Origin: Acidimicrobiia bacterium
Lineage (GTDB): Bacteria > Actinomycetota > Acidimicrobiia > IMCC26256 > PALSA-555
NCBI GenBank assembly: GCA_040881685.1
Contig: JBBECS010000036.1
Location: 260,372-301,845, forward strand
DNA: 41,474 nt
Reading direction: 5' to 3'
Shown here: piece after piece, positions 1-41,474 of the stretch
Layout of the letters: the number at the start of each line of letters is the position of its first letter
Numbering within the stretch: position 1 is the stretch's first letter
Translations under genes and position numbers: made by a program
Notes under the pieces: model-generated
Told to the model about the DNA's origin: nothing
Seen by the model: the letters and a program-made list of their open reading frames with translations, nothing else
The model's database searches: none

Positions 1-50
1 AGCGGAGCCTTGGCCGGATGGCCGGGAAGGCGGAGCGAAGTCGACCCGAG
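1..50 (+). repeat. Dispersed hairpin element, copy 1
   Basis: This sequence matches 26032-26081 with no gaps over about 46 bases. Shared blocks are AGCGGAGCC at 1-9 and GCGAAGTCGACC at 35-46, with the same 34-base offset in both copies. Between them lies a small hairpin, GGCC-GGAT-GGCC at 12-23. The other copy has GCTC-GGAC-GAGC at the same offset, so two base pairs have changed on both sides and pairing is kept. The left edge may be cut by the window. The copy sits directly before aroK, so the ATG at 18 is inside it and is a poor start candidate. Confidence 0.55.
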
Positions 51-53
51 GAG

Positions 54-590
54 ATGAGCGAGGGAGCCCCACGCCATCTCGTGCTGATCGGCCTCATGGG
101 CGCGGGCAAGACAACCGTCGGTGAAGCGTGTGCCGCTCGCCTCGGTCGACCGTTCGTCGACACCGATCAGCTCGTCGAGGCGCAGACCGGTCGGACGGTC
201 GCCGAGATCTTCACGTCCGGTGGTGAGGCCACGTTCCGCGCCCTCGAGAAGCAAGCCGTTGCCGACGCGTGCGCATCACCGCAGCCGCTCGTGATCTCGT
301 GCGGCGGCGGTGCGGTGCTCGACCCGGAAGGCCGGAAGGTGATGTGCGCGTCGGGCATCGTTGTTTGGCTGCGAGCCGCGCCGTCGGTGCTGGCCGCGCG
401 CGTCGCCGACCATCTGCCGGACCGGCCGCTACTACCCGAGACTGGTGCCCAGAAGGAGCTCGAGCGCTTGGCCGAGCTCCGTGCTCCGGCCTATGAAGGG
501 GCCGCGCACGTCACCGTCGACACCGACGGACACAACATCGAGAAGACCGTTGACGCGGTCTTGGCCGAGGTCGCGCGATGCACCGCGTGA
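54..590 (+). CDS. aroK: Shikimate kinase
   Basis: Phosphorylates shikimate with ATP in the cytosolic route to chorismate and aromatic amino acids. Numbered from the ATG at 54 (178 aa), the Walker A loop GLMGAGKTT is at residues 13-21, the substrate-binding pair D36/D38 follows in FVDTDQL, and the GGG shikimate-binding motif is in SCGGGAV. Size is normal for the family. The frame is open back to an ATG at 18, but that codon lies inside a dispersed repeat, and 54 gives the usual short lead before the P-loop. A GAGGAG lies directly against the 54 start, so its spacing is poor and the start is not certain. The 3' end overlaps aroB by 13 bases, implying translational coupling. aroC, the common upstream partner, would lie outside the window. 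Confidence 0.95.
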   Translation: MSEGAPRHLVLIGLMGAGKTTVGEACAARLGRPFVDTDQLVEAQTGRTVAEIFTSGGEATFRALEKQAVADACASPQPLVISCGGGAVLDPEGRKVMCASGIVVWLRAAPSVLAARVADHLPDRPLLPETGAQKELERLAELRAPAYEGAAHVTVDTDGHNIEKTVDAVLAEVARCTA

Positions 591-1654
591 CGGTCGCGGT
601 GGAGCCGCCGTACGACGTGACGGTCGGGGAGCATGCGCTCTCGGCACTGGACGCGGTCCTTGCGGGTCGACGCAAGGTGCAGGTCGTCACCCAACCGCGC
701 GTTTGGAGTGCGTGCGCCAGCCGGATCAGCGAACTGGTCAAGACCCCTCTCGAGCTCGTCGTTCACATCGATGACGGTGAGGACGCAAAGGCGCTCGGCA
801 CGATCGAGTTCCTGTGCCGGGCGTTCGCGACGGCGGGACTGCACCGCGGCGACGTGGTCGTCGCATTCGGTGGAGGAGTGGTCGGCGACACGGCGGGGTT
901 CGCCGCCGCGGTGTACCACAGAGGTGTCGACGTCGTGCAGGTGCCGACCACGCTCCTGGCCCAGGTGGATGCCGCGATCGGCGGCAAGACCGCCGTGAAC
1001 CTCCCCGAAGGCAAGAACCTTGTTGGCCGATTCCACCAACCGATCGCGGTGATCGCCGACACCGCGACGCTCTGCTCGTTGCCTGACGCGGAGTATCGAT
1101 CGGGACTGGGCGAGGTGGCGAAGTACGCCTTGATGCCCGAAGGCGACGGGGTTGCGGCGATCCTCGAAACGCAGACCGATCTCGTGCTGCAGCGTGATGC
1201 AAAGGTGTTGAGCGAGCTGGTCGCGGCGTGCGTGGCGATCAAGGCTCAGATCGTGGCCGCCGACCCCGAAGAGCGCACGGGCGTACGGGCGACGCTCAAC
1301 CTCGGCCACACGCTCGCACACGCGCTCGAGACCACCTCGGGGCACGCGCTTGCGCACGGTGAGGCCGTCGCGATCGGGCTGGTGTTCGCTGTCAACCTCG
1401 CAGCGCTGCTCGAGCGGGTGGGCAACGATGCGGCAGAACGAGTCACAACCTTGCTTGCAGCGTTGGGCCTGCCGACGGCCGTCCCGAGTCCGGCGCCGTC
1501 GGCCGACGATCTCGTGACGATCATGAAGCGTGACAAGAAAGCACAAGGTGGTCTCACGTTCGTGCTGCCGACAGCAGACGGTCTCAGTGTCGTGGAGGAT
1601 CCCCCGATGCGGGTGATCGACGAGGCCCTGCGCAGCGTCGGTGTGGGAACCTGA
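578..1654 (+). CDS. aroB: 3-dehydroquinate synthase
   Basis: Converts DAHP to 3-dehydroquinate, the first cyclic intermediate of the shikimate pathway, using NAD and a divalent metal. The 358-residue protein has the dinucleotide-binding GGGVVGD at 98-104, the active-site stretch from PTTLLAQVD to GGKTAVN at about 123-141, and the three expected metal ligands E179, H244 (NLGHT) and H260 (AHGEAV). Length is typical. It starts within the end of aroK and is followed seven bases later by aroQ, so aroK-aroB-aroQ look like one transcription unit. The reaction order in the pathway is AroB, AroQ, then AroK; aroE and aroA are not in this window. Confidence 0.97.
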   Translation: MHRVTVAVEPPYDVTVGEHALSALDAVLAGRRKVQVVTQPRVWSACASRISELVKTPLELVVHIDDGEDAKALGTIEFLCRAFATAGLHRGDVVVAFGGGVVGDTAGFAAAVYHRGVDVVQVPTTLLAQVDAAIGGKTAVNLPEGKNLVGRFHQPIAVIADTATLCSLPDAEYRSGLGEVAKYALMPEGDGVAAILETQTDLVLQRDAKVLSELVAACVAIKAQIVAADPEERTGVRATLNLGHTLAHALETTSGHALAHGEAVAIGLVFAVNLAALLERVGNDAAERVTTLLAALGLPTAVPSPAPSADDLVTIMKRDKKAQGGLTFVLPTADGLSVVEDPPMRVIDEALRSVGVGT

Positions 1655-1661
1655 GGACCTG

Positions 1662-2102
1662 ATGGCCACGATCCTGCTGTTGTCCGGCCCGAACCTGAAT
1701 CTGTTCGGCGAGCGCGAGCCCGAGATCTACGGAACCGACACTCTCGACGACATGGTCGCCGACGCGCGAGCGGTCGCGGAGGCGCACGGCCACGAACTGG
1801 AACATGTGCAGTCCAACCACGAGGGTGGGCTGATCGAGGCGATCCACGGTGCGCGAGGACGCTGCGCCGCACTCGTGATCAATGCGGGTGCGCTCACGCA
1901 CTCGTCGTTCGCGCTCGCGGATGCCCTCGAGACCTTCGACGGCGTCAAAGTCGAGCTCCATGTGTCGAACCCCGCGTCGCGTGAGGAGTGGCGTCGAACG
2001 TCGGTGGTGGCGCCGTACGTGACCGCGACGGTGAGCGGCTTCGGGCGCGCGGGCTACCGATTGGCTGTCGAGGGCGCGATCGGCCGCCTCGAAGCGTCAT
2101 GA
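1662..2102 (+). CDS. aroQ: Type II 3-dehydroquinate dehydratase
   Basis: Dehydrates 3-dehydroquinate to 3-dehydroshikimate by the type II (trans-elimination) mechanism; the family forms dodecamers. At 146 residues the size is typical. The N-terminal signature GPNLNLFGEREP at 9-20 carries the lid arginine R18, the catalytic tyrosine is Y23 in EIYG, and the C-terminal signature ELHVSNP with H100 followed by EEWRRTSVVAP is intact. The frame extends back to a GTG at 1641, but the ATG at 1662 begins the standard ATILLLSGPN strand and avoids overlap with aroB. The stop overlaps the next start as ATGA. Confidence 0.96.
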   Translation: MATILLLSGPNLNLFGEREPEIYGTDTLDDMVADARAVAEAHGHELEHVQSNHEGGLIEAIHGARGRCAALVINAGALTHSSFALADALETFDGVKVELHVSNPASREEWRRTSVVAPYVTATVSGFGRAGYRLAVEGAIGRLEAS

Positions 2103-3202
2103 AGGGCGCCCTGCCCGCGTTGGATGTCGGAGCGCGCCTCGGGCGGCTGCGGGCGCGCTTCGCCGAGCCGGCGATCGATGCGGTCCTCGTGACGCGCCTG
2201 CCGAATGTCGCCTACCTCACGGGCTTCACCGGATCCGCCGGGATGCTCTTGGTCACGCCCGACGACGCGATCCTCATCACCGACGGCCGGTACGCGCAAC
2301 AGTCCAAAGAGCAGCTTGGCGCGGCCGGAGCGCCGGCCCGGGCCGAGATCGCGACCACGCAGGCGGCTCAGCGCGAGCTCCTGTCGACGCTTGTCGCCGG
2401 TCGTGCTCGCCTCGGCCTCGAGGCCGACGGCGTCTCGTGGTCGCAGCAACGCACGTTCGCTGACTGGTTCGCTGGCACCGAGCTCGTCCCGACCGAACGC
2501 ATGGTCGAAGACCTGCGCGCCGTGAAAGAGCCGGGCGAAGTCGCCCGCATCAGGGCCGCATGTGCGATCGCCGACGACGCGCTGGCCGAGGTCCTCCCCA
2601 CGCTGCACGAAGGCCCGACCGAGCGCGAGTTCGCTCTCACGCTGGAGTGGGCGATGCGCTCGCGGGGTGCGAGCCGTACGAGCTTCGAGACGATCGTGGC
2701 GTCGGGCCCCAATGGCTCGAAGCCGCACTCCCGACCCACCGATCGGACGATCGGAGCCGGTGAGCTGATCGTGATCGATTTCGGCTGCGTCGTCGATGGG
2801 TATTGCTCCGACATGACCCGCACCGTCAGCGTCGGCGACCCCGGCGTCGAAGCCCGACGCGTCTGGGACGTCGTCGCAGCAAGCCAGCGTGCCGGTCGTG
2901 ACGCGGTGCGCGCCGGCGTGAGCTGCGCTGACGTCGATCGCGCGAGCCGCGCCGTCATCGAAGACGCGGGATGGGGCGACACATTTGCGCACGGGACGGG
3001 GCACGGCGTCGGACTCGAGATCCACGAGGCACCGCGAGTGTCAGCAACCGCGGATGCTACGTTGGAGACGGGCCACGTCGTCACCGTTGAGCCCGGCGTC
3101 TACCTTCCCGGCGTCGGTGGCGTGCGGATCGAAGACACCGTGGTCGTGACGTCCGACGGCGCCGAAGCACTCACCGAGTTCCCCAAGTCCCTCGTCATCT
3201 GA
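2099..3202 (+). CDS. pepQ: Xaa-Pro aminopeptidase / dipeptidase (M24)
   Basis: A cytosolic metallopeptidase of the creatinase/pita-bread fold that removes residues before or after proline. The 367-residue protein has an N-terminal creatinase-like domain (to about 135) and an M24 catalytic domain. All five dinuclear-metal ligands are visible: D227 (VIDFGC), D238 (SDMTRT), H302 (HGTGHGVG), E331 (VEPGVY) and E345 (RIEDT). The ATG at 2099 overlaps the aroQ stop as ATGA; the frame is open further upstream to 1988, but that stretch lies inside aroQ. Position between aroQ and efp matches the usual actinobacterial order. I cannot tell aminopeptidase P from prolidase by sequence alone, so the symbol follows the mycobacterial neighbour of efp from memory. 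Confidence 0.9.
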   Translation: MKGALPALDVGARLGRLRARFAEPAIDAVLVTRLPNVAYLTGFTGSAGMLLVTPDDAILITDGRYAQQSKEQLGAAGAPARAEIATTQAAQRELLSTLVAGRARLGLEADGVSWSQQRTFADWFAGTELVPTERMVEDLRAVKEPGEVARIRAACAIADDALAEVLPTLHEGPTEREFALTLEWAMRSRGASRTSFETIVASGPNGSKPHSRPTDRTIGAGELIVIDFGCVVDGYCSDMTRTVSVGDPGVEARRVWDVVAASQRAGRDAVRAGVSCADVDRASRAVIEDAGWGDTFAHGTGHGVGLEIHEAPRVSATADATLETGHVVTVEPGVYLPGVGGVRIEDTVVVTSDGAEALTEFPKSLVI

Positions 3203-3220
3203 TTCGAGCAGCGGTTCGCC

Positions 3221-3781
3221 TTGAGCATCTCTACGAACGACCTGAAGAACGGCATGGCGCTCAACCTCCCCGAGGGCCTCATGACCGTCGTCGAGTTCCA
3301 GCATGTGAAGCCGGGCAAGGGTGGCGCGTTCGTGCGCACCAAGCTCAAGAACTTCCGCACCGGTGCGGTGCTCGAGCGCACGTTCCGAGCCGACGAAAAG
3401 GTCCCGCTCGCGATGATCGACAAGCGCGCGATGCAATATCTGTATCGCGAAGGCCCGGCCCTGGTGTTCATGGACTCCGAGACGTATGAGCAGCTCCACG
3501 TGCAAGCCGAGCAGCTCGGGAGCGCCGTCGACTTCGTGAAGGAAGGCGACACGGTGGTCCTGCCCGTCTACGACTCGGCCGTGGTCGGCGTCGAGCTCCC
3601 CGCCGCCGTGGAGCTCGTCGTCTCCGACACCGAGCCCGGGATCCAGGGTGATCGGGTGTCGGGCGCGCGCAAGCCGGCGACGTTGGAGACTGGGCTCGTG
3701 GTTCAGGTGCCGCTCTTCGTGGAGCCCGGTGACTCGGTGAAGGTCGACACGCGCACGGGTGAGTACCTAGCCCGCGTTTGA
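3221..3781 (+). CDS. efp: Elongation factor P
   Basis: Binds stalled ribosomes between the P and E sites and speeds peptide-bond formation at consecutive prolines. The 186-residue length is standard: an N-terminal KOW-like domain followed by two OB folds. The loop that reaches the peptidyl-transferase centre reads HVKPGKGGAF, with the key lysine at K33. The C terminus contains GDRVSGARKPATLETG, the usual EF-P pattern. The start is a TTG at 3221 with no obvious Shine-Dalgarno; the family normally begins about ten residues before NGM, which excludes the ATG at 3254. No epmA, epmB or other modification gene is present, so whether K33 is modified is unknown. Confidence 0.95.
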   Translation: MSISTNDLKNGMALNLPEGLMTVVEFQHVKPGKGGAFVRTKLKNFRTGAVLERTFRADEKVPLAMIDKRAMQYLYREGPALVFMDSETYEQLHVQAEQLGSAVDFVKEGDTVVLPVYDSAVVGVELPAAVELVVSDTEPGIQGDRVSGARKPATLETGLVVQVPLFVEPGDSVKVDTRTGEYLARV

Positions 3782-3796
3782 GGCGGGTACGCGACG

Positions 3797-4186
3797 ATGG
3801 CGACCCGGCGCGAGGCCCGAGAACGAGCCCTGAGCCTCTGCTACGAGTTGGAGACGCGCGGTCTGACCGCCGACGAGCTGCTCAGCGAGCTCACGGTAGC
3901 CCCGGATCCGTACGCAGAGCTGCTCGTTCGCGGTGTCGACGAGCACCGTGAGGAGATCGACGCGCTGCTGCGCAAGCTCTCGGAGCATTGGGCGCTCGAG
4001 CGCATGCCCGCAGTTGATCGCGCGCTGCTGCGCATCGGGAGCTACGAGCTCGGGTGGGAGCCGGACCTGCCGCTTGCCGTCGTGATCGACGAAGCCGTCG
4101 AGCTCGCCAGCCAGTACTCCACCAAGGACTCGGGCCGGTTCGTGAATGCGCTGCTGGCCAGGATCGCCTCGGAGCTGCGCGCGTGA
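3797..4186 (+). CDS. nusB: Transcription antitermination factor NusB
   Basis: An all-helical RNA-binding protein that pairs with ribosomal protein S10 at boxA sites to support rRNA transcription. The 129-residue protein has the family N terminus [17 protein letters not shown] and the C-terminal [22 protein letters not shown] signature (split here only for reading). It follows efp by 15 bases, the order expected in actinobacteria. In many relatives pyrR comes next; here clpS overlaps its stop codon instead as GTGA, and pyrR lies about 3.3 kb downstream. Confidence 0.95.
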
Positions 4187-4491
4187 CGTCCATCCCGACC
4201 GAGACCGCGCCGACCGAGACGGTCGGGGAGCCCGAGCTCGACGATGTCACGACCACCGATCGGCCGTGGCTCGTGATCGTCTGGAACGACCCCGTCAACT
4301 TGATGTCGTACGTCGTGTACGTGTTCCAGAAGCTCTTCGGCTACTCACGCGAGAAGGCCACCCGCCTGATGATGCAGGTTCACCATGAAGGCAAGGCGGT
4401 CGTGTCCGATGGCAACCGCGAGAAGGCGGAGGCCGATGTGGCCCGGCTCCACGGATACGGCCTCTGGGCAACGATGGAACACCCGTCGTGA
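4183..4491 (+). CDS. clpS: ATP-dependent Clp protease adaptor ClpS
   Basis: Delivers N-degron substrates to the ClpA/ClpC unfoldase for degradation. Numbered from the GTG at 4183 (102 aa), there is an acidic, Thr/Glu-rich N-terminal tail of about 27 residues followed by the ClpS core. N35 and D36 in WNDPVNLM and H67 in QVHHEGKA correspond to the residues that hold the N-terminal amino group of substrates. The frame is open upstream, but GTG 4183 overlaps the nusB stop by four bases and gives the normal tail length. The following DUF2017 gene overlaps by four bases; that pairing is a recurrent actinobacterial arrangement. Confidence 0.93.
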
Positions 4492-5003
4492 GCCCAGCCT
4501 TCGAACGGACGCCGGACGGCTTCGAGCTCACGCTCCGCACGGAGGAACGAGACCTCCTGCGCTCGTTGCCGGACGAGCTTCGCGCCCTCTACGAGCTGGG
4601 GCCCGACGAGTCCGACCCGGTCCGTGGCCGGCTGTTCCCGCGCGCGTACCTCGACCCGACCGCCGAGGACGCGGAGCGTGAGTGGCGCGACCTCGTGCAT
4701 CCGGAGCTCGTGCGCGATCGCATGGATGCGCTCGACCGCTTGCTCGCGAGCCTCGACGCTGCCCCCGCGGCAGAGCACGGCACGGTTGTGGTGCCGCTCG
4801 ACGGCGATGCGGTCCGCGCGCTCTTGTCGGTCCTCAACGACGCCCGGCTGGCGCTCGGCACGCAGCTCGGCGTGACCGAAGACACCGACTACGACGAGCT
4901 CGACTCGTCCGATTCCCGAGCGCCGGGGTTGACTGCCTACGCCTGGCTCACGTACGTCGAAGGTGAGCTCATCGAGACGTTGCTGGGGGACCTGCCCGGC
5001 TAG
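4488..5003 (+). CDS. DUF2017 family protein
   Basis: A 171-residue acidic, helix-rich protein of unknown molecular function that I recognise as DUF2017 from its start ([12 protein letters not shown]), its repeated Arg/Glu/Leu helices and, above all, its place directly after clpS. It starts with GTG at 4488, overlapping the clpS stop. Near the C terminus is [16 protein letters not shown], which suggests an amphipathic helix. There are no signal peptide, membrane segments or cysteine clusters. The constant link with clpS suggests a role in ClpS/ClpCP proteolysis, but no experiment known to me settles this. Confidence 0.8.
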
Positions 5004-5038
5004 TTTCCTCGGTCCGACGGTGCTCCGGGGAGGAACAC

Positions 5039-5929
5039 GTGGGACATCTCGACGGCAAGACGATTGCGATCACCGGTGCGGGCCGCGGCATCGGGCGAGC
5101 GGTCGCATTGGCCTGTGCCCACGCCGGAGCCAACGTGGTCGTGAACGACTTCGGTGTGAGCATCGACGGTAACGACCCCGATAGCGAGATCGCCAACGCG
5201 GTGGTTGCTGAGATCGAGGCTGCCGATGGGTCAGGCGTCGCAGTGGCGGACAGCGTCACCACCATGGCCGGCGGCGAGCGGATCGTGCGCACCGCAGTGG
5301 ACAGGTACGGATCGATCGACGGCGTCGTGTGCGTGGCCGGCATCCTGCGCGAGCGGATGCTCTTCAACATGGCCGAAGAGGAGTGGGACCCGGTCATCGA
5401 GACGCACCTCAAGGGCACGTTCACCGTGTTCCGCGCGGCCGCTCCGATCATGCGTGAGCAGAAGTCGGGCACGATGATCGGCTTCACGTCGGGCGCCTTC
5501 GCAGGCAGCGTCGCCCAGGCCAACTACAGCGCCGCCAAGGGCGGCATCGTCTCGCTTGTCCGCAGCGCGGCCGTCGGCATGTACAAGTACGGTGTCACGG
5601 CGAACTGCATCGCACCGGTCGCCCGCAGTCGCATGTCGGTGAACGTGCCCGGCGAGCTGACGATGGGGGAGCCGGAAGACGTGGCGCCGATGGTCGTGTT
5701 CCTGCTCGGCGATTCGGCCCGGCACGTCACCGGTCAGGTGTACACGGCCAACGACGGGATTATCGCGGTCTGGAACCAGCCCACCGAGGTGCGCGAGATG
5801 CGCAAGGAGGGTCGCTGGACTCCCGACGAGATCGCCACGCGCTTCGACGAGGTCGGTCAGGAGCGCATGGGCATGATCGACCGCCTCGACGCTATGGCCA
5901 AGGCCGCGGCCGAGAAGAAAGCCGACTGA
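5039..5929 (+). CDS. Short-chain dehydrogenase/reductase (SDR)
   Basis: A soluble NAD(P)-dependent oxidoreductase of 296 residues. The nucleotide-binding TGAGRGIG lies at 12-19, VNDFG follows the second strand, and the catalytic set S151, Y163 and K167 (YSAAK) is complete. The general look, including the ANDGIIAVWNQP segment and a lysine-rich tail, resembles SDRs annotated as 3-hydroxyacyl-CoA dehydrogenases of the MFE-2 type or as 3-oxoacyl-ACP reductases; the substrate cannot be read from sequence. The GTG at 5039 has a good GGGGAGG Shine-Dalgarno at about 5027-5033. The gene is not part of the conserved nusB-pyrR order and looks like an accessory insertion. Confidence 0.85.
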   Translation: MGHLDGKTIAITGAGRGIGRAVALACAHAGANVVVNDFGVSIDGNDPDSEIANAVVAEIEAADGSGVAVADSVTTMAGGERIVRTAVDRYGSIDGVVCVAGILRERMLFNMAEEEWDPVIETHLKGTFTVFRAAAPIMREQKSGTMIGFTSGAFAGSVAQANYSAAKGGIVSLVRSAAVGMYKYGVTANCIAPVARSRMSVNVPGELTMGEPEDVAPMVVFLLGDSARHVTGQVYTANDGIIAVWNQPTEVREMRKEGRWTPDEIATRFDEVGQERMGMIDRLDAMAKAAAEKKAD

Positions 5930-5989
5930 CCGCTGACGCGACTGATTTGGTCGCGCCGGACGTTGTGGCGACGCTCAGGCCTGGTCTCG

Positions 5990-6012
5990 AACGCGGCGTG
6001 TTACGCCGCGTT
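5990..6012. terminator. Bidirectional hairpin between convergent genes
   Basis: A perfect 10-bp inverted repeat, AACGCGGCGT then ACGCCGCGTT, with a three-base loop. It lies between the SDR gene and the minus-strand HNH gene, and the loop contains the HNH stop codon. There is no strong T-run on either side, which is common in high-GC genomes. A weaker 6-bp hairpin (CGCGAC/GTCGCG, 5937-5955) precedes it. Placement between convergent genes supports a terminator role. Confidence 0.55.
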
Positions 6013-7179
6013 GGTATGGGGTGGGGCACGAAGAGACCAGGTGCCGTCTTCGTGTTCGACGACTTCGTAGCCCTTGTGAGTGATGAGATCATGGTGGTCG
6101 GGGCAGACGCCGCCGATCACCTCGTAGGTCGTGAGCCGATTGTCGGCGAAGCCGAGCGTGTGATGGCGCTCGATCGCCCGGGAGTGGTCACAGTCCCTGA
6201 TCTTGCAGACGCCGCCGTCGCGCGCGTCGACGGCGATCTTCAAAGCCTTGGGCACGTGACGCGTCGTGGAGACAACGGTCTGGACATCGACACCGTCGGA
6301 GATCACGAGCTCCAACAAGCCGTGCTGGAGCACTTTACGGGCGTGCGCGACCGGCACTGGTCCGACACCCGGGATCTCGCAGACTTCGCCAGACAGCGTG
6401 CAACCGTCGAGGAGTGACTGCAGACCGACGTTGACCCGCACGACCGGTTCGGATCGCTTCGGCGAAGCTTCTGGTGCGGTGCCGCTGGCGAGTGCGATGA
6501 GCGCGTCGAAGCGATATGCGGCCTGCGATTCGCGCTGGTCGCTCGTTCGGGCTGCCTCGAAACGCACCCGGGTCAGCGGCTCGAGGGCGGCGAGCAGATC
6601 GGCCACGTGTTCGGTCGGCCCCGAGAAGGAACCGTGAGTGGCCATGCCCTGGGTCCAGGTGCTCAGGTGCCGTTCGTCGTGGGCGATCTTGCGAAGGCGG
6701 TGCTCGTCGGACGCGGCCACGACGACCCGCTCCTTGGTGGCGCGCAGCTCCCGGAAGCCACGTTTGGCGGCGGACAGCATGCGGGTCTCGGACTCGGGGG
6801 CAAAGGCGGCAGCGGCGGTCACTTGCGCGGCCTGCGCCAGCGAGAGCTCGCCAGCGCGGAGCTTCTCAGCGGTCGCCGGCAGATCCGCGAGCCGCTCGGC
6901 GGTTGTGAGGACCTCGCGGGCCGCGTGCTCCGACGTGCCGATCACGTTGGCGAACCACTGCTCGGGTGTCGCCGCGTGGGAGACGCGTCGCCACGCACCC
7001 GTGGTGACCGCACGCTGGGCGAAGAGCATCGCGGCGGTTTCGGCCAGCTTCTTGAGCTCAGCAGCCCCCTGCGCGCATGTGGCCGCGTCTGCGCCCGAGT
7101 ACGTGTCTGGATCGACACCCGCGAGGTACTCGCGCAGCTCGCCGGTGATGCGCGCCAACGTGTTCATGACGTGCAGCAT
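6001..7179 (-). CDS. DUF222 / HNH endonuclease domain protein
   Basis: A 392-residue protein of the actinobacterial 13E12-type family: a long helical DUF222 region followed by a C-terminal HNH nuclease domain. Within the last 80 residues are VCKIRDC, the ERHHTLGF core with paired histidines, and [12 protein letters not shown], which together supply the HNH and zinc-binding residues. Members are multicopy in many actinobacteria and are thought to be mobile or selfish; their function is not established. It is the only minus-strand gene in the first 31 kb and runs against the SDR gene. The start may be the ATG at 7179 or the one at 7167; neither has a clear Shine-Dalgarno. It sits where nusB and pyrR would normally be close, so transfer is likely. 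Confidence 0.88.
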
Positions 7180-7371
7180 GGCAGGGGGGTGTGACAGTCA
7201 CGCCGGTCGTCAAGCAGAAATCTCGAAGAACTTCGAGAAATGTTTGGTGGAGAAGGTGCGCGTGAGCAAACACGCGCGAGCGCGCGCTCGCAGAGATGTC
7301 ACTCCGGAGTCATGGCTCCACCGTTGGCTGAACCGCCGCCGACGGCGCCAGCTGCGGTGACGCACTCGGCC
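7180..7371. other. Non-coding region rich in palindromes upstream of the HNH gene and pyrR
   Basis: No convincing gene is present in these roughly 190 bases. They hold several inverted repeats: TCTCGAAG-AA-CTTCGAGA (7221-7238), GCGCGTG/CACGCGC (about 7257-7276), CGAGCGCGCGCTCG and ACTCCGGAGT (about 7300). A TTGACG on the minus strand (7213-7208) could be a -35 box for the HNH gene, but I see no good -10 at the right distance. The palindromes are unexplained. Confidence 0.5.
7221..7238. promoter_or_regulatory. Palindromic candidate operator
   Basis: A perfect 8-bp inverted repeat around a two-base centre, TCTCGAAG-AA-CTTCGAGA, lying 42 bases upstream of the HNH start and about 130 bases before the pyrR promoter. 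It does not fit the actinobacterial LexA pattern CGAAC-N4-GTTCG. Its spacing suits a dimeric repressor of the HNH gene. No regulator is encoded nearby. Confidence 0.35.
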
Positions 7372-7400
7372 TTGGTGGGTGCTTGACGGCCCGCTACAAT
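7372..7400 (+). promoter_or_regulatory. Sigma-A-like promoter of the pyrimidine operon
   Basis: TTGGTG at 7372-7377 and TACAAT at 7395-7400 are separated by exactly 17 bases, the best-spaced promoter in the window. Transcription would start near 7407, so the mRNA would begin almost directly with the PyrR-binding hairpin at 7409-7439. Confidence 0.6.
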
Positions 7401-7408
7401 GAGCCAGA

Positions 7409-8983
<1,575 letters not shown>

Positions 8984-8991
<8 letters not shown>

Positions 8992-10282
8992 GCTCAACGA
9001 GAGCGTGGTCATCAAGAACGGGAGCGTGATCGACGCGACCGGCGAGCGGGCGGCGGACGTGCTCGTCGCGGACGGCCGGGTCGTCGAGGTCGGTCCGGGC
9101 CTGAAGGGCGACCGCGAGCTGGACGCGTCCGGCTGCGTCGTCGTTCCGGGCTTGGTGGACCTGCATGTTCATCTTCGAGAGCCGGGCGGTGAGGACGCCG
9201 AGACGATCGACACGGGCGCGCGAGCGGCCGCGCTCGGTGGGTTCACCGCCATCGTTGCCATGCCCAACACCGAGCCGCCGCATGACGAGCCGAGTGTCGT
9301 CGCCTCGGTGCTCGCGGCGGGCGCGCGGTCGTCGTGTGACGTGCACGCCGCGGGCTGCATCACCGAAGGACGCGAGGGCGCAGCGCTCGCGCCTCTGGGC
9401 GAGCTGCACGCGCTCGGCGTACGCATCTTCACCGACGACGGATCGTGCGTCGAGCAGGCGGGCGTCATGCGGCGCGCGCTGGAGTACGCGCGCTCACTCC
9501 CAAACGCGGTCATCGCGCAGCACGCCGAAGACCCGTCGCTCGCAGACGGCGGCCACATGCACGAGGGTGAGTGGTCGAGCCGGCTGGGGATCGCGGGGCG
9601 CCCCGCGGTTGCGGAGTCGGCGATCGTCGCGCGCGACTGCATCCTCGCTGAGCTGACCGGCGGGCGAGTGCACTTCCTGCACCTCTCCACCGCCGCCGCG
9701 GTGGACATGGTGCGCGACGCTAAGGCCCGCGGCCTCGCGGTGACCGCGGAGGCAGCCCCGCACCACTTCAGCCTCACCGACGCGGCCTGCGCGTCCTTCG
9801 ATCCCGCGTTCAAGGTGCACCCGCCCCTGCGCAGCGAAGCAGACGTCGCGGCGGTGAAGCAAGGGCTTGCCGACGGCACGATCGACGCGATCGCCACGGA
9901 CCACGCACCGCATGCTGTCGAGACCAAGGAGCGGCCCTTCGAGGAGGCGCCGCCAGGGATGCTCGGACTCGAGACGGCACTCGCCCTCACGATCACCGAA
10001 CTGGTCGACCCCGGTGTCCTCTCGCTGAGCGAAGCACTCGCGCTGTTGTCCTGGCGTCCGGCCGCGATCGCCGGGCTCGCGGAGCACGGCCAGCCGATTG
10101 CGCCCGGCGCGCCGGCGAACCTGTGCGTCATCGACCCCACGATCACGTGGGACGTCGATCCGACGCGGCTGGCGAGCAAGGCGCGCAACACGCCCTTCGG
10201 GGGACGGACGCTCACCGGTCGCGTGCGTCACACGGTCCTGCGGGGCACTCCGGTCGTGGTGGACGGCGAGGCCTGTCGGTGA
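8984..10282 (+). CDS. pyrC: Dihydroorotase (type I)
   Basis: Cyclises carbamoyl aspartate to dihydroorotate. The 432-residue amidohydrolase carries [10 protein letters not shown] (the HxH metal motif), AMPNTEP, further histidine ligands in APHHFSL and FLHLS, and the catalytic aspartate in ATDHAPH. This is the long class I form. Translation appears to start at a TTG at 8984, eight bases inside pyrB, with GGGAG at 8973-8977 at good spacing; a GTG at 9005 would remove the first beta strand. The stop overlaps carA as GTGA. Confidence 0.95.
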
Positions 10283-11364
10283 GCGGCACTGAAGCGCTGC
10301 TCGTGCTGCGCGACGGCACGACGTTCGAGGGCATGGCGATCGGTGCGGTGCCGACGGGCGGGGTGGCCACGGGTGAGGTTGTCTTCAACACGGCCCTCTC
10401 GGGCTACCAGGAGATCCTCTCCGATCCTTCCTACGCGGGTCAGATGATCGTGTTCACCTACCCGCACATCGGTAACTACGGCGTCAACGACCATGACCTC
10501 GAGAGCCGACGGCCGTTCTGTCGTGGGGTGATCGTGCGGGACCTCGCGCGGCGGGCAAGCAGCTGGCGGGCGACCGGCGATCTGGCGACCTTCCTCGAGC
10601 GTCACGGCGTCCCCGGCATCACGGGGATCGACACCCGGCGACTCACCCGTCACTTGCGCGAGGTCGGAGCGATGCCCGGTGCGATCGGCACCGACGAAGC
10701 GCTGGTGCGCGCCGCGGCGAGCGGGGCCGAGGGAACCGACGGGATCGACCTGGTGGCGGAGGTCACCACCCCCGATGCGTACTCCGTTGGCGATCCCGAT
10801 TCACCGTTCTCGGTGGTCGCGTACGACTTCGGCATCAAGTCCACGATCCTGCGCCGCTTGGACGCCGCCGGATGCCGGGTCGAGGTCGTCCCCGCGAGCA
10901 CGTCAGCCGCCGATGTGCTCGCGCGGTCCCCTGACGGAGTGTTCCTGTCAAATGGACCTGGTGATCCGGCCGCCGTGCGCGGCGCCGCGGAGCACGTGGC
11001 CGCGCTGCTCGGGGCGGTGCCCGTGTTCGGCATCTGCCTCGGGCACCAGATCCTCGGGCGCGCACTCGGCGCCACGACCACGAAGCTGCGGTTCGGCCAC
11101 CACGGCGCCAACCATCCGGTTCGCAACGAGTCGACAGGGCGCGTCGAGATCACGAGTCAGAACCACAACTACGTCGTCCAGGCCGACACCGTTCCCGGAG
11201 GGGCCGACGTCACCCACGTCAACCTCAACGACGGAACCGTCGAAGGGCTACGCGTGCGTGGCGTTCCCGCGTTCAGCGTGCAGCACCATCCCGAGGCTGG
11301 TCCCGGCCCGCACGACGCGGCGTATCTCTTCGCAGAGTTCACCGATCTCATGACGGTCATGTAG
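10279..11364 (+). CDS. carA: Carbamoyl-phosphate synthase small (glutaminase) subunit
   Basis: Hydrolyses glutamine and passes ammonia to CarB for carbamoyl phosphate used in pyrimidine and arginine synthesis. At 361 residues from the GTG at 10279, it has the N-terminal CarA domain ([17 protein letters not shown]) and a class I amidotransferase domain with the nucleophile cysteine in [11 protein letters not shown] and the His/Glu pair in [10 protein letters not shown]. The start overlaps the pyrC stop by four bases; an upstream ATG at 10123 lies inside pyrC and is not credible. carB begins three bases after its stop. Confidence 0.96.
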
Positions 11365-11366
11365 TC

Positions 11367-14669
<3,303 letters not shown>

Positions 14670-14671
14670 TC

Positions 14672-15616
14672 ATGCCTGCCCGCACCGACGACCTGGACAC
14701 GCGCGTTCGGCTCGGTGGGCTCGAGCTGATCAACCCGATCGTCACCGCGTCGGGAACCTTCGGGCACGGTGCCGAGGTCGCGACGCTCTGCGATCCCACG
14801 CGGCTCGGTGCAGTGACCGCCAAGTCGCAAGCCCCGTTCGCATGGCGCGGGAACAGTGCGCCCCGGCTGCACGCGTCGGCGTGCGGCATGGTCAATGCCG
14901 TCGGATTGCAGGGCCACGGGGTGGAGCACTGGATCGCGCACGACCTCCCGGCACTTCGCGACCTCGGCGCCAGCGTGATCGCATCGGTATGGGGCCACGC
15001 GGTCGTTGACTTCGCACACGCCGCCGAGTTGCTCTCGTCGGTGCAGGATGAACTCGTTGCCCTGGAGATCAACCTGAGCTGTCCCAACCTGGATCACGGC
15101 GACGCGATGTTCGCCCACGACGCGGCCGCGACGGGTGAAGTGGTGAGCGCGGTCGCCGGCATCGGCCTCGAGCTACCCGTGTTCGCCAAGCTCTCGCCCG
15201 GCGTGGCCGATCTGCCGCGCATCGCAGGCGCGGCGTTGGATGCCGGCGCCGCTGGTCTGACGCTCGTGAACACGGTGCGTGCGCTCCTCGTCGACGCGGA
15301 GCTCCGACGTCCTGTGCTCGGGAGCCCTGGCGGTGGCCTGTCCGGCGCCGCGATCAAGCCCATCGCCCTGCGCGCAGTCCATGACGTGACCCGCGCCCAT
15401 CCTGGTGTTGCTGTGATCGGCACCGGCGGCGTCTCGACCGGTGTCGATGCCGTGGAGATGCTGCTGGCCGGGGCCACGGCGGTCGGCGTCGGCACCGCGA
15501 CGTTCGCCGATCCCCGTGCGGCGCTCAGGATCCTCGCCGAGCTCGAGCGCTGGTGTGCCGAACACGGGGTGCGCCGGATCGCAGACCTCATCGGCGCCTT
15601 GGGGGTGGAGTCGTGA
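14672..15616 (+). CDS. pyrD: Dihydroorotate dehydrogenase, class 1B-like catalytic subunit
   Basis: Oxidises dihydroorotate to orotate with FMN. The 314-residue protein is class 1, not the membrane-bound class 2: it lacks the class 2 N-terminal membrane helix and has the catalytic cysteine C137 in INLSCPNL where class 2 has serine. ASGTFGHG, NAVGLQGHG and GGLSGAAIKPIALR closely follow the Bacillus PyrD pattern of class 1B. Class 1B enzymes normally work with PyrK, an iron-sulfur flavoprotein usually encoded next door; none is present. The ATG at 14672 has a GGGGG at 14660-14664; an in-frame GTG at 14666 would overlap the carB stop but lacks spacing. Confidence 0.93.
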   Translation: MPARTDDLDTRVRLGGLELINPIVTASGTFGHGAEVATLCDPTRLGAVTAKSQAPFAWRGNSAPRLHASACGMVNAVGLQGHGVEHWIAHDLPALRDLGASVIASVWGHAVVDFAHAAELLSSVQDELVALEINLSCPNLDHGDAMFAHDAAATGEVVSAVAGIGLELPVFAKLSPGVADLPRIAGAALDAGAAGLTLVNTVRALLVDAELRRPVLGSPGGGLSGAAIKPIALRAVHDVTRAHPGVAVIGTGGVSTGVDAVEMLLAGATAVGVGTATFADPRAALRILAELERWCAEHGVRRIADLIGALGVES

Positions 15617-16299
15617 CCGACGCTCGAGGCCGACTCGTGCTCGCCCTCGACGTGGGCGATCTCACCGAGGCCCTGCGCGTCGCAACGCTGGTCAAGCCGT
15701 GGTTCGCCACCGCGAAGGTCGGCTACGAGCTGTATGCAGAGGCGGGCCCAAGTGCATTCGACGCACTCCAAGGACTCGGACTGCAGGTGTTCGCCGACCT
15801 CAAGCTCCACGACATCCCGAACACGGTGGCTCGAGGAGCTCGGGTCCTCGGTCGGCATGGCGTCAGGTTCTTGAACTTCCACGCGTCGGGCGGGGTCGCG
15901 ATGCTGAAGGCCGGCGTCGACGCGTTCAAGGAAGGCGGCCGAGAGGGCGGCCACGACGCTCTCGTCGCGCTCGGCGTGACGGTACTCACCAGCGAGGCGA
16001 ACGCCGATGCGTTCGACGAGCGCTTGCGTTGGTCGAGCGAAGCGGGCTGTGACGGCGTCGTCTGCGCGGCCGACGAAGTACGCATCGCACACGCCGCGAA
16101 GCTGCGAACAATGGTCCCAGGGATCCGGTTGCCGGGCCAGGACACCGACGATCAAGCGCGGCCGTCCACCCCCGAGCGTGCCATCGCTGACGGGGCGGAC
16201 TGGCTCGTGATCGGGCGAGCCGTCACACGCGCGGACGATCCTTCAAAGGCTGCCGAGACCGTCCATGCGCTCGTGGAGCGAGCCTCGCTGTCGCAGTGA
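15613..16299 (+). CDS. pyrF: Orotidine 5'-phosphate decarboxylase
   Basis: Last step of UMP synthesis, decarboxylating OMP without cofactors. The 228-residue protein starts with GTG at 15613, overlapping the pyrD stop as GTGA. The Asp-Lys-Asp-Lys catalytic array is visible: D13 and K35 (AKVGYELY), then D62, K64 and D67 in FADLKLHDIPNT. VPGIRLPGQDTDDQ is the phosphate-binding loop region and DWLVIGRAVT the final strand. This is the compact TIM-barrel form. pyrE (orotate phosphoribosyltransferase), needed between PyrD and PyrF, is not in the window. Confidence 0.95.
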   Translation: MTDARGRLVLALDVGDLTEALRVATLVKPWFATAKVGYELYAEAGPSAFDALQGLGLQVFADLKLHDIPNTVARGARVLGRHGVRFLNFHASGGVAMLKAGVDAFKEGGREGGHDALVALGVTVLTSEANADAFDERLRWSSEAGCDGVVCAADEVRIAHAAKLRTMVPGIRLPGQDTDDQARPSTPERAIADGADWLVIGRAVTRADDPSKAAETVHALVERASLSQ

Positions 16300-16328
16300 C
16301 GGCCTGATCGGTTGTCGCCAGCAGCCGA

Positions 16329-16363
16329 TATGCTCGCCGCCCGGTGCGCAGTACCCGCGCACC
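16329..16363 (+). promoter_or_regulatory. Possible mihF promoter -10 and 5' hairpin (or pyrF terminator)
   Basis: The 107 bases between pyrF and mihF contain TATGCT (16329-16334), a fair -10 box with no clear -35, and then a perfect 7-bp hairpin GGTGCGC-N7-GCGCACC (16343-16363). Four Ts occur seven bases later (16370-16373). If TATGCT is used, the hairpin lies at the very 5' end of the mihF mRNA; alternatively it ends the pyrimidine transcript. The sequence does not decide between these. Confidence 0.35.
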
Positions 16364-16406
16364 GAGCCGTTTTCGCGACGCCAGGATCGACACCAGGAGG
16401 TCGCCG

Positions 16407-16721
16407 ATGCCGCTCCCGCCCGCGCTGACTCCGGAACAGCGCCTTGCCGCGCTCGAGAAGGCCGCGGCGGCGCGCCGTCAACGTGCCGAGGTTAAGGAGA
16501 AGCTCAAGGCAGGTGGTCTCACGCTGGAGCAGTTGTTCGTCCAGGGCGACGGCAACGAGACGATTGCCAAGCTCAAGGTGGTGAGCGTGCTCGAGTCGAT
16601 GCCGGGAGTCGGCAAGGTCAAGGCGCGGCGGCTCATGCAAGAGCTCGACATCAGCGAGAGTCGGCGGTTGCGCGGGTTGGGCGACAACCAGCGCCGCAAG
16701 CTGCTCGATCGCTTCGCCTGA
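16407..16721 (+). CDS. mihF: Actinobacterial integration host factor
   Basis: A small nucleoid-associated DNA-binding protein, essential in mycobacteria and unrelated to enterobacterial IHF. The 104-residue protein closely follows the mycobacterial pattern: TPEQRLAALEKAAAARRQRA as a long N-terminal helix, then SMPGVGKVKARRLM, a helix-two-turns-helix DNA-binding motif, and RRLRGLGDNQRRKLL at the C terminus. The ATG at 16407 has a perfect AGGAGG at 16395-16400; the upstream ATG at 16344 would add 21 Arg-rich residues absent from the family. It directly precedes gmk, the usual actinobacterial order. Confidence 0.95.
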   Translation: MPLPPALTPEQRLAALEKAAAARRQRAEVKEKLKAGGLTLEQLFVQGDGNETIAKLKVVSVLESMPGVGKVKARRLMQELDISESRRLRGLGDNQRRKLLDRFA

Positions 16722-16749
16722 TCCCCGTCGCCTGCGTCCGGTCGCGCCC

Positions 16750-17319
16750 GTGAGCGTGCTCCTCGTGATCGCCGGCCCGTCCGGTGTCGGCAAGGGGACG
16801 ATCGTGCGGAGCCTTCTCGAGCGCGAGCTGCGGCTCTGGTTCTCCGTCTCCGCGACCGACCGCCCTCGCCGGCCGGGGGAGGTCGACGGTCGGGACTACG
16901 ACTTCATCTCGAGGGAGGAGTTCGAGCGAATCCGCGACGCGGGCGGCTTCCTCGAGTGGTTCGAGGTGTTCGGCGATCTCAAGGGCACACCGCGCGGACC
17001 GGTGGAAGCCCATCTCGCCTCTGGTGACGACGTGCTGATCGAAGTGGACGTCCAGGGGGCCCTCGCCATCCGGGCCGCATTTCCCGAGGCGCTGCTGGTG
17101 TTCATCAAACCTCCCTCACGCGAGGTGCTCCGCCGTCGGCTCCACGACCGAGACCCCGCAGCCGACACCGAAGAGCTCGAGCGGCGCCTGGCGGAGGCCG
17201 ACGCGGAGGAGTCCGCGGCGTCGAGCTTCGACAAGATCGTCGTCAACGACGACCTGGATCGTGCGGTCAACGAGATCGACGCGCTCATGGAGGCCAAACG
17301 CGAGGGCCGAGTGCCATGA
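16750..17319 (+). CDS. gmk: Guanylate kinase
   Basis: Phosphorylates GMP to GDP. The 189-residue protein begins with GTG and has the P-loop GPSGVGKG at 9-16, the GMP-binding SATDRPRRPGE and DYDFISREEF, the lid region with arginines in SREVLRRRLHDR, and IVVNDDLDRA near the end. The binding segment reads GTPRGPVE where many homologues have GTPRAPVE, a mild change. It lies between mihF and rpoZ as expected for the phylum. Confidence 0.95.
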   Translation: MSVLLVIAGPSGVGKGTIVRSLLERELRLWFSVSATDRPRRPGEVDGRDYDFISREEFERIRDAGGFLEWFEVFGDLKGTPRGPVEAHLASGDDVLIEVDVQGALAIRAAFPEALLVFIKPPSREVLRRRLHDRDPAADTEELERRLAEADAEESAASSFDKIVVNDDLDRAVNEIDALMEAKREGRVP

Positions 17320-17341
17320 CGGCTTTGTGGGCATTGGCTGC

Positions 17342-17347
17342 TACCCT
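17342..17347 (+). promoter_or_regulatory. Possible -10 box for rpoZ
   Basis: TACCCT in the 92-base gap between gmk and rpoZ fits the TANNNT -10 pattern, and the same hexamer occurs before def (22015) and before the pheT leader (36630). No good -35 box is visible; TGACGG at 17317-17322 is 19 bases upstream. The predicted leader is about 57 bases. Confidence 0.3.
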
Positions 17348-17411
17348 GGTAGGCCGCTGAGCCCGGCGTCCCCGCCCGGCTCGTTCCCCCGAGAATCACG
17401 GGAGTCTCGCA

Positions 17412-17717
17412 ATGCCCGATCGCCGCGCGTCGCTCATGGAGCCGCGAATGGAGCACCTGCTCGAGCGGGTGGACTCGAAGTTCACGCTCGTGACGCTGGC
17501 CGCCATGCGAGCACGCGAGATCAACGACTACTACAACCAGCTCGGCGAGGGCCTCGGCAAGATCGTGCCGCCGCAGGTCACCTCGGTGTCGCGCAAGCCG
17601 CTGACGATCTCGCTCGAGGAGATCGAGGCCGGCAAGATCGAGTCGGCGCCGCTGCCCGAGGAGCCCGAGGCTTCCGAGGGTGAGGCGGCCGACGCCGACG
17701 AGCCCGCGGCGGAGTAG
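17412..17717 (+). CDS. rpoZ: DNA-directed RNA polymerase omega subunit
   Basis: Small subunit that helps fold and hold the beta-prime subunit. The 101-residue protein has the family core LLERVDSKFTLVTLAAMRAREIN near the N terminus (broken here after 20: the motif runs on into DYYNQL). The C-terminal third is Glu/Ala-rich and probably disordered, as in many actinobacteria. The ATG at 17412 has GGGAG at 17400-17404; in-frame ATGs at 17436 and 17448 would give shorter starts nearer the family norm but lack Shine-Dalgarno sequences. Placement between gmk and coaBC is standard. Confidence 0.93.
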   Translation: MPDRRASLMEPRMEHLLERVDSKFTLVTLAAMRAREINDYYNQLGEGLGKIVPPQVTSVSRKPLTISLEEIEAGKIESAPLPEEPEASEGEAADADEPAAE

Positions 17718-17753
17718 CCACCGCCCGGGTCCTCTTCACCCGGCGAGCGGCCC

Positions 17754-18989
17754 ATGAACCCCGACCGATCAGATCTCACGCCACTGCGCGGTCGCCGGGT
17801 GGTGCTCGGTGTCGCGGGTGGCATCGCCGCGTACAAGGCCGTGGAGGTCTGCCGGCTGCTCGTCGATGCCGGCGCGCACGTCAGCCCTGTCCTCACCGCC
17901 GATGCGCAACGGTTCATTGGAGCGCTGACATTCTCGGCACTTGCATCCGAGCCTGCCCGCACATCGCTGTTCGGTGACGATAACGACCCCATCCCGCACA
18001 CGCGCCTAGGGCAGAGCGCGCACCTCGTGGTGGTCGCGCCCGCCACCGCCAAGCTCCTCGGCAAGTACACGGCAGGGATCTCCGACGACCTCCTCACGGC
18101 GACACTGCTCGCCACGCGCGCTCCGGTGCTCCTCGCGCCGGCCATGCACACCGAGATGTGGGAGCACCCCGCGGTCATCGACAACGTTGCCGCGCTGGTG
18201 CGTCGCGGCGTCAACTTCGTCGGACCCGACGACGGACACCTGGCCGGCGGCGACGCAGGTCCGGGCCGGCTCGCGTCACCCGAGGACATCGTGGCGGCCG
18301 CCGCGGCCGTCCTCGCGAGTAGGCGCGATCTCGCCGGTGTCCGGATCGTGGTCACCGCCGGCGGCACGCGCGAGCCGCTCGACCCGGTTCGGTTCATCGG
18401 CAACCGCTCCTCCGGGAAGATGGGGCACGCGCTCGCCGACGCGGCGGCGCGTCGCGGCGCTGCCGTCACCCTCGTCACAACGAGCGCGCTCGAGGCCGAG
18501 TCGTCCGTGGAGCTGGTACACGTTGCAACTGCGGAGGAGATGCACGACGCTGTCCTCTCGCGCTTCGCCGAGAGCGACGTCGTCGTCATGGCCGCCGCGG
18601 TCGCCGACTTCCGACCCAAGGTGATCGCCGACCAGAAGCTGAAGAAGCACGACGGACCGCCGGAAGTCGTACTGGAGCCGACGCCCGACATCCTTACCGC
18701 GCTCGGCGAGCGCAAAGAGCGCCAGGTGCTCGTGGGCTTCGCGGCCGAGACCGAGCGCGTTCGCGAGCACGCCTCCGCCAAGCTCTCGGCGAAGCGGGTG
18801 GATCTCATGGTCGCCAACGACGTGGCCGCCCCTGGCTGTGGGTTCGAGGTCGACACCAATCAGGCCGTTCTGCTGGACTCGAGCGGCCGCGCCGAGGAGC
18901 TCCCGCTCCAGAGCAAGGCCGACCTCGCGGATGCCGTGCTCGACCGGGTCTGCGGCGTGTTGGAGCACCGAGGAGAGGAAACCTCTTGA
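17754..18989 (+). CDS. coaBC: Bifunctional phosphopantothenoylcysteine decarboxylase / synthetase (Dfp)
   Basis: Adds cysteine to 4'-phosphopantothenate (CoaB) and decarboxylates the product (CoaC) on the way to coenzyme A. The 411-residue protein has an N-terminal flavin CoaC domain with the active-site histidine H82 in [27 protein letters not shown], and PAMHTEMW where E. coli has PAMN. The flap motif reads [11 protein letters not shown], so the position of the E. coli catalytic cysteine is glycine (G164). The C-terminal CoaB domain has [20 protein letters not shown] and AAVADFRP. A 6-bp hairpin (17725-17743) separates it from rpoZ. The stop overlaps metK as TTGA. Confidence 0.94.
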
Positions 18990-20182
18990 GCACGCACTTC
19001 ACGTTCACGTCGGAGTCGGTCACCGAGGGCCACCCCGACAAGATGTGCGACCAGATCAGCGACGCCATCCTCGATGCCATCCTCGACGAGGACCCCGAGA
19101 GTCGGGTCGCGTGCGAGTCGATGGCCACGACCGGCATCGTCATGGTGGCGGGGGAGATCAGCACGAACGCACACGTTGATTACCCGCGGGTCGTGCGCGA
19201 CACCGTGTGCGAGATCGGGTACAACCACGCGTCGTTCGGCTTCGACGGCAAGACCTGCAGCGTCATCACCTCGATCGACAAGCAGTCACCGGACATCGCC
19301 ATGGGCGTCGACAAGGCCCGTGAGCTCAAGGACGGGACCGGCGACCACTACGACGAGATCGGTGCCGGCGACCAGGGGATGATGTTCGGGTACGCGTGTG
19401 ACGAGACCGACGACCTGATGCCGATGCCGATCTGGCTCGCACACCGGCTCGCGCAGCGCCTTGCCGCGGTCCGCAAGGACGAGACGCTCGACTACTTGCG
19501 CCCGGATGGCAAGACGCAGGTCACCATCGAGTACGAGGACGGCCGGCCGAAGCGCCTCTCCAACGTCCTGATCTCAACGCAGACCGGTCCCGGCATCGAC
19601 GTGGACGGGCAGCTGCGGCCGGATCTCATCGAGCACGTCATCCGCCCGCTGATCCCCTCCCAGTTCGCCGATGACGACTACGAAGTGCTCTGCAACCCGA
19701 CCGGCAGCTTCGAGCTCGGTGGGCCTCACGCCGACTGCGGCCTCACCGGACGCAAGATCATCGTCGACACCTACGGCGGGATGGCCCGTCACGGTGGTGG
19801 TGCGTTCAGCGGGAAGGACCCGACCAAGGTCGACCGGTCCGGTGCGTACGCAGTGCGGCACGCCGCGAAGAACATCGTGGCTGCCGGGATCGCGCAACGC
19901 TGCGAGGTGCAGGTCGCCTACGCGATCGGCATCGCCAAGCCGGTGTCGGTGATGGTCGAGACGTTCGGCACGTCCACCATCGACCCCGCGAAGCTCCCGG
20001 CGCTGGTGCACGAGCACTTCGACCTTCGACCCGCGGCGATCATCGAGCGACTCCACCTGCGGCGACCGATCTTCCGGCGGACTGCGGCGTACGGGCACTT
20101 CGGCCGCCCCGAGCCGACCTTTACGTGGGAGAGCGTCGACCAAGCCGAGGCGTTCCGCAAGGCCGCCGAGGCCGTCGCCTAG
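18986..20182 (+). CDS. metK: S-adenosylmethionine synthase
   Basis: Makes SAM from methionine and ATP. The 398-residue protein has the signature [20 protein letters not shown] at the N terminus, the hexapeptide GAGDQG in the middle, and the P-loop-like [16 protein letters not shown] in the last third. All three repeats of the fold are present. The start is TTG at 18986, overlapping the coaBC stop, with AGGAGAGG at about 18971-18978; the TTG is supported by the match of [14 protein letters not shown] to the family N terminus. No SAM riboswitch is visible upstream. Confidence 0.97.
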
Positions 20183-20195
20183 CAGTCCGTCACCC

Positions 20196-21989
20196 GTGGC
20201 ACGCGTCTGTCGCGTGCTCCCAGACGTACCGGCGGTCGACCGCGCCTTCGACTACCTGGTTCCCGACGAGATGCGCGACCGCGTGCACGTCGGAACGGTC
20301 GTACGAGTGCCGTTGCACGGGCGCCGCGTCCGCGGGTGGGTGCTCGAGCTCGATGTCGAGCCCGCGACCGCGCTCGAGCGCGTGCTGTCTATCAATGTGG
20401 TCGTCTCCGCCGGACCGCCAGCCGAGATCGTCGAGCTGAGCACATGGGCTGCGTGGCGCTGGGCCGGGCCGCGGGTCGCGTTCCTCCGCACTGCTTCGCC
20501 TCCCAACGTGGTGAGCGACACCGCGACGCCCGAGCCCGACGCCGCGGTGTTTCCCCCACGCCCGGCACCGATCGACGTGCGCGATGGAAACCGTCGCGTC
20601 GTGCGGTGGCCACCCGCCAGCTCTCGCGTGGAGATGGTGCGCTCGCTCGTCGCGACGGAAGGCTCGACGATCGTGATCGCGCCCGACGCGAGGGAGGCGC
20701 ACGTCCTGGACCAGGCACTCGCAGCGGAGGGACGTCACGTCGTGGTGTTGCAGGGCGACCAGCCCGCCGCAGAGCGCACTGCGATGTGGGACCAAGCGCG
20801 CCGCGGGGCGTGCGTCGTGCTCGGCGGACGAGTTGCCGCATTGGCCCCGGTTCCCGATCTCACCGCTGCGGTGGTGCTGGACGACCTCGACGAGGCACTT
20901 GAAGAAGAGCGTGCCCCTTCATGGCACGCGTTCGATCTCTTGGCCGAGCGCGCAAGTCGTGTCGGTGCGTGCTTCGACGTGCTGAGCCCGGCGCCGGGCG
21001 CGGGGGCTGTTGCTGCGGCGTCTTCGATCGCCGCGCCGGCTCGCAACGTAGAGCGCGACGGATGGTCGCCGCTCGAGATCGTCGATGTGCGAGACGAGGC
21101 ACCAGGACATGCGCTGCTCTCGAGTCGATTGGCCGACGCGCTGCATCGAGCACTCGACGGTGGTGGGCGCGCGGTCTGCGTGCTGAACCGCCGGGGTCGT
21201 GCCCGCCTGCTGGTGTGCCGACAGTGTGGCGAGCTCGCGCGGTGCCCGCGATGCAAGGCCGCGGTCCAAGAGATGCCCGGTGGTCTCGAGTGCCCGCGGT
21301 GTGGCGAACGGAAGTTGGCGATCTGCGAGCACTGCGGTGCCGCCGGGTTGCGCCCTCGTCGGCTGGGGGTCGTGAAGGTCCGAGATCATCTGGCAGCGCT
21401 CGTCCCTCGAGCGCGCGTTGTCGCGGTGGAGTCCGGGAGCGCGCCCATGCCGGCGTTCGACGTCGCAATCGGCACCGAGGCGGTTCTCCATCGCGCGCCG
21501 CATGAGCCCGCGCGGCCTGTGCGGATGGTGGCGTTCCTCGACTTCGACCAGGAGCTGCTCGCGCCGCGGTACCGAGCCGAGGAGCAGGCGCTGTGGCTCC
21601 TCGTGCGAGCGAGCCGGCTCATCGGGGAGCGCAGGTCGAGCGGCGTGGTGCTCGTCCAGACGCGGATGCCTGAGCACCCGGTGGTACGTGCAGCCGCCGA
21701 CGGTGACCCCGCCCCCGTGCTCGAGGTCGATCTCGCGCGTCGTCGGGCGCTCGGATACCCGCCCTTCGGCGGGCTCGCCGAGGTCAGCGGCCAGCGGGCG
21801 GCGGTCGACGCCGCGTGCGCGGAGCTGCAACGGCAGAACCCGCTCACCGTGCTGGGACCAGCGGACGGTCGAGCGCTGGTGCGCGCACATTCGGTCGAGG
21901 ACCTCTGTGACGCGTTGGACGTTGCTGACCTGTCGGGCGCGCGCACACTTGGTCGTTTGCGCGTGGACGTCGACCCTCGCCGCGTCTGA
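20196..21989 (+). CDS. priA: PriA-like primosomal protein without helicase ATPase motifs
   Basis: Related to PriA (N'), which restarts stalled replication forks. The 597-residue protein has the N-terminal 3'-DNA-binding domain (VDRAFDYLVPDEM) and eight zinc-binding cysteines: C341, C344, C350, C353, C366, C369, C377 and C380. The helicase core is degenerate. Where Walker A should be there is RWPPASSR (137-144) with no GxGKT, and the DEEH-type Walker B position reads VVLDDLDEALEEER. This matches the known actinobacterial form, considered to lack ATPase activity. The gene is shorter than E. coli PriA (about 730). GTG start at 20196; it lies between metK and def as usual. Confidence 0.9.
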   Translation: MARVCRVLPDVPAVDRAFDYLVPDEMRDRVHVGTVVRVPLHGRRVRGWVLELDVEPATALERVLSINVVVSAGPPAEIVELSTWAAWRWAGPRVAFLRTASPPNVVSDTATPEPDAAVFPPRPAPIDVRDGNRRVVRWPPASSRVEMVRSLVATEGSTIVIAPDAREAHVLDQALAAEGRHVVVLQGDQPAAERTAMWDQARRGACVVLGGRVAALAPVPDLTAAVVLDDLDEALEEERAPSWHAFDLLAERASRVGACFDVLSPAPGAGAVAAASSIAAPARNVERDGWSPLEIVDVRDEAPGHALLSSRLADALHRALDGGGRAVCVLNRRGRARLLVCRQCGELARCPRCKAAVQEMPGGLECPRCGERKLAICEHCGAAGLRPRRLGVVKVRDHLAALVPRARVVAVESGSAPMPAFDVAIGTEAVLHRAPHEPARPVRMVAFLDFDQELLAPRYRAEEQALWLLVRASRLIGERRSSGVVLVQTRMPEHPVVRAAADGDPAPVLEVDLARRRALGYPPFGGLAEVSGQRAAVDAACAELQRQNPLTVLGPADGRALVRAHSVEDLCDALDVADLSGARTLGRLRVDVDPRRV

Positions 21990-22014
21990 GACCGAAACGA
22001 TCAGACCCGACTGG

Positions 22015-22028
22015 TACCCTCGGTTTTG
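22015..22028 (+). promoter_or_regulatory. Possible leaderless promoter for def
   Basis: TACCCT (22015-22020) is followed by seven bases and then the GTG start of def at 22028. This is the spacing expected when transcription begins at the start codon. No Shine-Dalgarno is present before the GTG, which supports a leaderless message. No recognisable -35 is present, so confidence is limited. Confidence 0.4.
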
Positions 22029-22561
22029 TGGGCACGTTCGAGATCCGGATGTTCGGCGACCCGGTGCTGCGTCAACGCGCGCCGGAGGTCACCGAGCTGG
22101 ACGGCGATCTCGCGCGCCTGGTGGACACGATGATGGAGACGATGCACGAAGCGCAGGGCGTCGGGCTCGCAGCACCACAGGTCGGCGTCCAGAAGCGCCT
22201 GTACACCTATGACGTGGGCGAGGTCGCCGGCGTGTTGGTGAATCCGGAGATCGTCGAGTCGAGTGGCGAGTGGGTCTACGACGAGGGATGCCTCTCCGTG
22301 CCCGGCCTCTCCTTCGAGATCGTGCGTCCGAAAGTGGTGACGGCGCGCGGCATCGATCTCGACGGCAACGAAGTTGTCATCGAGGGCGACGAGCTCATGG
22401 GCCGCCTGATCCAGCACGAGATTGACCACCTCGACGGTGTGCTCCTCCTCGATCGGCTCGAAGCCGACGCGCGCAAGGCCGCGCTACGCGAGCTTCGCCA
22501 GCGCGCGCTCGACGGAACCATCGCCGCGACGACCGACCGGGACGGCGGCCGCCGTCTCTGA
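22028..22561 (+). CDS. def: Peptide deformylase
   Basis: Removes the N-formyl group from new proteins; a ferrous-type metalloenzyme. The 177-residue protein has all three motifs: GVGLAAPQVG, EGCLSVPG with the metal-ligand cysteine, and QHEIDHLDG with both histidines and the catalytic glutamate. Length is normal. It is followed 22 bases later by fmt, so the formylation and deformylation enzymes are co-transcribed. No second def gene is in the window. Confidence 0.96.
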   Translation: MGTFEIRMFGDPVLRQRAPEVTELDGDLARLVDTMMETMHEAQGVGLAAPQVGVQKRLYTYDVGEVAGVLVNPEIVESSGEWVYDEGCLSVPGLSFEIVRPKVVTARGIDLDGNEVVIEGDELMGRLIQHEIDHLDGVLLLDRLEADARKAALRELRQRALDGTIAATTDRDGGRRL

Positions 22562-22583
22562 GCAGCGGGCGCCAGAGGGCGCG

Positions 22584-23486
22584 ATGCGCCTCGTGTTCTT
22601 CGGCACACCCGAAGAAGGCGCAGTTGTGCTCGAAGCGCTGGTGGGCGCAGGGCTCGACGTCGTATTGGTCGTCACTCGACCGGACAAGCGGCGCGCGCGT
22701 CGCGGACAACCCGAGCCGAGCCCCGTGCGGATCGCCGCGGACCGCCTGGGCCTCCAGGTCCGCACACCGGAGAAGGCCGCCGAAGTGGCCGATGAGCTGC
22801 GAAACTCAGGCGCCACGCTCGGCGTCGTTGTCGCGTACGGTCAGATCCTTCCGCTCTCGGTCCTGGAGGCGCTGCCGCTCGGGCTGGTGAACTTGCACTT
22901 CTCGCTGCTGCCGCGCTGGAGGGGGGCCGCGCCCGTCGAACGCGCCATCCTCGCGGGCGACGCGGAGACCGGGGTCTGCCTCATGCGGCTCGAAGAAGGG
23001 CTGGACACGGGTGCGGTGTTCGCGTGTGTCCGCACACCGATCCTGGACGACGAGACCGCAGGCGAGCTTCGCGCGCGCCTCGTCGATCTCGGTGTCGACC
23101 TCGTGGTCACAACGCTCCCCGAAACGGTCACGACGGTCCCTGAGCCGCAGCAGGGCGAACCGACCTACGCCGACAAGCTGGACGTCGGTGAATTTCACTT
23201 GGATCCAAGCCGACCGGCTGACGAGCTCCACCGCATCGTGCGCGCCGGGAACCCGCGTCCGGGCGCATGGATGCACGTCGGCGGGCGCAGGTTGAAGGTG
23301 CTTCGGGCGACCTGCGAGCCAGGCACCGGTGACGCCCCCGGCACGATTGACGAGGAGGCGCGGCTCGCGACGGTGGACGGCGTGCTCGTGCTCGAAGAGA
23401 TGCAGCCGGAAGGCGGTCGTGTGATGTCGGGCTCCGAGTGGCGCCGGGGCCTCTCGCGGCCGGATGTGAGCGTCGACGAACCGTGA
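22584..23486 (+). CDS. fmt: Methionyl-tRNA formyltransferase
   Basis: Formylates initiator Met-tRNA using 10-formyltetrahydrofolate. The 300-residue protein has the N-terminal formyltransferase domain (RLVFFGTPEEGA, then NLHFSLLPRWRGAAPVERAI with the catalytic Asn and His, and LEEGLDTGAVF with the aspartate) and the smaller C-terminal OB-like domain (NPRPGAWMHVGGRRLKV). It is a little shorter than the E. coli protein. The ATG at 22584 starts the first strand; in-frame sequence further upstream lies within def. The stop overlaps rsmB as GTGA. Confidence 0.95.
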   Translation: MRLVFFGTPEEGAVVLEALVGAGLDVVLVVTRPDKRRARRGQPEPSPVRIAADRLGLQVRTPEKAAEVADELRNSGATLGVVVAYGQILPLSVLEALPLGLVNLHFSLLPRWRGAAPVERAILAGDAETGVCLMRLEEGLDTGAVFACVRTPILDDETAGELRARLVDLGVDLVVTTLPETVTTVPEPQQGEPTYADKLDVGEFHLDPSRPADELHRIVRAGNPRPGAWMHVGGRRLKVLRATCEPGTGDAPGTIDEEARLATVDGVLVLEEMQPEGGRVMSGSEWRRGLSRPDVSVDEP

Positions 23487-24769
23487 GCATTGCCAGCGCA
23501 CGCGACGTCGCGTGTCAGGCGCTCGTGCGCATCGAGGACGGCGCGTATTCACACGTCGTGTTGCCGACGATCCTGCGAGCGTCGGGCCTGGAGGCCCGCG
23601 ACCGCGCTTTTGTCACCGACATCGTGTACGGGACCGTTCGGGGCCAGCGTCGACTTGATCACATGCTGACGCCCCACGGACGACGTCCGCTCGGATCACT
23701 GGACGCCGAGGTCCGAGCCGCGTTGCGGATCGGAGCGCACCAGCTCGCGAACGGCGTCCCGCCGCATGCCGCGGTAGCCGCAACCGTGGATGCTGCGCCG
23801 CCACGTGCGCGCGGCTATGTCAACGCAGTGTTGCGCTCGCTCTCACGGGCCGGACCGCCCTGGCCGGATCCGACGAGCGAAGCCGTCGCGTTGTCGTACC
23901 CCGATTGGGTGCTGCAGCGGCTCGCCGAAGATCTGGGAGATGCTGATGCGCGGGCCGCGCTCCTCGCGTGCAACGAGCCGCCCGCGGTAGCGCTGCGCCC
24001 GCAGATGCTCCTCACCACCAGCGACGCCCTCGAGGCGGAGCTCCGCGCCGGCGGCGCGCAGGTCGAACGGGGCCGACTCGTCGACGATGCGCTCGTCGTG
24101 CGCGGCGCGGGCGATCTCGCCGCGCACCCCGCACTCGCCGAGGGACGTGCGACGCCTCAGGATCAGGCGAGCCAAGCGGTCATCCGCTACGCAGATCCGA
24201 CGCCCGGCGCCCGGGTCCTCGACGTCGCGTCAGCACCGGGTGGCAAGGCCACCGCGACGGCGGAGCGAGTGGGCCCCGACGGGCTCGTGGTTGCGCTCGA
24301 CCTCGACGCGGGGCGGCTGCGCCTCGTGCGCGAGGCCGCGACACGCCTTCGACTCTCCAATGTCTCGACCGCCCGGGCCGATGCGCGGCGGCTCCCGACC
24401 CGCCTCGGCGCGTTCGATCTCGTGGTCGTCGACGCCCCGTGCAGTGGGTTGGGTGCGCTGCGACGCCGCCCCGACCTTCGCTGGCGTGTCGATCCGAGCA
24501 TGCTCGAACCGCTGGCCGACCTCCAGGTGGCACTCGTCCGCGAAGCAGCCGGTGCAGTGAGGCCGGGCGGAACACTCCTGTATTCGGTGTGCACTCCCAC
24601 GCAGGTCGAGACGGTGGGGGTCGCGGCGCGCGTGATCGAGCAGCTGCCCGGGTTCACGCCGCTTGCACCACCGCCCGGGTGGCGTCCGCACGGGCCCGGC
24701 GGGCTGGTTCTCCCGCAGGACTTCGGCACCGACGGCATGTTCATCCTCGCCCTGCGATGCGGTCGGTAA
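23483..24769 (+). CDS. rsmB: 16S rRNA (cytosine-967-C5) methyltransferase
   Basis: A SAM-dependent rRNA m5C methyltransferase (Fmu/Sun). The 428-residue protein has an N-terminal NusB-like RNA-binding domain (about 1-140) and a Rossmann methyltransferase domain. Visible motifs are the SAM loop ASAPGGKAT, VVDAPCSGLGALRRRPD with the first cysteine, and LLYSVCTPTQVET with the catalytic cysteine. The GTG at 23483 overlaps fmt. The last codons fall inside a 21-base direct repeat copied again at 24836, so the 3' end was probably touched by a duplication. fmt-rsmB-rpe order is standard. Confidence 0.93.
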   Translation: MSIASARDVACQALVRIEDGAYSHVVLPTILRASGLEARDRAFVTDIVYGTVRGQRRLDHMLTPHGRRPLGSLDAEVRAALRIGAHQLANGVPPHAAVAATVDAAPPRARGYVNAVLRSLSRAGPPWPDPTSEAVALSYPDWVLQRLAEDLGDADARAALLACNEPPAVALRPQMLLTTSDALEAELRAGGAQVERGRLVDDALVVRGAGDLAAHPALAEGRATPQDQASQAVIRYADPTPGARVLDVASAPGGKATATAERVGPDGLVVALDLDAGRLRLVREAATRLRLSNVSTARADARRLPTRLGAFDLVVVDAPCSGLGALRRRPDLRWRVDPSMLEPLADLQVALVREAAGAVRPGGTLLYSVCTPTQVETVGVAARVIEQLPGFTPLAPPPGWRPHGPGGLVLPQDFGTDGMFILALRCGR

Positions 24770-24856
24770 CCAACGTTCCGCTCTTGGCGCTCTGCGCCGA
24801 GCCGCTCGGGCTCCGGCTTCCTGCATCGCAGGGTGCCTGCGATGCGGTCGGTAACC
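24751..24856 (+). repeat. 21-base direct repeat flanking the rsmB-rpe gap
   Basis: An identical 21-base sequence, CCTGCGATGCGGTCGG followed by TAACC, occurs at 24751-24771 and 24836-24856, 85 bases apart. The first copy holds the end of rsmB including its TAA stop. The second ends ten bases before the rpe start. The DNA between is GC-rich and has its own short palindromes (CCGAGC/GCTCGG near 24797-24809). Confidence 0.8.
24823..24845 (+). terminator. Strong hairpin before rpe
   Basis: A perfect 10-bp stem, GCATCGCAGG and CCTGCGATGC, closes a GTG loop; two further pairs extend it. One arm is the beginning of the second direct-repeat copy. No T-run follows. It could end rsmB transcription or act on rpe mRNA; placement just before rpe makes terminator only one option. 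Confidence 0.4.
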
Positions 24857-24866
24857 TCGGGGACCC

Positions 24867-25532
24867 ATGGTCACGCGCAAGGTTGCACCATCGATCCTGT
24901 CGGCCGACTTCTCGCGCCTCTCGGAGGACATCGAGCGCGTCGCATCCGAAGCCGACCTGCTGCACGTCGACGTGATGGACGGGCACTTCGTGCCCAACCT
25001 GACGATCGGTCCTCCGGTGGTGGCCTCGCTCCGAGCTCGCACTGAGCTCTTCCTCGACTGCCATCTGATGGTGGACAACCCCGGCGTGCTCCTCGCTGAC
25101 TTCGCCGCGGCCGGCGCGAACCGGTGCATCGTGCACATCGAGCTCGGTGATCCGCGCCCGTTGTTCGCAGAGCTCCGCGAGCTCGAGCTCGGAGTCGGTC
25201 TCACGTTGAACCCCGACACCCCGGTCGACACGGTGCTCCCGTTCCTCGCCGAGATCGATCTGCTCCTCGTGATGAGCGTGAACCCAGGCTGGGGCGGACA
25301 GTCGTTCATCCCCGAGGTCCTCGACAAGGTGAGAGCGGCACGACGCGTCATCGACGAGCGCGCGCTGCCGGTGGAGATCGAGATCGACGGCGGCATCCAG
25401 GAGCAGACCGCGCGCCTGGCGGCAGATGCCGGCGTCGACATCCTCGTCGCTGGCAGCGCCATCTTCCATGCCGACGATCCACTCGACGCGGCGCGGCGCA
25501 TTCGCGCGGCCGCGTGGCCGTCGGCGGCCTGA
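24867..25532 (+). CDS. rpe: Ribulose-phosphate 3-epimerase
   Basis: Interconverts ribulose 5-phosphate and xylulose 5-phosphate; ribulose 5-phosphate is also the precursor used by RibB later in this window. The 221-residue TIM barrel has APSILSADF at the N terminus, the metal-binding LLHVDVMDGHFVPN and DCHLMV, the NPGWGGQSF loop, and EIDGGI near the end, all diagnostic. The ATG at 24867 is preceded by GGGGA at about 24859-24863. The next gene starts within its last codons. Confidence 0.95.
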   Translation: MVTRKVAPSILSADFSRLSEDIERVASEADLLHVDVMDGHFVPNLTIGPPVVASLRARTELFLDCHLMVDNPGVLLADFAAAGANRCIVHIELGDPRPLFAELRELELGVGLTLNPDTPVDTVLPFLAEIDLLLVMSVNPGWGGQSFIPEVLDKVRAARRVIDERALPVEIEIDGGIQEQTARLAADAGVDILVAGSAIFHADDPLDAARRIRAAAWPSAA

Positions 25533-26026
25533 GCCGCGTGGCCGGCGCGCTCGCGGCGAAGGTCCTCACGGTCTCCGACGGTGTTGCCGAGGGCTCGCGG
25601 GATGATCGATCCGGCGTGGCCCTCGTCGAGCACCTGGTTGCGGCCGGGTTCGGCGTGGAGCAGCACCGGGTGTGCGCCGACGGCGTCGACTCCGTCGCCG
25701 AGGCGATTCGAGCGCTCGCGACTGGCTTCTCGGGCCTGATCGTCACGACCGGCGGCACCGGGTTCGGACCGCGTGACCTCACGCCCGAGGGCACGCGTCT
25801 CGTGCTCGAGCGAGAAGCGCCGGGGCTGGCGGAGGCCATGCGCATCGCGAGCAACGCGCAAGGCCGCACGTTCGGCCTGTTGTCGAGGGGGGTCTGCGGC
25901 ACGCTCGGCGAGGCCCTCGTCTGCAACCTGCCTGGGTCTGCCTCTGGTGCGGTGGAGTGCCTCGAAGCGGTCCTGCCCGCCGTGCCACACGCCCTCGAGC
26001 TCCTCGCCGGCGCCCGCCCCCACTGA
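25514..26026 (+). CDS. MogA/MoaB-type molybdenum cofactor biosynthesis protein
   Basis: Family members adenylylate molybdopterin before molybdate insertion. The 170-residue protein shows LTVSDG near the start, VTTGGTGFGPRDLTPE in the centre, and LPGSASGAVECLEAVLPAVPHALELL at the end (longer than one motif; key residues are the LPGS turn and the VLPAVPHAL helix). MogA and MoaB cannot be separated by eye. The start is either GTG 25514, overlapping rpe by 19 bases, or GTG 25538 six bases after the rpe stop; the second gives a protein beginning just before ALAAKVLTVSDG. No other molybdenum cofactor gene is nearby. Confidence 0.85.
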   Translation: MAVGGLSRVAGALAAKVLTVSDGVAEGSRDDRSGVALVEHLVAAGFGVEQHRVCADGVDSVAEAIRALATGFSGLIVTTGGTGFGPRDLTPEGTRLVLEREAPGLAEAMRIASNAQGRTFGLLSRGVCGTLGEALVCNLPGSASGAVECLEAVLPAVPHALELLAGARPH

Positions 26027-26031
26027 GACGT

Positions 26032-26081
26032 AGCGGAGCCGTGCTCGGACGAGCGGGACGGCGCCGCGAAGTCGACCACGA
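26032..26081 (+). repeat. Dispersed hairpin element, copy 2
   Basis: Gap-free partner of the element at 1-50. AGCGGAGCC is at 26032-26040, GCTC-GGAC-GAGC at 26043-26054 and GCGAAGTCGACC at 26066-26077. Of nine differences over the first 46 bases, four form two compensatory pairs in the stem. Here it begins six bases after the mogA-like stop and does not encode protein. Confidence 0.6.
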
Positions 26082-26100
26082 GAGGTGATCCGGAGAGAAC

Positions 26101-26114
26101 TAGAACACGTTCCA
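26101..26114. promoter_or_regulatory. KstR-type palindrome at the riboflavin promoter
   Basis: TAGAACACGTTCCA fits the pattern TNNAACNNGTTNNA described for the TetR regulator KstR of steroid degradation. It overlaps the proposed -35 box (26110-26115), so binding would block polymerase. A second inverted pair, CGTTCC at 26108-26113 and GGAACG at 26124-26129, spans the same area. No TetR gene is in the window; related regulators of lipid metabolism could share the motif. Confidence 0.4.
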
Positions 26115-26138
26115 TTTTCCGTCGGAACGCGGTAGGAT
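26110..26138 (+). promoter_or_regulatory. Promoter of the riboflavin operon
   Basis: TTCCAT (26110-26115) and TAGGAT (26133-26138) are 17 bases apart. Initiation near 26145 would place the FMN aptamer about 15 bases into the transcript, as expected for a riboswitch leader. Confidence 0.5.
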
Positions 26139-26159
26139 ACGGGCGACAACTCAAGCGAT

Positions 26160-26320
26160 GCCCTCGGGGTTTGGGTGCAAGTCCCGACCCGGCGGTAGCC
26201 GCCCGGCCACTGGGTCGAGCGGGAGCCCGCGAGCCCACGGCTGCCAACCGTGCGGTTGACCCGGTAGCGGTGTGAGCCGCGAAGCCGGGGCCGACGGTGA
26301 GAGTCCGGATGGGAGAGGGT
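26160..26320 (+). ncRNA. FMN riboswitch (RFN element)
   Basis: A ligand-sensing leader that lowers rib gene expression when FMN binds. The conserved blocks appear in order: CCCTCGGGG, GGGTGCAAGTCCCGACC, CGGCGGTAG, GAGCCCGCGAGCC, GGGGCCGACGGTGAGAGTCC and GGATGGGAGAG. P1 forms between GCCCTC (26160-26165) and GAGGGT (26315-26320). A variable arm (about 26228-26290) is longer than in Bacillus. It precedes ribD by about 190 bases, matching its usual target. Confidence 0.95.
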
Positions 26321-26512
26321 TCGGCGGCGCGGCTCACACCGCGCGCTGCCGCGCCGTGCCCCGTGGGCGGGAAGGGACCGACCCGTGGCAGAGGTGAGCA
26401 GCGAGCCGTGGCCCGAGCGGCCCGGCGCAGGCGGCGGCTTTGCCGACCGCCGGAGCACGGCGCCGGCGCTCGCGACGGCGACCAATGTGGGCGCGAAGCG
26501 CCGAGAGCGGAC
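26321..26512 (+). promoter_or_regulatory. Long riboswitch expression platform before ribD
   Basis: About 190 bases separate the aptamer from ribD. Just after P1 is a perfect 8-bp hairpin, GGCGCGGC (26326-26333) with GCCGCGCC (26348-26355), without a T-run. More GC-rich pairing is possible further on. The ribD frame stays open through this stretch to 26297, but the predicted peptide is Arg-rich and unlike RibD, so I regard it as untranslated. Whether control is by termination or ribosome access is not clear. Confidence 0.5.
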
Positions 26513-27622
26513 ATGACGCTCGATGCCGAGCTGATGGCCCGAGCCACAGCGTTGGGCGAACGCGGCCGTCGCAGTGCGCCTCCCAACCCGTGGGTTGGGT
26601 GCGTGCTGGCCAAGGACGGCACCGTGGTGGGCGAGGGGTTCCACGTCCGGCCGGGCGCGGCCCACGCCGAGGTTGCCGCACTGCGCGACGCCGGTGACCG
26701 CGCTCGGGGGGCGACTGCGTACACGACACTCGAACCGTGCGCGCACACGCACCGCACCGGTCCGTGCGCCGATGCGTTGATCGACGCCGGCGTCGAGCGG
26801 GTCGTCGCTGCGATCGAAGATCCCGACACGCAGGTCGCCGGTCGTGGCTTCGACCGCTTGCGAGGTGCCGGCGTCGACGTTGTCGTCGGGGTCCGAGCGC
26901 GCGAAGCGGCTCGCTCACTAGCGCCGTACCTTCACCATCGCCGCACTGGTCGTGCCTACTGCGTCGCGAAGGTGGCCATGACGCTCGACGGACGTATCGC
27001 TCCTGGCGATGGCACGCCGACCTGGGTCACCGGCGAAGCAAGCCGTCAGGACGCACACGAGCTGCGCGCCGACTCTCAAGCCGTGGTGATCGGCTCCGGG
27101 ACCGCGCTCGCAGATCGACCAGCTCTGTCGGTGCGCGGCGTCGCGACATCCCCGATCGTCCCCTTGCGCGTGCTGCTCGACTCGCGGGGGAGAGTCCCGG
27201 CCGAAGGGTCGCTCTTCGACGCGACGATCGGCACCACGCTCGTGCTCACGAGCAAACACGCGAGCAGTGAGGCCGTCGACGCATGGCGTGCCGCGGGCGC
27301 AAAGGTCGACGTGGTCTCCGTGTCCGCTACGGGGGAGGGCCTCGATCTCGAGAGTGTGCTCGCGCTGTTGGGCACCCAGGACGTCCTGCAGGCGATGTTC
27401 GAAGGTGGAGCGAGGGTGCATGGCGCGCTCCAAGCACGCGGGTTGGTTGATCGCTTGGTCGCATACGTCGCGCCGTTCTTGCTCGGGACGAAGGGGCTTC
27501 CCGCGTTCGAGTGGGATGGTCCGGGAACGCTCGACGGAGCATCGCCGCTCAGCCTCCACTCGGTCACGCGGATCGAGGACGACGTCAAGCTCGACTACCG
27601 CCGTCCGGCTGAGGTCGCGTGA
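26513..27622 (+). CDS. ribD: Bifunctional riboflavin deaminase / reductase
   Basis: Performs the second and third steps of riboflavin synthesis: deamination of the pyrimidine intermediate and side-chain reduction with NADPH. From the ATG at 26513 (369 aa), the N-terminal deaminase has zinc ligands H51 (HAEVAAL), C76 (TLEPCAH) and C85 (GPCADAL) with E53 as proton carrier. The C-terminal reductase starts near AKVAMTLDGRIA and includes GSGTALADRP. The start gives the usual distance to NPWVGCVL; only a weak GAGAGCGG precedes it. The stop overlaps ribE. First gene after the FMN riboswitch. Confidence 0.95.
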   Translation: MTLDAELMARATALGERGRRSAPPNPWVGCVLAKDGTVVGEGFHVRPGAAHAEVAALRDAGDRARGATAYTTLEPCAHTHRTGPCADALIDAGVERVVAAIEDPDTQVAGRGFDRLRGAGVDVVVGVRAREAARSLAPYLHHRRTGRAYCVAKVAMTLDGRIAPGDGTPTWVTGEASRQDAHELRADSQAVVIGSGTALADRPALSVRGVATSPIVPLRVLLDSRGRVPAEGSLFDATIGTTLVLTSKHASSEAVDAWRAAGAKVDVVSVSATGEGLDLESVLALLGTQDVLQAMFEGGARVHGALQARGLVDRLVAYVAPFLLGTKGLPAFEWDGPGTLDGASPLSLHSVTRIEDDVKLDYRRPAEVA

Positions 27623-28230
27623 TGTTCACCGGAATCGTGGAAGAGCTCGGGAGTGTCCGTGCGGCAACGCCGAACGAGGGTGGTGCGCGGCTGGAGATCT
27701 CATGCAAGGCCGTGCTATCCGACGCGCAGCTCGGAAGCTCGATCGCGGTCAACGGGTGCTGTCTGACGGTGGTGGCGATGGGCGATGACTGGTGGACGGC
27801 CGACGCGCAGCGAGAGTCGCTCGACCGAACCACGCTGGGCGGCCTCGAGGCAGGTGATCCCGTGAACCTCGAACGCCCGGTTCGCCTGTCTGGCCGCCTC
27901 GGTGGGCACCTCGTCCAAGGCCATGTCGACGCAGTCGGGACCGTGTCGGCGATCGACCCGGAGGACGACGGCTCCACGCGCTTGACCGTCACCGCCGGGG
28001 AAACGCTGCTGCGATACGTCGTCGAAAAGGGCTCGATCACGGTCGACGGCGTGAGTCTCACGGTCGCGAGCCTCGACGACAGCTCGTTCTCGGTCGCCCT
28101 GATCCCGCACACGCTGGCGGTGACGACGCTCGGGACGCGTCGGGCGGGCGACGGAGTGAACCTCGAAGTCGATGTGTTGGCCAAGTATGTGGAGCGCTTG
28201 CTCACGGGCCCGGTGCGGTCCGATTCCTAG
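27622..28230 (+). CDS. ribE: Riboflavin synthase alpha chain
   Basis: Dismutates two lumazines to riboflavin and the pyrimidine precursor. The 202-residue protein consists of two similar beta barrels: the first begins [10 protein letters not shown] with AVNGCCLTV, and the second begins near [11 protein letters not shown] with [13 protein letters not shown] at 27619 lies directly before the ATG at 27622; the ATG gives the family N terminus, and the ribD stop TGA overlaps it. Some annotation schemes call this gene ribC. Confidence 0.95.
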
Positions 28231-28240
28231 AAGGAGCACG

Positions 28241-29461
28241 ATGCCGTTCACGAAGATCGAGAACGCGATCGCTGCGGTCGGGCGAGGCGAGCTGGTGATC
28301 GTCGTCGACGATGCCGATCGCGAGAACGAGGGCGACCTGATCCTCGCGGCGGAGCGGATCACGTCTGAGGCCATGGCGTTCATGATCCGGCACACGAGTG
28401 GTGTGATCTGCATGCCGCTCGAGGGTGACCGGCTCGACGAGCTCCAGCTGCCGCTGATGGTCGCGAACAACACGGAGGTGCAGCGGACCGCGTTCACCGT
28501 CTCGGTGGACTCCCGCATCGGCACGACAACGGGCATCTCGGCCCCCGATCGCGCCGCGACGGTGAAGGCATTGCTCGACCCGGCCACGCGACCCGATGAT
28601 CTTGCGCGCCCTGGTCACATCTTCCCGTTGCGCTACCGCGAGGGCGGCGTGCTCAAGCGCGCCGGTCACACCGAGGCCGCGGTCGACCTCGCCCGACTCG
28701 CTGGTTGCTATCCAGCCGGTGTGCTCGCAGAGGTGACGAACGACGACGGCACGATGGCCCGTCTGCCCGAGCTCGAGCGCTTCGCCGAGGAGCACGGCAT
28801 CCAGCTCATCTCGATCGCCGATCTCATCCGGTATCGCCGCCACCGCGAGAAGCTCGTGCGTCGCGTCTCCGAAGCCCGCATCCCCACACGACATGGCGAC
28901 TTCACCGGCTACGTGTTCCAGAGCCTCCTCGACGGTGTCGAGCACCTCGCGTTCGTGCGCGGCGAAGTGGCGGGGCAGGCCAACGTGCTCGTGCGAGTGC
29001 ACTCCGAGTGCCTGACGGGTGACGTCTTCGGATCGATGCGCTGCGACTGCGGCGTGCAGCTCGACCTCGCGCTCGCGCGCGTTGCTGCCGAGGAGCAAGG
29101 GGTTGTCGTGTACCTCCGTGGACACGAAGGACGAGGCATCGGCCTCGGTCACAAGATGCGCGCCTACAGCCTCCAGGACGAAGGTCGCGACACCGTCGAG
29201 GCGAACGTCGAGCTCGGGTTTCCCCCCGACTCGCGTGAGTACGGCATTGGCTCGCAGATCCTCGTCGACCTCGGCATCTCGACGATGCGACTCATGACGA
29301 ACAATCCCGCCAAGTACGGCGGCCTCGACGGCTACGGTCTCGAGATCGTCGAGCGCGTGCCGCTGCACGCCATGCCGAATGACGAGAACATCGCGTATCT
29401 CCGCACGAAGCAGGAGAAGCTCGGTCACCTGCTCGACCTCGGGAGCATGGGCGAGATCTGA
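28241..29461 (+). CDS. ribBA: Bifunctional DHBP synthase / GTP cyclohydrolase II
   Basis: Supplies both starting compounds of riboflavin: RibB makes dihydroxybutanone phosphate from ribulose 5-phosphate and RibA opens GTP. Numbered from the ATG at 28241 (406 aa), RibB occupies about 1-200 with [12 protein letters not shown] at 23-34 and [13 protein letters not shown] at 134-146. RibA follows with zinc ligands C257, C268 and C270 (RCDCG) and the [12 protein letters not shown] loop. Both halves look intact. AAGGAG at 28231-28236 supports this start over the open frame running upstream into ribE. Confidence 0.96.
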
Positions 29462-29491
29462 TGCGGCGCCAAACGGGCTAGGAGCGGGAGA

Positions 29492-29980
29492 GTGGGCGAG
29501 TACGAGGCCGGTGAGGCGGCCCTCGACGCGACTGGCATGCGCCTGGCGATCGTGGCCGGACGCTTCAACTCCCACGTGAGCCGTTTCCTCGTTGAGGGAG
29601 CGACGACCACGCTCACCCAGCTCGGTCTGCCGCCCGACGCGGTCCCGATCCACTGGGTTCCCGGCGCGTTCGAGATCCCGCTCGTCGCGAAGCGGCTCGC
29701 CGCGTCCGGGCGTTTGGATGCCGTGATATGCCTCGGTGCCGTGATCCGAGGAGACACTGCGCACTTCGAGTACGTCGCCGGACCGTGTGCCACGGGCGTC
29801 GCTCAGGCCGCGCTCGAGACCGGAGTGCCGGTGATCTTCGGTGTCCTGACGACCAACGATGAGCAGCAGGCACTCGATCGGGCCGGTGGTTGCGCCGGCA
29901 ACAAGGGGGAACAGGCGGCACGGACCGCGGTCGAGATGGTCGGCTTGCTGCGCGCGATCGACGAGGGTGGGAGCACCTGA
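29492..29980 (+). CDS. ribH: 6,7-dimethyl-8-ribityllumazine synthase
   Basis: Condenses the RibD product with dihydroxybutanone phosphate to make lumazine, the substrate of RibE; homologues form icosahedral or pentameric shells. The 162-residue protein has VAGRFNSHVSRFL, the substrate loop WVPGAFEIPLVAKRL, LGAVIRGDTAHFEYV with the catalytic histidine, and FGVLTTNDEQQALDRAG. GTG start at 29492 with GGAGCGGGAG just upstream. The stop overlaps the hisG ATG as TGATG, so the rib message most likely continues into histidine synthesis. Confidence 0.95.
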   Translation: MGEYEAGEAALDATGMRLAIVAGRFNSHVSRFLVEGATTTLTQLGLPPDAVPIHWVPGAFEIPLVAKRLAASGRLDAVICLGAVIRGDTAHFEYVAGPCATGVAQAALETGVPVIFGVLTTNDEQQALDRAGGCAGNKGEQAARTAVEMVGLLRAIDEGGST

Positions 29981-30855
29981 TGCTGAACCTCGTGTTGCCG
30001 AAGGGCTCTCTCGAAGAGGCGACGCTGCGGCTCTTCGAAGACGCCGACCTTCCCGTGGTTCGCGGCTCCGACGTCGACTACCGAGCCTCGATCGAGGACC
30101 CGCGCGTGGCTTCGGTCCGCATCCTGCGCCCCCAGGAGATCCCCCGGTACGTCGCTGAGGGCCTGTTCGATCTCGGAATCACCGGGCGCGACTGGATCGA
30201 AGAGACCCAAGCCGACGTCGTGTCCCTCACCGAGCTCCACTACTCGAAGGCGACCGCGCGACCCATCCGCGTCGTCCTTGCAGTGGCCGCTGACTCGACC
30301 GCCACATCGGTGAAGGATCTTCCGCCGGGGGTGCGCGTGCACACGGAGTACCCCGAGCTCACCCGGCGGTACTTCTCTGATCGCAACATCGAAGCCCAGG
30401 TGTTCCTCTCGTACGGTGCCACCGAGGCCAAGATTCCGGACATCGCCGACGCGGTGGTCGAGATCACGGAGACAGGGCGCGCGCTGCGTGCCGCGGGCTT
30501 GCGGATCCTCGACACGATGCTGGTGTCCCACACCGAGCTCATCGCGACCCCCGCGGCACACGCTGATGAGGCCAAGCGAAACGCGATGGAACAGCTCCAG
30601 ACGTTGCTCACCGGCGCGCTCGAGGCACGTGGTCGCGTCCTCATCAAGCTCAACGTCGACGGCGCGCAGCGCGACGCGGTCATCAGGCTGTTGCCGGCAT
30701 TGAAGTCGCCCACCGTCTCCGAGCTGTTCGGAGAGGACGGGTACGCCGTCGAGACCGTCGTAGCCAAGACCGAGATCAACACGCTGATCCCGGCGCTGAA
30801 GCAAGCCGGCGCGACGGACATCATCGAGCTACCGATCTCGAAGATCGTGCACTGA
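29980..30855 (+). CDS. hisG: ATP phosphoribosyltransferase, long form
   Basis: Commits PRPP and ATP to histidine synthesis. The 291-residue protein is the long form: two periplasmic-binding-like catalytic lobes (LVLPKGSLEEATLRLF, then DLGITGRDWIEE, and the PRPP loop DIADAVVEITETGRALRAAG) followed by a C-terminal regulatory domain of about 80 residues ending ATDIIELPISKIVH, where histidine feedback acts in mycobacterial HisG. hisZ is not expected for this form. hisE, often beside hisG in actinobacteria, is missing from this position. It is coupled to ribH through a two-base overlap. Confidence 0.95.
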   Translation: MLNLVLPKGSLEEATLRLFEDADLPVVRGSDVDYRASIEDPRVASVRILRPQEIPRYVAEGLFDLGITGRDWIEETQADVVSLTELHYSKATARPIRVVLAVAADSTATSVKDLPPGVRVHTEYPELTRRYFSDRNIEAQVFLSYGATEAKIPDIADAVVEITETGRALRAAGLRILDTMLVSHTELIATPAAHADEAKRNAMEQLQTLLTGALEARGRVLIKLNVDGAQRDAVIRLLPALKSPTVSELFGEDGYAVETVVAKTEINTLIPALKQAGATDIIELPISKIVH

Positions 30856-30860
30856 CCCAG

Positions 30861-31064
30861 ATGATGCGCGGGAAGGTCGTCGAGCTCGACGAGCACTCGG
30901 GCCTGGGCGTCGTGGAGCCCGACGATGGTGGTCGGCTCGGCTTCCATTGCACGCAGATCGCGGACGGAAGCCGCACCATCAAGGTGGGGACGAAGGTTCG
31001 CTTCGACGTGATACCCGGCAACGGGGGCGTTTGGGAAGCGGGCGCGCTCGAACCGGTCGGTTAG
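30861..31064 (+). CDS. Small cold-shock-domain-like protein
   Basis: A 67-residue protein of one predicted beta barrel. It reads like a shortened cold-shock domain: a GKVVELDEHSGLGVVEPDDG opening, then FHCTQIADGSRTIKVGTKV and FDVIPGNGGVWEA. The RNP1 region is GLGVVE, lacking the aromatic residues of classical KGFGFI, and the RNP2 region is LGFHCTQI. Nucleic-acid binding is therefore likely to differ from CspA. It begins five bases after hisG and probably shares its mRNA. Its stop overlaps the stop of the convergent GH15 gene. Confidence 0.75.
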   Translation: MMRGKVVELDEHSGLGVVEPDDGGRLGFHCTQIADGSRTIKVGTKVRFDVIPGNGGVWEAGALEPVG

Positions 31065-32860
31065 GCCCGTACGGTGCCGGCCCTGCTCCGAGCCGGGCCG
31101 TGCTCACCACCGAGGTTGCACGCGGTGTTGATCAAGGCGACGTGGGTCATCGCCTGCGGGAAGTTGCCGAGCAGGCGCTCGGCGGTCGGGTCGTACTCCT
31201 CGGAGAGGAGGCCGACGTCGTTGCAGAGTCCCACCAGGCGTTCGAACAGGGCGTGGGCTTCGTCCATGCGCCCCATCAGCGCGAGGTTGTCGGCGAACCA
31301 GAAGGAGCACGGGAGGAACACCCCTTCTCCCGGCGGGAGGCCATCGGCCGTCTCGTCGCTCTTATAGCGCTCGACAAAGCCTTCGCGCATGAGCTCGCGC
31401 TCGATGGCGTCCACGGTCCCGACGACCCGGGCGTCATCTGCGGGGAGGAACCCCACCAGCGGGATCATCAGCAAGCTCGCGTCAAGAGTCTTCGAACCGA
31501 ACGCCTGGACGAAGGAGTTCCGTTCGGCGTCGAAGCCCTGCGCGCACACCTCGGCATGCACTGCGTCACGCAGTGCTCTGCCCTTCTCGAGATCCCAATC
31601 GAGCCTCATCCCTTCGGCGGCCTTGACGGCGCGATCGAAGGCGACCCAGGCCATGACCTTCGAGTGCGTGAAATGCTGACGCGGACCGCGAACCTCCCAG
31701 ATGCCTTCGTCAGGGGCGCGCCACCCGTCTTCGAGGAACTCGAGGATTGCCTGCTGCATCGGCCCGATGTCGGGGTCGGGAGGCACTCCGGCACAGAACG
31801 TCGCGTAGAACGCATCGGCGACCTCCCCGTACACATCGAGCTGGAACTGGAGTGTGGCCGCGTTGCCGGTGCGCACCGGTGCCGAGCTCTCGTACCCGGG
31901 AAGCCAGGGAAGCTCGAGCTCGGTCAGTCGTCGCTCACCGGCGGGTCCGTACATGATCTGGAACTGGTCTGGTGATCCGGCCACTGCTCGAACGAGCCAG
32001 TCGCGCCAGTGACGAGCCTCGTCCACATACCCGATGCTGAGCAGCGCGTACAGCGAGAAGGTGGCGTCCCGGAGCCAGCAGTACCGGTAGTCCCAGTTGC
32101 GGACGCCGCCGATCCACTCGGGCAATGACGTGGTTGGCGCGGCGATGATCCCGCCCGTGGGCGCGAACGTGAGCGCCTTGAGCGTGATCGCGGATCGGTT
32201 GACCAGATCGGCCCACTCACCCTGATAGGTGGAGCGCGCCGACCAGTCACGCCACCACGCGGTGGTCTCCGCGATGGCTCGCCGGGCGTCGACACCGTGC
32301 GGAACATCGTGGTGCGACGGGTACCACGTGAGCACGAACGAAATCGCATCGCCCTCGGCCACGATGAACTCGCCGCGGTGCTTCAGGTCGGCACCCTCGA
32401 GCTCCACTGGCGTGTGCAGCACGACGGCGTCGGGGCCGGCGATCGCCCGCACCAGGCCATCGCCGGCGCGGACCCACGGGATGGTCGAGCCGTAGTCAAA
32501 ACGGACCACCAGCTCCGTCCGCATGGGCACCTTGCCGCGCACACCTTGGACCAACCGGACGACGTCGACGTGATCGTCGTGAATCGGCATGCAGTCGGTG
32601 ACTCGTACCGTGCCCTCCGGCGTCTCGAACTCGGTCTCCAAGATGAGGGTCCCGTCGCGGTACCGGCGACGGGTGGCGCGTCCGCCCGACGCGGGAGCGA
32701 TGAGCCAGCGGCCGTGATCACTCGTTCCCAGCAGCGCGGCGAAGCACGCCGGGGAGTCGAAGCGCGGCGCGCAGAGCCAGTCGATCGAGCCGTCGTCGCC
32801 GACGAGCGCGGCGGTCTGCGTGTCACCGATCAGCGCGTACTGCTCGATGCGCGAGGGCAC
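31061..32860 (-). CDS. Glycoside hydrolase family 15 protein (glucoamylase or trehalase type)
   Basis: A 599-residue cytosolic-looking protein with no signal peptide. The N-terminal beta-sandwich (IEQYALIGDTQTAALVGDDG, then SIDWLCAPRFDSP) precedes an (alpha/alpha)6 barrel. The catalytic acid lies in GIWEVRGP and the base in GLLSEEYDP; WDYRYCWLRDATFSLYAL is the family substrate-site signature. In mycobacteria proteins of this kind are trehalases, and that is the best guess here, but glucan substrates cannot be excluded. It starts with GTG three bases after the DUF1844 stop, so the two genes form a minus-strand operon. Confidence 0.9.
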   Translation of the reverse strand: MPSRIEQYALIGDTQTAALVGDDGSIDWLCAPRFDSPACFAALLGTSDHGRWLIAPASGGRATRRRYRDGTLILETEFETPEGTVRVTDCMPIHDDHVDVVRLVQGVRGKVPMRTELVVRFDYGSTIPWVRAGDGLVRAIAGPDAVVLHTPVELEGADLKHRGEFIVAEGDAISFVLTWYPSHHDVPHGVDARRAIAETTAWWRDWSARSTYQGEWADLVNRSAITLKALTFAPTGGIIAAPTTSLPEWIGGVRNWDYRYCWLRDATFSLYALLSIGYVDEARHWRDWLVRAVAGSPDQFQIMYGPAGERRLTELELPWLPGYESSAPVRTGNAATLQFQLDVYGEVADAFYATFCAGVPPDPDIGPMQQAILEFLEDGWRAPDEGIWEVRGPRQHFTHSKVMAWVAFDRAVKAAEGMRLDWDLEKGRALRDAVHAEVCAQGFDAERNSFVQAFGSKTLDASLLMIPLVGFLPADDARVVGTVDAIERELMREGFVERYKSDETADGLPPGEGVFLPCSFWFADNLALMGRMDEAHALFERLVGLCNDVGLLSEEYDPTAERLLGNFPQAMTHVALINTACNLGGEHGPARSRAGTVRA

Positions 32861-32863
32861 GGG

Positions 32864-33265
32864 CTACTCGGTTCGGTCGCGTACCTGCACGAACGCCAGG
32901 CGCAGTTGCGCCAACGCGTCGCGGAGCGGATCGGCGTTCTCGCCGAGGCGGTCGCCCAGGTTCTCGACGATGCCGGCCATCGCGTCGATCGCGAGCCCGG
33001 CTTCATCGAGGTTGGGCGGCTCGTCACCATCGGGGGTGAGGTGGAGCACGGCGAGCTGCCAGAGGCCCACCGCGTGGTTGGCGATGATGTCGGTCACCGG
33101 CGTTGCGGCCAACTCCGCTCGCACGCGGCGCAGCTCTTCCGCGACGGCCGCATCATCGGGCGCGTCATCGGGGGCTGCCTCAGCGCGCGGCGGCGTCGCA
33201 GGTTCGGTTGCCTCGTGCTCGGCCTTCGGGACGTGGTCGCCGGAGGGTGTCCACAGACTGCTCAC
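32864..33265 (-). CDS. DUF1844 family protein
   Basis: A 133-residue protein of unknown function. Its N-terminal 45 residues are Pro/Ala/Glu-rich and probably disordered; the C-terminal part (ANHAVGLWQLAVLHL, then DEAGLAIDAMAGIVENLGDR, then LAQLRLAFVQV) is helical and resembles DUF1844, which I recall next to infC in Streptomyces. The start is uncertain: GTG at 33265 gives SSLWTPSG, while an ATG at 33313 would add 16 residues that resemble no family. It is divergent from infC and upstream of the GH15 gene. Confidence 0.7.
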   Translation of the reverse strand: MSSLWTPSGDHVPKAEHEATEPATPPRAEAAPDDAPDDAAVAEELRRVRAELAATPVTDIIANHAVGLWQLAVLHLTPDGDEPPNLDEAGLAIDAMAGIVENLGDRLGENADPLRDALAQLRLAFVQVRDRTE

Positions 33266-33270
33266 GCTGG

Positions 33271-33276
33271 TAGTCT
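33271..33276 (+). promoter_or_regulatory. Possible -10 box for the infC operon
   Basis: TAGTCT fits TANNNT and lies just upstream of the divergent DUF1844 start. The -35 position (about 33248) reads TGTCCA, a weak match. If used, the infC leader would be about 215 bases long, with room for the structures at 33360-33451. No other good -10 was found between the two genes. Confidence 0.25.
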
Positions 33277-33419
33277 CGCACCGGCGGTCCGACGCGACCG
33301 CCCCAACACCCATCCAGCGACATGTGGGAAGCGGGACGCGTGAGCGCCCCCACCCGGCCGGGGTTCGATCCCGTGCCCGGGTCCGATGTTGGCGGCCTCT
33401 CCCCGAGGAGTGGTCTGCC

Positions 33420-33451
33420 GATGGCGGATGCTTCCCGCATCCGCCATCTTT
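33420..33451 (+). terminator. Leader hairpin (probable attenuator) upstream of infC
   Basis: A perfect 12-bp stem, GATGGCGGATGC and GCATCCGCCATC, with the loop TTCCC, followed directly by TTT. It has the form of an intrinsic terminator and lies 47 bases before the infC start, downstream of any promoter. Together with smaller pairings near 33395-33412 (CCTC/GAGG) it suggests leader control of the infC-rpmI-rplT operon, as ribosomal protein L20 leaders do in Bacilli, although no L20-type motif was recognised. Confidence 0.6.
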
Positions 33452-33498
33452 CGCGTCCGGGACGGTCCTGGGCCACGCACGAGTGACGAGGTGATCAC

Positions 33499-34149
33499 AT
33501 AGCTGCAGACGAGACCCGGATCAACGATCGAATCCGAGCCCGGGAGGTGCTGCTCATCGCCGAGGACGGCGAGCAGCTGGGAGTCAAGTCCCTTCCGGAG
33601 GCCCTGACGATCGCTCGAGAACGGGAGCTCGACCTTGTCGAGGTCGCGCCAAACGCGAGCCCACCGGTCTGCCGGATCATGGACTTCAAACGCCATGAGT
33701 ACGAAGAGCAGCAGCGGCGCAAAGAGTCACGGCGCAAGTCCACGCAGGTGGTCATCAAGGAGATGAAGTTCCGGCCCAAGATCGACATCCACGACTACAC
33801 GACCAAGATGCGACACGTGGAACGGTTCCTGGCCGAGGGCAACAAGGTGAAGCTGACGATCATGTTCCGCGGTCGCGAGATGGCACACCCCGAGCTCGGC
33901 TTGCGCATCCTCGAGCGCATCGCCGAAGAGGTGAGCAAGATCGCGATCGTCGAATCGGCGCCGCGACAAGACGGGCGCAACATGACGATGGTGCTGCACC
34001 CGGCCAAGGGTGGCCGGCGACCGAAGCCCCCGAAGGCCGAGGCACCCGAGGCCGGCGCCCCCGAAGCAACCGAAGCCCCCGAAGCAACCGAAGAAGCAGC
34101 TCCCGCAGAACCTGTCGCAGCAGCCGCCGAAGAGACCGGAGCAGCCTGA
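33499..34149 (+). CDS. infC: Translation initiation factor IF-3
   Basis: Binds the 30S subunit, blocks early 50S joining and checks the start codon and initiator tRNA. From an AUA codon at 33499 the protein is 216 residues and begins [20 protein letters not shown], the full IF-3 N-terminal domain. The first conventional start, GTG 33547, would delete [10 protein letters not shown], which is conserved in the family. GAGGTG at 33488-33493 is correctly placed for AUA. infC is known for starting at rare codons that IF-3 itself discriminates against. The C-terminal domain ([24 protein letters not shown]) is normal and is followed by an Ala/Pro/Glu-rich tail of about 45 residues. Confidence 0.9.
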
Positions 34150-34346
34150 TGCCCAAGCAGAAAACGCACCGAGGCGCGGCGAAGCGCTTCCGGATCACGG
34201 CGCGAGGAAAGGTGATGCGGCGCAAGGCGTTCCGCTCGCACCTCCTCGAGACGAAGTCGAGCCGTCGCACGCGCCGTCTCGATCGCCCCGCTGAGGTCAC
34301 CGGGGGCGACAAGAAGCACGTCGAGCGACTCCTCGGGCGCAGGTAG
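34149..34346 (+). CDS. rpmI: 50S ribosomal protein L35
   Basis: A 65-residue, highly basic 50S protein. [20 protein letters not shown] and the ending [10 protein letters not shown] are the family pattern. The ATG overlaps the infC stop as TGATG, so L35 synthesis should follow IF-3 translation. Length is typical. Confidence 0.96.
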
Positions 34347-34380
34347 CGCCGGGGCCGAAGCAACAAGAGGAGCGATCGTC

Positions 34381-34743
34381 ATGGCACGCGGCAAGCGTTC
34401 CGTCCACAGCAAGAAGCGGCGCCGTGCGGTGCTCGAGAAGGCGGAGGGCTACTCGAGCTCGCGCAGCCGGCACCTGCGCAAGGCCAACGAGCAGGTCATG
34501 CACTCGGGCAACTACGCCTTCCGTGACCGCCGCGCCCGAAAGGGCGGTTTCCGTCGGTTGTGGATCGTGCGGATCAACGCCGCGTGTCGGGAGCACGACA
34601 TCTCGTACTCGCGCTTCGTCGCCGGGTTGAAGGCGGCCGACATCGAGGTCGACCGCAAGATCCTGGCCGACCTCGCTGTACGCGATGTCGACGCGTTCGG
34701 CGCGCTGGTGGCCGCCGCGCGGCAGGCGCTCGAAGCCGCTTGA
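34381..34743 (+). CDS. rplT: 50S ribosomal protein L20
   Basis: A 120-residue basic protein needed early in 50S assembly; in several bacteria it represses its own operon by binding leader [23 protein letters not shown], then [20 protein letters not shown], and [20 protein letters not shown] are diagnostic. AAGAGGAG lies about eight bases before the ATG at 34381. The stop overlaps the TTG start of the methyltransferase gene. Confidence 0.96.
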
Positions 34744-35546
34744 CCGACGCGCTCGGGGCTCGTCACACGGAGGTCAAGCGACTCCGTGCCCTGCTGCGTG
34801 ATTCCAAGACGCGTGATCTCGAAGGCGCCTTCGTGCTCGAGGGTCCTCGCGTCGTGGCCGCGGCGCTCGATCGCGGCGCGTCGCTCGAGGTCGTCTACCT
34901 GGGGCCGGGCGCGTCGACCGCCTTCGGTCCGCTCGTCGAGCGACTCGATGCTGCCGGTGTCCGGCGGGCCGACCTCAAAGAGGGCGTACTCGAGAAGGTC
35001 GGCCTCACCCGGACTCCCCAGCCGGTCCTGGCCGTCGCGACCGGAGGTCTGGCGTCCCTCGACTCCGTGAAGGGCCAGGGCATCGCGGTCGTGGCCGTCG
35101 ACGTTGCTGATCCGGGCAACCTGGGAACGATTCTGCGCAGTGCCGAGGCCGCCGGAGCTGATGCGGTCATCGTGTGCGGGACCTCGGTCGATCCGCGCAA
35201 TCCCAAGGTCGTGCGCTCGTCTGCGGGAGCATGCTTTGGGATGCCCGTGATCCACACCGACGACGCCATCGACGTGCTCGACCGTCTTCGCGGCAGCGGG
35301 CGCCGCCTGATCGGCACCGTGGCGCACGGGGGCGAGCCCTACGACTCGGTCGACTTGGTGAGCGCGTCGGCGCTCGTCGTGGGCAACGAGGCCCACGGTC
35401 TGGGGGAACAGCTTCGCGGCAAGCTCGACCACCTCGTGTCGATCCCGATGATCGAACCGGCGGAGTCGTTGAACGTGGCGATGGCTGCGACCGTTGTGCT
35501 CTTCGACGCGGCGCGCCAGCGACGCCTCGCCCGGGCGCACCCATGA
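34740..35546 (+). CDS. TrmH/SpoU-family RNA 2'-O-methyltransferase
   Basis: A SAM-dependent SPOUT-class RNA ribose methyltransferase of 268 residues. An N-terminal L30e-like substrate-binding domain (about 1-100, [13 protein letters not shown]) precedes the knotted domain with motif 1 [16 protein letters not shown], motif 2 [10 protein letters not shown] and motif 3 [16 protein letters not shown]. This set is complete. The exact rRNA or tRNA target is unknown. Start is TTG at 34740, overlapping the rplT stop by four bases. Placement between rplT and pheS is frequent in actinobacteria. Confidence 0.9.
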
Positions 35547-36592
35547 ACCTCACCGAAGCGCAGACGGCGCTCGACACCGCGCTCGGCGAGGCACAGGTCG
35601 CCGTCCCGGCGGCGGCATCGCTGGAAGCGCTCGAAGAGCTGTCGCGTTCGTATCTCGGCCGTCGGTCACCCGCCGCCCAGGTCAACGAGGCGATCAAGGG
35701 CTTGTCGACCGAGGAGCGCCCGGCCGCGGGCCAAGCCGTCGGCGCCTATCGCCTTGCGGTCACCGAGCTCGTGGAGGCCCGCCGCGCGGCGTTGCAGGGC
35801 GTCGCGGCCGCTGACGCGGCACAACACGAACGCCTCGACCTCACGCTCGGCGGCCACGGCCGCCGACGCGGTCACTTGCACCTCGTAACCCAGATCCAAC
35901 GCGAGCTCGAAGACATCTTCGTCGGCCTCGGGTACCGCGTCGCCGAGGGCCCGGAGGTCGAGGACGACTGGCACAACTTCGAGGCGCTCAACATCCCGCC
36001 CGCGCACCCGGCGCGCTCGATGCAGGACACGATCTACGTGCAGCTCGGCGCCGAGGAGCAGGTCCTGCTGCGCACACACACGTCGCCGGTACAGATCCGC
36101 ACGATGGAGACCAATGACCCGCCGATCTACGTCGTGGCACCGGGGCGCACCTATCGCAACGAGACCCTCGACGCCCGGCACTCACCCGTCTTCCACCAGA
36201 TCGAATGCCTCGCGGTCGACCACGACCTCACGATGGCCGATCTGTTCGGCACGATCGAGACGTTCGTCCGAGAGCTGTTCCATGACGAATCGGTGCGCAC
36301 ACGGTTCCGCTCAGACTTCTTCCCGTACACCGAGCCGTCCGCGGAGCTCGCGGTGAGCTGCGTGTTCTGCCATGGCGAAGGGTGCAGAGTCTGCTCGCAC
36401 AGCGGCTGGATCGAGCTCGGCGGCTGCGGGATGGTGGACCCGAACGTCTTCGTGGCCGTCGGCTACGACTCGGAAGAGTGGCAGGGATTCGCGTTCGGCT
36501 TCGGCCTCGAGCGCCTCGCGATGATCCGCTACGGCATCGACGAGATCCGGACGTTCGTGGAGAACGACGTGCGCTTCCTGGCGCGGTACTGA
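35543..36592 (+). CDS. pheS: Phenylalanine-tRNA ligase alpha subunit
   Basis: Catalytic subunit of the heterotetrameric class II phenylalanyl-tRNA synthetase. The 349-residue protein has an N-terminal coiled coil (about 1-90) that contacts tRNA, then motif 2 (PGRTYRNETLDARHSPVFHQIE), broken here for reading as PGRTYRNE and SPVFHQIE, the cysteine cluster SCVFCHGEGCRVCSHSGW, and motif 3 FGFGLERLAMIRYGI. The ATG at 35543 overlaps the preceding gene as ATGA; the open frame upstream lies inside that gene. Confidence 0.96.
   Translation: MNLTEAQTALDTALGEAQVAVPAAASLEALEELSRSYLGRRSPAAQVNEAIKGLSTEERPAAGQAVGAYRLAVTELVEARRAALQGVAAADAAQHERLDLTLGGHGRRRGHLHLVTQIQRELEDIFVGLGYRVAEGPEVEDDWHNFEALNIPPAHPARSMQDTIYVQLGAEEQVLLRTHTSPVQIRTMETNDPPIYVVAPGRTYRNETLDARHSPVFHQIECLAVDHDLTMADLFGTIETFVRELFHDESVRTRFRSDFFPYTEPSAELAVSCVFCHGEGCRVCSHSGWIELGGCGMVDPNVFVAVGYDSEEWQGFAFGFGLERLAMIRYGIDEIRTFVENDVRFLARY

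Positions 36593-41474: not shown

Follow-up and report, generated by a model that had tools for sequence, protein, structure and literature searches.

A hairpin repeat of about 57 nt at gene starts in Acidimicrobiia that is probably mobile

Two copies of a short sequence in a 41,474-nt stretch of Acidimicrobiia DNA (the window) belong to a dispersed family of hairpin elements of about 57 nt. Copies of this family keep a common fold, are missing from many orthologous sites in a congener, lie in frame within protein genes of relatives and share a target signal in the right flank. In the genus they point in the sense direction towards start codons, from which they are separated by one of two classes of spacing. 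We consider it probable that the element is a mobile repeat that is non-autonomous and depends on its structure, and that can be compared with REP and RPE palindromic elements. Its insertion behaviour makes it likelier that the sequence is a mobile structured repeat than a regulatory motif.

Two window copies and a scaffold gap

Window positions 1–46 (+ strand; copy A) align without gaps to 26032–26077 and differ from them at exactly nine positions; AGCGGAGCC and GCGAAGTCGACC are the same in both copies, as the original prediction had it. The two compensatory changes it named are also present: pair 13/22 turns from G-C to C-G and pair 14/21 from C-G to T-A. A third, which it missed, affects pair 10/28 (T-A to G-C), and six of the nine differences are these three double changes.

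The 46-nt matches are parts of an element of about 57 nt that begins at GAGAYG. Copy B is full length at 26023..26079 (+ strand; C36:286394–286450 on the contig) and scores 78.3 bits with the covariance model described below (E 6.8e-19). Its stem 1 pairs 26027–26029 with 26071–26073, the GC/GC helix 26033–26034 with 26066–26067, stem 3 26038–26041 with 26059–26062 and stem 4 26043–26046 with 26051–26054; the GGAC loop occupies 26047–26050, the GGGA 26055–26058 and the GACC foot 26074–26077. Copy A comprises element columns 10–55, its 5′ end having been lost at a scaffold gap. According to the structure obtained with RNAalifold from 16 copies, its GC/GC pairs join 2–3 with 35–36, its outer stem 7–10 with 28–31 and its inner stem 12–15 with 20–23, with a GGAT loop at 16–19, the GGGA bulge at 24–27 and the 3′ foot GTCGACC at 40–46.

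The gap consists of 100 N (L006 15273–15372), and the window begins right after it. The contig ends on its two sides show an exact 55-nt identity, which explains why copy A is cut at its 5′ end in the window. The full-length aroK-side form, with 5′ GAGACGC, lies at C36:260208–260264, and the copy 155 bp upstream of the window's aroK copy is most likely no second copy but that one counted again. A tandem of two copies 155 bp apart at aroK was rejected on account of the exact contig-end overlap across the gap.

Directly 3′ of copy A lies aroK (shikimate kinase; 54..590, + strand; Pfam SKI, 4.4e-45), whose start codon is 7 nt past the GACC. Both copies had been placed between genes; this needs amending for copy B, which at full length overlaps the end of a MoCF_biosynth-domain gene (CinA/MoaB-like; 25514..26026, + strand; Pfam PF00994, 7.3e-27), the TGA stop codon falling within the first bases of the element. 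Copy B precedes an FMN riboswitch (window 26156–26324; RF00050, 54.2 bits, E 1.6e-11) that is below the gathering score of 66.2 and was missed at the default Rfam threshold. Directly 3′ of the riboswitch is a riboflavin operon that encodes RibD (ORF listed from 26297), a lumazine-binding protein and RibBA. Copy B also precedes ribD and does not adjoin a start codon.

A dispersed family with patchy distribution

The copies' own genome (G000) is a 3.11-Mb Acidimicrobiia MAG of 54 contigs. A 43-nt degenerate pattern, allowing up to 3 mismatches, matched it 17 times and the reversed pattern, used as a control, 0 times; a covariance model built from 14 copies gave 40 matches at E ≤ 5e-9, or 39 without the gap duplicate. 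These counts place the family far beyond chance, and with about 39 copies in its own genome the predicted genome-wide dispersal is borne out.

Extending the covariance-model search to 60 relatives of the same order revealed many further copies. Strong matches occurred in 10 of the 61 genomes, own included, with a patchy distribution and a maximum of 62 matches in G029. Seven genomes of the same taxonomic family as the own genome (genera g2, g4 and g5) had no matches, and none of 395 other Actinomycetota genomes sampled had a match at E ≤ 1e-5. The public records in which the element occurs are of MAGs with the label Acidimicrobiia or Actinomycetota; the isolate names of several point to lakes (Baikal deep water, deep-cast series) and that of one to pasture soil. 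One record is titled Bifidobacterium breve (L142, L143, L124, L133 and L139). Its contigs match G002, from the same genus as the own genome, and it is probably a mislabelled MAG.

A search of 4227 Rfam families, at curated thresholds and at relaxed E-values, returned no match to the element, in agreement with the earlier view that no named element fits. The literature that we searched held no description of an Acidimicrobiia repeat or mobile structured element of this kind.

Covariation supports a conserved fold

Without a supplied structure, RNAalifold folded 16 copies as ....(((...((...(((((((((....))))...)))))...))...)))......, and 7 of the 14 pairs showed double changes. The fold has four helices split by purine-rich internal loops. 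From the outside inwards, the hairpin consists of stem 1 (2–3 bp), a 3×3 GNA/GRA loop, the GC/GC pairs, a second 3×3 purine loop, a 4-bp stem, one nucleotide opposite a GGGA bulge, another 4-bp stem and a GGA(Y) loop. The GGA loop and the GGGA bulge are nearly invariant among copies. Double changes are also visible by eye in ungapped copies, both in one stem (GGCC/GGCC, GCTC/GAGC, GGGC/GCCC and GGTC/GACC) and in another (GAC/GTC, GAT/ATC, GCT/AGC, GGC/GCC and GTC/GAC).

We tested covariation in 60 distinct rows, most of which other families of the order contributed. In this alignment, which was fitted to the covariance model and so leans towards the structure, 98.0% of cells were paired compared with 80.9% after shuffling, 10 of 14 pairs showed changes on both sides and the covariation score was 0.397 versus 0.097, a value that 0 of 500 shuffles reached. 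Sliding the partner by 1–3 columns abolished the covariation (score at most 0.059). Covariation so far above both controls supports the original prediction of a family under selection for its fold, and stem positions seldom vary without pairing, 98% of the cells being standard pairs. Among mismatched cells, G-T outnumbers A-C (24 versus 11), an excess that, judging from sequence, modestly points to the sense strand as the folding strand. An alternative register of the inner stem (22–25 with 32–35), which single-sequence folding prefers in places, was rejected, as covariation links column 22 to 31 and column 23 to 30, and the alternative partners are nearly invariant.

At shared sites, two-sided stem changes have occurred several times and one-sided ones rarely, with double compensatory changes at, for example, aroK, L037/L114, L043/L184 and L045/L105. 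This suggests either that the fold stayed under selection once inserted or that gene conversion or replacement by another copy took place. The changes at shared sites, together with the strong covariation and the almost invariant loop and bulge, also speak for an explanation that we regard as unlikely overall: a cis-acting RNA leader, that is, a protein- or ligand-binding hairpin in 5′ untranslated and intercistronic regions through which a dispersed regulon would be controlled at the level of translation. Binding would then be at the GGA loop and GGGA bulge, and regulation would act on the Shine-Dalgarno (SD)-like GCGGAG of the 3′ strand.

Sense orientation and spacing at start codons

Coding frames were called with a simple codon-usage score for which long ORFs from the window and L005 were the training set. 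The downstream coding frame is sense to the element at 58 of 62 sites of the genus (binomial p about 3e-13), which confirms that copies favour one strand with respect to genes; upstream genes occur in both orientations. Among the four exceptions, L047 (xseB-like) and L051 (rpsQ-like) are also sense on reading the sequences, and some copies in distant genomes may be antisense. Spacing in the genus is bimodal: the start codon follows the GACC foot by 0–7 or by 14–30 nt, and none of the genus copies has it at 8–13 nt. In the shorter class, the element's own GCGGAG is at SD distance from the start, and the longer class has room for a native SD between element and start. A translational role for the element is possible. 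Near-exclusive sense orientation and a start codon within 30 nt of nearly all genus copies are also expected of a functional leader.

By eye, promoter-like −10 sequences (TACGCT, TAGCCT and TAGGCT) can be seen about 10–20 nt upstream of the element at L031, L039, L041/L118, L042, L043 and L044. Given these −10-like sequences, the element may begin near the transcript 5′ end, an arrangement that would again suit a leader.

At L033 (argG), L024 and L045, the insertion turns a native or nearby ATG into the start of a short upstream ORF, the TGA of which overlaps the new start codon. As short ORFs such as these differ in frame between copies, the idea of a conserved leader peptide was dropped.

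Empty sites, flanks and in-gene copies indicate insertion

To compare sites with the congener, three G001 contigs were fetched regardless of whether the element was present at each site. By hand count from the alignments, about 4 of 13 orthologous G000 sites are also occupied in G001, and the rest are empty. L024, L029, L033, L047 and L088 have clean empty orthologous sites, and the genes are intact in G001 where the element is absent. At argG (L033), the element breaks the fourth-codon region, and its end provides a new in-frame start. Such limited sharing argues against a leader, as does the absence of a functional theme among the downstream genes, which encode shikimate kinase, argininosuccinate synthase (argG), ClpP, an ATP synthase delta subunit (atpH-like), an SRP GTPase (ftsY-like), RecG, HisI (PRA-CH), thiolases, enoyl-CoA hydratase and others. 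The hallmark of a regulon, the same genes across species, was thus not found, either in the sites common within the genus or in gene function.

The left and right flanks of copies are more alike than shuffled pairs (z 5.8). This likeness keeps to one register (shift 7; z 4.5 once arrays and doubtful cases are left out), and a match of at least 5 of 7 positions occurs at 16 sites versus 4.7 expected. Target-site duplication, as known from MITEs, is therefore present but clear at only about a sixth of sites. The right flank carries GG at +10/+11 at 43 of 96 sites (45%), against a background of 8.5%. Most in-gene sites also have this GG, which argues that it is not merely an SD signal.

Copies also form head-to-tail tandem arrays with spacers of 7–12 nt, occur between two tRNA genes in G014 and G029, and lie in frame in at least seven protein genes of relatives. 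The in-frame insertions, of about 20 residues, are in conserved enzymes: in methylmalonyl-CoA mutase, the element adds 21 residues that are not in the human enzyme, and an acyl-CoA dehydrogenase match is split at the element. Residence of a palindromic repeat in frame in unrelated protein genes, which defines RPE, is seen here for a minority of copies only.

Copies within coding sequences and between tRNA genes are further evidence against a leader. Copy B, placed before a riboswitch and away from a start codon, fits it no better, and CsrA, the obvious reader of a GGA loop, is absent from G000, G001, G002, G003 and G012.

Related repeats share an end module

The own genome contains a second repeat family of about 120 nt, with roughly 25 copies that are mostly 5′ of genes. 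It has the core GGAGACGGAGCCTGCGGAGTCGACC and the end GAGCGAGCGCGACC (L091–L101, L217, L219–L222, L224, L229, L231, L232 and L234). A third, tandem type, GAGCGAAGCGTCCGCGGGACGGGTACCCCGGCCCGTAGCGGAGCGACCC, is found in L005 near 17400–17650 (counted on the − strand), where it is combined with the ~120-nt family upstream of one gene. Both families appear to have an end module in common with the 57-nt element (GA-stem-GNA-GC ... GC-GRA-stem-GACC), which suggests, at the level of sequence, a common recognition signal. Covariance-model matches of 28 nt were rejected as copies of the 57-nt element, as they are the centre of a different, larger repeat.

A more far-reaching idea is that the element spreads through its folded RNA or sense strand aimed at ribosome-binding sites, by neither a Y1 transposase nor an RVT_1-type reverse transcriptase, that its copies are portable translation-initiation modules, and that the ~120-nt and L005 families run on the same machinery. 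We rate this as decidedly doubtful.

Candidate mobilising enzymes

All clear in-frame coding insertions are sense-oriented and, with the bias across the genus, this would be accounted for by retro-element type spread, in which a folded RNA is inserted or copied via an RNA intermediate. Such spread is very improbable: RVT_1 proteins are absent from G001, G014 and G029, which include the two genomes with most copies, an asymmetric purine target can also give orientation, and the possible antisense copies in distant genomes do not fit.

A REP-type palindrome moved by a Y1 (IS200/IS605-like) transposase, as in a REPtron or RAYT system, would match the small dispersed hairpin, the dozens of copies, the conserved short foot (GGAG) and the CC-rich unpaired tail, but has hardly any likelihood left, as the Y1 transposase (PF01797) is missing from every strongly positive genome, several of them at least 95% complete and with positive controls, which removes mobilisation by a resident enzyme of this type. 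Nor does the foot, NGGAG/NTGAG, carry an unpaired GTAG or CGTC tag; the GACG in the element belongs to stem 1 and the first loop. Flank duplications are present and, to our knowledge, the IS200/IS605 mechanism makes none. We found no terminal inverted repeats beyond the 2–3 bp of stem 1, and no longer element with these ends among the 3′-foot matches examined.

Discussion

If the element is a mobile repeat, as we favour, a single strand would fold into the hairpin, and this fold would probably be what a mobilising enzyme or RNP recognises. New element lineages would therefore keep the fold while the sequence of the stems drifts. The target would be short and rich in purines, with GG (or GA) about 10–11 nt from the 3′ foot of the element, and insertion there would duplicate roughly 7–9 nt. 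On the sense strand, SD sequences and starts of the form ATGG/ATGA match such a target, and sense copies would therefore accumulate at translation initiation regions. Survivors would be those that keep translation, either with the native SD between element and start (14–30 nt) or, in the 0–7 nt class, with the element's own GCGGAG serving as SD; in-frame copies within proteins would be tolerated.

In these Actinomycetota, which are uncultured and come from fresh water and soil, a structured repeat has apparently been able to settle at the 5′ ends of housekeeping genes, in a single orientation, and persist. How small palindromic repeats move without a dedicated enzyme becomes a testable question here, given insertion in sense only where translation starts, two classes of spacing and the absence of a known transposase.

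Several known systems resemble the element in part. Leaders bound by CsrA/RsmA also have a hairpin close to the start codon with GGA in its loop; the GGA spacing and the in-gene copies of the element do not fit them, and CsrA is absent from the genus and from G012. The small dispersed repeats (SDR) of cyanobacteria are very small mobile repeats in which stem changes keep pairing. By this general description, the likeness lies in tiny mobile repeats with pairing-preserving stem changes, whereas size, sequence and host differ.

GTAG REPs and REPINs with RAYT are likewise dispersed short hairpins in tens of copies, some of them intragenic, with stems that vary while pairing is kept (PMC3733652, PMC3116915). 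By contrast, genomes with the element have no Y1 transposase, the element has no GTAG tag and a sense bias at gene starts, and its arrays are head-to-tail rather than head–head dimers.

The closest kind is that of Rickettsia palindromic elements (RPE), including CGTC-type REPs, a resemblance of kind only, drawn from their descriptions (PMC3733652, PMC10969869). Like the element, these are short palindromic repeats with several families per genome and heterogeneous stems made of complementary residues, and RPE insert in frame in unrelated protein genes (PMC10969869). CGTC-type REPs have CC-rich tails, comparable to the CC(A)-rich unpaired tail of the element, may sit inside genes and have no dedicated transposase, as none is known for the element; how they move without one has been stated as an open point (PMC3733652). 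REPs lie mostly downstream of genes (PMC3733652). The element differs from RPE and CGTC REPs in its 57 nt with conserved purine 3×3 loops and a GGGA bulge, its lack of a CGTC tag, its duplicated flanks and its sense orientation at translation starts, rather than a position mostly 3′ of genes.
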